Shown one piece after another: positions 1 through 56,735 of a stretch of DNA of 56,735 nt. The notes under the pieces are model-generated. The model saw only the letters and a program-made list of their open reading frames with translations. It was not told the DNA's origin and ran no database searches. A program made the position numbers and the translations under genes. Position 1 is the first letter of the stretch; the number at the start of each line of letters is the position of its first letter. Where the stretch lies: NCBI RefSeq assembly GCF_003337735.1, contig NZ_QPJY01000002.1, positions 626,784 through 683,518 of the forward strand, given 5' to 3'. The stretch is from Thioalbus denitrificans (GTDB taxonomy: Bacteria; Pseudomonadota; Gammaproteobacteria; DSM-26407).

Positions 1-345
1 CACCCGCCGGCAATCCCATCCCACCGCAGGAGCGCCATCCTGGCGCGACGGGCACGGCCCGGTCCAGGCATCGCGGCTGGAAGCCGCTCCTACGGGAGGG
101 GGGTGAACAGGGCGGCCGGCGACCACCCGCCGGCAATCCCATCCCACCGCAGGAGCGCCATCCTGGCGCGACGGGCACGGCCCGGTCCAGGCATCGCGGC
201 TGGAAGCCGCTCCTACGGGGGGGGTGAACAGGGCGGCCGGCGACCACCCGCCGGCAATCCCATCCCACCGCAGGAGCGCCATCCTGGCGCGACGGGCACG
301 GCAGCCATTCCGGTGCGACACCCCCTCATCCGTAGGAGCGGCTTC
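1..345. repeat. Tandem array of ~122-bp REP-containing units (3 copies)
   Basis: Three consecutive near-identical units, with the motif CCGCAGGAGCGCCATCC recurring at about 121-123 bp. Each unit joins two short palindromes: one reading GGAGCGCCATCCTGGCGCG and the other CGCGGCTGGAAGCCGCTCC. A GC-rich spacer links them. The array is cut by the left edge of the window, so the true copy number is unknown. A single REP of the second type (331-354) follows and abuts the RAYT gene. The same two palindromes build the array at 12.25-13.03 kb. Confidence 0.85.
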
Positions 346-370
346 CAGCCGCGAAGGGAATGCCCCGGCC

Positions 371-847
371 TCACACCCCAGGCAACAGCGGGTAACGGCA
401 ATACCAGTGTGGATAGTCATCCAGCCTCTCCACCAAGCCGCTGCGTAGCGGATTGTTCAACACGTACTGTATGGCCCGGGTAAAACCATCTTCCGTGCGG
501 ATTGCCTGCTCATGATACTGCCGGGCCCATAAAGGCCCCTCCCGCTCAAGCACCCCGTTGATCCGGTTGGCGGAGAAGCTCTTTAAACTGTGCATGAGGT
601 TTCCGAGTTCGGAATTGGCCAGTGTGGCGACGAAATGGACGTGGTCCGGCATGACCACAGCGGCGTCGAGTTGCATCCGTCCCTTGCCGTCCAGCCAGCC
701 CAGGCACTCGAGCACGATGCCCGCGGCGCCCGGCTGCGCCAGGAAGGGCCGACGTCCCCGGGTCGTGGTGGTGATGAGATAGGGTTGTCGGGAAATCGGC
801 ACGCGCCCGCGCCGCAGCGCCGCGTGCCCCGGTCGTGGATTCATCAT
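371..847 (-). CDS. REP-associated tyrosine transposase (RAYT, Y1/TnpA_REP family)
   Basis: A 158-residue single-strand DNA nuclease of the IS200-like Y1 superfamily, the class thought to mobilise REP palindromes. Visible signatures are the HUH motif in MPDHVHFV and the catalytic tyrosine in AIQYVLNNPLRSG. The start is the first of two tandem ATG codons (845-847), preceded by a good GGAGGA ribosome site. The frame is open a long way upstream, but that part is repeat-derived and does not look coding. The gene is flanked by REPs of the GGAGCGGCTTCCAGCCGCG type (331-354, and variants near 981-1010 and 1083-1106). This is the expected arrangement for a domesticated RAYT and its own REP family. No inverted repeats of a normal IS are seen. 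Confidence 0.88.
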   Translation of the reverse strand: MMNPRPGHAALRRGRVPISRQPYLITTTTRGRRPFLAQPGAAGIVLECLGWLDGKGRMQLDAAVVMPDHVHFVATLANSELGNLMHSLKSFSANRINGVLEREGPLWARQYHEQAIRTEDGFTRAIQYVLNNPLRSGLVERLDDYPHWYCRYPLLPGV

Positions 848-1118
848 GGTTCCTCCATGAACCGCAAGTGGAAATCGCGCCGACTCCGGGCGCCGACTCA
901 TGATGCCACAAGGGATTCCGATACCCCCAACCCTGCAGCAGCGGCTTCCTGCCCTGCTGCCCAAATCAATGCTCAGCCCATCGCGGCCGGATGCCGCTCC
1001 TACCGGAGGGGGCACCACCCGCGCCCCGGTCCGGCGCCCCACCCCGTAATCCGCAAACCAGGCCAGCACACCCCCCACACCCCGCAGGAGCGGCTTCAGC
1101 CGCGAACCGCCGGCAGTA
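848..1118. repeat. REP pair upstream of the RAYT gene
   Basis: Non-coding gap containing two degenerate copies of the GGAGCGGCTTCCAGCCGCG palindrome in opposite orientations, near 981-1010 and 1083-1106. With the copy at 331-354 they enclose the RAYT gene. No other feature is evident. Confidence 0.6.
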
Positions 1119-1751
1119 TCACCGGGGCGGGGCTGGAATCTCCCACCCCAGTCGCCGCAGGCGCGCCAGATCCTCCGGCCGGTCCACGTCCCAGAGCGGC
1201 GGCAGCTCCCGCCAACGGACGCCCAGCGCCCGCAGCCGCTCACGGGTGCGCTCCATGACCTCCGGCCCGCTCCAGGGGATATCGCGAAAGGCATCCGGCA
1301 GCGGCCGCCGCAGCCCCACCAGCATGTAGCCGCCATCCTCCGCCGGATTGAAGACCGCCTCGACCTCCTCCAGCGCTCTGAACGCCTCCGCCAGCCGGCG
1401 GGCATCCAGCGCGGGACAGTCGCTGCCCACCAGGACGGCCCGGGCGCCGCTCTTGAGCACCCTGTCGAGCGCGTCGGCCATCCGCTCGCCCACATCCCGG
1501 CCCCGCTGCACCCGCAATACCGCCCCGTGGCGCCCGGCGCACGCGCGCAGGAACGGGTCGCTGTCGTCGGGCGCGCACCAGAGCTCCACCGGCCCGAGCC
1601 CGGCGGCGGCCGCGGTGCCGAGCGCATGCTCCACCAGCTGCCGATGCAGCCGCGCGGCCCCCTCCGGACCCAGCGCCGGGATCAGGCGGGTCTTCACCTG
1701 CCCGGGCACCGGGGCCTTGGCGAACACGAGAATGCGCCGCTCCGGCATCAT
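1119..1751 (-). CDS. TIGR04282 arsenosugar-associated glycosyltransferase (DUF2064)
   Basis: A 210-residue nucleotidyltransferase-fold protein resembling CofC/MobA-type enzymes. It opens with ILVFAKAPVPGQVKTRLIP, the family's N-terminal signature, and has VGSDCPALD in the middle as the probable metal and nucleotide site. Family members occur beside arsenosugar biosynthesis genes and are annotated as arsenosugar glycosyltransferases; the exact reaction is not established here. The start is the first of two adjacent ATGs, overlapping the stop of the TIGR04283 gene by 4 bp (ATGA), so the pair is translationally coupled. The partner radical SAM gene arsS lies 6 kb away at 8.0 kb. Confidence 0.85.
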   Translation of the reverse strand: MMPERRILVFAKAPVPGQVKTRLIPALGPEGAARLHRQLVEHALGTAAAAGLGPVELWCAPDDSDPFLRACAGRHGAVLRVQRGRDVGERMADALDRVLKSGARAVLVGSDCPALDARRLAEAFRALEEVEAVFNPAEDGGYMLVGLRRPLPDAFRDIPWSGPEVMERTRERLRALGVRWRELPPLWDVDRPEDLARLRRLGWEIPAPPR

Positions 1752-2434
1752 CCCCTCCGCCCCGGATGGTAGACGCGCGCCAGCCAGGCGGCCGGCACCC
1801 CGAGCGCGAAGGCCAGGCGCAGGAGCCACATGAGGGCGATGGTGCGGAGAATGCCCCGCTGCTCCCAGCGGCGGCTGGAGGTCACCACGGGGGGACGGAG
1901 ACAGGCCGGGCGGCCCAGTCGCTTCAACCGCCTGGAGACCGCCACATCCTCCATCAGGGGCAGCTCTGGAAAGCCGCCCACGGCGGCGAAGGCGGTGACG
2001 GTGCCGAAGATGGCCTGGTCGCCGGTGGCGATCCCGGTGAGCCGCGAGCGCAGGTTCATCAGCCGCTCCACCACCCGCAGCAACGGGCGCCGCCCCGACA
2101 GGCGCACGTCGAAACGGCCCCAGCAGGCGCCCGCCGCCAGCGCCGCCAGGACCCGGTCATCGGCGCCGGGCGGCAGGCGCGTGTCGGCGTGCAGGAACAG
2201 CAGCGCCTCGCCGCGGGCCGCCCGCAGGCCGGCGTTCATCTGCAGCGCGCGCCCCGGCGGGCTCCTCAGCACCCGGTCGGCCAGCGGCGCGGCCATCGTC
2301 GCGGTGGCGTCACGGCTACCGCCATCCACCACGATCACCTCGTGGCCGGCCGCGCGCAGCGGCTGCAGCGCACCCAGGGTGGGAACGATGGCAGCCGATT
2401 CGTCGAGCGCGGGCACGATGATGGAGAGGCGCAT
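1748..2434 (-). CDS. TIGR04283 arsenosugar biosynthesis glycosyltransferase (GT2)
   Basis: A 228-residue family 2 glycosyltransferase. MRLSIIVPALDE at the N-terminus, VVDGGSRD near residue 35 and FLHADTRLP near residue 80 form the GT-A nucleotide-sugar and metal (DxD-like) site. ATGDQAIFG and EDVAVSRRLKRLG are the acceptor-side motifs typical of TIGR04283. First gene of a two-gene operon with the TIGR04282 gene. The start is placed at ATG 2432-2434; the leader just upstream holds two copies of ACGGAACAC, and the GGAA in that repeat is the only plausible ribosome site. The upstream open frame runs through a REP and is not credible coding sequence. Confidence 0.88.
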   Translation of the reverse strand: MRLSIIVPALDESAAIVPTLGALQPLRAAGHEVIVVDGGSRDATATMAAPLADRVLRSPPGRALQMNAGLRAARGEALLFLHADTRLPPGADDRVLAALAAGACWGRFDVRLSGRRPLLRVVERLMNLRSRLTGIATGDQAIFGTVTAFAAVGGFPELPLMEDVAVSRRLKRLGRPACLRPPVVTSSRRWEQRGILRTIALMWLLRLAFALGVPAAWLARVYHPGRRG

Positions 2435-2534
2435 GGGCGTGTTCCGTGTTCCGTGTGGGATTGTCGTCCCGTCAACGTAAATGGGTAGGGTCGGATTCAT
2501 CCGACCGGGCAGGGCCTCGAATCCCGGCGCCGTT

Positions 2535-2552
2535 GTGCAGATGAATCTGCAC
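2535..2552. repeat. GTGCAGAT/ATCTGCAC palindrome
   Basis: Single copy of the 18-bp palindrome that forms one module of the dispersed cassette (arms GTGCAGAT and ATCTGCAC). It lies between the divergent TIGR04283 and metallohydrolase genes. Confidence 0.75.
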
Positions 2553-2629
2553 CTACGGAAGCGCAAACGCACTCGCGTAAAGTACACTATCGCTTTCGAC
2601 CTTCCGCAGACTCATCAGGGACGATGACC

Positions 2630-4030
2630 ATGCACTTTTCCCTACGACACCACGGCGCCGTGGACGGCGTCACCGGCTCCTGCCACGAGCTGGACCTGGG
2701 CCGGGACGGGCGGCTCCTCATCGACTGCGGCCTGTTCCAGGGCGCCGAGCGGGGAACGGACGGCGCCGGGTTCGATCGCCAGCGCGTCGAGTTCGACACC
2801 GGCGGCATCAAGGCCCTGCTCATCACCCACTGCCACCTGGATCACGTGGGCCGCCTGCCCTACCTCGTCGCCGCCGGCTTCCGCGGCCCCATCTTCTGCA
2901 CCGAACCCACCGCCCGGCTGCTGCCGCTGGTGCTGGAGGACGCCCTGCGCATCGGCTTCACCCGTGATGCCGCCCTGGTGCGGCGATTCCTGGAGCTGGT
3001 CCGGGCGCGCCTGGTTCCAGTCCCCTACGACGCCCCCTTCAACCCCGCCGGAACGGCAGCCGTCACCGCCCGCTTCCGGCCCGCCGGCCACATCCTCGGG
3101 TCGGCCTACGTGGTGCTGAAGCCGGGCCGGGGGCGCAGCGGCCGCGAGGTGATCTTTTCCGGCGATCTGGGCGCACCCCATACCCCGCTGCTGTCCGCAC
3201 CGGCCCCCGCCTACGGCTGCGAGGTGCTGGTGCTGGAATCCACCTACGGCGATCGCCGCCACGGTGACCGGGCCGCCCGCCGCGAAACGCTGCGAGCGGT
3301 CATCGAGCGCAGCCTCGAGGACGGCGGCCACGTGCTCATTCCCGCCTTCAGCATCGGCCGCACCCAGGAGCTGCTCTACGAGCTGGAGGGTATCATCCAC
3401 CGCCACGGTGCGCGCACGACCGGCCGCCGGCCGCCCTGGCCGGAGCTCGAGATCGTGGTGGACTCGCCCCTCGCCGCCCGCTTCACCGAGGCCTACCGGG
3501 ATCTGCGCCCCCACTGGGACGCCGAGGCCCGGCGCCGGGTCCGCGCCGGACGCCACCCCCTCGCCTTCGACCAGCTCACCACCGTCGACAGCCACGCCGA
3601 CCACCTGCGGGCGGTGGAGCACCTGGCCCGGGGCGGGCGCCCCACCGTGGTCATCGCCGGCAGCGGCATGTGCACCGGCGGGCGCATCGTCGACTACCTC
3701 GAGGCCCTCATCGGCGAGCCGCGCACCGACATCCTCTTCGTCGGCTACCAGGCCGCCGGCACGCCCGGCAGGGACATCCAGCGCTACGGCCCCCGGGGCG
3801 GCTGGGTGGAGCTGGAAGGCAGGCGCCACACCATCCGCGCCGGCGTCCACACCCTGCCCGGCTACTCCGCCCACGCCGACCGCGACGACCTGGTCCGCTT
3901 CGTCCGGCGCATGCGCCGCAAGCCCGCCGAGATCCGGCTCGTGCACGGCGAGGCAGGCGCCAAGGCGGCCCTGGCGGACGGATTGCGCGAGGTCTGTCCC
4001 GGGGCGGAGATCCTGATTCCGGAAAGTTGA
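2630..4030 (+). CDS. MBL-fold beta-CASP metallohydrolase, RNase-like
   Basis: A 466-residue metallo-beta-lactamase-fold protein of the beta-CASP (CPSF73/YSH1-like) group, predicted to cut RNA in the cytoplasm. THCHLDHVG near residue 67 is the HxHxDH zinc motif. ESTYGDRRH, IPAFSIGRTQELL and SGMCTGGRI mark the beta-CASP insert, and GYSAHADRDDL with RLVHGE at the C-terminus are the RMMBL motifs. Length is typical. ATG 2630 sits 8 nt after AGGGA; an ATG two codons earlier (2624) is possible but too close to that site. It stands alone and its substrate cannot be told. Confidence 0.9.
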   Translation: MHFSLRHHGAVDGVTGSCHELDLGRDGRLLIDCGLFQGAERGTDGAGFDRQRVEFDTGGIKALLITHCHLDHVGRLPYLVAAGFRGPIFCTEPTARLLPLVLEDALRIGFTRDAALVRRFLELVRARLVPVPYDAPFNPAGTAAVTARFRPAGHILGSAYVVLKPGRGRSGREVIFSGDLGAPHTPLLSAPAPAYGCEVLVLESTYGDRRHGDRAARRETLRAVIERSLEDGGHVLIPAFSIGRTQELLYELEGIIHRHGARTTGRRPPWPELEIVVDSPLAARFTEAYRDLRPHWDAEARRRVRAGRHPLAFDQLTTVDSHADHLRAVEHLARGGRPTVVIAGSGMCTGGRIVDYLEALIGEPRTDILFVGYQAAGTPGRDIQRYGPRGGWVELEGRRHTIRAGVHTLPGYSAHADRDDLVRFVRRMRRKPAEIRLVHGEAGAKAALADGLREVCPGAEILIPES

Positions 4031-4603
4031 GTAGCGCTCGATCGCGGCGGGGGAGCCCCTCCCGACAGGTGCAGATTCATCTGCACACACCATCTTTCAT
4101 CGTAGGAGCGGCTTCCAGCCGCGAATCGGCCCGCGCCCCCCACCACCGTAGGAGCGGCTTCCAGCCGCGAACGGAGCTGGCCACAACGCCCATCGCGCCA
4201 GGATGGCGCTCCTACGGGGGGGGTGCCCGGACCGGGGCCGTGCCCATCGCGCCAGGATGGCGCTCCTACGGGGGGTGCGCCCGGACCGGGGCCGTGCCCA
4301 TCGCGCCAGGATGGCGCTCCTACGGGGGGGGTGCGCCCGGACCGGGGCCGTGCCCATCGCGCCAGGATGGCGCTCCTACGGGGTGGGGAACCGCCCACGC
4401 CCCGGTCCGGCACAACCCTCCACCCCCGAAGGTGCAGATTCATCTGCACAGACACCAGCGCCCGGCCGAAGCCTGTGGGAGGCCCGCCCCCGGGGCGATG
4501 GGGCATTGACCGAAACCTATAGGCTCACCAACACCCGGTCCGATCAAAGCCCCCCACACAAAATCCCGTCAATCCAGTAAATCCTGTCTATTCCCCTGTC
4601 CCC
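4031..4603. repeat. Intergenic REP block with four-copy tandem array
   Basis: Non-coding gap between two convergent genes. In order it holds: a GTGCAGAT/ATCTGCAC palindrome near 4070; two GGAGCGGCTTCCAGCCGCG palindromes (about 4103-4125 and 4149-4171); four tandem copies of a 54-56-bp unit starting near 4191, 4245, 4299 and 4355, each with CGCCAGGATGGCGCTCC; and one composite cassette (about 4430-4590). That cassette ends in the CCTGT-rich direct repeats immediately beside the stop of the next gene. Confidence 0.85.
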
Positions 4604-5809
4604 CTACCCCATCACCCCGTCGAGCGCCTCGCTCCAGGCGGCCAGCGCGGCTGTGCGCTCGAAGCGGGCTTCATGGAGGGCACGGGCGCGTTCCCCCATT
4701 TCCCGCCGGGCGTCCGGGTCGGTCATGAGCCCCGCCACGGCCGCCACGAAACCCTCGGTGTCCCCGGTTGCGACGGCCACGCCGCAGCGATGCTCGGCCA
4801 GCAGGCCGGGAATCTCTCCCTCCGTCGCGCCCAGGTAGACCACGGGGCGGCCGGCGGCCAGGGCGTCATAGAAGCCTCCGGGCATCATCAGGCCGTCGGA
4901 CCCCGGCCGCTGCACCACCAGGTAGGCGTCGGGCACGCTGAGGCTCACGGCCAGGCGGTCGCGCGGCTGGTAGGGACGGAACTGGGCATTGGCCAGCCCG
5001 CGCCCGCGCAGCTCAGCCATCAGCTTGTCCCGGGCCCGGCCCACGCCCACGAACAGCGGCGTGAAGCTGCCACGGTTGCGCAGGGTGGCGGCGGCGTCGA
5101 GCAGGGTGGAGAAATCATCCAGCCGGTCGAGACGGCCACGGTGCCCGAGGACGAAGCGGCCCTCCATGCCCCACTCCCGGCGCAGGGGGTTCTCCGCCGC
5201 TGGCAGGGGCTGGACACTCTCGGCGCGGCACCAGTGGGGCAGCACCCGGATGCGGCCGGGGTCCATCCCCTCGCCGACGAGATAGGCCGCCATGCCCTCC
5301 CCGGGCACCAGGTTCAGCGCCGCCTTGCCCAGCGCGGCGTTGCGCTTGCGCCGCAGCCGGTTGCCGCCGTTGCGGCCGCGCCGGGTGTTCTCCAGCTCCG
5401 GTTCGATACCCTGCAGCCAGTTCACCACCCGGGCCCGGCTCAGCCGTCCCAGGAAACCGGCGGTCACCGTCGCCCGCACCGGGTCCGGCAGCGTCACCAC
5501 CACGTCGCCGCGCTGGGAAATCCCGGACAGGAGGCGGGCGGCATTGATGCGGAAGAAGAAATTCCGGAGCTTGCGGCCCAGCGCGGTGTTGCGCCCGAGC
5601 TTCGGGGTCCAGACCCGGTCCACCCGCACGCCCTTGATGAGCTCGTAGGGCGGCAGGACCACCATCGGGTCGTCATCCCGGTAGCGGGCGGTGATGACGT
5701 TGACATGCCGTCCCCGCACCGAGAGGTGGAAGGCGAGATCGGTCAGCAGCTGGCTGTTTTCGGACTGATCGGGATGAAAAATGCGGTTGATGAAGATGAT
5801 CCTGGCCAT
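4604..5809 (-). CDS. Glycosyltransferase, GT4 (WbuB-like)
   Basis: A 401-residue GT-B glycosyltransferase. The N-terminal half begins MARIIFINRIFHPD with the family's Asn/Gln-rich acceptor loop. The C-terminal half has LGHRGRLDRLDD (donor loop) and PGGFYDALAAGRPVV, matching the GT4 E-x7-E region in degenerate form. It resembles WbuB-type enzymes transferring sugars to lipid-linked precursors at the inner membrane. It lies 12 kb outside the polysaccharide locus and is followed 37 bp upstream by a YdcF-type gene, so the two probably form a transcript. Donor and acceptor are unknown. Confidence 0.8.
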   Translation of the reverse strand: MARIIFINRIFHPDQSENSQLLTDLAFHLSVRGRHVNVITARYRDDDPMVVLPPYELIKGVRVDRVWTPKLGRNTALGRKLRNFFFRINAARLLSGISQRGDVVVTLPDPVRATVTAGFLGRLSRARVVNWLQGIEPELENTRRGRNGGNRLRRKRNAALGKAALNLVPGEGMAAYLVGEGMDPGRIRVLPHWCRAESVQPLPAAENPLRREWGMEGRFVLGHRGRLDRLDDFSTLLDAAATLRNRGSFTPLFVGVGRARDKLMAELRGRGLANAQFRPYQPRDRLAVSLSVPDAYLVVQRPGSDGLMMPGGFYDALAAGRPVVYLGATEGEIPGLLAEHRCGVAVATGDTEGFVAAVAGLMTDPDARREMGERARALHEARFERTAALAAWSEALDGVMG

Positions 5810-5846
5810 GGAGTTGCGTCAATCCTTGTTGTGTGGCTCTCGGTGT

Positions 5847-6641
5847 TCAGCCGGGCGTCGCGGCAATCCACCCCCGCAGGCGGTAGTAGCGGTAACCGAG
5901 GTACTCCTTCACCGCCACGCTCGATCGGTAGAGGCTCTTGGCATCGGGCAGGTAGTCGAGCAGCGTGGCGCTGGAAGCCTGGCTGGCCCGGTAGTCGGTC
6001 GCGGACGGGACAGCCTCGATGCCCACGGCCCGGAAAGCGCCCAGGGCGCGGGGCATGTGGAAAGCGGAGGTCACGAGCAGGACCCGATCCAGGCCCTCGC
6101 GCTCGAGCAGTTCCCGGGTGAGGATCGCGTTCTCGCGGGTGGTGCGGCTGCCGGGCTCGATGAGCACGGCCGTTTCCGGCACGCCCCACTCCATCAGCAA
6201 CCCACGGATGGCCTCGGCCTCGCTGGCGACGCTGGCATCCCAGGGCAGGTTGCCGCCGCTGACCACGATCCGGGGAGCCTTCCCGGCCCGGTAGAGACGC
6301 GCGGCATGGAGCACGCGATCGGCGGCCTCGCCCAGGTCCGGCACCAGCCGCGGCGGCTGTACCCCCTCCAGCGCACCGCCGAGGATGACGATGGCGTCGG
6401 CCTGGGGAAGGCTCTCGACTGCCGCGGGCGGATTGCGCCACTCCAGACTGCCGAGCAGCCGGTCGGCCAGGTAGGGGGTGGAAAGCGGCCACAGGCCGCC
6501 CACGGCCAGCAGCAGGATGAAGAACGGCAGCGCCTGGCCGCGCCGCAGGAGCAGGAGCAGCAGCGTCAGCAACCCCAGCAGCAGGGCCGCGCCGAGGGGG
6601 AAGGCGAACACCGAGAGAATCTTGGTGAGATAGAGCTCCAT
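5847..6641 (-). CDS. YdcF/ElyC family membrane protein (DUF218)
   Basis: 264 residues. Two hydrophobic helices occupy roughly residues 5-55, followed by a DUF218 domain. The domain shows ADAIVILGGAL, IVVSGG near residue 134, TRENAI and LLVTSAFHMPRA, the conserved motifs of this fold. ElyC and SanA relatives affect envelope and lipid-carrier metabolism, and the reaction is not established. It is upstream of the GT4 gene on the same strand with a 37-bp gap. A role in surface-glycan metabolism is a guess from that pairing. Confidence 0.82.
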   Translation of the reverse strand: MELYLTKILSVFAFPLGAALLLGLLTLLLLLLRRGQALPFFILLLAVGGLWPLSTPYLADRLLGSLEWRNPPAAVESLPQADAIVILGGALEGVQPPRLVPDLGEAADRVLHAARLYRAGKAPRIVVSGGNLPWDASVASEAEAIRGLLMEWGVPETAVLIEPGSRTTRENAILTRELLEREGLDRVLLVTSAFHMPRALGAFRAVGIEAVPSATDYRASQASSATLLDYLPDAKSLYRSSVAVKEYLGYRYYRLRGWIAATPG

Positions 6642-7489
6642 GGTTAAACCGTTCCTGTCGTTGTCCCGGTTCCGCGCCGTTGGTCAGGAGCTGCGGCCGG
6701 CAATGAAGGGGTGTGACCTCCATCGCGGACTGCCCGCCCGCTATTCGCTAGCTTGAGATGTTGGGGTATTTTGCCATTAAACACCCCAGATTGTGTCTGA
6801 ATTGTTTCTGAAAGGGTAATCTTCCGCCGAAACCGCCCCCGGCGGCCCGGCCAAAGCCTGTGGGAGGCCCGCCCCCGGGGCGATGGGGCCCTGGCCGGAG
6901 CCCCCTCCCCCCAGCCCCCTCCCGCAAGGGGAGGGGGAGCAAAGCATGCCGTGCCCCGGGCGTCTGCCTCAGGCTTTCTACTCCCTCCCCCTCAGGGGGA
7001 GGGTTGGGGAGGGGGTGAACCACATCCAGTCTCTACCACCCGCCACACATCCCGTGGGCACCCACGCCCAGCACAAACATCAATAAAAATCCCGTCAATC
7101 CTGAGAAATCCTGCCTATCACCAGAAAATCAATCGCCGCGAGGGCGCCCCTTCCTGTAGGTGCAGATTCATCTGCACACCCCGGCGGCCCGACCGAAGCC
7201 ACCAGACAGAAATCCCGTCAATCCTGTAAATCCTGTCTATTCAAAACCAATCGCCGCGAAGGCGCCCCTCCCGTAGGTGCAGATTCATCTGCACACCCCG
7301 GCGGCCCGGCCAAAGCCTGTGGGAGGCCCGCCCCCGGGGCGATGTGACCAGGTCGGAGCCGGAGTGTCCGGCCTGCCACTGCCCCACCGAAGCCACCAGA
7401 CCGAAATCCAGTCAATCCTGTAAATCCTGTCTATTCAGACAAAAAGAGATTCGCGGCGAGCTGTCGCGCGGAGAGGGTGATGCGGGAAT
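6642..7489. repeat. Intergenic repeat block (848 bp)
   Basis: 6642-6835 shows no gene and no recognised repeat. From about 6838 the gap is entirely repeat-derived. A REP hairpin (6850-6885) comes first, then a ~190-bp element with two opposed GGGGGAGGG palindromes (6900-7090). CCTGT direct repeats follow, then two cassette copies (7130-7240 and 7250-7440). The last abuts the 3' side of tRNA-Arg. A weak hairpin followed by TTTTT on the minus strand (about 7441-7475) could terminate the tRNA transcript. Confidence 0.75.
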
Positions 7490-7566
7490 TGGCGCCCCGG
7501 ACACGATTCGAACGTGTGACCTGCCCCTTAGGAGGGGGCTGCTCTATCCAGCTGAGCTACCGGGGC
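7490..7566 (-). tRNA. tRNA-Arg (anticodon CCU)
   Basis: The minus strand folds as a complete cloverleaf. The acceptor stem is GCCCCGG paired with CCGGGGC. The D-arm is GCTC...GAGC. The anticodon stem GCCCC/GGGGC carries loop CTCCTAA, so the anticodon is CCU. The T-arm ACACG/CGTGT has loop TTCGAAT. The discriminator is G and CCA is encoded. 77 nt, reading AGG codons. Confidence 0.96.
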
Positions 7567-7747
7567 TGAGAGCCGGTGGTGATACCCTGCGTCGGCATGG
7601 GCCCGGGAAACAACCGCCGACTGCAGCCGGCAGGCCCATCCCGAACCAGAATGCAAGCGGGGTGCTTGCGCGAGCAAGGAATCTTTCCGCAGGCCGCGAA
7701 GTTTACCAGTTCAGGGCAAGCGCTGGGGAGCCCCGTGGAGCCGAGAC

Positions 7748-7778
7748 AAAAAAAAACCGGTCCTGGGCGGACCGGTTT
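7748..7778 (-). terminator. Rho-independent terminator of the small RNA
   Basis: Read on the minus strand, arms AAACCGGTCC and GGACCGGTTT form a 10-bp perfect stem around a 5-nt loop, followed by an uninterrupted run of T (nine in all, overlapping the stem end). No gene on this strand other than the candidate small RNA lies immediately upstream. Confidence 0.88.
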
Positions 7779-7834
7779 CAAAGTACGTCTTGGGGGTAGA
7801 TAAGCACGGTGCACGGCATAACCAAGCATCGTGC
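7748..7834 (-). ncRNA. Candidate small RNA with its own promoter and terminator
   Basis: An ~87-nt transcription unit on the minus strand lying 182 bp beyond the 5' end of tRNA-Arg. A near-perfect sigma-70 promoter (7840-7867) predicts a start at about 7834, and a 10-bp hairpin followed by nine U residues ends it at 7748. The predicted RNA begins with a possible stem (AGCACG pairing with CGTGCU), continues with an unstructured C-rich linker containing UCUACCCCCAAGACG, and ends in the terminator. No open frame with a ribosome site fits inside. It matches no RNA family that I recognise. The architecture suggests a trans-acting regulator using the C-rich linker to pair with G-rich ribosome sites; that role is inference. 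Confidence 0.7.
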
Positions 7835-7839
7835 TAGGA

Positions 7840-7867
7840 ATTATAACCTCCCCTGCCCGAATGTCAA
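7840..7867 (-). promoter_or_regulatory. Consensus sigma-70 promoter of the small RNA
   Basis: Minus strand: TTGACA (7862-7867), 16-bp spacer, TATAAT (7840-7845). Both hexamers match consensus exactly, which is rare in this GC-rich window. It points at the 87-nt unit, not at arsS, which is on the other strand. Confidence 0.85.
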
Positions 7868-8039
7868 ACCGTTTTACTCAACTTCTTTTCCACAACGGCG
7901 AAGGCAAGAAAATCCCGGTTGTTCCGGTCAAAATCCATATACGCGTCACGAATCCCGACCGATTGCGGGGTTTGGAGCCCTGCAAAAAACGGTTAGTGTT
8001 GTGACAGCAGGAAACCGATACGAGGCCCGGACCGCATCC

Positions 8040-8999
8040 ATGCTCGATACCCGTCCCTACCTGAGCGAAACCGACTTCCCGACCATTCGCCGCAAGGCCC
8101 TGGAACTTCTCCAGGTCAACCTCGGCTATCGCTGCAACCAGCGATGCCAGCACTGCCACGTCAACGCCGGCCCGAACCGGACCGAGGTGATGACCCGCGA
8201 GACCCTGGACCAGGTTCTCGAATACCTCGTCAGGTCCGGGGCGCACACCCTCGATCTGACCGGCGGAGCGCCTGAGCTCAACCCACATTTCCGCGACACG
8301 GTGCGCTTCGCCCGCGAGCGGGGTATCCGGGTCATCGATCGCTGCAACCTCACCATCCTCTCCGAGCCTGGCCAGGAGGACCTGGCGCGATTCCTCGCCG
8401 ACCAGGGCGTCGAGGTGGTGGCCTCGCTGCCCTGCTACCTGGAGGAGAACGTGGACGGCCAGCGGGGCAGGGGCGTCTATCAGGGGAGCATCACCGGCCT
8501 GCGCAAGCTCAATGCCCTGGGTTACGGCCAGCCGGACAGCGGCCTGCTGCTCAACCTGGTCTACAATCCCACCGGCCCCTATCTCCCCCCGCCACAGGCC
8601 GACCTGGAGGCCGACTACAAGCGTGAATTGTCAGAACGTTATGGCGTTAAATTCAACCATCTTATGACAATCACGAACATGCCTATCGCCCGCTTCGGCA
8701 GCACCCTCCTCTCCCGGGGTCAGTTCGACGAGTACATGGTGCTGCTGCGTGACAGCCACCAGGATGCCAACCTGGCCTCGGTCATGTGCCGGAACCTCCT
8801 CAGCGTGGACTGGCGTGGCTACGTCTATGACTGCGATTTCAACCAGATGCTGCACCTTCCTGCAGGATTGGAGAAACATCCGCTGCACATCACTCAACTC
8901 CGCCGACGCACCCTGGAAGGCGCCCCCATCCGGGTGGGGGAACACTGCTACGGCTGCACCGCCGGCAACGGCAGCAGCTGCGGCGGCGCGCTGAGCTGA
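8040..8999 (+). CDS. arsS: Arsenosugar biosynthesis radical SAM protein ArsS
   Basis: A 319-residue radical SAM enzyme that attaches the adenosyl group to methylated arsenic in arsenosugar synthesis. The 4Fe-4S motif CxxxCxxC is C32-C36-C39 in RCNQRCQHCH. DLTGGAPELNPHF is the GGE-like SAM-binding region. The C-terminal CYGCTAGNGSSCGG supplies auxiliary cluster cysteines, and CRNLL and VYDCDFNQ add further cysteines. Some family members use selenocysteine; all positions here read as ordinary cysteine. ATG 8040 gives the usual family length; the frame is open upstream but unsupported. It belongs with the TIGR04282/04283 pair at 1.1-2.4 kb. A reversed CCTGT repeat cassette begins right after its stop. 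Confidence 0.93.
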   Translation: MLDTRPYLSETDFPTIRRKALELLQVNLGYRCNQRCQHCHVNAGPNRTEVMTRETLDQVLEYLVRSGAHTLDLTGGAPELNPHFRDTVRFARERGIRVIDRCNLTILSEPGQEDLARFLADQGVEVVASLPCYLEENVDGQRGRGVYQGSITGLRKLNALGYGQPDSGLLLNLVYNPTGPYLPPPQADLEADYKRELSERYGVKFNHLMTITNMPIARFGSTLLSRGQFDEYMVLLRDSHQDANLASVMCRNLLSVDWRGYVYDCDFNQMLHLPAGLEKHPLHITQLRRRTLEGAPIRVGEHCYGCTAGNGSSCGGALS

Positions 9000-9180
9000 A
9001 TTGTTCTTAGGAATGGACAGGATTTACAGGATTTCACAGGATTTTTTCCTCCGGGTTGAGGGGCTGAGGGTGCAGAGGGTTCAGGGGTTTTGGCCTGGGT
9101 TCCATCGCCCCGGGGGCGGGCCTTCCACAGGCTTCGATCGGGCCCCGGGCCCAAACCTTTATCCTTTATCCCTTATCCCC
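9000..9180. repeat. Dispersed cassette copy between convergent genes
   Basis: Starts 13 nt after the arsS stop with ACAGGATTTACAGGATT direct repeats, then the CGCCCCGGGGGCGGGCC hairpin module near 9105-9122. No coding capacity. Confidence 0.8.
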
Positions 9181-10344
9181 TCAAACCTCCACGACCACCA
9201 GTGGCACCGTGAGCTCCCGCTCCGAGATTCCGCCGTGCACCCCCACCAGGTCGTAGTGCCGTTCGCCGTACAGGTAATCGCGGATGGTCCAGTTGTCCTC
9301 CATGGCCAGGGCGTAGTGACCGATGCGATCCCGCAGCCGCGGGTGGGGCTCCCCCAGGCCGAACCACCCCTCCTCCAGCAGTGCCGCGCTCTCCAGCAGC
9401 CGCGCCCGGCCGGCGAACATCTCGCGCACGTAGGCCTCGAAGTCGGCCTCCGCCCCGGGGCGGACATAACAGTAGGCAAAACGCCGCTCACCGCACAGGG
9501 GCAGCTGCAGGCAGTCGGCCAGGCCGGGATGGTCGTCCAGGTCGATGGTGGACTCCGGCGCGGTGTCGATGAAGCCGTGATCGGCGCTGATCACCACCAG
9601 GGTGTCGGTGCCTGACAGCTGCGCCAGGAGCCCGCCGATGGCGTTTTCCAGCGCCGCCAGGTGGGCAGCCGCCTCGGGACTGGCGATGCCGTGCTCATGG
9701 GCCAGCCGGTCCAGCTCGGGCCAGTAGGCGTAGACATAGCGGCGCCCGGCGGCGGTCGTGGTAAGGCTGGCGCGGATGGCGTCGCAGAAGCTCTCCAGGC
9801 CGGTGAAGGGCACCCGCCGGGCACTTCCGGTGTGGGCGCGGTTGAAGTCCGACTCGATGATGTGGGCCGGCGCGATCGCCACGCTCTCGGGCGGCAGGCG
9901 GTCGAAAACGGGTGTGTGGCCGAAGAAGGCCCCCACGTCCATGCCCCCCTCCCCCAGCGGCGACCCGCCGTGACGGGGCCGGAAAGGCAGCACCGCCAGC
10001 ACGTCGCCGAGCTCGCGGAAGTACATGTGCCAGCCGGTGAGACCGTGCTGCTGCGGCGCCTCGGCGGTCAGGTAGGTGGTGATGGCCGAGGCGGTGGTGG
10101 GGGGGAAGACCGAGGTCATGGGACCGCGCAGGTGCCGCTCCAGCACCCCCCCGGCGCCGGATCCCGTGAGCGTGTCGTAGCCCAGTCCGTCGATGACCAG
10201 CAGCAGCACCTGCCGCGCCGCGCCCACCTGTCCGGGCGGCAGCAGCCGCAGCGGCGCATAGTCCGTGGCGCCGCCCCCCAGACCTTCCACCAGGGAGGCC
10301 ATGAGGTTGACGATACTGCCGCCATGGTAATCGGGCAGTGGCAT
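9181..10344 (-). CDS. Alkaline-phosphatase-superfamily phosphodiesterase / nucleotide pyrophosphatase
   Basis: A 387-residue enzyme of the type I phosphodiesterase/nucleotide pyrophosphatase family. VIDGLGYDTL near residue 51 gives the first metal aspartate. SVFPPTTASA near residue 80 carries the threonine nucleophile. ELDRLAHEHG, VVISADHGFID and GVHGGIS provide the remaining metal ligands. There is no signal peptide, so it is probably cytoplasmic. It converges on arsS and shares the gap with it. A link to arsenosugar chemistry, for example hydrolysing a phosphodiester intermediate, is only a neighbourhood inference. Confidence 0.85.
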   Translation of the reverse strand: MPLPDYHGGSIVNLMASLVEGLGGGATDYAPLRLLPPGQVGAARQVLLLVIDGLGYDTLTGSGAGGVLERHLRGPMTSVFPPTTASAITTYLTAEAPQQHGLTGWHMYFRELGDVLAVLPFRPRHGGSPLGEGGMDVGAFFGHTPVFDRLPPESVAIAPAHIIESDFNRAHTGSARRVPFTGLESFCDAIRASLTTTAAGRRYVYAYWPELDRLAHEHGIASPEAAAHLAALENAIGGLLAQLSGTDTLVVISADHGFIDTAPESTIDLDDHPGLADCLQLPLCGERRFAYCYVRPGAEADFEAYVREMFAGRARLLESAALLEEGWFGLGEPHPRLRDRIGHYALAMEDNWTIRDYLYGERHYDLVGVHGGISERELTVPLVVVEV

Positions 10345-10787
10345 GATGAAAGCACTCCGCGGAGGGACCGGTACTTAAAGTGCCACAGGGCGGGAACAGG
10401 TGGAACCTTCCGCCGACTGTCCGCCGCGAGGACGCGCCTCCCGTAGGTGCAGATTCATCTGCACACCCCGGCGGCCCGATCGAAGCCTGTGGGAGGCCCG
10501 CCCCCGGGGCGATGGGGGCATTGGCCGGAACCCATGGGCTCACCAACAGCTGGCCCCGCCCAAGGCCCCCACACAAGAATCCCGTCAATCCTGTAAATCC
10601 TGTCCATTCAAAACCAATCGCGGCGGGGGCGCCGCGCCCAAGCCCCGCGGCGGCCGGGTGTTGCATCCGGGACCCGTCGCCGGTGTACCATCCTGACGAG
10701 CTTTTTGCCCCGGATATCGCCGTAAACACCGTCGGCGGGATCCCGATGATCGGCAGAAATGGCAGCCACCGCACAGGCAGCGTACCC
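10345..10787. repeat. Cassette copy between divergent genes
   Basis: A full cassette runs from about 10430 to 10620: GTGCAGAT/ATCTGCAC palindrome, REP hairpin, and CCTGT repeats. Here it lies at 5' ends of both neighbours, an exception to the usual 3'-end placement. 10345-10425 and 10650-10787 must hold the promoters of the two divergent genes, but no convincing hexamers stand out. Confidence 0.7.
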
Positions 10788-11405
10788 ATGACCGATCCCG
10801 TCCAGTGCGAATTCATCAGCTGGAACCGCTGCGCCGGGCTCGGCCTGCGGCTGGCCCGGCGGGTGGTGGAATCAGGCTACCGCCCGACGCTCATCGTGGC
10901 GGTGGGCCGCGGGGGCTGGATGCCCGCCCGCATCCTCTCCGACCGCCTCGGACAGATGAACCTCGCCAGCGTGAAGATCGAGCACTACCGTGCCGCCCAC
11001 AAGGCGCCGGAAACCATCATCCGCTATCCCCTCCCCGCGACCGTGGACGGCGAGCGGATCCTGCTGGTGGACGACGTGAGCGACAGCGGCGACACCTTCG
11101 TGGCGGCGCTCGCCCATCTCAGGAGCCGGGGCGAGCCGCAGGCGGTGCGGACCGCCGTGCTCCACCACAAGACCGTCTCCCGCCACACCCCGGACTACTT
11201 CGCCGCCCGGGTGGTGAAGTGGCGCTGGATCATCTACCCCTGGGCCGTCACCGAGGATCTCGTCACCCTGCTGCGGGAGGCTGGCGCCGATCCCGACGAT
11301 CCGGCCCGGGCGGGAGAAATCCTCCGCCGACGCCACGGCCTGCGCATCCCGCGGGCACTGCTGGCGGAGGTGCTGACAGCCCTGCGGGAAGGGGTGTGGA
11401 AATAG
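10788..11405 (+). CDS. Phosphoribosyltransferase (COG2236-like)
   Basis: A 205-residue type I phosphoribosyltransferase-fold protein. ILLVDDVSDSGDTF near residues 91-104 is the PRPP-binding loop, and LIVAVGRGGWMPARIL near residue 35 is the pyrophosphate loop. The set resembles predicted xanthine/hypoxanthine-type transferases; the base used cannot be told. ATG 10788 is chosen; an in-frame ATG at 10746 would add 14 unconserved residues. The gene stands alone and is followed by two tandem repeat cassettes. Confidence 0.82.
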   Translation: MTDPVQCEFISWNRCAGLGLRLARRVVESGYRPTLIVAVGRGGWMPARILSDRLGQMNLASVKIEHYRAAHKAPETIIRYPLPATVDGERILLVDDVSDSGDTFVAALAHLRSRGEPQAVRTAVLHHKTVSRHTPDYFAARVVKWRWIIYPWAVTEDLVTLLREAGADPDDPARAGEILRRRHGLRIPRALLAEVLTALREGVWK

Positions 11406-11853
11406 CCCGGCGGCCCGAACGAAGCCTGTGGGAGGCCCGCCCCCGGGGCGATGGGGCATTGGCCGGAACCCATGGGCTCACCAACACCTGGCCCCGCCCA
11501 AGGCCCCCCACACAGAATCCCGTCCATCCTGTCCTTTCAAAACCAATCGCCGCGAGGGCGCGCCTCCCGTAGGTGCAGATTCATCTGCACACCCCCGGCG
11601 GCCCGACCAAAGCCTGTGGGAGGCCCGCCCCCGGGGCGATGGGGCATTGGCCGGAGCCTATGGGCTCACCAACACCTAGCCCCGCCCAAAGCCCCACACA
11701 CAGAATCCCGTCAATCCTGTAAATCCTGTCCATTACTAAAACCGCGACGGCCCGGCCCACTGGCTCCCCCCCTTTCCTGTCCCTTTCCCTCCCCACCTGC
11801 TATGAAACTATTCATATGCGGAGACCCTGCATGCGCCAGACAAGGACCCTGCC
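11406..11853. repeat. Two tandem cassette copies plus a short dyad
   Basis: One partial (11405-11540) and one full (11545-11740) cassette copy in the same orientation. Upstream of the next gene, TATGAA and TTCATA form a dyad with a 4-bp gap (11801-11816), a possible operator or -10 region. No other gene is visible. Confidence 0.65.
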
Positions 11854-12246
11854 ATGACCACCGAAGCCGACCCCATCGAGGGCACCTGGTACGAGAGTCC
11901 TCTCAAGAGCCGCCCCTTCCAGGTGGTGGCGGTGGACGAGGCGGCGGCGATCGTGGCCATCCAGTACCACGACGGCGAACTGGAGCCGCTGGATCTGGAG
12001 GCCTGGTACGAACTGGACCTCGAACCCATCGAGCCGCCGGAGGACTGGACCGGACCCCTCGATGATGTGGAGCTGGACGATCTCGAGCTCACCGACAGCC
12101 AGATGAGCGATGAGGACTGGCTCGAGCCCGTGGGCGAGCATGCCCGCCCCCGCGGCAACGGCGCCGAGCCGCCCGAGGAGGAGGAGCTCGACGACTGGGG
12201 GGAAGGGCGCCCGGAGGAAGAGCCGCTGGACGAGGACCGCTATTGA
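11854..12246 (+). CDS. DUF6763 family protein
   Basis: 130 residues, strongly acidic. The N-terminal part (about 1-60) has IEGTWYESPLKSRPFQVVAVDE and VAIQYHDGELEPLDLEAWYEL, a small beta-rich domain recognised as DUF6763. The remaining half is a low-complexity Asp/Glu tail ending in EEEPLDEDRY. No membrane segment or catalytic motif is seen and no function is known. The six-copy REP array begins directly after its stop. Confidence 0.7.
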   Translation: MTTEADPIEGTWYESPLKSRPFQVVAVDEAAAIVAIQYHDGELEPLDLEAWYELDLEPIEPPEDWTGPLDDVELDDLELTDSQMSDEDWLEPVGEHARPRGNGAEPPEEEELDDWGEGRPEEEPLDEDRY

Positions 12247-13030
12247 GCAGCGATCCGGGCATCGCGGCTGGAAGCCGCTCCTGCGGGGGTGGGCGTGACC
12301 AGGGTGAACCACCACAAGCGGCCAACCTCCCCCCCACCGTAGGAGCGCCATCCTGGCGCGATGGGCACGGCCCCATCCGAAAATCGCGGCTGGAAGCCGC
12401 TCCTGCGGGGTGGGCGTGACCAGGGTGAACCACCACAAGCGGCCAACCTCCCCCCCCCACCGTAGGAGCGCCATCCTGGCGCGATGGGCACGGCCCCATC
12501 CGAAAATCCCGGCTGGAAGCCGCTCCTGCGGGGGTGGGCGTGACCAGGGTGAACCACCACAAGCGGCCAACCTCCCCCCCCCACCGTAGGAGCGCCATCC
12601 TGGCGCGATGGGCACGGCCCCATCCGAAAATCGCGGCTGGAAGCCGCTCCTGCGGGGGTGGGCGTGACCAGGGTGAACCACCACAAGCGGCCGACCTCCC
12701 CCCCCACCGTAGGAGCGCCATCCTGGCGCGATGGGCACGGCCCCATCCGAAAATCGCGGCTGGAAGCCGCTCCTGCGGGGGTGGGCGTGACCAGGGTGAA
12801 CCACCACAAGCGGCCAACCTCCCCCCCCACCGTAGGAGCGCCATCCTGGCGCGATGGGCACGGCCCCATCCGAAAATCGCGGCTGGAAGCCGCTCCTGCG
12901 GGAGTGGGCGTGACCAGGGTGAACCACCACAAGCGGCCAACCTCCCCCCCCACCGTAGGAGCGCCATCCTGGCGCGATGGGCACGGCCCCATCCGAAAAT
13001 CCCGGCTGGAACCCGCTCCTGCGGGGAGGG
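12247..13030. repeat. Six-copy tandem array of a ~123-bp unit with paired REPs
   Basis: The motif GTAGGAGCGCCATCC recurs at 12339, 12462, 12586, 12709, 12832 and 12955 (spacing 123-124 bp). Every unit contains the palindromes GGAGCGCCATCCTGGCGCG and CGGCTGGAAGCCGCTCC. They are joined on one side by a short GGGCACGGCCCCATCCG linker and on the other by a spacer that includes CCACCACAAGCGGCC and a C-tract varying from about 7 to 9. The copies are nearly identical, with the outermost carrying more changes. Long open frames across it are artefacts of the repeat. Confidence 0.93.
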
Positions 13031-13195
13031 GGCCCGGGTCCACATCATATGCCCCGCGGACAAACCATGACCCCTCTCGCAGTTTTTTGATATTTCTTCT
13101 GTTACCGTCGGCCCGAGCGTTCGCCGGACACCCAGCAGGAACCGGCGACAAGCGTCTAAAGAAGAACAACAAATAGACCTGAAGGGGATGCCGGG

Positions 13196-13597
13196 ATGGC
13201 ACCAAGACCCGCAGCCGGCCTGCCCAGCGTCGGACTCGAGCCCATCGACGCCGAGCACGCCCAGGCCGTCGAGCTGATGGACCGCGTCAGGCAGGCCCTG
13301 GAGCACACGCCCGACCGTGTGCAGGAACACCTGTGCCGTCTCACCGGTTTCCTGCTGTCCCACTTCCAGCGCGAGGAGCTGCTGATGCGCGAGCACGGCT
13401 TCTTCGCCTTCCCCCTCCACAAGGCCGAGCACCTGCGCGTGCTGGAGGGGCTGGAGCGGGCCCGCGGCCAACTGGAGCGGGGCGATGTGGAAACCGCCCG
13501 CGGCTACCTGCAGGAAACCCTCCCGGAATGGTTCCACAATCACATCCTGACCATGGACCGGGTGACCGGCCGATGCCTGCTGGAAGCCATCGGGTGA
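13196..13597 (+). CDS. Bacteriohemerythrin
   Basis: A 133-residue single-domain hemerythrin with a di-iron oxygen-binding four-helix bundle. Ligands are recognisable: H21, H56-x3-E60 (HFQRE), H75-x3-H79 (HKAEH) and H116-x4-D121 (HILTMD). The canonical set is complete. ATG 13196 follows GAAGGGG. It is 96 bp upstream of a haem-binding GGDEF-EAL gene on the same strand, so the two are probably co-transcribed. It may deliver or sense O2 for that signalling protein. Confidence 0.9.
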   Translation: MAPRPAAGLPSVGLEPIDAEHAQAVELMDRVRQALEHTPDRVQEHLCRLTGFLLSHFQREELLMREHGFFAFPLHKAEHLRVLEGLERARGQLERGDVETARGYLQETLPEWFHNHILTMDRVTGRCLLEAIG

Positions 13598-13693
13598 GGA
13601 AGCGCCGGGCATCGCCACCGGACCCACCCGGCGCGGGCCCTGACCGCCGCCGCAACCGCGTCCGCTCCCGCGCCCATCCCGCCGCACCGCCCT

Positions 13694-15751
13694 ATGCCTC
13701 CCGCTGACCGGATACCCGGACCGAAACCCCGCAAGCTGCCCCGGGCCACCACCATGGTGCTGCTCTGGACCCTGGCCGTCGCCGTCTCGCTGGCCTGGAA
13801 CACGACCCAGGTCCGGCAGTCGGCCCAGGAGCAGGCCCGCAGCAGCGCCCGCGCCTCCATCGACAAGGACATCAACTACCGCGGCCTGATTGCCGACCTG
13901 GGGGGTGTCTACGCCCGGATCGATGCCGGAGTGGAGCCGAACCCCTTCCTGGCCCATGTCCCGGGGCGCGACGTGGTCACCACCGGGGGCGCCCGGCTGA
14001 CCCTGCTGAACAGCTCCTACTTCATGCGGCTGATCCACGACCGCGAGTTGCACATCGCCAGCCCCGGCCTGCGCGGCCACGCCACCAGCCTCCATCCCCT
14101 GCGCGCCGCCAACGCCCCGGACCCCTGGGAGCGGGCCGGGCTGGAGGCCTTCGCCCAGGGCGCCCGGGAGTGGAGCGGCGTGGAGGAGAGCCCGGACGGG
14201 TCGGTCTTCCGGCTGATGCGCCCGCGCCTCACCACGACCGCCTGCCTGGAGTGCCACGGGCACCAGGGCTACCGGGAGGGGGACGTGCTCGGCGGCATCA
14301 GCGTCACCGTGCCACTCGAGCCCCTCTACGCCCAGGCGCGGGAGCGCACCCTCGTGTTCGGCCTGGGCCATGGCTTCCTGTGGCTGCTGGGCATCGGCGG
14401 CCTCACCCTCGGCTACCGCATCCTGACCGGCAAGGAGGAGGACCTGACCCGGGCGGCCTTCTACGACCCGCTGACCGGGCTGCCCAACCGCACCCTGTTC
14501 ATGGACCGGCTGGAGCAGGCCCTGCTGCGCGCCCAGCGCCACAATGAGCGCGGCGCGCTGTTCTACCTGGATCTCGACCGCTTCAAGCACATCAACGACT
14601 CGCTCGGACACAGCATCGGCGACGGCCTGCTGCGCCAGGTGGCCACCGCCCTGCGCGGACTGCTGCGGGAGGAGGACACGGTGGCCCGGCTGGGCGGGGA
14701 CGAGTTCGTGGTGCTGCTGACCGGCCTGGGCTCCGACCCCGACGCCGCCTTCCTCCATACCCAGACCCTGGCGACGAAGCTGCTCCAGCACCTCTGCCGC
14801 CGCTACCCCGTGGACGGACACGAGCTGTACGTCTCCATCAGCGTGGGCATCACCCTCTTCCCCGAGAACGCCCACACCAGCCAGGACCTGCTCAAGCAGG
14901 CCGACGCGGCCATGTACGAGGCCAAGGACCGGGGCGGCAACGCCTTCCACTTCTACGTGCCGAGCCTGCAGGCGGCGGCCGACCTGCGCCTGCAGATGGA
15001 GAACGATCTGCGCTCGGCGCTGGAGAACGGCGAACTGGTCCTCTACTACCAGCCCCAGGTGGACAGCGAGCGGAACCAGGTGCTGGGCGCCGAGGCCCTG
15101 CTGCGCTGGGAGCATCCCGGCCACGGCCTCACCCACCCGGACGATTTCATCCACATCGCCGAGGAGACCGGTCTCATCCTGGCCATCGGCGAATGGGTGA
15201 TACGGGAGGCCTGCCGCCAGATCCGGGCCTGGGATGGGGAGTCCAGCCGCCGGCCCCTGCCCCAGGTCTCCGTCAACGTCAGTCCGCGCCAGTTCCGTCA
15301 GCCCGACTTCGTGCAGCGGGTGAAGGGCATCCTCGCGGAGACCGGCGTCAGCCCCGGGCGCATCGTGCTGGAGCTCACCGAGCGGATCCTGCTGGAGGAC
15401 ATGGAGGGAGCCGCGGAGCGCATCCGCGAGCTCCAGGCCATCGGCGCCCGCTTCTGCATCGACGACTTCGGGATGGGCTACTCGTCGCTGGCCTACCTGA
15501 AGAACCTGCCCGTGGAGGCGCTCAAGATCGACCGCTCATTCGTTCGGGACATCCCCACTGACCCCAACGACGTGGCCATCGTCGAGACCATCATCGCCAT
15601 GGCCTGGCGCTTCGGGCTGAAAGTCATCGCCGAGGGCGTGGAAACCGAGGAGCAGCTCCACTTCCTCGCCGCCCGCGGCTGCGACGCCTACCAGGGCCAC
15701 CTCCACAGCCACGCCATGCCGGCCGTGGAGTTCGAGCGCCACCTGGGCTGA
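13694..15751 (+). CDS. Membrane c-di-GMP protein: DUF3365 haem sensor, GGDEF and EAL domains
   Basis: 685 residues. A transmembrane helix spans about 21-38 and a second about 217-243. The periplasmic segment between them is DUF3365-like and carries C184-L-E-C-H188, a CxxCH site for covalent haem c. The GGDEF domain (about 255-420) is intact (GGDEF at 334-338) with an RxxD inhibitory site five residues before it (R325-D328). The EAL domain (about 440-680) keeps EALLRW, DDFGMGYSSL, IDRSF and AEGVET, so both activities may be real. A periplasmic redox, O2 or NO signal probably sets c-di-GMP level. The upstream hemerythrin supports gas or redox sensing. Confidence 0.92.
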   Translation: MPPADRIPGPKPRKLPRATTMVLLWTLAVAVSLAWNTTQVRQSAQEQARSSARASIDKDINYRGLIADLGGVYARIDAGVEPNPFLAHVPGRDVVTTGGARLTLLNSSYFMRLIHDRELHIASPGLRGHATSLHPLRAANAPDPWERAGLEAFAQGAREWSGVEESPDGSVFRLMRPRLTTTACLECHGHQGYREGDVLGGISVTVPLEPLYAQARERTLVFGLGHGFLWLLGIGGLTLGYRILTGKEEDLTRAAFYDPLTGLPNRTLFMDRLEQALLRAQRHNERGALFYLDLDRFKHINDSLGHSIGDGLLRQVATALRGLLREEDTVARLGGDEFVVLLTGLGSDPDAAFLHTQTLATKLLQHLCRRYPVDGHELYVSISVGITLFPENAHTSQDLLKQADAAMYEAKDRGGNAFHFYVPSLQAAADLRLQMENDLRSALENGELVLYYQPQVDSERNQVLGAEALLRWEHPGHGLTHPDDFIHIAEETGLILAIGEWVIREACRQIRAWDGESSRRPLPQVSVNVSPRQFRQPDFVQRVKGILAETGVSPGRIVLELTERILLEDMEGAAERIRELQAIGARFCIDDFGMGYSSLAYLKNLPVEALKIDRSFVRDIPTDPNDVAIVETIIAMAWRFGLKVIAEGVETEEQLHFLAARGCDAYQGHLHSHAMPAVEFERHLG

Positions 15752-16114
15752 CCCAATCCGCCCCACCCCCGCAGGCGGCTTCCAGGCGCGACCCACGCCA
15801 ACCCACCGCCAGTGCGCCACAATCCCGCACCTGCACCTCCCCACGGTGCGCGCGGCGCACCCTACGACCGATGCCGGGGGCGCCCCACCCCGTAGGTGCA
15901 GATTCATCTGCACACCCCGGCGGCCCGACCAAAGCCTGTGGGAGGCCCGCCCCCGGAGCGATGGGGCCCATTACGAAGCCTCCAACAGACGGACCGTCAC
16001 CCGATTCCCCGAAGCCACCAGGCAAAATCCCGTCAATCCTGTCCATTCGGACCCACAAACGAAAAAGGGCCAGGCATCGCTGCCTGACCCTTTCGCTGAA
16101 ACTGCTGGAAATCC
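15752..16114. repeat. Cassette copy and tRNA terminator region
   Basis: A full cassette at about 15890-16050 whose CCTGT arm points to the 3' side of tRNA-Ala. It is followed by the tRNA terminator at 16062-16094. 15752-15885 holds degenerate REP fragments, including CCGCAGGCGGCTTCCAGGCG. Confidence 0.75.
16062..16094 (-). terminator. Terminator downstream of tRNA-Ala
   Basis: Minus strand: AGGGTCAGGCA and TGCCTGGCCCT pair (one G-U) around a 4-nt loop and are followed by TTTT. Confidence 0.85.
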
Positions 16115-16190
<76 letters not shown>

Positions 16191-16461
16191 AATGGAGCGC
16201 GTATTTTACACAGCGGCCAGGGGCAATGCTAGAGCCGGCAGGCCCGAATGAACCACCCCCCGCCCAACCCCTGGACGCCACAATGCCGCGCCTTCAAATC
16301 CCCTTCGCAGTGCCACCGGGGCCCGACCGAAGCCTGTGGGAGGCCCGCCCCCGGGGCGATGGGGCACTGGCCGGAACCCATGAACCCTCATACGACAGCA
16401 ACCCTTCAACCCTGGGGAAAAAGTCCTGTCAATCCTGTCCAATCAAACCAGCCGCGGTGGC

Positions 16462-16890
16462 CTACGCCGCCAGTTCGATCCGCAAGCGTCGACCCAGGGC
16501 CTGCACGGCCTCGGCCAGCCGCGGCAGCTTCGAATGGTAATGAGGGTCCAGCAGCCTTCGCACGACTTTCTCGTCCACACCAAGACGACGAGCCAGTTCC
16601 ACCTTGGACACCTTCGCCTCTCGAATTGCCACGTACAAGGCCGCCTTGGCCACCATCTCCGTGGCCGGCGCCACCAGATACTCACCCTCCTGCGACCCAG
16701 AGGGTGACGGGAAGTCCAACCCGTCATCAATGCGAGCTGCGAAAGCCTCCCCCATCGCATCGGCTGCCTGTGCCAACGCATCGTGACGGTCATCACCCTG
16801 GGTGATCACCTCGGGCAAATCCCGGCACGACACAACAAACCCGCCTTCCTCAGCTGGCATCAACAAAACCGGATACTCGAACGCCCTCAT
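16462..16890 (-). CDS. hicB: HicB-family antitoxin
   Basis: 142 residues. The N-terminal HicB fold (PVLLMPAEEGGFVVSCRDLPEVITQGDD) is followed by a C-terminal helix-turn-helix (VSKVELARRLGVDEKVVRRLLDP) that would bind the operon's operator. The start follows CAGGGGATACAC, a good ribosome site, 12 bp after the end of hicA. The partner toxin is frameshifted, so this antitoxin may now be orphaned. Confidence 0.9.
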   Translation of the reverse strand: MRAFEYPVLLMPAEEGGFVVSCRDLPEVITQGDDRHDALAQAADAMGEAFAARIDDGLDFPSPSGSQEGEYLVAPATEMVAKAALYVAIREAKVSKVELARRLGVDEKVVRRLLDPHYHSKLPRLAEAVQALGRRLRIELAA

Positions 16891-16902
16891 GTGTATCCCC
16901 TG

Positions 16903-17117
16903 CTAGAACAATTCGTCTTCCTGCAAGCCAAGCTGCTTCAACATGGCGTAATAGGTGCCACGCTTCAGCTCATCCCTGGGATTCCGCACAATGGTGTAGC
17001 GATCGCATAGTAAAGGGTCTGATGACTTCCCTTCCCACGCTTGGCATCCACACGCACGTCAACACCACGACGCCTGGCCAATCCCTTGACCAGTTTGATG
17101 AATTCGCTTCCCTTCAT
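16903..17117 (-). pseudogene. hicA: hicA toxin with a one-base frameshift
   Basis: The frame from ATG 17115-17117 gives MKGSEFIKLVKGL and KRGKGSHQTLYY, which is HicA including the catalytic His in GSHQ. It then runs into unrelated residues and stops early (50 residues). Inserting one base after TACTATG (about 17004-17006) restores DRYTIVRNPRDELKRG and MLKQLGLQEDELF ending at the TAG at 16903-16905, for about 71 residues. The continuation is clearly homologous, so this is a one-base deletion or a sequencing error. The toxin would be inactive as written. Confidence 0.85.
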
Positions 17118-17732
17118 GACTACGAGTATCGGACACATATGTCCGTATTTCAAACGCGATCCCTCCCCCTCAGGGGGAGTGCCGGGGTGGGGGTGACCGG
17201 CGGCCGGACCCGGCGCGGCGCTCAGCCGCGAGCCCGGCGCCGAACCCCCTCCCCCCTGCCCCCTCCCGCAAGGAGAGGGGGAGACAAGGACACCGCTCCT
17301 GCAGCCGGGGAGGGTTTCCGGAGAGACATCCCCATCCTCCCGCACCCTTCTTCGCGGCGAGGGCGCCCTCGCCGTAGGTGCAGATTCATCTGCACACCCC
17401 GGCGGCCCGACCAAAGCCTGTAGGAGGCCCGCCCCCGGGGCGATGGGGCCCAGGCCAGAACCCCTGAATCCCCATACACCCACAGCCCCTCAACCCTGAG
17501 GGAAATAATCCTGTCAATCCTGAGAAATCCTGTAAATCCAGTCTATTCGAAGAAAAACCAATCGCCGCGAGGGCGCGCCTCCCACACGGGTTCCCTACCC
17601 CGGCGGCCCGACCGAAGCCTGTGGGAGGCCCGCCCCCGGGGCGATGGGGCACTGGCCAGAACCCCTGAACCCCCATACACCCGCGGCCCCTCAACCCTGA
17701 GGGAATAATCCAGTAAATCCTGTCAATCCTGT
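17118..17732. repeat. Intergenic repeat block (615 bp)
   Basis: Two opposed G-rich palindrome modules (about 17157-17290) are followed by two tandem cassette copies (about 17340-17550 and 17560-17735). In the second cassette, the GTGCAGAT palindrome is replaced by a CCCACACGGGTTCCCTACCC segment. The CCTGT arm of the last copy runs into the rmlD stop. A HicAB promoter must lie just right of 17117 but is not obvious. Confidence 0.8.
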
Positions 17733-18569
17733 CTATTCAGAATTCCTGTCTATTTCGCGCACGAACTCCGCCAGCCCCTCCTCCCACGGCGGCAGCCGGA
17801 TCGCCGGCGACTGGATCGACTCCAGCACCGCGTACTTCGGCCGCTCCGCCGGCCGGGGAAACTCCGCCGTCGCCACCGGCACCACCGGGGTCTGTACCCC
17901 CAGCGCCCGGAACAGCTCGCAGGTCAGCCCGTACCAACTCGTCCCGCCGCTGCCGGCCAGGTGCCAGGTGCCCCAGGCCTGCGTCTCTACCAGTTCCAGC
18001 AGCGCCCGGGCGAGGTGGGGCGCATAGGTGGGCGAACCGTGCTGATCGTCCACCACCCGCACCTCGGGGCGCTCAGCCAGCCCGCGCAGGGTGTTGGGGA
18101 AGTTCCGACCCTCGGCCCCGTAGAGCCAGGCGGTGCGGACGATGTAGTGGCGCGGGCAGTGGGCGCGCACCGCCTCCTCGCCGGCCAGCTTGCCGGCCCC
18201 GTAGACATTGAGCGGCACGGTGGCGTCGTACTCGTGGTAGGGCCGGCCGGCACGGCCGTCGAAGACATAGTCGGTGGAGATGTGCAGCAGCACGGCCCCC
18301 GCGCCGGCGCAGGCCAGCGCCAGGTTGCGCGGGCCCAGGGCGTTGACCCGGCAGGCGCCCGCGGGGTCCGACTCGGCGCCGTCCACGTCGGTCCAGGCCG
18401 CGGCGTTCAGCACCAGCGCCGGCCGCAGGGCCGCCACCGCCGCCCGCACCGCCGCCAGATCCGTGATATCCAGCGCCCCGTGCCCCAGCGCCACCACCTC
18501 GTGGCCGCCGAACACAACCTGCACGGCCCGCCCGAGCTGGCCGCCGGCGCCGGTGAGCAGGACCTTCAC
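17733..18569 (-). CDS. rmlD: dTDP-4-dehydrorhamnose reductase
   Basis: A 278-residue short-chain dehydrogenase that makes dTDP-L-rhamnose, the last step of the pathway. [13 protein letters not shown] at residues 4-16 is the NAD(P)H site, ISTDYVFDG and YGAGKLAGE (YxxxK) are the catalytic motifs, and RTAWLYG is family-specific. Length is normal. Its start overlaps the rmlC stop by 4 bp, so rmlA-rmlC-rmlD form a coupled operon. Confidence 0.95.
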
Positions 18570-19132
18570 GCCCCGCCCTCCCCGTACACGGGCAGCCGCT
18601 CCATCAACTCCGCCAGGCCCGGCGCCGCACCGTCCTTCGCCGAGAGCAGCGGCTCGCGCAGCGGCCAGTGGATGGCGAGCTCCGGGTCGTCCCAGCGGAT
18701 GGCGATCTCGCTGGCGGGGTCATAGAAGGCGGTGCACTTGTACTCCACCTGCGCCATGTCGCTGAGCACGCAGAAGCCGTGGGCATAGCCCGGCGGAATG
18801 TAGACCTGGTGGAAGTTCCCGGCGCTCAGCTCCGCCCCGTACCAGCGGCCGAAGGTGGGCGAGCCGCGGCGGATGTCCACCGCCACGTCCCAGATCGCCC
18901 CCTCCACCGCCCGCACCAGCTTCCCCTGGGGATTGGCCAGCTGGGCGTGCAGCCCGCGCAGGGTGCCGCCCACCGAGCGGGAGTGGTTGTCCTGGACGAA
19001 ATCCACGTCGATGCCGCCCTGGCGGAACTTCTCCCGGTGCCAGGTCTCCAGGAAGAAACCCCGGCTGTCCCGGAACACCCGGGGCTCCACCCGCACCACC
19101 CCCTCCAGCCCCGTGTCGCGGTGGAACTTCAT
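18566..19132 (-). CDS. rmlC: dTDP-4-dehydrorhamnose 3,5-epimerase
   Basis: A 188-residue cupin-fold epimerase acting on the product of Rml[37 protein letters not shown] (catalytic His region) and [13 protein letters not shown] are canonical. Overlaps rmlA and rmlD by 4 bp at either end. Confidence 0.95.
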
Positions 19133-20001
19133 GACCTCCCCTCCGCGACCCGCAGCAGGTACTGCCCGTAGCCGTTCTTCGCCATGGGCCCGGCGCAGCG
19201 GCGCAGCTGGTCGGCGTCGATGAACCCCTCGCGGAAGGCGATCTCCTCCACGCAGGCGATCATCAGCCCCTGCCGCTCCTGGATGGTGTGGATGAAGTTG
19301 GAGGCCGAGAGCAGCGCATCGTGGGTGCCGGTGTCGAGCCAGGCGATGCCGCGCCCGAGCAGTTCCACGTTCAGCTGCCCGCGGGCCAGGTAGGCGCGGT
19401 TGAGATCGGTAATCTCCAGCTCCCCGCGGGCCGATGGCGTCAGCCCGGCGGCCATTTCCACCACCGCGCCGTCGTAGATGTAGAGCCCGGTCACCGCGTA
19501 GGAGGACTTCGGCCGGGCGGGCTTCTCCTCGATGCTGATGGCCCGGCCCTCGCGGTCGAACTCCACCACGCCGTAGCGCTGGGGGTCCTTCACCCGGTAG
19601 CCGAACACCGTGGCGCCCTGCTCCCGCGCCACCGCCGCCTTAACCGACTCCACCAGGCCGTGGCCGTAGAAGATGTTGTCGCCCAGGATCAGCGCCACCC
19701 GGTCGCCGGCGATGAACTCCCGCCCGATGAGAAAGGCCTGGGCGATGCCCTCGGGCCGCGGCTGCGCCGCGTACTGGATGTTCAGCCCCAGGTGGGCGCC
19801 GTCCCCCAGCAGACGCACGAATCCGCCCTGGTCCTCGGGGGTGGTGATCACCAGGATGTCGCGGATACCCGCCAGCATCAGCACCGACAGCGGGTAGTAG
19901 ATCATCGGCTTGTCGTAGACCGGCACCAGCTGCTTGCTGGTCCCCATGGTCAGCGGATAGAGCCGCGTCCCCGACCCGCCCGCGAGAATTATTCCCTTCA
20001 A
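19129..20001 (-). CDS. rmlA: Glucose-1-phosphate thymidylyltransferase
   Basis: 290 residues; forms dTDP-glucose from dTTP and glucose-1-phosphate. [18 protein letters not shown] is the nucleotidyl-binding loop, and [19 protein letters not shown] and [11 protein letters not shown] are hallmark motifs. First gene of the rmlACD operon. The rmlB gene that normally accompanies it is not upstream; only a remnant lies at 21568-21703, beyond the Phd/VapC module. Confidence 0.95.
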
Positions 20002-20613
20002 GATTCAGTCTCCGTCACGTCTGAACAACAACCAGCAGACTGTTTGAATAGACAGGATTTACAGGATAGACAGGATGTGGGTGGAGTTTCGTCGATTGAG
20101 TCTGACATGGTTGCGACCCCTGACCCCAACCGTGCCCCATCCCCCTCCCCCCAACCCCCTCCCGCAAGGGGCGGGGGAGCCATTCGTGCCAGCGTCACGG
20201 CACTGCAACCCACCGGGTGCACCGCCCAAACTCCCTCCCCCTCAGGGGGAGGGCTGGGGAGGGGGTGGTCGGACCCAACATTGCCCGCCAACCCATCCAG
20301 GCAACTCACCCCCCCAACAAGCTATTCAGAGAAAATCCTGTCAATCCCGCCCATTCCAGAGTACTGCAATGCCCCCTCCCCCCAACCCCCTCCCGCAAGG
20401 GGAGGGGGAGCAGAGCATGCCGTGCCCCGGGCGTGTGCCTCAGGCTTTTACTCCCTCCCCCTGAGGGGGAGGGTTGGGGAGGGGGTGGTCAGACCCAACA
20501 TTGCCTATCAATCCATCCAAGCAACTCACCCCCCAACAAGCTATTCAGAAAAAATTCCGTCAATCCCGTAAATCCTGTCTATTCAAAAACCAATCGTGGC
20601 AGAGACGATGACT
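20002..20613. repeat. Intergenic repeat block (612 bp)
   Basis: CCTGT-type repeats lie at 20043-20075, 20336-20355 and 20560-20583. Two copies of the element with opposed GGGGGAGGG palindromes (about 20140-20275 and 20370-20490) share flanks such as ACCCAACATTGCC. They look like a local duplication of about 225 bp. No gene. Confidence 0.8.
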
Positions 20614-20994
20614 TCACGGTCTGAACCGTCGAATCACCAGTCCGTCCACGAACCGATAGTGCTTGTCGTTGGCAGTCAGCAGATCCAGACCATGCTCCAA
20701 CGCCGTCGCTGCGATCAGGGCATCGGCGAGCTGCATCGAGCTATTGAGGGAAAATTGTTCCACCAGGAAACTTGCCCGTGCCGAAATTGCCTGGTCGATG
20801 TGGATAATGGTCGCGGACCAGTAGGCCAGCGCCTGGCGCAGGATTTTCAGCTCGCGCTTATCCCGCATCCCCTGCACCAGCTCCATGTAGGTCACTGCAG
20901 AGAGGGAAAAGGCAGGCTCCCCGTCGAGAAGTTCAGCCGCCCGCTCATTCCCCCGCAGGTTCCAGATCAGGACATCCGTGTCCACCAGAATCAC
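20614..20994 (-). CDS. vapC: VapC-type PIN-domain toxin
   Basis: A 126-residue PIN-domain ribonuclease. The acidic active site is visible: D5 (LVDTDVLIW), E38 (TYMELVQG), D91 (LADALIAATAL) and D110 (TANDKHYR). The start is GTG, overlapping the antitoxin stop by 4 bp (GTGA). It interrupts the sugar-nucleotide genes between rmlA and the rmlB remnant. Confidence 0.92.
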   Translation of the reverse strand: MILVDTDVLIWNLRGNERAAELLDGEPAFSLSAVTYMELVQGMRDKRELKILRQALAYWSATIIHIDQAISARASFLVEQFSLNSSMQLADALIAATALEHGLDLLTANDKHYRFVDGLVIRRFRP

Positions 20995-21233
20995 GGCAAT
21001 TTCCTCCCGCGCCGCAGCTGGCGCACCTGCTCCTCCACATCAACCGTCTGCTCCCGCCACAGGCCAAAGGCCGGATTCCTCCCGCCCGCCTGCGGTACCT
21101 GCCCCGTTGCCGGCCAACGTGTGAGCAGGGCACGCCGCTTGCCCCGGTAGGTGATGATCACCTCCTCACCCCGGTCCGCGGCGGCCAACACCTCCGCGGT
21201 ATGCAGCCTGAGATCTTTCGTGGTGGCTTCCAT
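20991..21233 (-). CDS. Phd/YefM-type antitoxin
   Basis: 80 residues. The N-terminal DNA-binding part is MEATTKDLRLHTAEVLAAAD followed by EEVIITYRGKRRALL, the usual Phd fold. The C-terminus (EEQVRQLRRGRKLP) would wrap the toxin. Read first in the operon, GTGA-coupled to vapC. A perfect inverted repeat lies 18 bp upstream of its start and is the likely autoregulation site. Confidence 0.9.
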   Translation of the reverse strand: MEATTKDLRLHTAEVLAAADRGEEVIITYRGKRRALLTRWPATGQVPQAGGRNPAFGLWREQTVDVEEQVRQLRRGRKLP

Positions 21234-21250
21234 AGTGCCTTCCTCATAGA

Positions 21251-21272
21251 AGTTACACTGAAAAGTGTAACT
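21251..21272. promoter_or_regulatory. Inverted-repeat operator of the Phd/VapC operon
   Basis: Perfect 9-bp arms AGTTACACT and AGTGTAACT separated by GAAA, positioned 18 bp upstream of the antitoxin start. It matches the kind of site bound by Phd-family antitoxins for autorepression. Confidence 0.75.
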
Positions 21273-21567
21273 CCAGCCGCCAGGAAAGCAATCCATAGAC
21301 CAGCCGATGCCCCCCAACCCCCTCCCGCAAGGGGCGGGGGAGCCATTCGTGCCAGGCTCACGGCACCATTCAAACCAATCGCGGCGAGGGTGCCCCTCCC
21401 ACACGGGTTGTCCTACCCCGGCGGCCCGACCGAAGCCTGTGGGAGGCCCGCCCCGGGGCGATGGGGCACTGGCCGGAACCCATGGGCTCACCAACATCTG
21501 GCCCTGCCCAAAGCCCCCACACAGAATCCCGTCAATCCTGTAAATCCTGTCTATTAAAGACTTTCCC
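21273..21567. repeat. Cassette copy between the antitoxin operator and the rmlB remnant
   Basis: A G-rich palindrome module (21306-21345) and then a cassette lacking its GTGCAGAT palindrome (about 21380-21555). The CCTGT arm ends 12 bp from the remnant's stop codon. Confidence 0.75.
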
Positions 21568-21703
21568 TCAACCCAGCCCCAGCCGCTCCCGCTGGTACAC
21601 CTTCTTCGTCACCGCCACACACCACTCAGGGTGCAACTGCGTGGCGCACGAAGTTGCCGCCGATGAAGCCGGCGCCGCCGGTGACCATAAGGGCCTTGTC
21701 CAT
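21568..21703 (-). pseudogene. rmlB: Internally deleted rmlB (dTDP-glucose 4,6-dehydratase) remnant
   Basis: Only the two ends of a dehydratase gene remain. From ATG 21701-21703 the frame reads MDKALMVTGGAGFIGGNFVRH, the NAD-binding start of RmlB, then stops at TGA within six codons. Shifted by one frame, the sequence continues HPEWCVAVTKKVYQRERLGLG and stops at 21568-21570; this resembles the C-terminus of RmlB (WxxxxxxxxYxxxRLGL). The intervening ~1 kb is missing, and the two ends are joined near 21634 out of frame. The gene is therefore dead in this sequence. It lies on the same strand and between galE and rmlA, where a functional rmlB would be expected. Confidence 0.75.
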
Positions 21704-21788
21704 ACACACCAACCCTTTCACCTGCATACCGCCTCTGTCATGTTTACTTCATTTTCAAGCGCATGTCAGTGAAGGCGGCCCGAAACGC

Positions 21789-21816
21789 AAACGGGGAGGC
21801 CGAAGCCTCCCCGTTT
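21789..21816 (-). terminator. Hairpin terminator after galE
   Basis: Perfect 12-bp stem AAACGGGGAGGC / GCCTCCCCGTTT with a four-base loop, 28 bp past the galE stop. The minus-strand tail GTTTGCGTTTC is moderately T-rich. Confidence 0.7.
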
Positions 21817-21843
21817 ACAGAATTGCCAGCACAACAACCCCAA

Positions 21844-22866
21844 CTACCCCCCATAACCCTCCGGGTTCATCGACTGCCAGCGCCAGGTGTCCGCCATCAT
21901 CTGCTCCAGGCCCCGCTCCGCTCTCCACCCCAGTTCCCGCTCCGCCTTGGAGGGGTCGGACCAGTACTCGGCAATGTCCCCAGCCCGCCTCGCTACAATC
22001 TCGTAAGGGACAGCCCGACCCGACGCCTGTTCGAAGGCCCGCACCATCTCCAGCACGCTGTAACCCCGCCCGGTGCCGAGGTTCCAGGTGAACACCCCCG
22101 TCTGATCGGGAAGATACTCCAGCGCCGCCAGGTGCCCCCGGGCCAGATCCACCACGTGGATATAGTCCCGCACCCCGGTACCGTCTCGGGTGGGGTAGTC
22201 CCCCCCGAAGACCGACAGCTTCTCCAGCCGCCCCACCGCCACCTGGGCGATATAAGGCAGAAGGTTGTTGGGAACCCCCTGCGGGTCCTCGCCAATGCGC
22301 CCGGACTCGTGCGCCCCCACAGGGTTGAAGTAACGCAACAGACCGACAGCCCAGCGCTCATCGGAGTGGGCCAGGTCTCCGAGCACCTCCTCCACCATCA
22401 ACTTGGAACGTCCATAAGGATTGGTGGGCATGCCCGTGGGCAAGTCCTCATGGTAGGGAACCACCTCCGGCTCCCCGTAGACCGTGGCCGAGGAACTGAA
22501 GACGATGCGGAAAACACCTGCATCCGCCATCGCCCGGCACAAGGCCACCGTACCGCCCACGTTGTTGTCGTAGTAGTCCAGGGGCTTCTCTACACTCTCG
22601 CCCACCGCCTTGAGCCCGGCGAAGTGAATCACCGCATCAACGGGCTCCGAAGCGAAAACCCGGTCCAGCAAACGTGCATCCCGAACATCCCCCTCCACGA
22701 ACATCGGACGCCTACCGGCAATCGCTTCCACCCGCCGCAGGGACTCCAGCGAGCTGTTGCAGAGATTATCCAGCACCACCACATCGGAGCCCGCCTGCAG
22801 CAGCTGCAGCACGGTATGGCTGCCGATATAGCCGGCGCCGCCAGTTACCAGGACTCTTCTCGACAT
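21844..22866 (-). CDS. galE: UDP-glucose 4-epimerase
   Basis: A 340-residue SDR epimerase interconverting UDP-glucose and UDP-galactose (or the GlcNAc forms). VLVTGGAGYIGSHTV is the NAD site, SSATVYGEPE and YGRSKLMVEE (YxxxK) are catalytic, and FNPVGAHESGRIGEDP is GalE-specific. ATG 22864-22866 follows AAGGAAAA. It is separated from fcl by a 300-bp cassette and ends in its own terminator, so it may be a separate unit at the distal end of the glycan block. Confidence 0.93.
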   Translation of the reverse strand: MSRRVLVTGGAGYIGSHTVLQLLQAGSDVVVLDNLCNSSLESLRRVEAIAGRRPMFVEGDVRDARLLDRVFASEPVDAVIHFAGLKAVGESVEKPLDYYDNNVGGTVALCRAMADAGVFRIVFSSSATVYGEPEVVPYHEDLPTGMPTNPYGRSKLMVEEVLGDLAHSDERWAVGLLRYFNPVGAHESGRIGEDPQGVPNNLLPYIAQVAVGRLEKLSVFGGDYPTRDGTGVRDYIHVVDLARGHLAALEYLPDQTGVFTWNLGTGRGYSVLEMVRAFEQASGRAVPYEIVARRAGDIAEYWSDPSKAERELGWRAERGLEQMMADTWRWQSMNPEGYGG

Positions 22867-23166
22867 CGGTTTTCCTTGACTCAAAAGGGATTGAAGCGAC
22901 GGGAAACTACCCGAATAAGGCCAGCTTGACCCACTCCAGCGGGGGCAACAGCATCGCAGCCAATGTCCAATCGCCGCGAGGGCACCCCTCCCGTAGGTGC
23001 AGATTCATCTGCACACCCCGGCGGCCCGACCGAAGCCTGTGGGAGGCCCGCCCCCGGGGCGATAGGGCACCGGTCAAAACCCACGGACCCTCAAACAACC
23101 ACGGCCCTCAACACTGAGGGAAATCCTGTCAGTCCTGAGAAATCCCGTAAATCCTGTCCATTAAAC
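22867..23166. repeat. Cassette copy between galE and fcl
   Basis: A complete cassette from about 22970 to 23163, with its CCTGT arm ending at the fcl stop. 22867-22965 shows no clear promoter for galE. Confidence 0.75.
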
Positions 23167-24144
23167 TCATTCACGAACCTGGTCACTCTCCAGGAACCAC
23201 CGGTAGGTCGCTTCCAGCCCCTCGCGCAGGCCGATGGAAGGGGTCCAGCCCAGGGCTGCCAGTCGGGAGACGTCCAGGAGCTTGCGGGGGGTGCCGTCGG
23301 GCCGGCTGGGGTCGAAGACCAGTTCGCCCTGGAAGCCCACCACGGCCTTCACCGTCTCGGCGAGCTCGCGGATGGTGACATCCCGGCCCGTGCCCACGTT
23401 GATGTGCGAGACCATCGGCTCGGTGTGGGCCGCGTAGTCCTCGTCCGCCAGGCCCATCACGTGGACACAGGCGGCAGCCATGTCGTCCACGTGCAGGAAC
23501 TCCCGCATGGCATTTCCGGTCCCCCAGACCGTCACGGCGTCGGCACCGGCGATCCTGGCCTCATGGAACCGGCGGATCAGGGCCGGAATCACATGGCTGT
23601 TCTCCGGGTGGAAGTTGTCCCCCCGGCCATAGAGGTTGGTGGGCATCACCGAGCGGTAGCGGGTACCGTACTGGCGATTGTAGGACTCGCACAGCTTGAT
23701 CCCCGCGATCTTCGCCACCGCATAGGGCTCGTTGGTGGGCTCCAGCCTGCCTGACAACAGCGCATCCTCTGCCATCGGCTGCCCGGCGTCCCGCGGGTAG
23801 ATGCAGGAACTGCCAAGGAACAGCAGGCGTTCCACGCCGGCCCGGTGGGCGGCATGGATCACGTTGCACTGGATCATCAGGTTCTCGTAGATGAACTGGG
23901 CCGGGTAGGTGTTGTTGGCGTGAATCCCGCCCACCCTGGCCGCCGCCAGCACGACATGGTCGATGTCATGCTCGGTAAAGAACCGTGCCACCGAGGCCTG
24001 GTCCAGCAAGTCCACCTCGTCCCGGCCGGCCGTGACGATATTGCAATGCCCCCGCTCCGACAGCGCCCGCACGATCGCCGACCCAACCATGCCGCGGTGG
24101 CCGGCGATGAAGATGACATCCGATGGCTTCAATACCTCACTCAT
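23167..24144 (-). CDS. fcl: GDP-L-fucose synthase
   Basis: A 325-residue epimerase/reductase converting GDP-4-keto-6-deoxymannose to GDP-L-fucose. [17 protein letters not shown] is the NADP site, and LGSSCIYP and [13 protein letters not shown] carry the Ser-Tyr-Lys triad. [26 protein letters not shown] is strongly diagnostic in sequence. Overlaps gmd by 8 bp, indicating translational coupling. Confidence 0.95.
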
Positions 24145-25222
24145 GATATGTAAAGGTGGTGTACCCCTCCTGCTGGCAGAGCTGGTCCCGCTCCGCCTCG
24201 CGCAGGTCCGCCACCACCATCTCCTTCACCAGCGCCTCGAAACTCGTCCTCGGCACCCAGCCCAGCTTCTCCTTCGCCTTGGCGGGATCCCCCAGCAGGG
24301 TCTCCACCTCGGTGGGCCGGAAGTAGCGGGGGTCCACGGCCACAATCACCCTGCCCGTTTCGTCCAGCCCCTTCTCCTCCACCCCCTCGCCTTCCCAGCG
24401 CACCGCCATGCCCAGCTCCCGGCAGGCAATCTCCACGAACTGACGCACCGAGTACTGCACCCCGGTGGCGATGCAGAAATCGTCCGGCGCCTCCTGCTGC
24501 AGCATCAGCCACTGCATCTCCACATAGTCGCGGGCGTGGCCCCAGTCACGCTTGGAGTTGAGGTTGCCCAGGTAGAGGCAGTCCTGCAGCCCCAGCTTGA
24601 TCCGCGCCAGGGCGCGGGTGATCTTGCGGGTGACGAAGGTCTCCCCCCGGATCGGCGACTCGTGGTTGAACAGGATGCCGTTGCAGGCGTACATCCCGTA
24701 GGCCTCCCGGTAGTTGACCGTAATCCAGTAGGCGTAGAGCTTCGCCGCCGCGTAGGGCGAGCGGGGGTAGAATGGCGTGGTCTCCCGCTGGGGCACTTCC
24801 TGCACCTTGCCGAAGAGCTCCGAGGTGGAGGCCTGGTAGAAGCGGGTCTTTTTCTCCAGCCCCAGGATCCGGATCGCCTCCAGCAGCCGCAGCGTGCCCA
24901 GGGCGTCGGAATTGGCCGTATACTCCGGCTCCTCGAAGGAGACCGCCACATGGGACTGCGCCGCCAGATTGTAGATCTCGTCCGGCTGCACCTGCTGGAT
25001 GATGCGGATCAGGCTGGAGGAGTCGGTCAGGTCCCCGTGGTGCAGGATGAAACGGCGATCCGCCTCGTGGGGATCCTGGTAGAGATGGTCGATCCGGTCC
25101 GTGTTGAACAGCGAAGTCCGCCGCTTGATGCCGTGGACCTCGTACCCCTTGCCCAGCAGGAACTCGGCTAGGTAGGCGCCGTCCTGGCCGGTGATGCCCG
25201 TGATGAGTGCTTTTTTTGTCAT
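24137..25222 (-). CDS. gmd: GDP-mannose 4,6-dehydratase
   Basis: 361 residues; first step from GDP-mannose to GDP-fucose. [45 protein letters not shown] and [12 protein letters not shown] (YxxxK) are canonical. ATG 25220-25222 is used; the TTG just before it is less likely. The second to fourth codons form a run of A residues. Feeds fcl directly, and takes GDP-mannose from manB/manC 17 kb upstream in the same locus. Confidence 0.95.
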
Positions 25223-25240
25223 CAATGATTCCAGTAGCGA

Positions 25241-25990
25241 TTAACTGTGAACAAAGAACTGCGGCAGCTTGCTGAGATTCTTCCACGCCAGGGCGGTCAG
25301 GCCGCCCACGCCGTTGGACTTCAGGGCGCGGTAGTCCTCCGCCGACTTGCGCAGGATGTTGGCGAGCGAGCGGTTGCTGGCTCCACCCACCCGCATCTTC
25401 ACCAGCACCTCGGGGATGTAGCCCACCTGGATTCCGCCGCGGCCGAGAAAGCGCAGCATGCAGTCATAGTCCGCGGCGATGCGGTAGCGCGTATCGAACC
25501 CCCCCAGCGCCTCGTATACGGAACGCCGGGCATAGAAGGTCGGATGGGGCGGCATCCAGCCGCGCGCCAGGCGGGCCGACGAGAACCGCCCCGCGCGCCA
25601 TGTGCGCACCACCCGGTCGGGCGCCTCCTTGCGCACGTAGAGGAGATCGCCATACACCGCGCCCACCTCCGCGTCGGAAAACGCCCCGGCCACGCGGCGC
25701 AGCACATCCGTATCGGCGTACAGGTCATCGGAATGGAGAAAGCCCACCACCTCGCCGCCGGCGTGGTGCAACCCCTTGTTGAGCGCGTCGTAGATGCCGC
25801 GGTCCGGCTCGCTCACCAGCACCCCAATCCGGTCGGCATACCCCTGCAGCACCTCCAGGGTGCCATCCGTCGAGCCGCCATCGATCACGACCAGTTCCAC
25901 GTCGTCATGGGACTGCGCCAGCGTCGAATCGAGTGCCGCTGCGATGGTGGCGCGGTTGTTGTAGACAGCGGTGATGACTGAGATCTTCAC
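25241..25990 (-). CDS. Glycosyltransferase, GT2 (WcaE-like)
   Basis: A 249-residue GT-A glycosyltransferase. VKISVITAVYNNRATI starts the nucleotide-binding fold. LVVIDGGSTDGT and FLHSDDLY (DxD-like) bind the sugar nucleotide and metal, and RIAADYDCMLRF is the conserved C-terminal motif. The GTG start overlaps the upstream stop (GTGA). No large membrane segment, so it probably works at the cytoplasmic face on the lipid-linked repeat unit. Donor unknown. Confidence 0.85.
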   Translation of the reverse strand: MKISVITAVYNNRATIAAALDSTLAQSHDDVELVVIDGGSTDGTLEVLQGYADRIGVLVSEPDRGIYDALNKGLHHAGGEVVGFLHSDDLYADTDVLRRVAGAFSDAEVGAVYGDLLYVRKEAPDRVVRTWRAGRFSSARLARGWMPPHPTFYARRSVYEALGGFDTRYRIAADYDCMLRFLGRGGIQVGYIPEVLVKMRVGGASNRSLANILRKSAEDYRALKSNGVGGLTALAWKNLSKLPQFFVHS

Positions 25991-26895
25991 GCCTCCGTCG
26001 ATACCTTGATGTCCAGCACCTTCTCGATGGCCTGCTCCAGCGGGTCGCCCGACTCGCGCATGTGCCGCTGTACCTCGATCACCTTCACGTCCACCAGCGT
26101 CCGGTACCACCAGCCCTGCAGGAAATGGAACACGAAACCCTGCCAGCCGTCGAGGAAGCCGAGGCGCAGAAAATAGCGGTACAGGAAATAGAGGAAGGCG
26201 CGCAGCCCCATCGGCAGCCGCACATAGACCTTGAGCTTGAGCCAGCGTTTCATTCCCGCCTGCATGCTCAGGCGTGGAGCGGTGGCCGCCTCCGCCTGTG
26301 AATTTTCATGCAGCAGCAAATCCACCGCCTCGCGGCTGGCATAGCGGTTGTGCTTGTCCGTCCACCAGGTCACGGAATTGAGGTTGATGTCGGCAATATC
26401 AGCATCCAGATGTGCGACCCCGCCCTCCACCACCATGTGCTCGTCCATCCAGCGGTTTTCGCAGCGGGCATGCCCCGTACGCCAGACGCGCAGCATGCGC
26501 AGGGGGTAAATCGCGCCATGCCGAATCCAACGGCCGAGAAAATGAATCTGCCGGTTCACCGTCAGGCCCATGACCCCGTCCGGGTAGCGCGGCAACTCCC
26601 GCGCAAGCGCGGCCGCAAGTTCCGGTGTCACCACCTCGTCGGCATCCAGCCGCATGGTCCATTGCGTATCGATGGCAGCATTGTCCAGCGCCCAGTTCAT
26701 CTGCACCGAATGATTGATCCACACATGCTGCACCACCTCCGCCCCCGCCGCCCGGGCCAATTCAACGGTCTTGTCCGTGGAGAAGCAGTCGACCACGATC
26801 ACCCGCCGGGCCACCCCGCGCAGGCTCTCCAGGCAGCGGGGCAGGTGCTTCTCCTCGTTGAAGGCGAGAATGATGACGGTCAGGTCGGCGGGCAT
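25987..26895 (-). CDS. Glycosyltransferase, GT2
   Basis: A 302-residue GT2 enzyme. LTVIILAFNEEKHLPRCLESL, VVDCFSTDKTVELARAAGA and MRLDADEVV (DxD) define the donor and metal site. A hydrophobic stretch around residues 220-250 (LRAFLYFLYRYFLRLGFLDG) may touch the membrane. It sits 3 bp after the methyltransferase stop, within the coupled GT block. Substrates unknown. Confidence 0.85.
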   Translation of the reverse strand: MPADLTVIILAFNEEKHLPRCLESLRGVARRVIVVDCFSTDKTVELARAAGAEVVQHVWINHSVQMNWALDNAAIDTQWTMRLDADEVVTPELAAALARELPRYPDGVMGLTVNRQIHFLGRWIRHGAIYPLRMLRVWRTGHARCENRWMDEHMVVEGGVAHLDADIADINLNSVTWWTDKHNRYASREAVDLLLHENSQAEAATAPRLSMQAGMKRWLKLKVYVRLPMGLRAFLYFLYRYFLRLGFLDGWQGFVFHFLQGWWYRTLVDVKVIEVQRHMRESGDPLEQAIEKVLDIKVSTEA

Positions 26896-26898
26896 GAG

Positions 26899-27519
26899 TC
26901 AGGGCTTGCGCGCAATTGCGATCATGGACTTCGCCAGGGGCGGAACCCGCCCCACACGCGTGAAGGCGATGTCACGGAAACCTGCTTCTTTCAGCAAGAC
27001 CCCCAGTGTCCGGACCGACCAGAACTTGATATGACCGTGGTCCCACAGTGCCGTGAAGTGCGCGTCCATCCGACCGGTCAGCGCCAGGACCAGGTTCTTC
27101 CAGTAGCCATGGTAGGGCGTGGAGATGATAGCCGTCCCACCCGGCTCCAGCAGGTCAAACAGCGTCGCCGCATACTTTCGGGGAAAGTAAACATGCTCGA
27201 CCACCTCCAGGCTGGTCACCACGGGAAACCGCCCATAGCTGGCCGACAAATCGTCATAGGCAGAACCGGCGTATAGCTTGAGGTGCGGGAAACGGGAGTT
27301 GGCCTGGGCGATACCATCTGTAGAGGGGTCGATCCCGGTAACATCCCAGCCATGCTGCGAGAGCACGTTCGCCACGCTGCCATTGCCGCACCCCAGTTCG
27401 AACAGACGCCCCTCCCGCAGCCGCCGGAGTTCCTTCAACAATGCGGGCAGCAGGTAGTCATGGGAGGAAGTCAGCTCAGAATCATCCCAGCGATAACCTG
27501 ATATTTCAGTCTGCTCCAT
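26899..27519 (-). CDS. Class I SAM-dependent methyltransferase
   Basis: 206 residues. LFELGCGNGSVANVL near residue 45 is motif I, and VTGIDPSTDGIAQA is the acidic SAM-binding loop. VVTSLEVVEHVYFPRKYAATLFDLLEPGG covers motifs II-III. Resembles UbiG/Coq3-type enzymes found in polysaccharide clusters. Overlaps the acetyltransferase by 14 bp. Could O-methylate a sugar of the repeat unit; this is inference from context. Confidence 0.82.
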   Translation of the reverse strand: MEQTEISGYRWDDSELTSSHDYLLPALLKELRRLREGRLFELGCGNGSVANVLSQHGWDVTGIDPSTDGIAQANSRFPHLKLYAGSAYDDLSASYGRFPVVTSLEVVEHVYFPRKYAATLFDLLEPGGTAIISTPYHGYWKNLVLALTGRMDAHFTALWDHGHIKFWSVRTLGVLLKEAGFRDIAFTRVGRVPPLAKSMIAIARKP

Positions 27520-28075
27520 TCTCTTCACTTTTGAACTCCCGTCGCTTGACCGGCGCTGCGGGATTCCCCTTGGCCACCATCCATTGCGGGAGATCACTAA
27601 ACACACTCGAGCGCGCTGTTACCACAGCCCCGTCGCCAATAGTCACTCCCGGACCGACGAACACATCAGCAGTGATCCACACCCACTCGCCAATCGTAAT
27701 GGGTGCGGTGACGAGTGGCATAGCCGCCTGGGTGTAATCATGGCTGGCGGAACACAGGAAACTGTACTGGCTTATCGTGGAGTGGGCACCGATACGAATC
27801 TTGTCCACGCAGTAGCAATCCACCCCTTCACTCAAGCAGGCATGATCGCCCATTTCGAGATTCCATGGCGCCCATATGCGGGCTGACGGATACGGGTGTA
27901 CCCCCTTGCCCAGCTTGGCACCGAATAGGCGCAGTAGCAGACAACGCCAGGCGTGTAGCGGGCGCGGTGTTGGCCGGTAGAGCACCAGCCACACGACCTG
28001 CCAGAGCATACGTGCGAACTTGTCTCGGAAAGTAAGGCGCTGGCTACGCACCGCTAGGCCTATGAGGTGGTTCAA
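27506..28075 (-). CDS. WcaF-like putative colanic-acid-type acetyltransferase
   Basis: A 189-residue left-handed beta-helix acyltransferase. A basic, hydrophobic N-terminus (DKFARMLWQVVWLVLYRPTPRPLH) precedes hexapeptide repeats (IRIGAHSTISQYSFLCSA, ITIGEWVWITADVFVGPG and following). It likely O-acetylates a sugar on the lipid-linked unit with acetyl-CoA. No ATG is available near the overlap: a TTG at 28073-28075 would give a TTGA overlap with the upstream stop, as in wzy; a TTG at 28090 is the alternative. Confidence 0.8.
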   Translation of the reverse strand: MNHLIGLAVRSQRLTFRDKFARMLWQVVWLVLYRPTPRPLHAWRCLLLRLFGAKLGKGVHPYPSARIWAPWNLEMGDHACLSEGVDCYCVDKIRIGAHSTISQYSFLCSASHDYTQAAMPLVTAPITIGEWVWITADVFVGPGVTIGDGAVVTARSSVFSDLPQWMVAKGNPAAPVKRREFKSEENGAD

Positions 28076-29244
28076 TCCAGACGCACGCAATCAGGCCGAG
28101 GCCCTTGTCCCAGCACCCATGCATACACCGAGCACATCTGCGCAGCAACGGCAGGCCATGTGAAGCGGTCCTCCACTAACGCACAACCGCGACTGCCCAT
28201 TTCGGCAAGCTCATCGCTGCTCATTTCAAAAAGCGTACCCAAGCCTTGGCGGATCGACTCCACGTTCGGCTCCATTGGAACCGCTGCATCGGCGGCGAAA
28301 CCCTCCGGGAGATTACACTGTGAGGTCATCAGTACAGGCAGTCGGTGGGCCCACGCTTCAAGTACGGCCATGGGCAGCCCCTCACTGAAGGAAGGAAGAA
28401 CGAAAGCATCGGCACGCAACAAACTCGCCAACTTCTGCTTCTCGAACTGCGGCCCCACGAAGTGTACAGTCGACCCGATACCAAGCCCTTCTACCAAACC
28501 TTCAAGCTCCGCTTGGTTGCCGTTCTGGTCCCATCCGGCAACAACCAAATGCCACGACCTGCCGTGCGACGCGCGCAGTTCCTGCGCCCACGCATGAAGC
28601 AGATTTGCCAAACCCTTCTTAGGATGTATACGACCAAGAAACAACAAGACCCGACTCTGCAAGGGGATTTTGTCCAACCAACTCGGCTCTACCCCGTCAG
28701 CGCTAAGCAGCGGTAATTCGACACCGTTTGGGATAATCGCCACAGGATTTCGCAGGCCATACGCCCGTATTGATTCATACTCTGAATCACAGAGTGCATG
28801 CAAACACGTAGCTCGCCGCAGGTGTCGATTCTCATACGCCCACCCTGCCAGTTTCTTCTTAACAGCCGAATTGCGTATGGCCCACGGATCCAACATTCCA
28901 TGGGGTGACACAACCCTGGGTGCACCCTTGTTTCCTGCCCATCGTGAACTCACTACTGACGGATACATCCACAATCCGTGGGCATGCACCAGGTCCACTT
29001 GTCCCATTCTCAAAGCCGCCCCCATCCCCGGGGCAAAAGCGAACGAAGCCGGACCCCGCGTAGTGCACAGCGTTATATCAAGCCCTTGCCACTGTTCAAT
29101 ATCATCTGCCGCGAACCGATCATCGACCGAATAGACACTTACCTCACATCCCTGTCGACTCACCTCCTGCGACAGTGAACGTACCGCCCAAAACAATCCC
29201 CCTGCCCGCCGTGAAATAGCTGCGGTAACGATGCCAATCCTCAT
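28072..29244 (-). CDS. Glycosyltransferase, GT4
   Basis: A 390-residue GT-B enzyme. The N-terminal domain has RRAGGLFWAVRSLSQEVSRQG and VHAHGLWMYPS. The donor domain has LLFLGRIHPKKGLANLLHAW and FSEGLPMAVLEAWAHRLPV, the E-x7-E motif. It resembles WcaI/WcaL-type GTs. Overlaps its neighbours by 4 bp on both sides. GC is visibly lower than in the flanking metabolic genes. Linkage unknown. Confidence 0.86.
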   Translation of the reverse strand: MRIGIVTAAISRRAGGLFWAVRSLSQEVSRQGCEVSVYSVDDRFAADDIEQWQGLDITLCTTRGPASFAFAPGMGAALRMGQVDLVHAHGLWMYPSVVSSRWAGNKGAPRVVSPHGMLDPWAIRNSAVKKKLAGWAYENRHLRRATCLHALCDSEYESIRAYGLRNPVAIIPNGVELPLLSADGVEPSWLDKIPLQSRVLLFLGRIHPKKGLANLLHAWAQELRASHGRSWHLVVAGWDQNGNQAELEGLVEGLGIGSTVHFVGPQFEKQKLASLLRADAFVLPSFSEGLPMAVLEAWAHRLPVLMTSQCNLPEGFAADAAVPMEPNVESIRQGLGTLFEMSSDELAEMGSRGCALVEDRFTWPAVAAQMCSVYAWVLGQGPRPDCVRLD

Positions 29245-30464
29245 TTTGGTTCCAACACCCGCAGGATCATACTGTCCAGCACACCGGGTTTCTTTATGGG
29301 AGCCTGCCCGGCACACTCCAGAGTTCCGTGCAATCCTTGTGCGAAAGTCTCGAGCGTCCACCGACTGACAATTTTCTCACTAGCCCGGCCCATTGCCGTG
29401 CGGTCACAGGATTCCGATGCCATTTCCCACATTTGGGTTGCCAACTGCCCAACGCCCCCCGGATCCACGGTGAAGCCGTTTACCCCCTCTCGCACAAGGT
29501 CTGGTGCACATCCGCATTTCTCCGAAACCAGGACCGGCAGACCTGCAGCCATCGCCTCGTTGACGACCAATCCCCATGTCTCGCTTGAGCTAGGTAGCAC
29601 GAAGACGTCTGCCAACCCATAGTAAGCGGGCAATTCTTCATAGTCCTTATAGCCCGGCAGGCGGATCAAATCCTCCAATCCGAGATTCTGGACCAACGCC
29701 CAAATCTCTCCGCGTAATGGGCCATCGCCCACCAGAACCAATCCCCACGGCTGAGTCCCACAGTCAACAACATAATGTGCATACGCCAGCACGAGTCCTG
29801 TCAAGTTCTTGACGTCAATAAAGCGAGCACACGTCAGAAAGTAATGCTCCGGCAGGTCCAATTCTTCTCGCAGGAACGTCGCCTTGGCTCGTGCACGCTG
29901 CGCCCCTTCTCGAAAATGCTCATTATCCACCACATCATAACCTGTCCAGATTCGTTCTTCCGGCATCCCCAGGTTAATCAGGTACTCCATTCCTCGTACA
30001 CCAGAGGTGAGAGCACTTCCATATAATTTCGTAATCCTTGATTTCACCCACTCCTTCCACCCAACACGTGGTCTGTCATGCCATGTGCTATCAGAGAGCA
30101 GTACAGACGGAACACCCCCTTGCACACACCATCTTAGAACCGGATACAACGCAGGCGAATTACGCCCAAAGACAACGCCATCCGGCTTCACGTCGTTCAA
30201 CAGCGCAATTAGACGCGTCGCCGATCTGCGATCCGATGGAACCGGCTCATCTGCCCCATAGGCTCGAAGCACCTGCAACTCTTCATTCTCACCACCTCCA
30301 AACCACGGGTAGTCTACCTGTGCCCCAACCCGCTCTATTACTGTCAAATCCCACCCAACAGCTTGGCACCAAGCTGTCGCTTTACTTAGCCGCGCGCGAT
30401 GATAGGGACCAAGAGCATCAAAAATTATGACTGCACGCTTCGGCGATTCCTTCACAGTTACCAT
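29241..30464 (-). CDS. Glycosyltransferase, GT4
   Basis: A 407-residue GT-B enzyme with an N-terminal Rossmann half beginning RAVIIFDALGPYHRAR. The donor half has FLTCARFIDVKNLTGLVLAY, LVLVGDGPLRGEIW and SSETWGLVVNEAMAAGLPVLVS (E-x7-E). ATG 30462-30464 is chosen; a GTG one codon upstream is possible. Separated by 3 bp from the preceding GT stop. Part of the low-GC GT core. Confidence 0.86.
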   Translation of the reverse strand: MVTVKESPKRAVIIFDALGPYHRARLSKATAWCQAVGWDLTVIERVGAQVDYPWFGGGENEELQVLRAYGADEPVPSDRRSATRLIALLNDVKPDGVVFGRNSPALYPVLRWCVQGGVPSVLLSDSTWHDRPRVGWKEWVKSRITKLYGSALTSGVRGMEYLINLGMPEERIWTGYDVVDNEHFREGAQRARAKATFLREELDLPEHYFLTCARFIDVKNLTGLVLAYAHYVVDCGTQPWGLVLVGDGPLRGEIWALVQNLGLEDLIRLPGYKDYEELPAYYGLADVFVLPSSSETWGLVVNEAMAAGLPVLVSEKCGCAPDLVREGVNGFTVDPGGVGQLATQMWEMASESCDRTAMGRASEKIVSRWTLETFAQGLHGTLECAGQAPIKKPGVLDSMILRVLEPK

Positions 30465-30467
30465 CAC

Positions 30468-31616
30468 CTATGAATCTCGTTCGAAGACGCGCTTCCACAC
30501 TCGGCCGGCCTCTCGCTCATAATTCATGTTCGAAACCGCAATCTGCTGCACGCGCGCACGCGTGGCTGCCAATTCTTCGCTTGACACCCCACCCAACCGT
30601 GCCAAGACATCGCCTATCTCCTCAGGGTCATAGGGATCGGCTACCGCCCCAATATCATGCCTGCGGACCAACAGATCCAGCCCAGGATAGTTGGCGGCTA
30701 CGACCGGCAGTCCGCAACGCAAGTACTCCGTGAGTCTGCCAGGACACTGATAGAAGTGACCAATTCCAGAGTTCGGGTACAACAACAGACCAATATCGCA
30801 AGCCGCGTAAACCCGAAGCAAATAGTCGAATGGCAATCTTTCAAGACACAACACTCTTCCGCAGACAGCAGGGTATCCTGGATCCGCCTCAAGTTGTGCC
30901 CGACGGCTGGAATCATCCATTCCCGTAAAAACCAGGGCGAAGTTATCTGGAAGTTGCGCCAGCGCCCGCAATGATTCCGGCGACATGCGGTCAACGCCGT
31001 AGGGCCCGCCCGCGATCACCAGTCGCGCACCACTGAGCTCTTCCATTCCAAGTCTACTCAAGAGCCCTCTCCGCAAACTCTCATCACGCGCAGGGACGGG
31101 CCAGTCCGCCGGCAGGGCGGTTGGTACCACCTCGGGCATTTTTGGCAACCGATACAGGCTCGCCATAAATCGAGCGCGGTTGACTTCATTGCAGATCACC
31201 ACATCGGCCCGACGCGCAACGAATTGCTCCGTTATTTCGTAAAGCCAGTGTTGACCCGGACCCAAGAAATCCTGGGTATGATAAATCGTGCGTCGCCGAC
31301 TACCGAGCATCCACAATATAGCTGCGAAGGGTGTCTGTTGCGCGCCCTGCACATAAATATATTTAACCCTCGCCTTGCGAGCCTCGTGAAGCATTCGCTT
31401 CACGAGTAGCAGCGCTGACGCCACGCCGGACTTCTTGACAAGAATGTAATTGAGTTGCGGATACTCCACAAGCCAATCCGGCGGCGGTTGGTTTCCCCAG
31501 GCGATATAAGTGACACTGATATTATTCCGCGAAAGTTGAAGAGCACTCATCGCCTGATGCGGAGCCCCATCATCCCCTATGGGATACCCCAGAAACACAA
31601 TACACGTTGCGGTCAT
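30468..31616 (-). CDS. Glycosyltransferase, GT4-like
   Basis: 382 residues. A GT-B fold is suggested by the N-terminal strand CIVFLGYPIGDDGAPHQAMS, RLVIAGGPYGVDRM and LALVFTGMDD-like strands, and GRLTEYLRCGLPVVAANYPGLD at the donor site. The classical E-x7-E motif is degenerate, so the family call is weaker than for its neighbours. ATG 31614-31616 follows CAGGGAG. Followed downstream by another GT with 3 bp spacing. Confidence 0.75.
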   Translation of the reverse strand: MTATCIVFLGYPIGDDGAPHQAMSALQLSRNNISVTYIAWGNQPPPDWLVEYPQLNYILVKKSGVASALLLVKRMLHEARKARVKYIYVQGAQQTPFAAILWMLGSRRRTIYHTQDFLGPGQHWLYEITEQFVARRADVVICNEVNRARFMASLYRLPKMPEVVPTALPADWPVPARDESLRRGLLSRLGMEELSGARLVIAGGPYGVDRMSPESLRALAQLPDNFALVFTGMDDSSRRAQLEADPGYPAVCGRVLCLERLPFDYLLRVYAACDIGLLLYPNSGIGHFYQCPGRLTEYLRCGLPVVAANYPGLDLLVRRHDIGAVADPYDPEEIGDVLARLGGVSSEELAATRARVQQIAVSNMNYEREAGRVWKRVFERDS

Positions 31617-31720
31617 ACAACTCCCTGTCACTTCTTGCCTTAGGCTACTACCAGGCGACCCTTAATCCGCTCACATAGTAGCGCGGCCGTCTCGATCTTA
31701 GCCAACACAACCGTACACTA

Positions 31721-33079
31721 CTATTCTGCGAGTTTTTCTTTTTGCTCGGGAGGTATCGGTAGGCCGCGATAGGTAAGTAGACGACGACGGGACGCATATA
31801 TCAGCATCGGCGTCAGGAACAGGTACAGGGTGATCAGCCGACCAGGCAAGATAAAGATCGAGCCTACCACTGCGGTTGGGATCAGGATCGAGATCATGAC
31901 GTACCAGATCTGCATGCCATGATTTTCCTTCTGCAAGGCTCCTTCCCATATGCGCCGCACGATAATGGCGGCAAAGTAGTAAAATAACGCACCGAAATAC
32001 CAGAATTCCGTAAATGCGTTTGCGGGGCCTGTCGGATTACTTCCGTATGGCATGACCCAACCGTATCGCTTCCACAAACTGTCCTCATCAAACCCTATCC
32101 GGATCATCAATGCTTCCTTTACATCACCGCCGACAATCTGCCGCGGGACCAACATGCTCACAACAGCATTGTAAAAGGAGCTACCTAGTCCAAAGTTGAG
32201 GTCCTGCTGAACAGCCGCTGCTCGAACAATGAAAGAATCAAACTCGGCATAGCCAGTTCCGGAGAATACGTCAGCCACTTCTGAACGCACCTGAATCTCC
32301 CGGATCTGTTCCATGTCAATCCCGTACTGCGTGATGGTTCTATATTGCGGCATGATCACGATTGCAACGAAGACGAACACTCCTCCAGCGATCGCCGTCC
32401 ATCGGGGAGGCGTCCAGCGACGCATGAAATACAAACTCAACAGTATTACCAGTATGATGAAGACCAGAGTGGATCTTCGACCCAGAAAGATCACAGTCAA
32501 GAGCGGATAGACCGAGAAAAGCGCAACTGTTATGCCACGCACCGCTGAGGGCCTGTTCAGAAAGGAAAGTAGTGCGAACAGCAAGCCCGGATAGATCAGC
32601 TGTCCAAAGAAAACATACCTTACGGGCAGGCCGGACCACACCAGGCCATAGTGCCCTCCCCCTGTGAACTGGGCGACGAACCCACCGGTCAGCACGGCCA
32701 ACTTGTACTGGAAATAGAAGCCCACTACGTAAAGCAGGACCGCTGCATGGAAGAGTCTTCGGTGCGAGTGTGCCCGCCGCTTCGGACTGGGTAACAATCC
32801 CCGCCTCTTCCATGCCCTACTGTGATACCCGAGCCACCCCGCCTGCACGCAAATAATGGACATCAGGAGCGCAAGTTCCATGCCGCCGTCATGCAACACC
32901 TGGGGCGGAAACTTGGACGGATTGCTCAGGGCGCCAAATGCCTGGGGTACTATATAGAACAACCATGCTGCCCCAAAGAGCGTGGGAAACTGATACAACC
33001 TATCTGCCCTTTTCAGGCCCCACCAAAAGCTCCTGACGCTGAGCGCAACCAGTATCCAGAATAGTCCCCAGGCGATCAA
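31721..33079 (-). CDS. wzy: Oligosaccharide repeat-unit polymerase (Wzy)
   Basis: A 452-residue polytopic inner-membrane protein with roughly 11-12 hydrophobic segments. A large periplasmic-type loop (about 260-330) lies between segments: IVIMPQYRTITQYGIDMEQ and onward. Size and topology fit Wzy, which joins lipid-linked units outside the membrane; Wzy sequences are too variable for a firmer call. There is no ATG: a TTG start (33077-33079) overlapping the upstream stop (TTGA) has AGAGGA 8 bp before it. A 104-bp gap separates it from the next GT. Confidence 0.78.
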   Translation of the reverse strand: MIAWGLFWILVALSVRSFWWGLKRADRLYQFPTLFGAAWLFYIVPQAFGALSNPSKFPPQVLHDGGMELALLMSIICVQAGWLGYHSRAWKRRGLLPSPKRRAHSHRRLFHAAVLLYVVGFYFQYKLAVLTGGFVAQFTGGGHYGLVWSGLPVRYVFFGQLIYPGLLFALLSFLNRPSAVRGITVALFSVYPLLTVIFLGRRSTLVFIILVILLSLYFMRRWTPPRWTAIAGGVFVFVAIVIMPQYRTITQYGIDMEQIREIQVRSEVADVFSGTGYAEFDSFIVRAAAVQQDLNFGLGSSFYNAVVSMLVPRQIVGGDVKEALMIRIGFDEDSLWKRYGWVMPYGSNPTGPANAFTEFWYFGALFYYFAAIIVRRIWEGALQKENHGMQIWYVMISILIPTAVVGSIFILPGRLITLYLFLTPMLIYASRRRLLTYRGLPIPPEQKEKLAE

Positions 33080-34314
33080 TCTGCCGTCCTCTTGTTGAGA
33101 ACCGTCAATAGTCGCTTTGCATACGCCGCCTCCGAAACCACCGCACACTTCCGAGTCGCATTGAAGCCAAACTCCGCTAGTCGTTCAGGCGCATCAGAAA
33201 GCCATGACAGCCTTTCGCAAATGCTATTCGCATCCCGGATCGGAACAATAAATCCGTCTTCGCCATCACTCACCACGCTACCGGTATTGTCTGTACAAAT
33301 CACAGGCAGACCGGCCGCCAAGGCTTCATATGAGGCCGTCGCAGAACCCTCACAAAGTGAGGGCAACAGGAAAACATCCGCCCATGCGTAGTGCTTCGGC
33401 ATGTCACTTCGCGGAACCGATCCCAGCACCTGGACATGGGAAGAAAGATCTCGCAACACGCCTGGCCGAAGGTCAATCGGACCTACTGCCCGGAATTGCG
33501 CACGCGGTCCCATGAGCTTTGCCGCCTCCAACACATAAGGTGTTCCCTTACGCAGCCCAACCGAACCGACCATCAAGACCCGGAGTGGACCCTCGTATCG
33601 CCTTTCCCTGACATGTCCCTGATAGCGGGCCAGATGCACGCCGTAGGGAACGACCTCACAACGCTCAACCGGTCCACCGCACAATCCTATTGCCGTTCTT
33701 ACAAATTCCGAACCGCAGAGAATCAGGTCCGCTTGGCTCCACTCCGCTTCCTCGGTTTCGCACAGGCGGTCAAAGACCGACTCATTGGTAGGCCTCTCAC
33801 CCCACTCCGGGTGTGCTTCAGCCTCCTCCAGCATCAGCTGCCTCTCGAAACGCAGCGGCGCGATGGTTTGCTCCATCACAGCTCGAAAGCCCGCTCGACG
33901 CGCTGCGGATAGAAGCGGGAGACCGGCCCCGTTGAACGTGTAGACCGCACGCGCAGAGCCGAAGCCCCCATTCAGGATTCTCCGACAGAACTCCTGGTTT
34001 GCCCAAAGATTGACTGCCGTCCTCTCTGCGGCCGTGCGGGCCTTGCGGAGTCGCCACGCGTACCGCACACCAAACCAATCAAAGCTTGAGATCTTGGCCT
34101 GAGGAATTCCTTCAGGCGACCGACCCAGAATCTTTCGAACTGGACCATTCTGAAGCGATTGCGGAAGCAGACTCAAGGCGCGCAACAGTCCCGTCGATGA
34201 ACAAATATCGGTATAGAGGTGACCCAGTTGGCCAGCATTCTGCAGAATCCTTGGAACGGAATAGTGCATGCGGGCGCCGAGTTGTGCTACCAGGAATGGA
34301 TATGGTTCAGACAT
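33076..34314 (-). CDS. Glycosyltransferase, GT4
   Basis: A 412-residue GT-B enzyme. The N-terminal half carries a less usual insert with MHYSVPRILQNAGQLGHLYTD. The donor half has RVLMVGSVGLRKGTPYVLEA and CEGSATASYEALAAGLPVICT (E-x7-E). Overlaps wzy by 4 bp. Belongs to the repeat-unit assembly set; donor unknown. Confidence 0.85.
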   Translation of the reverse strand: MSEPYPFLVAQLGARMHYSVPRILQNAGQLGHLYTDICSSTGLLRALSLLPQSLQNGPVRKILGRSPEGIPQAKISSFDWFGVRYAWRLRKARTAAERTAVNLWANQEFCRRILNGGFGSARAVYTFNGAGLPLLSAARRAGFRAVMEQTIAPLRFERQLMLEEAEAHPEWGERPTNESVFDRLCETEEAEWSQADLILCGSEFVRTAIGLCGGPVERCEVVPYGVHLARYQGHVRERRYEGPLRVLMVGSVGLRKGTPYVLEAAKLMGPRAQFRAVGPIDLRPGVLRDLSSHVQVLGSVPRSDMPKHYAWADVFLLPSLCEGSATASYEALAAGLPVICTDNTGSVVSDGEDGFIVPIRDANSICERLSWLSDAPERLAEFGFNATRKCAVVSEAAYAKRLLTVLNKRTAD

Positions 34315-34462
34315 GTGTTGAAGTCAATAGAGTGGTCAAAATCGTTTTCAGGCCGCTGACGCACCAGATACAGGATACAGCAATGCAACCGCATCCGCCG
34401 GCCCGGTCCAACTCTCGCCCACCAAGTGGGATTGCGTCGTCACTGCGCTGTCCGGCCCCGCA

Positions 34463-35665
34463 TCAGCGCAAACGTGCCGCCAGGATCCGCCCATAGCCTT
34501 TGGCCCAAGCCGGAACGTAACGCCGCCAACCTGGCCGTAACGCGGCGGGGTAATGCCAAGACTCCAATGCCAGCGGGGAATGGATTGCGTGACGAGATGC
34601 CATCAGGGTCCGCAAAACGTCGTGGTACTGTTCCGCCATCTGCCCGACGTCAAAGCGCGCCAATGCCGCTGAATGTGCGTTACTGCTCAACCGGTCGAGA
34701 AGTGTTCGGTCGTCTGCCAGTCGATTGAGCGCGTCGGCAGCGCGACGGATGCTCCCGACGGGAAATAGCAGCCCGGTCACACCGTCTTCGACGACAAAGT
34801 CGGTCACGCCCCGAATCAGAGAGGCAACAGGCACACAGCCGGTAACCATAGCCTCCACAAGAGACAGTCCGAGGCCTTCAAACCGCGACGGGAACAGCAG
34901 CACGTCATGCCGAGCCATCAAGTCAGCCACCTGGGCGGGCGGGACCGCGCCCAGGAAGTTAAAACTGCTGGAACTGCCACGCGCAGCAGCCTTCAGCGCA
35001 CCCAGATCGGGGCCATCACCAGCAATCGTGAACCTTATGTCGGGCCGATTCAGCCTTCTGGCGATTCGCGGTATATCCAAAACCCCTTTGGACGAATTCT
35101 CGACTCGCCCCAGGCATAGGACTCGCAGTACGGCCTCGGAATGGTCGCGCCTGGTCGACGCAAATGGGCTGAGGTCACATCCATTAGGGATGGCATGTGT
35201 CCGCTCAGGGTCGAAACCGTGGCGACGAACCAAGTCTTTACGGACCCTCGGCGATACTCCCACGGTCGCGTGCACGAAGTCGCGGATTGCACGGGCGTGG
35301 GCATACGTTCCCGGCGTGATGCTATGCACTATCAGGAGGCGAAAGAAGTGCTCTGGAAGGTATCTTGCCAGGTTGGGCTGAAGCACCCCACCCAGCACGT
35401 CGAGGATCACACCATCGAACCTCTCACTTTCGAGATAGGCGATCACCGCCGCGGCCTGCTCCCGGTCCGAGGCGGCGTCCATGCCGACAACAATCCCGTG
35501 GGCGCGTTCCGCCTCCATCCCAGGCTCGTTCCAGGCTTCTATGCCCCTTGGGCCGATACCGATCCAGCGCATCTCAACGCCATGTTCCGCCAAGCCCTGA
35601 CGCAAACGACTGGCTACGGAATAAACACCACCTATCATCGGAATGGCAAAACTAGCGATTTTCAT
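34463..35665 (-). CDS. Glycosyltransferase, GT4
   Basis: A 400-residue GT-B enzyme. SFAIPMIGGVYSVASRLRQGL forms the acceptor-side glycine loop. VLRVLCLGRVENSSKGVLD is the donor loop, and SRFEGLGLSLVEAMVTGCVPV is the E-x7-E motif. It is separated by 148 bp from the next GT and by a 212-bp AT-rich gap from the acyltransferase. No strong ribosome site is visible before ATG 35665. Confidence 0.86.
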   Translation of the reverse strand: MKIASFAIPMIGGVYSVASRLRQGLAEHGVEMRWIGIGPRGIEAWNEPGMEAERAHGIVVGMDAASDREQAAAVIAYLESERFDGVILDVLGGVLQPNLARYLPEHFFRLLIVHSITPGTYAHARAIRDFVHATVGVSPRVRKDLVRRHGFDPERTHAIPNGCDLSPFASTRRDHSEAVLRVLCLGRVENSSKGVLDIPRIARRLNRPDIRFTIAGDGPDLGALKAAARGSSSSFNFLGAVPPAQVADLMARHDVLLFPSRFEGLGLSLVEAMVTGCVPVASLIRGVTDFVVEDGVTGLLFPVGSIRRAADALNRLADDRTLLDRLSSNAHSAALARFDVGQMAEQYHDVLRTLMASRHAIHSPLALESWHYPAALRPGWRRYVPAWAKGYGRILAARLR

Positions 35666-35877
35666 AACTAAATAATATTAAGGCAAATAAAGCTGTATCC
35701 CACGCACACACCTGACATGCAACCCTCGTTATGCTTGCGTGGCACCACACCTCTCCGTCAGCAACATAATGTACAAGAGCAGCGCATTTCTCGACTACAT
35801 CTTTATTCAGTGCGCAAGCACACGAACCCTCGTCGACCACTCCATGCCGAACGCGTGTATTGCAATATCACTTTCAG
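35666..35877. other. AT-rich non-coding gap
   Basis: 212 bp with markedly lower GC than the surroundings. It shows no gene, no member of the local repeat families and no clear terminator. It marks the edge of the low-GC acyltransferase segment. Confidence 0.5.
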
Positions 35878-37038
35878 TTATCCACGATGCATTTGTCGAA
35901 GGAAACATTTACCCATTCTTATGCCAGGCGCCTCAATGTAGCCCATCGTTAATGTCGAAACATAGTATGTTAGCGTAACGACCGACACAAATAGCAGTAC
36001 AAGTTGCCCCTCAGGTAATTTGACAAACTCGTAAACTCCAAAGTTAAACAACAACTCATTCACAATATAAAGAACAATAAAGTGAATTATATACATCGAG
36101 TAGGAGCTTTTACCAATCTCAATTAAAGCACGAAAAACAATATTGCTGGGTATACCCACACCAGATATTTTGATAGTTATAATTGAAAATGCAACAGCCG
36201 ATAGAGCTGGATAAGCAAAGCCATCAAAGCCTGTATCATACACGCGGTCATTCAGCAGGAAACAACTTTCAACGATTAAAAACGCAGCGAGCGCAAGATG
36301 TGCTGCGGATATTTTATAATTCAGCATTCTAAATGTTGCCATTCCAATAAGAAATACGTTTATTTGATTAATAATAAGTGCATATATATACCCAAATTGA
36401 TCATTAGGAATTACCCGATCCAGAATTTCTCTGTCGACCAGATGCGGCTGAACATGGCATATGGCATAATACTGAACTAAGAATGAAAACACCGCAACAA
36501 CGATTATTAACAGAAAGAATTGCGTCAGACTCATCCTGCGAAGCAATAGATACATAACCGGAAAAATCGCATAAAATGATACTTCTGTGGCGATACTCCA
36601 GCCTCCAGGAACAACGAAGTTAAAGTTGAAAGGGTCGAATCCGTGTAGGAATAGGATATTCTCCACAATTCCGGAGATCGTATAACCCTTCGGAACAGCC
36701 AACTGCCCTCCCTGATATAGACTCAACCCGGATCGCCACACGAAATACAGAATGATTCCAAAATAATACAAAGGTGCAATGCGGAAAAAGCGTCTAATAT
36801 AGAAGTTTGTTGGGGAACTTTCGTCACGCTCACTCGCAGAGAGGCACAGAGTTAGGGCGGAAGCAACAAAGAATAGTTGAACCCCCACTTGTCCATAGTT
36901 ACAAATCCAAGCCACTAGCGTCGAAAGCCCACCTATGTTCTGGTGGCTATGCACCGCAATTACACCAAGAATTGCCACGCCCCTTAGAACATCTATGTAT
37001 TGATGCCGTACTGCAGCGTCAGCACTACCTATTCGCAT
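35878..37038 (-). CDS. Acyltransferase 3 family protein (OafA/NodX-like), low GC
   Basis: A 386-residue integral-membrane acyltransferase with about ten hydrophobic segments. QYIDVLRGVAILGVIAVHSHQNIG contains the family's catalytic histidine, and PLYYFGIILYF and GGWSIATEVSFYAIFPVMY are conserved. Probably O-acetylates the polysaccharide. Codon use is AT-rich (many ATA, AAA and ATT), unlike the rest of the window, which points to recent transfer. ATG 37038 is used; a TTG nine codons earlier is open. No ribosome site stands out. Confidence 0.87.
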   Translation of the reverse strand: MRIGSADAAVRHQYIDVLRGVAILGVIAVHSHQNIGGLSTLVAWICNYGQVGVQLFFVASALTLCLSASERDESSPTNFYIRRFFRIAPLYYFGIILYFVWRSGLSLYQGGQLAVPKGYTISGIVENILFLHGFDPFNFNFVVPGGWSIATEVSFYAIFPVMYLLLRRMSLTQFFLLIIVVAVFSFLVQYYAICHVQPHLVDREILDRVIPNDQFGYIYALIINQINVFLIGMATFRMLNYKISAAHLALAAFLIVESCFLLNDRVYDTGFDGFAYPALSAVAFSIITIKISGVGIPSNIVFRALIEIGKSSYSMYIIHFIVLYIVNELLFNFGVYEFVKLPEGQLVLLFVSVVTLTYYVSTLTMGYIEAPGIRMGKCFLRQMHRG

Positions 37039-37172
37039 AAAAGGGTTGATCAACGCTTTACCCAAAGAACATCCAATATCACACCAACTTGCTTTCTGGA
37101 CGGAACAAAGGTCCGCAAATACATTTCAACCGCCCCAGCGTGAAGCATGCCGAAGTGCACCCATTCATCGTT

Positions 37173-38060
37173 CTAACGCCCGTCCGCAGTGTAGCCCATT
37201 CTTTCCATCCAGGGCCCGATGCGTTCCTGGAACTCTTCCAACTGCTCAGGGCTCAAATGTGCTCGCCATTGCCCTACCGACGCATCGGTGATCCGTTCCG
37301 CCAAGCGCTGGTGGCCCTGCTGGTTCCTGACACGCGTCTTCGAATAGTTCTCGGACTGCAACTGTGCCGGATCGAGCGACTCGCCCAGAAAGGTCATCAC
37401 TTTCTCCAAGACTGCCCGAGGATCTCGACACAGTGATTCGTACCGGACCAGTTCTATTTTTGCTCCGCTTTCCTGAGCCGTCACAAAAGCGGCCACGGAG
37501 CGCTTCCAGAGTTCCGTGTACATTGGAATACTTCCACTCTTGACTCTCGGATTGCGAAGCGCCGAGAGATAACCGTCCCGGGGATCTCGTAGCATGAAAA
37601 CGAATTTTGACCGGGGGAAATGGCGCGTGAGGAAGGGTAGACACAATGCGTGCTCAGGGGTCTTTTCCACAAACCGCCGGGCGCCCTTCTGCTCCATCAG
37701 GGCGTTTGCAATTGCATCAAAGAGATCTACCGAGTCGCGCGCCTGACGCAAAATCCGGCTCATCTCTTCTTGTGGCAATTCCGGATAGCGAAGATCGAGA
37801 TAGTTGCGCCGGAAGAAAAACCACGTTTCATCCTCCAAGCCACAGAAACCGGGGTGGCTCCGTAGGAGCGACTGCATCAATGTTGTGCCACTGCGCGGTG
37901 GCCCCATGACGAACACGTGTTCGGAATCGGAGATGGTGCGCACCCAGTGATAACGGGCATTGCGCAGAGCCCAAAGAGGGTGCGCTATTGCCTTGAGCAA
38001 CCGGCGCGATGTCAGACCACGGTCAAGGGAGGGTTCAAGGCTAGCGGGTTGCGGTTTCAT
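37173..38060 (-). CDS. PAPS-dependent sulfotransferase
   Basis: A 295-residue sulfotransferase. VMGPPRSGTTLMQSLLRSHP near residues 51-70 is the 5'-phosphosulfate loop, and FMLRDPRDGYLSALRNPR near 165 is the 3'-phosphate-binding motif. Likely transfers sulfate from PAPS to a sugar of the polysaccharide or its lipid-linked unit. The start overlaps the wzx end by 20 bp; an upstream GTG is also possible. An APS kinase gene in the same locus (44.7 kb) would make the donor. A flanking role in protein or lipid sulfation cannot be excluded. Confidence 0.85.
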   Translation of the reverse strand: MKPQPASLEPSLDRGLTSRRLLKAIAHPLWALRNARYHWVRTISDSEHVFVMGPPRSGTTLMQSLLRSHPGFCGLEDETWFFFRRNYLDLRYPELPQEEMSRILRQARDSVDLFDAIANALMEQKGARRFVEKTPEHALCLPFLTRHFPRSKFVFMLRDPRDGYLSALRNPRVKSGSIPMYTELWKRSVAAFVTAQESGAKIELVRYESLCRDPRAVLEKVMTFLGESLDPAQLQSENYSKTRVRNQQGHQRLAERITDASVGQWRAHLSPEQLEEFQERIGPWMERMGYTADGR

Positions 38061-39390
38061 TGGCAGCGAGTCCTGCACGACGATTCAAGGAAAGCCGGTG
38101 ACCGAAAATGGTGGGTCGGATGCCCAATTGTCTCTCAGTTTCCCGGACGAGAACCAGGTTCCAGATGGCCAAGCTCAATCCGGTGGCCATTGCCGCGCCG
38201 TCGATTCCGGCCAGGGGAATCAGAATTGAGTTCAGCGACACGTTCACGAAGGTGCTCAGGGCAACTCCCCACGCCACCGTCTTCTCGTGGCTGCACATCA
38301 CCAGCAAAGCCTGCACCGGCCCGGTGGCCACGTTCAGCAATTGCGCAATGCTCAGTAGAGCGAGAGCACTCGCGGCCTCGCGAAACGCATCGCCGTAGAT
38401 CCAGCCCAGCAATGGGCCGCCAAAAAAAATGAAAACGACTGCAAGCGGCAAAGTGAGGAGAAAGACAGCGCGGATGGATTTCGTAACCATGCGCTGCAAC
38501 CGTACTTGCTGTCCTGTGGAATTGAACTCTGACATCAAGGGGCGCATCGGGACGATCATCGCGCCCAGCGCGAAGGCGATGAAGTTCGCCATCCGGGTCG
38601 CGGTATGGTACATGCCCACCGCCTCATCGTTCACCAGTGCTCCAAGCATGAGAATGTCGGCTTGGTTGTTAATGGTGAGCATGCCGCTGATAAGCAGCAG
38701 CGGCAGCCCTGCCTTCAACCAAGATGTAGCCGCATAGTCCGGTTCCAACGGGTGCTTCCACTCCGGCTGGACCCCGTAAGCGATGGAAGCAAGGGCAATA
38801 CCAAGCGCCAACGCGACCCCCGCCGCAGCCATCTGGAGATAAAGGGCCGTGTCCGGTTCCAGAGAGCCTTCCGTCGGAGCGACCAGCCAAACCACGACCA
38901 GCAGGGCCACGAAGGCGCACATGTGAAGCACATTCGGCAACGAACTCTGCACGACTCTCTTGAAACCGAGCAGTACGGCGCCACTCAGCCCCAGGAGGGC
39001 CTGAATCGGCAGCAGGAACGCTGCAGTGGCGAACAGGGCCCCTTTCTCACCAGGAATGAGTGTCGTTAACACCAAGAGGATAACGGCCAGGGCGACGGAG
39101 ACAAGAGCAACGACGAGATAGCCGAACCGCACAGCCCCTTTGACTCTCGCCCACTCCTGTTTGGCAACAGCAACCGCCAGTTCTCGCTCGACGACACGAC
39201 CCAAACCGAATCCTGCAAGCGTACCCAGAAGAGCGATCCAGCCCATCGTGTACTGATAGGCCCCATAGCCTGTAACCCCGAGCAACCTGGCAAGAAGCAC
39301 ACTGGCCGCGAAACTCAGCGCGGTATTGAGGACCTGGACTGCGGCACTCCAGCTTGCACCCCTCAGAATGTAGCTGCGAATCGGAGTCAT
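38041..39390 (-). CDS. wzx: Lipopolysaccharide/oligosaccharide flippase (Wzx)
   Basis: A 449-residue multi-pass membrane protein of the MOP superfamily with about 12-14 hydrophobic segments. It begins IRSYILRGASWSAAVQVLNTALSFAASVLLARLLG, which is characteristic of the polysaccharide-flippase family. Moves undecaprenyl-linked repeat units across the inner membrane for Wzy. ATG 39388-39390 is used; the open frame extends upstream without support. The RAYT/mazEF segment lies upstream between it and manC. Confidence 0.87.
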   Translation of the reverse strand: MTPIRSYILRGASWSAAVQVLNTALSFAASVLLARLLGVTGYGAYQYTMGWIALLGTLAGFGLGRVVERELAVAVAKQEWARVKGAVRFGYLVVALVSVALAVILLVLTTLIPGEKGALFATAAFLLPIQALLGLSGAVLLGFKRVVQSSLPNVLHMCAFVALLVVVWLVAPTEGSLEPDTALYLQMAAAGVALALGIALASIAYGVQPEWKHPLEPDYAATSWLKAGLPLLLISGMLTINNQADILMLGALVNDEAVGMYHTATRMANFIAFALGAMIVPMRPLMSEFNSTGQQVRLQRMVTKSIRAVFLLTLPLAVVFIFFGGPLLGWIYGDAFREAASALALLSIAQLLNVATGPVQALLVMCSHEKTVAWGVALSTFVNVSLNSILIPLAGIDGAAMATGLSLAIWNLVLVRETERQLGIRPTIFGHRLSLNRRAGLAANETATR

Positions 39391-39674
39391 GGTTCTTGGT
39401 AGCAAGCCGGAGTCATGGAACGGAAAGACGTCACTTGGGGAAACGCTGAGTTGCACGTCCCATTGAGCAAGATGCAGGTTGCAGGATTCAAGGATAGTGT
39501 CTCGCCAGCCACGCTGCGCTTTGCTCAACCCACCGGACTTGAAAGGATGGTTACGAGTTTCAACGGGTGGCTCCGTTCAGGCGCAGGAGGCCAGCCCCAG
39601 GCCGAAGGGACGGTGGCCGGTGCCGCTATTGCCGTGGTGGCGTGCCTCCCACAATGTCACCCCCCAGTGGCAAA
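39391..39674. other. Non-coding gap before the RAYT remnant
   Basis: 284 bp without a credible gene. No known repeat family was recognised until the 31-bp repeat begins at 39675. The wzx promoter or leader would be here, but no hexamers are convincing. Confidence 0.5.
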
Positions 39675-39705
39675 GAATTCCGGGGACACCTTACGTAATT
39701 CCACG
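39675..39705. repeat. 31-bp direct repeat, left copy
   Basis: Begins GAATTCCGGGGACACC and is repeated with one mismatch at 41247-41277. The core GGGGACACCT occurs inverted at about 40418-40441 and 40447-40470, just beyond the RAYT start. It is the end-type sequence of this RAYT family. Confidence 0.8.
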
Positions 39706-40380
39706 TTGTTTCATCTCCTCTGGAGCCCCCGGCTTCGGCCCGGGTTTTCGCTTCCTCAGAGACCGGCCCAGCATGACCTCCAACTTCTCGGCAAAGGCCT
39801 CGCTGCCGAGTGGGCGGCCTGTGCGTTCGTGGGTCCGAAAGGCCTCTCGCTCGTCCTAGGGGAGCGGCTCCTCCAGAAAGGCTCCCCAGTCACTGACCAT
39901 TTCCAGAAGCGGCCCCACTCGGACCAGTCTGTCGTCCCGGCCATCCAAGTGCGCCCGGGCGCTGCTCCAGGGATAGTCGCCGGCCGCCTTCACCATCCCC
40001 GCCGCCACGGGGTTCCGTTCGACATACTGGGCCGCAGCCAGGAGGTGCGTTTCCTCCATGGGGAAAGAGGCAAACCGCCCTTGCCACAGATGGCCCCGCC
40101 ATCCCTCACGGAAATTGATGTGTCGGCTGTAGCGGCGGTGCGCCTCGCTGATCGCCGGCGCCAGTCCGTTTGCCTCTTCCGGCACGGCAATCAGGTGGAC
40201 GTGGTTGCTCATGAGGCAGTAGGCCCAAACCGCGACACCGTAATGCGCGCACCACGTGGCCATGAGATCGATATAGACCCGAAAGTCATCGTCCCTGAAA
40301 AAGGTGTTCTGCCGCCGGTTGCCCCGCTGGGTGATGTGGTGCGGTAATCCAGGGGCCACCACTCGGGCCAGTCTTGCCAT
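39691..40380 (-). pseudogene. RAYT transposase interrupted by an amber stop
   Basis: The frame from ATG 40380 gives 174 residues: RLARVVAPGLPHHITQRGNRR, SNHVHLIAV (HUH motif) and YVERNPVAAGMV (catalytic Tyr). It stops at TAG 39856-39858. The same frame then continues for 54 codons with DEREAFRTHERTGRPLGSEAF and GRSLRKRKPG, the normal C-terminus, to TAA at 39691-39693. Full length would be about 229 residues. A single nonsense change thus truncates the C-terminal tail, while both catalytic motifs remain. Its terminal stop lies inside the 31-bp repeat. Confidence 0.82.
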
Positions 40381-40417
40381 GCAGAAGGACTCCGAATCCG
40401 TTCGGTCTGGAATTGTG

Positions 40418-40470
40418 TGAGGTGTCCCCGGAACTTCCGGAACTTCATGAGGTGTCCCCGGAACTTTCTG
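40418..40470. repeat. Inverted copies of the GGGGACACCT end sequence
   Basis: Two copies of AGGTGTCCCCGGAACTT in tandem (about 40420 and 40449), inverted relative to the 31-bp repeat at 39675. With it they frame the RAYT gene. Confidence 0.7.
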
Positions 40471-40548
40471 CCGGAACTTTCGGAACTTTCCGGGTCGCCG
40501 GGCCGTGACGTTTTGAAGCCAGGTGGCTGGTGCGCTTTTGAATCTGTC

Positions 40549-40935
40549 CTATCCCTTCTGCCCCGTCAGCTGCATGATTTGCTCGAGTATGGCGCAAGCT
40601 TCAGCGAAGTGGGCGTTGTCGAGCTTGCGCATGGGGTGAGGCGCTGCGTTGCGAACGCGCCAGTCGAATGATTTGGGCTGATGGCACAGTACGTAGCTTG
40701 TTTTGCCGCTTTTTCCTTTGGCCTTACCAGCGGCAACGGCGAAGGGGTTGTCTGCGTTGTATTCGGCGGTGGTCATGGGCAGGCCGATGACCAACGAGGT
40801 TTTGGCGTTGAAGTGTTGTGGCGACAACACGAGAAATGGGTGCATATCCCGCATTTCACGCCCGGCCTGGGGATTGCAGTCGATCCAGATGACGTCCTGC
40901 CGCGCGGGCACCCAGTCTCTCGTTTTGGCTACCAC
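40549..40935 (-). CDS. mazF: MazF/PemK-type endoribonuclease toxin
   Basis: 128 residues of the CcdB/PemK fold. GDVI-type start WVPARQDVIWIDCNPQAGREM, HPFLVLSPQHFN and VIGLPMTTA are typical of ChpB/MazF mRNA interferases. The GTG start (40933-40935) overlaps the antitoxin stop by 7 bp. Lies between the inverted RAYT ends and the second 31-bp repeat. Confidence 0.9.
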   Translation of the reverse strand: MVAKTRDWVPARQDVIWIDCNPQAGREMRDMHPFLVLSPQHFNAKTSLVIGLPMTTAEYNADNPFAVAAGKAKGKSGKTSYVLCHQPKSFDWRVRNAAPHPMRKLDNAHFAEACAILEQIMQLTGQKG

Positions 40936-41180
40936 TGCTCGGCGCCGACGGACGTTGCGTCCATGACCTCGCCGCCGTGGCGTGCTGCGTCGAATCGCTC
41001 CAGGCGCTGTTCGAGTGTAGGCTGGCCGTTTTCCAACGGCGTAATGATGACGCGGCCGTTTTCGACCTCGATGCGCACGCGCTGATTGGCATGCAAGTGC
41101 GCCTCACGCGCCACGCTAACCGGCAGGCGTACACCGAGATTGTTGCCCCAGCGTTTGATATCGAGCACTGCGTTTGCCAT
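40929..41180 (-). CDS. mazE: MazE-type (AbrB-fold) antitoxin
   Basis: 83 residues. ANAVLDIKRWGNNLGVRLP at the N-terminus is the swapped-hairpin AbrB/MazE DNA-binding motif, and the acidic C-terminal part would neutralise MazF. ATG 41178-41180 with GAGAGAAG upstream; nine further upstream codons are open but cross the operator. Translated first, coupled to mazF. Confidence 0.9.
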   Translation of the reverse strand: MANAVLDIKRWGNNLGVRLPVSVAREAHLHANQRVRIEVENGRVIITPLENGQPTLEQRLERFDAARHGGEVMDATSVGAEQW

Positions 41181-41197
41181 TGCGCTTCTCTCGCGGT

Positions 41198-41216
41198 GTT
41201 TAAACATTGTCTAAAC
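41198..41216. promoter_or_regulatory. Candidate mazEF operator
   Basis: GTTTAAAC and GTCTAAAC are spaced 3 bp apart (11-bp centre-to-centre) directly upstream of the mazE start. The minus strand also offers TTGCTG, 17 bp, TAGACA overlapping it. Expected position for MazE autoregulation. Confidence 0.5.
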
Positions 41217-41246
41217 GTACTACAAAGTGGCAGCAATAGGCAAGTT

Positions 41247-41277
41247 GAATTCCGGGGACACCTTACGCAATTCCACG
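41247..41277. repeat. 31-bp direct repeat, right copy
   Basis: Matches 39675-39705 at 30 of 31 bases in the same orientation. The two copies bracket the RAYT remnant and mazEF (about 1.6 kb). Confidence 0.8.
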
Positions 41278-41460
41278 CTGCCCCATCACCCTCGACGCCA
41301 GCCGCTTCAGCCTGGGCTATTGCTTATTCAGAGGTCGGCCACTTTTACGATAGTTTCGAGTTCCGGGATTCGAGGAGTGGCTCCGCTCGAATTTGGGTGC
41401 CTCGCGTAGCCTACGGGACAATGGCAAGAGCCGTTGTTGTTCGGCGAAAAGACTCGCCTC

Positions 41461-42906
41461 CTACGGACCGGGTTCCGTGCGGTTATAGATGTCTTCGAAC
41501 CGGATGATGTCGTCTTCACCGAGGTAGCTGCCGGACTGGACCTCGATGAGCTCCAGGGGCACCTTGCCGGGATTTTCCAGGCGGTGCGACACGCCCAGCG
41601 GTATGAAGGTGGATTCGTTCTCGCCCACCAGGTAGGTCTCACTGTTGCGGGTGACTCGGGCGGTGCCGCGCACCACCACCCAGTGCTCGGCGCGGTGGTG
41701 GTGGAGCTGGAGCGACAGGGCAGCGCCGGGTTTGACCTTCAGGCGCTTGACCTGGAAGCGCTCGCCGGCGTCGATGGACTCGTAGCTGCCCCAGGGGCGG
41801 TGGACGCAGCGGTGGTTGCGGGGCTCCTCGCGACCGCTGGCGCGCAGCGCCTCCACCAGCGTCTTCACCTCCTGGGCGCGGTCGCGGGGGGCGATGAGCA
41901 CGGCATCGGCAGTCTCCACGGCCACCAGGTCCTCCACCCCCACGGTCGCGAGCAGGCGGTGGTTGGAGAGCAGCAGGGAGTTCTTTGAATCGTGGGCGAG
42001 CACGTCGCCCTGCACGGCGTTGCCCGCTCCGTCGCGGGGCATGAGCGACCAGAGCGCCTCCCAGGAGCCCACGTCGCACCACCCCGAGGCGAGGCTGACC
42101 ACGGCGCCCCGTTCGGTCCGCTCCATCACCGCGTAGTCGATGGAGTCGGCGGGGCAGGCGCGGAACACCTCCGGCTCGGGGCGGAAGAAGTCGTGGTCGG
42201 CGCGGCCGGCGGTGTGGGCGGCCCGGCAGGCCTCGAGGATGTCGGGGCGGAAGCGTTCCAGCTCCTCCAGCCAGCGCCCGGCGCGCAGCAGGAACATGCC
42301 GCTGTTCCAGGCGTACCCGCCCGCGTCCAGGTAGCCGCGGGCGGTCCCGGCATCGGGCTTCTCCACGAAGGCGGCGATGGCGTGGACCGCCGCACCGATC
42401 CCGGCCTCTTCAGAACCGACAAGGGGCTGGCCCTGGCGGATGTAGCCGTAGCCCGTGTGGGGCGCGTCGGGCACCACGCCGAAGGTGACCAGCCAGCCCT
42501 CCCCCGCCAGCGCCGCGCCGCGGCGCACCGCCGCGCGGAAGGCCTCCGGCTCGCGGATGACGTGGTCGGCGGGCATCACCATCAGTAGATCGTCGGGGGC
42601 CGCGGTCAGCGCCGCCAGGGTGAGCGCCGGGGCGGTGTTGCGCCCCGCCGGCTCCAGCAGCAGCCGCGGGCTGGGCAGATTGAGCCCGCGCAGCTGCTCG
42701 GCCACCAGGAAGCGGTGCTCCTCGTTGCAGACCACGATGGGGGCGGCGGCGCTGAGGCCGTCCAGCCGCAGCGCCGTCTCCTGCAGCAGGCTGTGGTCCG
42801 AGTTCAGCGGCAGCAGCGGCTTGGGGAAGAACTCCCGGGAGAGGGGCCAGAGCCGGGTCCCGGCGCCGCCGGCGAGGATGACGGGTTGGATATTAATCAG
42901 AGGCAA
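41461..42906 (-). CDS. manC: Mannose-1-phosphate guanylyltransferase / mannose-6-phosphate isomerase
   Basis: A 481-residue bifunctional enzyme of the ManC/AlgA/XanB type. The N-terminal pyrophosphorylase has PVILAGGAGTRLWPLSRE, MPADHVI and FVEKP. The C-terminal cupin isomerase begins HRPWGSYESID and has HHHRAEHWVVVRGTA. Produces GDP-mannose for gmd. The start is TTG (42904-42906), with GGAA 8 nt upstream. Its leader, only 28 bp away, is the 9-bp tandem array. Confidence 0.93.
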   Translation of the reverse strand: MPLINIQPVILAGGAGTRLWPLSREFFPKPLLPLNSDHSLLQETALRLDGLSAAAPIVVCNEEHRFLVAEQLRGLNLPSPRLLLEPAGRNTAPALTLAALTAAPDDLLMVMPADHVIREPEAFRAAVRRGAALAGEGWLVTFGVVPDAPHTGYGYIRQGQPLVGSEEAGIGAAVHAIAAFVEKPDAGTARGYLDAGGYAWNSGMFLLRAGRWLEELERFRPDILEACRAAHTAGRADHDFFRPEPEVFRACPADSIDYAVMERTERGAVVSLASGWCDVGSWEALWSLMPRDGAGNAVQGDVLAHDSKNSLLLSNHRLLATVGVEDLVAVETADAVLIAPRDRAQEVKTLVEALRASGREEPRNHRCVHRPWGSYESIDAGERFQVKRLKVKPGAALSLQLHHHRAEHWVVVRGTARVTRNSETYLVGENESTFIPLGVSHRLENPGKVPLELIEVQSGSYLGEDDIIRFEDIYNRTEPGP

Positions 42907-42933
42907 GTTTTCAGTTCCGGGATGGGAGAGGTA

Positions 42934-43032
42934 GTGTCCAGTGTTCAGTGTTCAGTGTTCAGTGTTCAGTGTTCAGTGTTCAGTGTTCAGTGTTCAGTGT
43001 TCAGTGTTCAGTGTTCAGTGTTCAGTGTTCAG
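42934..43032. repeat. 9-bp tandem array (GTGTTCAGT, ~11 copies)
   Basis: About ten perfect copies plus one variant (GTGTCCAGT) between manB and manC. The last three bases of the manB frame (stop TGA) lie inside it, and the other end is 28 bp before the manC start. A sister array with unit GTGTTCCGT is at 46243-46330. Confidence 0.95.
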
Positions 43033-44417
43033 GCCTGGATCAGGTTGCTGAGTTCGGTTGTGCGTTGTTCCATCAGGGCCTGGTCGCCTCTGGATTCCAC
43101 GTTCAGGCGGAGCAGCGGCTCGGTGTTGGAGGCGCGGAGGTTGAAGCGCCAGTCGTCGAATTCCATGCTGAGGCCGTCGGTGGCGTCCTGCTGCGACAGG
43201 TCCGGCTGGTAGTGGTCTCGGATGCGTTCCAGGGTGGCGCGGGTGTCGGCCACGCGGAAGTTGATTTCGCCGCTGCAGGGGAAGCGGGCAATGCGTTCGT
43301 TGACCAGCGCCGACAAGGGTCTGCCCGTTACTGACATGCGCTCGGCTACCAGCAGCCAGGGGATCATGCCGCTGTCACAGTAGGCGAAGTCGCGGAAGTA
43401 GTGGTGCGCGGACATCTCGCCGCCGTAGAGGGCGTCCTCGGCGCGCATGCGTTCCTTGATGAAGGCGTGGCCGGTCTTGCTCATGAGCGGCCGGCCTCCA
43501 GCCTTCTCTACAATCTCCAGGGTATTCCAGGTGAGACGCGGGTCGTGGATGACGGCGGCACCCGGGTTATGCTCCAGCAACTGGGCGGCCAGCAGCCCCA
43601 CGATGTAGTAGCCCTCGATGAAACGGCCCGTCTCGTCGAAGAGGAAGCAGCGATCGTAGTCGCCATCCCAGGCGATGCCGAGGTCAGCGCCCTTTGCCCG
43701 CACTGCCTCGGCGGTGGCGGCACGGTTTTCCGGCAGCAGCGGGTTGGGGATGCCGTTGGGGAAGCGGCCATCGGGCTCGTGGTGGATGCGGGTCACCTCG
43801 AAAGGCAGCCGGGCGGCGATGGCGTCGAAGGCCGGGCCGGCGGCGCCGTTGCCGGCGTTCACCACCAGCTTCAGCGGTTTCAGGTGCTCCCGGTTCACGA
43901 AAGAGAGCACCTTCTCGACATAGCTCGCCAGGATATCGAGAGAAGCGTTTTCCCCTCTGCGTGCGGCGGGCTCGAAGCTGCCGGCCCGGGCCAGCGTCTC
44001 GATTTCCCGCAGGCCGCTGTCCCCGCTGACCGGAATGGCCTGCCCGCGCACCAGCTTCATGCCGTTGTAGTCGATGGGGTTATGGCTGGCGGTGACCATG
44101 ATGCCGCCCCCCATGCCGGGCTGCGCCGCGGCGTGGTAGACCATCTCCGTGCCGCAGAGGCCGAGCTCGCGGGTGTCGACCCCGCTATCGTTGAGGCCAC
44201 TGATAAGCGCCTGGGCCAGCGATGGACTGGTCAGGCGGTTGTCCCAGCCAACGGCCACGGGACATTGTGGGGTGATGACGTGTGCGTAGGCCGCGCCGAT
44301 GTTATAGGCAAGGGCTTCGTTCAGTTCGTCCGGGAGCCGACCGCGGATGTCATAGGCTTTGAAGGGCACGGGATTCAGTTTTCCGTTTTCAGTGATTTGT
44401 GTTCCGTGTTCCGTCAC
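43029..44417 (-). CDS. manB: Phosphomannomutase/phosphoglucomutase
   Basis: A 462-residue (from the start chosen) alpha-D-phosphohexomutase converting mannose-6-P to mannose-1-P. FKAYDIRGRLPDELNEALAYN opens the core. GGIMVTASHNPIDYNGMKL holds the phosphoserine, GDYDRCFLFDE the metal loop, and SNTEPLLRLNVES the phosphate site. Start codon is unclear: no ATG is near the family's N-terminus. GTG 44415-44417, CTG 44378 and GTG 44369 are all open, and the leader carries two ACGGAACAC repeats. Length is normal with any of them. Stop lies within the 9-bp array. Confidence 0.92.
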   Translation of the reverse strand: MTEHGTQITENGKLNPVPFKAYDIRGRLPDELNEALAYNIGAAYAHVITPQCPVAVGWDNRLTSPSLAQALISGLNDSGVDTRELGLCGTEMVYHAAAQPGMGGGIMVTASHNPIDYNGMKLVRGQAIPVSGDSGLREIETLARAGSFEPAARRGENASLDILASYVEKVLSFVNREHLKPLKLVVNAGNGAAGPAFDAIAARLPFEVTRIHHEPDGRFPNGIPNPLLPENRAATAEAVRAKGADLGIAWDGDYDRCFLFDETGRFIEGYYIVGLLAAQLLEHNPGAAVIHDPRLTWNTLEIVEKAGGRPLMSKTGHAFIKERMRAEDALYGGEMSAHHYFRDFAYCDSGMIPWLLVAERMSVTGRPLSALVNERIARFPCSGEINFRVADTRATLERIRDHYQPDLSQQDATDGLSMEFDDWRFNLRASNTEPLLRLNVESRGDQALMEQRTTELSNLIQA

Positions 44418-44680
44418 AACCTTCCCGGCACCGCCCACTCCTCCGCCCCTTGCGGGAGGGGGTTGGGGGGAGGGGGTGCGGCATTTCGGGCTGCACCTGG
44501 CCTTTATGGGCACGCTGTCGCTTTGCCCATCCTACGGCTGCTGGTTCCGGCCTTGCCCCATCGCCCCGGGGGCGGGCTTCCCACAGGCGTTGGCCGGGCC
44601 GTGGAATGAGCAGATAAATCTGCACCTACCTGGAGGCGCGCCCTCGCGGCGATTGGGTTTGCAGGGCAGCGCCCTGCGCT
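44418..44680. repeat. Repeat block between cysC and manB
   Basis: A G-rich palindrome module (about 44440-44480) and a reversed cassette without its CCTGT arm (about 44560-44660, ending GGCGCGCCCTCGCGGCGATT). No gene. Confidence 0.75.
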
Positions 44681-45310
44681 TCAAACGGCCGCGGCCCGGC
44701 TCCCGCCCACGGGCTGGAGTATTCCCTGCCCTTCCAGGTGCACCATCACCTGTTCCACACATCCCTCAACGCTGTGCCGATCGGTTTCCAGCACCACTTC
44801 GGGGGCCTCGGGGGCCTCGTAGGGAGAGGAGATTCCGGTGAAATTGGGTATCTCGCCCGCGCGGGCGCGCCTGTAGAGGCCTTTCACGTCGCGCCGCTCG
44901 CATTCGTCGAGGCTGCAGCGTACATGGATCTCGATGAAGTCCCCCTCCCCCAGCAGCCTGCGCACCCGCTCGCGGTCCTCGCGGAAGGGGGAGATGAAGG
45001 CAGTGAGCGCCATGACGCCCGCGTTCAGGAAGAGCTTCACCATCTCGCCGATGCGGCGGATGTTCTCGCGCCGGTCCTCTTCGCTGAAGCCGAGGTCGGC
45101 GCAGAGGCCGTGGCGGACATTGTCCCCGTCCAGCACGATGGTCCGGCAGCCGCGATTGTGGAGTTCCTCCTCCAGGGCGTGGGCGATGGTGGACTTGCCC
45201 GAGCCCGAAAGACCGGTGAACCAGAGGTTGACGGCGCGATGGCCGTTCTGGCCCTCGCGCCGGGGGCGGGTGACGGTGGCGTGGTGCCAGAAGACGTTCG
45301 ATTTGGGCAT
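44681..45310 (-). CDS. cysC: Adenylylsulfate (APS) kinase
   Basis: 209 residues; phosphorylates APS to PAPS, the sulfate donor. GLSGSGKST at 33-41 is the P-loop, [23 protein letters not shown] the APS-binding region and AFISPFR (S107) the phospho-serine motif. ATG 45308-45310. No cysD/cysN accompanies it in the window. Placed 7 bp after the EPS regulator, in the locus that also encodes a sulfotransferase, so it probably serves polysaccharide sulfation and not only assimilation. Confidence 0.93.
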
Positions 45311-45317
45311 CGGTTTT

Positions 45318-45653
45318 TCAGTTTTCAGTAGATTGTGCTGTTGCCACTTCCTGCCGCAACTGTTCAATTTCCTTCTTCAGCAGTTCGTACTCTGCCATTT
45401 TTCGCTTCAGAAACCGCGCTGTAAGCCGTGTCTTCTCTTCAATACCGCTGGGAGTCAATAGATATGCATACGCCAGCTTATTTTTGCTGTTCTTGAAGTT
45501 ATTTGCTTTTACCGCCCCCTTATCCACCAGGGCCTTTAAACAGTAGTTGGCCTTCCCAAGGCTCACGCCGAGTTCGCGGGACAATTCACGCTGGGTTGCT
45601 GTCGGATTATTCTCCAGCGCCTTCAGAAGCTTAAGATGCATTTCGTCATTCAT
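45318..45653 (-). CDS. MarR-family EPS-associated transcriptional regulator
   Basis: 111 residues with a winged helix-turn-helix: [40 protein letters not shown]-terminal coiled coil follows ([22 protein letters not shown]). This combination matches the TIGR04176 family found at polysaccharide loci. Reads first in a unit with cysC (7 bp). Probably controls the EPS operon; target site not identified. Confidence 0.85.
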
Positions 45654-45678
45654 GGGAGGCTCTTGTTCGAAGCAAGAT

Positions 45679-46038
45679 TTATTGCATTTGCCTTTGTATC
45701 GATTGCACAAGCCCATGCAACATGGCCGACAACTGTTTGAGCTCTGACATCATTTCTGCGGCCTGTTTATTCTGAATCAGGGATACCTGTTGAGCGATAT
45801 ACAGTTGGGTGCGCAATTCGGCTGCAGAGCCTTTGGCAATATTCAGGAATCGAACGAAATCGCGTGGGGTATCCCGTTCCGCACCCTCAGCGATATTGGA
45901 TGCGATGGAAACCGCAGCTCGGGTCATCTGGTCCTTGAGACCGTAGTCCTTGCATCCATTGAGTGCGGCGTAGACGTCGAGACACAGCCTGCAGGCGCGT
46001 TTCCAAACGTCCAGGTCTTCGAATGACTTGTAGGCCAT
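45679..46038 (-). CDS. Four-helix-bundle protein (23S rRNA IVP/Avd-like)
   Basis: 119 residues. [63 protein letters not shown] and [12 protein letters not shown] are family hallmarks. Preceded by GGAAGG. It is a common stand-alone gene in polysaccharide and diversity-generating regions; no reverse transcriptase or 23S sequence is near. Function unknown. Confidence 0.88.
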
Positions 46039-46242
46039 GGGTTTCCTTCCCTGGAATCAATGGCTGTTGGGGCTTCGGGCACGCTACCGCCCTGCCGGTG
46101 CGTTCCTTGCACAGCATGGGGCTGGTCCGATTTGGTGCTGCGCCCTGTCCTCCGGTGAGATGGAGGGTGTGTTCAATGGTTGAACGGTGGGGCTGGGTGG
46201 GTATTAAAACGCGTTGGTGTTACGGGATCAAGACGGATTTAC
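46039..46242. other. Gap upstream of the four-helix-bundle gene
   Basis: About 200 bp, no gene or repeat recognised; presumably holds a promoter. Continues into the 9-bp array. Confidence 0.4.
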
Positions 46243-46330
46243 GTGTTCCGTGTTCCGTGTTCCGTGTTCCGTGTTCCGTGTTCCGTGTTCCGTGTTCCGT
46301 GTTCCGTGTTCCGTGTTCCGTGTTCCGTGT
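46243..46330. repeat. 9-bp tandem array (GTGTTCCGT, ~10 copies)
   Basis: 88 bp of perfect repeats. The unit differs from the array at 42.9 kb by one base. Two-copy fragments of the same unit lie at about 2437-2453 and 44399-44415, both just upstream of genes. Confidence 0.95.
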
Positions 46331-46538
46331 GTGACCGTTGGCGATGCGGGAAGCCCCTATCGCCCCGGGGGCGGGCCTCCCACAGGCTTCGATCGGGCCA
46401 ACGGGGCCGGACAACCCTTGTGGGAGGCGCGCCCTCGCGGCGATTGCTCTTTCTGGTAAAGGCGGCCGGCGCTTCCGCACCGGCGGTTGCCTGTGGCACC
46501 GGGGCGGGTCTTCGACGGGCTTCGGCCGAACCACGGAG
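46331..46538. repeat. Reversed cassette remnants
   Basis: CGCCCCGGGGGCGGGCC hairpin and CGCGCCCTCGCGGCGATT module at about 46360-46445, followed by degenerate copies up to the hepT stop. Confidence 0.7.
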
Positions 46539-46967
46539 TCAGTGCAGATCGCTCTGGTTGAGGTTGGCGTAGTGGTCGGCGAGCTCTTCCAGTACGGGGA
46601 GTTTGTCTCTGATGAGTTGGAAGACCCGTTCGGAGTCCAGTTTGAGGTAGTCGTGAACCAGGATGTTGCGGAAACCCGCCAGGCCCTGCAGCTTCCGGTT
46701 GAGAGGTTCCGGCAGCAGTCCCGCTTCATGGAGCAGCCGGAAGATATCGGCATAGGTCTCTGGTTTCGAAAGACCCCGGTCGGCGATGATATGGCTGCCG
46801 ATGTCGAGCAGAATTTCCAGACCAAGCTGCAGATAGCGTTCACCAGCCCCGCGCAGGAGCGGATCGGACAGGTAGGCTACCTTTCCCTTCTTTTCGATGT
46901 CGCGCAGGTGGTGCAGGTATTCATCCAGCCGCTGCAGCCGCTCCGCCACCAGGTCCTTATCGACCAC
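46539..46967 (-). CDS. hepT: HepT-like HEPN toxin (DUF86)
   Basis: A 142-residue all-helical HEPN ribonuclease. GFRNILVHDYLKL contains R100-x4-H105-x-Y107, the RX4HXY catalytic motif, which MntA modifies on tyrosine. The GTG start (46965-46967) has GGAGG 8 nt upstream and overlaps mntA by 11 bp. Confidence 0.9.
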   Translation of the reverse strand: MVDKDLVAERLQRLDEYLHHLRDIEKKGKVAYLSDPLLRGAGERYLQLGLEILLDIGSHIIADRGLSKPETYADIFRLLHEAGLLPEPLNRKLQGLAGFRNILVHDYLKLDSERVFQLIRDKLPVLEELADHYANLNQSDLH

Positions 46968-47373
46968 GAGGAACCTCCGGTGCGACCCGGTTCGGGCGGG
47001 CACGTGTCTGCGTGCGGCGCAGGTAGGCGCTATCGAGATAATCGCGCAAGGTACGTGATTCGAACCGGACACGCTCATCGTGATGTTCCTTGAGCAACCG
47101 GCCATCGCGGATAACCCGATGTCGCAATAATAGAGGTGCGTCGTTGAGAACCACCAGGTCGACCTTGTCTGTCTTGAGAAGCCGATTCAGCTGTTCGAGC
47201 ATCTGCAATCGAAAGGTGAATAGATCGACATTCTGCGCCAGATGGACCGCGATGTCGAAGTCGCTCATGGGTCCATGAGTACCGCGGGCGCGGGAGCCGA
47301 AGAGGTAGGCGAACAGGACAGCCGGCTCCTCCCGCAGGAATTGACTAAGTGCTGATAGGTGGTCGCCATCCAT
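46957..47373 (-). CDS. mntA: MntA-like nucleotidyltransferase antitoxin
   Basis: 138 residues. LFGSRARGTHGPMSDFDIAVHL carries GS (26-27) and the metal aspartates D38 and D40 of minimal nucleotidyltransferases. Such proteins neutralise HepT by adding AMP to its active-site tyrosine. ATG 47371-47373. First gene of the module. Confidence 0.9.
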   Translation of the reverse strand: MDGDHLSALSQFLREEPAVLFAYLFGSRARGTHGPMSDFDIAVHLAQNVDLFTFRLQMLEQLNRLLKTDKVDLVVLNDAPLLLRHRVIRDGRLLKEHHDERVRFESRTLRDYLDSAYLRRTQTRARPNRVAPEVPRGR

Positions 47374-47542
47374 GTTGCAATCATCGCAACACTTTGCCGC
47401 TTTGCAAAGGGGCGACAGATATCGTGTTGATGCGCAATCGCCCCAGGGGCGGGCCTCCCGCAGCTTCGGTCGGGCCGCGGAACGAGCAGATGAATCTGCA
47501 CCTACGGGAGGGGCGACGTCCGCGGTGGTCTGTTGGGGTGTT
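47374..47542. repeat. Reversed cassette fragment after rfaH
   Basis: Holds GGCGGGCCTCCCGC and the GCAGATGAATCTGCAC palindrome (about 47440-47510), no gene. Begins 11 bp from the rfaH stop. Confidence 0.7.
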
Positions 47543-48043
47543 TCAGGCGCCGGCCGGGGCGATCTGGTGGCGGCTGAGGGTGATGCGGTTGGTGCGGCCC
47601 ATGAGGTCGAGCAGGAGGTGGACACGCTCCTCCGCCGTTTCGGCCTGGTAGATGGCCTGCAGGCCGGCGAGGCTGCCGTCGAGGATGGTGACGGCGTCGC
47701 CCCGGTTGAACACGGGGGCATCGGGGGTGTGGCAGCCGCCCTCCTCCGCCTGCATGAGGCCGTCGACGATGAGATCGGGGACGGGCTTGACCTCCATGCC
47801 GAACTTGACCAGGCCGGCCACGCCGCGGGTGGAGCGGATGGGGGCGGTGTTCTCGGTCTCGAGATCGACGCGGATGAAGAGGTAGCGGGGGAACAGCGGC
47901 TCGATGCGCTCCAGCCACTTGCCCCGGACGCGGCGGGAGGCGCGCAGCAGCGGCAGGTAGGTGCGGTAGTCCTGCCGGCAGAGCTGGGCCTCGGCCTCGC
48001 GCTCCTGGCGGGGCTTGGTGTGGATGGCGTACCAGTGTTCCAT
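47543..48043 (-). CDS. rfaH: RfaH-type transcription anti-terminator
   Basis: A 166-residue NusG paralogue. The NGN domain has WYAIHTKPRQEREAEAQL and FPRYLFIRVDLE. The C-terminal KOW segment has VFNRGDAVTILDGSLAGLQAIYQ. RfaH loads on RNA polymerase at ops sites and lets it read long envelope-polysaccharide operons. It is the promoter-proximal gene on the minus strand and reads into the EPS block, with a consensus-like promoter upstream. A sequence matching the enterobacterial ops core was not found upstream of the locus. Confidence 0.92.
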   Translation of the reverse strand: MEHWYAIHTKPRQEREAEAQLCRQDYRTYLPLLRASRRVRGKWLERIEPLFPRYLFIRVDLETENTAPIRSTRGVAGLVKFGMEVKPVPDLIVDGLMQAEEGGCHTPDAPVFNRGDAVTILDGSLAGLQAIYQAETAEERVHLLLDLMGRTNRITLSRHQIAPAGA

Positions 48044-48080
48044 GGGGCGGTCTGCGCTCGAGTCCGTTCAACGAGTGAAC

Positions 48081-48110
48081 ACAATAGGAAGGGCGCAGGG
48101 AGAGTGTCAA
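48081..48110 (-). promoter_or_regulatory. Candidate rfaH promoter
   Basis: Minus strand TTGACA (48105-48110), 18-bp spacer, TATTGT (48081-48086). Leads to a start near 48074 about 30 bp before the rfaH start codon. Confidence 0.7.
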
Positions 48111-48556
48111 TGGGCGATTTCTCACAACGGAGATGGCAGATATAGGGCAGATCCGGCGAAAAATGCGAATAGCATGTGCATTCAATCTCAGCAGGAAAGA
48201 TTGGGGGGACCGAGGCTATGTCCGTCTGCCCTTATCAACTATCCTTTCCCTTCAGAGCGGCAAACAGGTCCCGCGGCATTTAGCCGCAGCTGTTGTGCAT
48301 TCCAGCAGTTCACCGTGTTCGGACTGTGTATTGAGATCCACAGGGGATGGCTCCCGTCCCTTCTTTCGTTGTAGCAACAGGGTGGGCGATGGGCTGCCAA
48401 CGAGCGGCTGTTGACCTCTCCCCCATCACGACGTCGTCTCCAGCCACCCGCGGGGGGCGCGGTCATCATTTTTTGCATCTGTTACGGATTGACACATTCG
48501 GTTAACATGGCAACCGCACAGTGGGGTGCGTTTTGACTGCCTTTGGAGACGTGACA
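48111..48556. other. Divergent intergenic region rfaH/wecA
   Basis: About 450 bp without a credible gene or dispersed repeat. TTGACA at 48489-48494 is well formed, but no good -10 follows it at 16-18 bp, so the wecA promoter is unassigned. Confidence 0.5.
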
Positions 48557-49678
48557 ATGGATGTCCGTTACATGGACTTGTTGCCTTTTGCCGTTGCCTT
48601 CGGGGTGACGGTTCTGCTGATCCTGGTGTTGCGTCCCCTGGCGTTCCGGATCGGGCTTGTGGACGAACCCGGCGGCCGCAAGGATCATGCCCACGACACG
48701 CCGCTCGTGGGCGGCATCGCGCTGTTCTGCGGTTTCTTCTTCGCGGTTCTCCTGGTCGACGGGGCGCTGGCGCCCTACAAGCCGCTGTTCGCCGGCGGGG
48801 CGCTGCTGCTCATCGTCGGCATCCTCGACGACTTTCGCGAGCTCCCGGCCTGGATCCGGTTCGCGGCCCAGATAGCCGCGGCGCTGATGATGACCCAGTG
48901 GGGCGGCGTGGTGGTGGAGGATCTCGGCTTCCTCCTCGGCCGCGACGAGCTGGCGCTGGGCCCGTGGGCGGTGCCGTTCACCGTCTTCGGCGTGGTGGGG
49001 GTCATCAACGCCGTCAACATGTGCGACGGCCTCGACGGGCTGGCCGGCACGCTCTCCCTGCTGGCGCTGGTGTTCATGGCCCTGGCGGCCTTTGCCGCTG
49101 GCGACGGCGCCCACACTTCCCTGCTGATGATCCTGGCCGCGGCGGTGCTCGGCTTTCTCGCCTTCAACTACCGCATCCCGGGCCGCCGGCGGGCGCTGGT
49201 GTTCCTGGGCGATGCCGGCAGCATGTTCCTCGGCTTCTGCCTGGCGTGGTTCCTGGTGGCGCTGACCCAGGATCCGAATGCGTCCATCGCCCCGGTGACC
49301 GCCCTGTGGCTGGTGGCCATCCCGCTGCTCGACACGGTGAGCCTGATGCTGCGGCGGGTGATGAAGGGCCGCTCGCCCTTCGCCCCCGACCGGGAGCATT
49401 TCCACCATATCCTGCTGGTGGCCGGTTACTCGGTCTCCCGGGCGGTGCTGATGATCGCGGTGCTCTCCACCCTGCTGGCGCTGTTCGGGTTGGCCGGGCT
49501 GTGGTCGTCCGTGGATCAGTGGGTGATGTTCTACGCCTTCGCCGGCCTGTTCCTGCTCTATTTCTGGGGTGTGCGGCATGCCTGGAGGGTGATGCGGGTG
49601 TTGCCGAAGCCCGGAGGCCGGCAGGTGGCAGGGGCCGGGCAGGCGCATGGGGCGCTGGCGCAGCGGGAGGTGGAGTGA
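48557..49678 (+). CDS. Undecaprenyl-phosphate N-acetylhexosaminyl-1-phosphate transferase (WecA-like)
   Basis: A 373-residue, roughly 11-helix membrane enzyme of the PNPT family. KDHAHDTPLVGGIALF, LIVGILDDFRELP (DD metal site), INAVNMCDGLDGLAG and VFLGDAGSMFLGF are the canonical motifs, and EHFHHILL is the H-x-H-H loop of WecA. Starts the lipid-linked repeat unit by adding a sugar phosphate to undecaprenyl phosphate; it is the only initiating enzyme in the window. ATG 48557 chosen by homology to the N-terminal helix; an upstream GTG is open. Confidence 0.9.
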   Translation: MDVRYMDLLPFAVAFGVTVLLILVLRPLAFRIGLVDEPGGRKDHAHDTPLVGGIALFCGFFFAVLLVDGALAPYKPLFAGGALLLIVGILDDFRELPAWIRFAAQIAAALMMTQWGGVVVEDLGFLLGRDELALGPWAVPFTVFGVVGVINAVNMCDGLDGLAGTLSLLALVFMALAAFAAGDGAHTSLLMILAAAVLGFLAFNYRIPGRRRALVFLGDAGSMFLGFCLAWFLVALTQDPNASIAPVTALWLVAIPLLDTVSLMLRRVMKGRSPFAPDREHFHHILLVAGYSVSRAVLMIAVLSTLLALFGLAGLWSSVDQWVMFYAFAGLFLLYFWGVRHAWRVMRVLPKPGGRQVAGAGQAHGALAQREVE

Positions 49679-50235
49679 TTCGGGTGATGAATTGAAGGGA
49701 CAGGATTTACAGGATTGACGGGATTTGTAGATAGACAGGATTGACAGGATTTTTTGTTGATGTTTGTGCTGGGCGTGGGTGCCCCACAGGATGTGAGGCG
49801 GGTGGTAGAGACTGGGCGTGGTTCACCCCCTCCCCAACCCTCCCCCTGAGGTGGAGGGAGTAAAAGCCTGAGGCACACGCCCGGGGCACGGCATGCTCTG
49901 CTCCCCCTCCCCTTGCGGGAGGGGGCTGGGGGGAGGGGGCATCGCAGTACTCTGGAATGGGCGGGATTGACAGGATTTTCCCTCTGGGTTGAGGGGCTGC
50001 GGTTGGATGAGGGTTTGTGGGTTCTGGCCCGGGCCCTATCGCCCCGGGGGCGGGCCTCCCACAGGCTGCGCTCGGGCCGCCGGGGTGTGCAGATGAATCT
50101 GCACCTACGGGTGGGGTGGCCTCGCGGCGATTTCCACCCAATGGAGGGGAAACAGCGCCCTGGTGGTGCGGGAATGCACCAACGCTGGAAACGGCCCTAC
50201 AATTCCTGCAGAACAGTCTGCCTGGAGCTGCGGGG
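49679..50235. repeat. Intergenic repeat block (557 bp)
   Basis: CCTGT-type repeats follow the wecA stop directly. Then comes a reversed copy of the 190-bp element also found at 6900-7090 (here about 49750-49945), more CCTGT repeats, and a full reversed cassette (about 50035-50140). 50140-50235 is non-repetitive and ends in the ribosome site of the next gene. Confidence 0.82.
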
Positions 50236-51261
50236 ATGAAGTTGTTGCCGGGAATTGTGTTGCTGCTCGTCTGTACCGTCGCCGCGGCGGGTGAGGTTGA
50301 GCGGCGTATCGCGGCGGCGCGGGCGCTGGAGGCAGATGCCGCGGAGGCCGGGTCGGTGGCGCTGATCGAGGCCTGGCGGGCGGTGGTGGCGCTGGAGCCG
50401 AAGAACGAGGCCGCGCGCCAGGCGCTGGCGGAGACGGCCTGGGCGCTGGCGGCGAAAATCGAGGCGGCGGAGGCGATCGAACAGACGCACGCGGCGCTGG
50501 AGTACGAGGCGCGCATCGTGGAGCGGCTGGCCGACACCCTCTGGCGCACGGAGCGTGATGCCGAGGCGGGCGATGGGCGCGCCCAGCTTGCGCTCGGTGT
50601 CTTCCTCCGGCACGGCCTGCTGGCCGAGGCCGACGAGAAGAAGGCGTGCGATGCCTACAGCCGCGCCGCGCAGTCCGGTGTGGCGGCGGGCCAGTATCGC
50701 GCGGCGCTCTGCGTTTCGGCGGACGATCCGGCCCGGGCGCTGGAGCTGACGCGCCAGGCCGCGGCGGGCGGTCATGCCGCCGCCCAGCACCTGCTGGCCG
50801 AGCGCCTGCTGGCGGAGCAGCCGCCCCGGACCGAGGAGGCGTTCCAGTGGGCGGAGCGTTCGGCGGCGCAGGGCCGGGTGAGTGTCTTGAGCCTGCTGGG
50901 CTGGATGTTCGCCGGCGGGCATGGAGTGAAGAAGGATGCGGTGCGCGCCGCGAGCCTCTACCGCGAGGCGGCCGAGGCCGGCAGCGCCAGCGCCCGCAAC
51001 AACCTGGGCGAGTTGTACGAGACCGGCGAAGGCGTGGCGAAGGACCCCGGCACCGCGGTGGGCTGGTATACCCGCGCGGCGGAACAGGGGTACGCCCCGG
51101 CCCAGTACAACCTGGCGCGGATGATAGCCGGTGGCACCGGGGTTAAGCGGGATGATTGCGCGGCGCGCGGCTGGCTCGGGCGGGCGAAGGCGCAGGGATT
51201 CGAGATTGCCGGGACCATGCTGGAGTGGATGGACCGGGAGAAGCGGTGCCCAGGGAAATAG
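50236..51261 (+). CDS. Secreted Sel1-repeat (TPR-like) protein
   Basis: 341 residues. The signal peptide is MKLLPGIVLLLVCTVAAAGEV. An alanine-rich helical part follows (about 25-110), then five to six Sel1 repeats (about 110-335), e.g. AQLALGVFLRHGLLAEADEKKA, ARNNLGELYETGEGVAKDP and AQYNLARMIAGGTGVKRDD. Periplasmic scaffold-like protein; AlgK-type Sel1 proteins help polysaccharide export, but no lipobox is present here. ATG follows GGAG. Confidence 0.82.
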   Translation: MKLLPGIVLLLVCTVAAAGEVERRIAAARALEADAAEAGSVALIEAWRAVVALEPKNEAARQALAETAWALAAKIEAAEAIEQTHAALEYEARIVERLADTLWRTERDAEAGDGRAQLALGVFLRHGLLAEADEKKACDAYSRAAQSGVAAGQYRAALCVSADDPARALELTRQAAAGGHAAAQHLLAERLLAEQPPRTEEAFQWAERSAAQGRVSVLSLLGWMFAGGHGVKKDAVRAASLYREAAEAGSASARNNLGELYETGEGVAKDPGTAVGWYTRAAEQGYAPAQYNLARMIAGGTGVKRDDCAARGWLGRAKAQGFEIAGTMLEWMDREKRCPGK

Positions 51262-51425
51262 TGGTTGTGGTGCGCGCTATCGCCCCGGGGCGGGCCTCCC
51301 ACAGGCTTCGAACGGGCCGGTGGAGTGTGCAGATGAATCTGCACCTACGGGAGGGGCGCCCTCGCCGCGATTGATTTTGAATGGACAGGTTTGTAAACAG
51401 CTATTGAAACATCGGCGTTTCGCTT
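51262..51425. repeat. Reversed cassette without CCTGT arm
   Basis: REP hairpin, GTGCAGATGAATCTGCAC palindrome and GGGCGCCCTCGCCGCGATT module (51280-51370). The remainder leads into a promoter. Confidence 0.75.
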
Positions 51426-51454
51426 TTGTGACATGTCGCAAATTTATTTATGTA
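51426..51454 (+). promoter_or_regulatory. Candidate sigma-70 promoter of the 51.5-53.3 kb pair
   Basis: TTGTGA (51426-51431), 17-bp spacer, TATGTA (51449-51454) within an AT-rich stretch. About 90 nt of leader before the first gene. Confidence 0.55.
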
Positions 51455-51551
51455 TGTCCCGTCAGGGCAACATGAAACACTGATCTCGTTGCCACGACAT
51501 GCTAGGCTTTGGTCTACCAGTAAACATGGATTTTCCACGGGAGTTCAGGAT

Positions 51552-52016
51552 ATGAACAAATCGCGCATTCCCGGCTGGCTGCTTGCAGGGACGCTGGCCT
51601 TCGGCCTGCCTGCTGCGGCGCAGGCCATCACGGTTTCACCCGGCATGGACCAGGCGGCGCTCACCGCGGCCGTGGCCGATGCCAAGGCGGCCAACGAATC
51701 CCTCGCCTCCATCGCCCAGGCGCTGCTCGACGCGGGCATCAGCCCCGGTGACGTGACCCAGGCCCTGCTCGAGGCGGGCTTCGGCGCCGCCGAAGTGGTC
51801 TCCACGGTCATCGGGCTCGCCGGAAACGACGCCACCATCGAGGTGGTGAGCCGCGCCGCCTTCCTGACCGGCACCTCCGCCATCGAGATCATCCGCACCG
51901 CGGCGCTCGACGCGGGCGCGGACAGCGGCGATGTGGAGGAAGGACTGGCCCAGGCCGGCGTGAACGACATGAAGCCGGCTGCCGGCGCCCCCGGCGGCGT
52001 CGCCAGCGATAGCTGA
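51552..52016 (+). CDS. Secreted helical-repeat protein of unknown function
   Basis: A 154-residue protein with signal peptide MNKSRIPGWLLAGTLAFGLPAAAQA. The mature part is a run of short amphipathic helices in an irregular repeat: SIAQALLDAGISPGDVTQAL, LEAGFGAAEVVSTVIGLAG and IIRTAALDAGADSGDVEEGL. It is rich in Ala and Gly and lacks Cys. I do not recognise a family. It sits 56 bp upstream of the beta-barrel gene on the same strand, likely one transcript, so a periplasmic role in export is possible. Confidence 0.6.
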   Translation: MNKSRIPGWLLAGTLAFGLPAAAQAITVSPGMDQAALTAAVADAKAANESLASIAQALLDAGISPGDVTQALLEAGFGAAEVVSTVIGLAGNDATIEVVSRAAFLTGTSAIEIIRTAALDAGADSGDVEEGLAQAGVNDMKPAAGAPGGVASDS

Positions 52017-52072
52017 CAGGCCCCATGACCCAGACCGCTTCCGACGCTCAGCCTAAAGGAATAGTCGCCGTG

Positions 52073-53287
52073 ATGATCAAGAAACAGATTGCCCTGGGCG
52101 TGGCGCTGGCCTGCAGCGCCGGCGCCGCCTCCGCCCTGGAGCCGAACGGGATTCCCTTCGGCCCCTTCCGCGCCTACCCCTCGCTCTCCTACGACCTCAA
52201 GTACGAGGACAACGTCTACCGTACCGAGAGCAACGAGCAGGATGCGTGGGTGAACGTTCTTACCCCGGCCATCGAGCTGCGCGGCCTGAGCGGCCCCAAC
52301 GCCTACGTGCTCGGCTATGAACTCAGCAAGGCCTGGTACAGCGAGGATGGCGGCCGGAACGACTTCCTCCACCAGCGACTCTATGCGAACGCGGCCCTGG
52401 AGTTCGCCACCCGCCACCACCTGGACCTGAACTACGAGTTCAAGGATGCAACCGATCCCCGCGGCACTGATTTCGAGGCCGACGAGGTGGTGGACGTGGT
52501 GCGCGACACCGCTGCCGGCACCGACGTGGACGAGTGGCACCAGCACCAACTGGGCGGCACCTATGCTTTCGGTACCCCTGGAAATCGCGGCCGGCTGGAG
52601 CTGCACGCCGACCAGGCCTGGCGCCGCTACGACAACAACGGCCAGGAGTACCGCGACCGCGACGCCACCACCCTGGGCGCCACCTTCTACGCCCGGGTGA
52701 TGCCCAAGACCTCGCTGCTGTTCGAGGTGGCCCAGACCGACATTGACTATGTGAACGAAGGGGCTGCCCCTCCGGGATCCACCAGCCTCGACAGCACCGA
52801 GCGCCGCTACCTGGCCGGCGTCACCTGGGACGCCACGGCCAAGACCACCGGTACCGCCAAGGTGGGCTACCTGACCAAGGACTTCGACGACGGCAGCCGT
52901 GACGACTTCAGCGGCAGCAGTTGGGAAGTGGGCGTCACCTGGCGGCCCCTCACCTACTCCGCCGTGGACCTGACCACTTCCCGCTCCACCAGCGAGCAGA
53001 CCACCGGCACCGACGATTACGTGCTGACGAAGGACTTCGGCATCGCCTGGACCCACGACTGGGGCGTGCGCCTCAGCACGAAGTTCGACGCCAAGTGGGC
53101 CTGGGACGAGTACAACACCACCGACCGCGAGGACGACCGCTCCACATACGGCATGGGGCTCACCTACGCCCTCAACCGCTGGCTGGATCTGGGTGCGAGC
53201 TACCGCTACCTGGAGCGCGACTCCAGCGCGGCCGGCAAGGACTACGACAACAACACCTTCATGCTGACCGTCAAGGCGGCGCTGTAG
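52073..53287 (+). CDS. Outer-membrane beta-barrel protein of the EPS locus (BBP2-like)
   Basis: 404 residues. Signal peptide MIKKQIALGVALACSAGAASA, then alternating amphipathic strands ending in FMLTVKAAL, a C-terminal outer-membrane signature. Aromatic-rich strands such as YPSLSYDLKYEDNVYRTE recall the BBP2 family of EPS-associated outer-membrane proteins. Ribosome site AAGGA fits ATG 52073 or the adjacent GTG. A strong terminator follows at 53321. May be the export pore or accessory, complementing the short Wza-like protein. Confidence 0.82.
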   Translation: MIKKQIALGVALACSAGAASALEPNGIPFGPFRAYPSLSYDLKYEDNVYRTESNEQDAWVNVLTPAIELRGLSGPNAYVLGYELSKAWYSEDGGRNDFLHQRLYANAALEFATRHHLDLNYEFKDATDPRGTDFEADEVVDVVRDTAAGTDVDEWHQHQLGGTYAFGTPGNRGRLELHADQAWRRYDNNGQEYRDRDATTLGATFYARVMPKTSLLFEVAQTDIDYVNEGAAPPGSTSLDSTERRYLAGVTWDATAKTTGTAKVGYLTKDFDDGSRDDFSGSSWEVGVTWRPLTYSAVDLTTSRSTSEQTTGTDDYVLTKDFGIAWTHDWGVRLSTKFDAKWAWDEYNTTDREDDRSTYGMGLTYALNRWLDLGASYRYLERDSSAAGKDYDNNTFMLTVKAAL

Positions 53288-53320
53288 GTTTGTTGGCGTA
53301 ACCGGAACGGGCTGTGCAGG

Positions 53321-53349
53321 GAAGCCTCCCCGCGGGGAGGCTTCTTTTT
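53321..53349 (+). terminator. Terminator after the beta-barrel gene
   Basis: Perfect GAAGCCTCCCC / GGGGAGGCTTC stem with a short central CG followed by TTTTT. Confidence 0.93.
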
Positions 53350-53680
53350 GCTGGCTGCGAAATGATTTTTTCAATAGACAGGATTTACGGGATTTCTCAG
53401 GATTGACAGGATTTTTCCCTCAGGGTTGAGGGACTGCGGGTGGATGAGGGTGCGCGGGCATTGACCTGGGCCCTATCGCCCCGGGGGCGGGCCTCCCACA
53501 GGCTTCGGTCGGGCCACCGGGGTGTGCAGATGAATCTGCACCTACGGGAGGGTCGCCTTTGCGGCGATTTGCTCTCCGGGAGTGAAAGGAAGAAATTCAG
53601 CCAGGCGGCCCTGAGAGACGCCGGCCACACCAGGGATGGTTCCATGATGGTACCTTGTTCGCATCAAACTGCATTGAACG
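53350..53680. repeat. Reversed cassette between the beta-barrel and export genes
   Basis: CCTGT-type repeats from 53375, a REP hairpin near 53475 and the GTGCAGATGAATCTGCAC palindrome near 53522. 53600-53680 should hold the promoter for the export genes, but none is clear. Confidence 0.75.
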
Positions 53681-53707
53681 ATGTCTGATAGGAGCGCTGT
53701 CATCAGC

Positions 53708-54262
53708 ATGAGCAAGACCCCGTTTGCATACCTCCTGACACTGCTGCTGTTCATGGCGCTGGCACCCGCCGGCGCGCCTCACGCCGCCGAGGGCGAGGGG
53801 CTGTCCGGCTACCGCCTCGGCACCGGCGACCTGGTGCGGGTGCAGGTGTTCGGCGAGGACGATCTCTCTGCGGAGTCTCGCGTCAGCGACCGCGGCACCA
53901 TCCCCTATCCCCTGCTCGGCGAGCTGAAGGTGGTGGGGCTCTCCATCCGCGGGGTGGAGGAACTCATCGCCAACCGCCTGCGCGGCGACTACCTGGTCAA
54001 CCCCCAGGTGAGCGTGAGCGTCCTCGAGTACCGCCAGTTCTACGTGAACGGCCAGGTGAAGAGCCCCGGCGGCTTCCCCTACCAGCCCGGGCTCACCGTG
54101 CGCCAGGCCGTCTCGCTGGCCGGCGGGTTCACCGAGCGGGCCTCGCGCAACAAGATTTTCGTGGTGCGGGACAAGGACCCCGCCGGCGCCAGCAAGAAGG
54201 TCGAGCTGAACGACCCCGTGCGCCCCGGCGACACCCTCACCGTTGAGGAAAGCTTCTTCTGA
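53708..54262 (+). CDS. Short polysaccharide export protein (Wza-like, PES and SLBB domains)
   Basis: 184 residues, half the size of a classical Wza. Signal peptide (FAYLLTLLLFMALAPAG), then a PES domain (YRLGTGDLVRVQVFGEDDLS and DRGTIPYPLLGELKVVGLS) and an SLBB domain (FYVNGQVKSPGGFPYQPGLTV). There is no lipobox cysteine, so it is not an obvious lipoprotein. Start is unsure: ATG 53708 lies 13 nt after AGGAG, and an ATG at 53681 is also open. The stop touches the wzc region; coupled expression is likely. Confidence 0.85.
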   Translation: MSKTPFAYLLTLLLFMALAPAGAPHAAEGEGLSGYRLGTGDLVRVQVFGEDDLSAESRVSDRGTIPYPLLGELKVVGLSIRGVEELIANRLRGDYLVNPQVSVSVLEYRQFYVNGQVKSPGGFPYQPGLTVRQAVSLAGGFTERASRNKIFVVRDKDPAGASKKVELNDPVRPGDTLTVEESFF

Positions 54263-54273
54263 TGGAAGGCCGC

Positions 54274-56496
54274 ATGAACAATCCCAGGGAAATGGGGCTC
54301 GCCCCGCGCGTTGACGACGATCACTACGAGGAGGACACCATCGACCTCCTCGCCTACTGGCGCACCATCTACGCCCACAAGTGGGGCATCCTCGGGCTCG
54401 CCTTCGTGGTGGGGCTGGTCACGGCGCTGGTGGCCTTCTCCCTGGAGCCGGTCTACCAGGCCAAGACCTCGCTGCTCATCGAGCCGAAGGCCGCGAAGTT
54501 CCTCTCCATCGAGGATCTCTACGGCCCCGAGGGCGTCGGCCGCGCCGGGGAGTACTACCAGACCCAGAAGGAGATCATCCAGTCCCGGACCCTGGCCGAG
54601 GACGTGGTGAACCGGCTGCAGCTCTGGACCCACCCCGAGTTCGATCCCACCCGGGAGGCGCCGAGCCGGGCGCGGCTCAACCTGAAGCTGGCCGACTGGC
54701 TGCCCTGGCTGGCGAAGGACGAGGAGCCCCCCACCGAGGAGGCCGTCCGCAAGGCCACCGTCGACGCCTTCATGAGTCGGCTCGGCGTGGAGCCGGTGCG
54801 CAACAGCCAGATCATCGACGTAACCTTCGAGGCCAACGATCCGAAACTGTCCGCCGAGGTGGCGAACACCGTGGCCAACGCCTACATCGAGGCGGGTCTG
54901 GAGGCACGGCTCTCCATGGTGCAGAAGGCCACCTCCTGGCTCACCGACCGCCTCGACGGTCTGCGCACCAAGGTGGAGGAGTCCGAGAAGGCGCTGCAGG
55001 CCTACCGCGAGCAGCAGGGCCTGGTGGACATGGCCGGCGACAGCGACCTGGCCAGCGCCCAGCTGCAGTCCATCTCCGAGCGCCTGGTGTCGGCCCGCGC
55101 CAAGGTGGGCGAGCTGGAGAGCATGTACGCCCAGGCGCGCAACCTGCAGAGCCAGGGCGCCACCAGCCTCAGCAGCCTGCAGAGCCCGCTCGTGGTGCAG
55201 ATGAAAACCGCCGAGGCGGAGGCCGAGCGCAAAATCGCCGAGCTCTCCCAGCGCTACGGGCCCAAGCACCCGAAGATGATTGCCGCCCAGAGCGACCTGC
55301 AGGCCGCGCGCCAGAAGCTGCGCGGCGAGCTCGGCAACGTGGTGGCCGGGGTGAACAAGGAGCTCGCCGCCGCCCGCGCCACCGCCGCCCAGCTGCAGCG
55401 GGAGTACGACCAGCTCAAGGGCCAGGTGCAGGACGTGAACCGCAAGGGCTTCCGGCTGCAGGCCCTGGAGCGCGAGGTGGCCGCCAACCGCCAGCTCTAC
55501 GACACCTTCCTCACCCGCTTCAAGGAGACCAACGTCGCCGGCGACATGGACTCCACCAATGCCCGCGTGGTGGACCCGGCGGTGGTGCCCACCGTGCCGG
55601 TGAAGCCGCGGAAGGCGCTGATGGTCAGCATCGCCATCGTCCTGGCGCTGTTCGCCGGCATCGGCCTGGCCTTCCTGCTGGAGCACCTGGACAACACCCT
55701 GAAGAGCGGCGAGGAGCTGGAGGACCGGCTGGGGCTGCCCATGCTCGGCTCCCTGCCCCTGCTGCGGCTGAAGAAGGGCGAGCAGCTCAAGCCCGAGCGG
55801 GTGTTCGCGGACGACAGCAAGTCCACCTTCGCCGAGGCCATCCGCACCATTCGCACCGGCGTGGTGCTCTCCGGCCTCGACAACCCCCACAAGATCGTGG
55901 TGGTGACCTCCACCATTCCCGGCGAGGGCAAGACCACCGTTTCCATGAACCTGGCCCTCGCGCTGGGCCAGCTGGAAAAGGTGCTGCTCATCGACGCGGA
56001 CATGCGCCGCGCCTCCATCGCCCAGCAGCTCGGCTTCGCCAAGGACACCCCCGGGCTGTCCAACCTGGTGGCCGGCACCGCCAAGGCCAGCGAGTGCATC
56101 CACCCCGTGGAGGGCACCAGCGTCCACGTGCTGCCGGCGGGCATCATCCCCCCCAACCCGCTGGAGCTGCTCTCCTCCCACCGCTTCAGGGAGTTGCTGG
56201 ACAAGCTCTCCGAGGCCTACGACCGCATCGTCATCGACACCGCCCCCACCCAGGCGGTGAGCGACGCCCTCGTCCTCTCCACCCAGGCCAGCGCCGTGGT
56301 CTACGTGGTGAAGGCCGACTCCACCCCCTACCCCCTGGCCCAGACCGGCGTGAAACGCCTGCGCCACGTCAATGCCCCGCTGGTCGGCGCCGTCCTCAAC
56401 CAGGTGGACATCAAGAAAGCTGGCCGTTACGGGAAATACGGCAGATACGGGTACGACCGCTACTACCATTACGACTACTACGGCTCGAAGGCGTAG
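54274..56496 (+). CDS. wzc: Polysaccharide tyrosine autokinase and co-polymerase (Wzc)
   Basis: 740 residues. Wzz domain with TM1 (about 40-60) and DLLAYWRTIYAHKWG; a long periplasmic coiled coil (200-430); TM2 near 450. The C-terminal BY-kinase has TSTIPGEGKTTVSMNLAL (Walker A), LIDADMRR (Walker A') and RIVIDTAP (Walker B). The last 25 residues hold nine tyrosines (GKYGRYGYDRYYHYDYY), the autophosphorylation cluster. ATG 54274 is preferred because GGAAGG precedes it; ATG 54262 overlaps the upstream stop. Controls chain length and export with the Wza-like partner. Confidence 0.94.
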   Translation: MNNPREMGLAPRVDDDHYEEDTIDLLAYWRTIYAHKWGILGLAFVVGLVTALVAFSLEPVYQAKTSLLIEPKAAKFLSIEDLYGPEGVGRAGEYYQTQKEIIQSRTLAEDVVNRLQLWTHPEFDPTREAPSRARLNLKLADWLPWLAKDEEPPTEEAVRKATVDAFMSRLGVEPVRNSQIIDVTFEANDPKLSAEVANTVANAYIEAGLEARLSMVQKATSWLTDRLDGLRTKVEESEKALQAYREQQGLVDMAGDSDLASAQLQSISERLVSARAKVGELESMYAQARNLQSQGATSLSSLQSPLVVQMKTAEAEAERKIAELSQRYGPKHPKMIAAQSDLQAARQKLRGELGNVVAGVNKELAAARATAAQLQREYDQLKGQVQDVNRKGFRLQALEREVAANRQLYDTFLTRFKETNVAGDMDSTNARVVDPAVVPTVPVKPRKALMVSIAIVLALFAGIGLAFLLEHLDNTLKSGEELEDRLGLPMLGSLPLLRLKKGEQLKPERVFADDSKSTFAEAIRTIRTGVVLSGLDNPHKIVVVTSTIPGEGKTTVSMNLALALGQLEKVLLIDADMRRASIAQQLGFAKDTPGLSNLVAGTAKASECIHPVEGTSVHVLPAGIIPPNPLELLSSHRFRELLDKLSEAYDRIVIDTAPTQAVSDALVLSTQASAVVYVVKADSTPYPLAQTGVKRLRHVNAPLVGAVLNQVDIKKAGRYGKYGRYGYDRYYHYDYYGSKA

Positions 56497-56516
56497 TGAG
56501 TATCTGATGAATAGAG

Positions 56517-56544
56517 AGGGAGGCTTCGGCCTCCCTTTTTCTTT
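56517..56544 (+). terminator. Terminator after wzc
   Basis: Stem AGGGAGGC / GCCTCCCT with TTCG tetraloop followed by TTTTCTTTG. Closes the transport operon. Confidence 0.93.
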
Positions 56545-56735
56545 GTATGGACAGGATTTACAGGATTGACGGGATTGACAGGATTTTCTGTGGTTCGGGG
56601 CGAGTTGCCGGAATAAGCAGAATACAGAACCCCGGGGCCATGCTGGAGGAGATTGCCCGTCAACTCGAACGCCGCACACCCCCTCCCCAGCCCTCCCCCT
56701 GAGGGGGAGGGAGTAAAAGCCCGAGCCTCGCGGCC
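56545..56735. repeat. Repeat fragments at the window edge
   Basis: CCTGT-type repeats (56549-56585) directly after the terminator, and the start of a G-rich palindrome module (56680-56720). The feature is cut by the window end. Confidence 0.75.

Follow-up and report, generated by a model that had tools for sequence, protein, structure and literature searches.

Between a tRNA-Arg gene and a divergent ArsS-like gene of the gammaproteobacterium Thioalbus denitrificans lies a short intergenic segment whose minus strand the original prediction read as an unannotated small RNA (sRNA) gene, which raises the questions of whether such a gene is there, to what kind it would belong, and on what its RNA would act. 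Every element that had been described for this 87-nt unit bounded by promoter and terminator was found in place, and the features on which the argument turns are the following, numbered along the window, that is, the whole stretch of 56,735 nucleotides analysed:

7862..7867, minus strand: -35 hexamer TTGACA, located by pattern search, the matching promoter pattern being single in the genome
7840..7845, minus strand: -10 hexamer TATAAT, separated from the -35 hexamer by a 16-bp spacer
7748..7834, minus strand: predicted sRNA of ~87 nt, delimited by promoter geometry and terminator
7803..7835, minus strand: 5' hairpin GCACGAUGCUUGG..CCGUGCACCGUGC, predicted in both the minimum free energy (MFE) and the centroid structure
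7780..7803, minus strand: linker UUAUCUACCCCCAAGACGUACUUU, predicted unpaired and proposed as seed, with CCCCC at 7796-7792
7778..7819, minus strand: frame of 13 codons, MPCTVLIYPQDVL and a stop, with no Shine-Dalgarno sequence, ending just before the terminator stem
7753..7779, minus strand: intrinsic terminator stem-loop, from fold prediction
7748..7756, minus strand: nine-U tract, read from the sequence
7490..7566, minus strand: tRNA-Arg (CCT), the downstream flank on the same strand, ~181-182 bases past the end of the unit
8040..8999, plus strand: radical-SAM/DUF3641 (ArsS-like) gene, the divergent upstream flank

The claimed consensus sigma-70 promoter is indeed one, its hexamers agreeing with the consensus at 12 of 12 positions around a spacer of 16 (minus strand, 7867-7840), and promoter-like sites averaged 0.3 when the region was shuffled. 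The pattern TTGACAN{16,18}TATAAT has a single match in the whole 4,140,277-base genome, the promoter of this unit, and none when run backward as a control over the same 4,140,277 bases; about 0.04 matches are expected by calculation from composition (67.5% GC of a sampled 448 kb). A looser scan for promoter-like sites (at least 9/12) and strict terminators 40-200 nt apart, covering 448,384 bases of the organism's own sequence (67.5% GC), found 56 of the former and 16 of the latter, and the sole pairing at that distance is again this unit. The strong terminator with nine U that had been predicted is present as well; its stem counts 11 pairs, six of them G-C, followed by the T tract, and folded alone it yields -18.4 kcal/mol. 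Judged as a sequence, this is a very strong sigma-70 promoter, from which we infer its activity, and the sRNA is probably highly expressed. An unannotated RNA of a gammaproteobacterium that has few sequenced relatives would carry the strongest-looking sigma-70 promoter of that organism, and may for this reason rank among its most abundant.

From the promoter geometry the start was placed within 7835-7832, hence a predicted RNA of ~87 nt, present in a single copy in the genome. Its predicted fold consists of a 5' hairpin of 31-33 nt, a 24-nt linker, and then the terminator. The hairpin, initially called no more than possible, is in fact strongly predicted, and the C-rich linker, described as single-stranded, is mostly unpaired in the predicted ensemble. 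For an 88-nt version of the RNA the predicted folding energy is -35.1 kcal/mol, whereas shuffles average -19.0 +/- 3.0 (z -5.4), and none of 200 shuffles folded as well. A chance or dead arrangement that is never transcribed would fit with the unit's conservation not being seen in a same-genus genome (see below), but a perfect promoter that is single in the genome, where composition predicts ~0.04, and the coincidence of promoter, terminator and fold make such an arrangement very improbable.

The absence of coding potential noted originally is nearly right: no Shine-Dalgarno sequence is present, yet the 13-codon frame exists. A reading in which the product is a small toxin or this peptide of 13 residues (MPCTVLIYPQDVL) draws on a frame that is open and stops just ahead of the terminator stem, but the start codon of the frame lies within the 5' hairpin, a frame of this length is easily had by chance, and its IYPQD likeness to beta-proteobacterial coding hits stems from a common 14-mer that was itself chosen as the search pattern. 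The frame is probably not translated, and a coding function is of the slightest probability.

The unit lies outside genes, between tRNA-Arg (CCT) and the ArsS-like gene, and it has its own promoter and intrinsic terminator, as is expected of an autonomous intergenic sRNA. The proximity of the tRNA suggests that the promoter might instead serve tRNA-Arg(CCT), the hairpin and terminator then belonging to a 5' leader of that tRNA's transcript that is attenuated or processed. The tRNA is on the same strand and starts 182 bases past the U tract, and the leader explanation keeps its footing because nothing above 7/12 precedes tRNA-Arg, this being the best promoter between terminator and tRNA; the strength of the terminator in the way (-18.4 kcal/mol, nine U) counts against it, as do an unusually long leader and the lack of any antiterminator fold among the unit's low-energy structures. 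Moreover, tRNA-Ala of the same window likewise has a weak recognisable promoter (8/12), so that a weak tRNA-Arg promoter is unexceptional here. A tRNA leader is accordingly judged improbable, and the unit is read in what follows as a gene of its own. Elsewhere in the window, degenerate repeats occupy many intergenic gaps (4097-4580, 6880-7440, 9000-9155, 10380-11700 and 12240-12985), where several reading frames show recurring translations such as PIAPGWRSYGG and RPGGGPPTGFGRA.

Relatives of the RNA were sought by several routes. No convincing match came from 369 genomes of the class, one of them from the same genus, when these were searched at the nucleotide level, and none came from plasmids or phages. 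Conservation in relatives, which the original prediction had proposed as a check, was thus not found in the sole same-genus genome available, an assembly 87% complete from which neither an ArsS-like gene nor tRNA-Arg CCT was recovered. A covariance model built only from the window RNA (R1) returned 20 hits where ~18 were expected, about chance level; most of them, and L002, resemble terminators at gene ends and have no promoter in the proper position. A scan of 84,980 genomes for the linker plus a T run gave 24 loci with no evident relative among them, about half being beta-proteobacterial coding sequence that shares the IYPQD codons and four being copies in one Synoicihabitans genome. Other candidates were likewise set aside: L012, from the same genus, looks coding; L116 is a weak match with no correctly spaced promoter; and L032, downstream of tRNA-Met, matches part of the hairpin but in a different context and was taken as chance, its window-matching part being conserved in a single near relative (L047) and drifting in L048 and L049. 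Two observations were made in passing: L116 carries at 105-233 (minus strand) an RtT RNA (RF00391, 64.8 bits) that follows immediately on tRNA-Gln, and in L076, from a Thalassovita genome, CCTACCCCCAAGACG stands directly before a terminator between genes (near 6213-6168, minus strand), probably by chance.

Rfam, in agreement with the statement that no family was recognised, holds no family that the unit matches at its threshold. The best sub-threshold scores, of 18-20 bits, include suhB/mmgR (RF00519, 20.0 bits; gathering score 41), the Betaproteobacteria toxic small RNA or "double-hairpin" family (RF02278, 18.5 bits; gathering score 50) and anti-hemB (RF02837, 18.3 bits; gathering score 49.5). 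They were discarded as evidence of kinship and are background, because ordinary gene-end terminators used as controls attain 20-22 bits on the same group of models. Likenesses of architecture nonetheless help to place the RNA. Burkholderia double-hairpin RNAs, seen experimentally, have a 5' hairpin, a terminator and CU-rich unpaired stretches (PMC5688073); the unit shares with them its shortness, the 5' hairpin plus terminator, and an unpaired C-rich stretch of the sort proposed to act over ribosome sites (PMC5688073), but lacks a CU-rich repeat pair. Anti-hemB likewise combines a C-rich unpaired stretch with a following terminator, although its true members, such as L104, appear to hold the C-rich stretch in a hairpin loop. 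A C-rich seed and a terminator also characterize mmgR/suhB and the CCUCCUCCC "cuckoo"/ar14 RNAs, one ar14 member of which acts at the start site of an mRNA to silence it (PMC10746234), but the CCUCC motif is missing from the window unit, and CCUCCUCCC, which cuckoo/ar14 RNAs carry in unpaired regions, is absent from it. In sX13 of Xanthomonas, 4C/5C motifs act on G-rich motifs near translation starts (PMC3771888), the same C-run seed logic, but sX13 is a 115-nt, Hfq-independent RNA with three hairpins bearing C-rich loops, whereas the unit has one C run in a linker. By every sequence test applied the locus appears to be an sRNA gene of a known kind that fits none of the Rfam families searched, and by analogy its best reading is an RNA of double-hairpin type with a C-rich seed. 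The claim of an unannotated sRNA gene is in this sense well supported, by a promoter unique in the genome, the terminator, a significant fold, the intergenic position and the lack of an Rfam match.

How such an RNA would act can be sketched from its anatomy and its analogues. The very strong sigma-70 promoter would drive a trans-acting RNA of ~87 nt, the intrinsic terminator would give it a terminal U tail of the Hfq-binding sort (Hfq is encoded in the genome), and the stable 5' hairpin together with the terminator would shield its ends. The unpaired linker UUAUCUACCCCCAAGACGUACUUU would serve as the seed: by pairing, which is a common form of control, with G-rich stretches close to start codons, it would repress translation of the target mRNAs. 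Analogy with sX13 and the double-hairpin RNAs lends plausibility to the original claim that the C-rich linker pairs with G-rich ribosome sites, but the claim drew no support from a test of linker energies at the ribosome-binding-site (RBS) regions of ~350 genes sampled from the genome with rough gene calls, where the mean energy was no better than that of shuffled or reversed linkers. The top predicted target, ccmC, whose ribosome site is covered by 12 contiguous pairs at -21 kcal/mol, is not significant, since 79 of 100 shuffled linkers found an equal or better best target. Given this parity with shuffles across the ~350 sampled genes, pairing is a mechanism that we infer; a narrow seed acting on few targets would be compatible with the null result on these RBS regions, and regulation by pairing to mRNAs is likely. 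The lack of RBS preference, the very strong promoter and a stable short RNA would suit a sponge or protein-binding RNA that titrates Hfq, another sRNA or a regulator and does not pair with mRNAs. Such a role seems unlikely, given a single C run, no GGA loops and no repeated protein-binding motif, and an open C-run linker that resembles known seeds (cf. PMC3771888, PMC5688073). We consider it reasonably probable that the locus is an autonomous gene whose product is a small regulatory RNA of ~87 nt, non-coding and trans-acting, with a strong promoter and a C-rich pairing seed that represses translation. If expressed, it would offer a short, clean model for C-run seeds beyond the known families.

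A further set of RNAs came from three other gammaproteobacterial genomes, as unannotated units with no Rfam match at threshold:

L090, 1575-1501, minus strand: candidate RNA unit with promoter and terminator
L108, 1532-1465, minus strand: candidate RNA unit with promoter and terminator
L114, 1534-1606, plus strand: candidate RNA unit with promoter and terminator, and a hairpin with a UUUCCUCCCUU loop

L090 is the only R1 hit with a correctly placed promoter of at least 9/12. It stands apart as a unit with a promoter of its own, TTGACT-N17-TATAGT (10/12), the linker ACAUCCCCCAAGACCCAUGUUGA and a terminator, and has in common with the window the linker core GCUUA..U.CCCCCAAGAC..A..UUGA. L108 was reached by a search with L090, a likeness for which the promoter accounts in part. 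L114 came from R2, a model built on the window unit and L090 together, promoter included (E 1.6e-5 per genome; 377 genomes), and its neighbours are gor on one side and a gene for an Aer-like PAS chemoreceptor on the other. L090 is one gene away from gor, whose product is 73% identical over the part compared, and L108 adjoins the Aer-like gene, 58% identical across the PAS region; the names gor and aer-like are our reading of translations. This common neighbourhood, independent of the sequence model, argues that the three form one family. The window unit resembles them in its promoter, in an intergenic RNA with a C run (~65-75 nt in the three), in its terminator and, for L090, in CCCCCAAGAC, but it sits beside tRNA-Arg and the ArsS-like gene, with no gor or Aer-like neighbour. 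A model built from these three and leaving the window unit out (R3), run against 448 kb of the organism's own sequence, ranked the window unit as top hit, yet at 13 bits and E 2.6, which is not significant. Owing to this score and the differing neighbourhood, kinship of the window RNA with the set is only possible. That all four belong to a single, so far undescribed sRNA family of gammaproteobacteria, marked by a C-run seed and by CCCCCAAGAC in the two most alike, in which only seed and terminator were kept and 5' hairpin and neighbourhood changed, is a tentative and rather doubtful proposal; the gor/aer-linked set nevertheless gives a testable comparative handle. Among the loci met in these comparisons, L104 (genome G150) carries two tandem anti-hemB RNAs (RF02837) on the minus strand, at 1774-1705 and 1570-1503, above threshold at 53.4 and 52.1 bits; by eye, the second at least shows a hairpin with a C-rich loop and then a terminator. 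The promoter regions of L090, L108 and L109, the last preceding an rnfB-like gene, have in common TTGACTATTTT..GGATT, which we take to resemble an IscR type-1 site.
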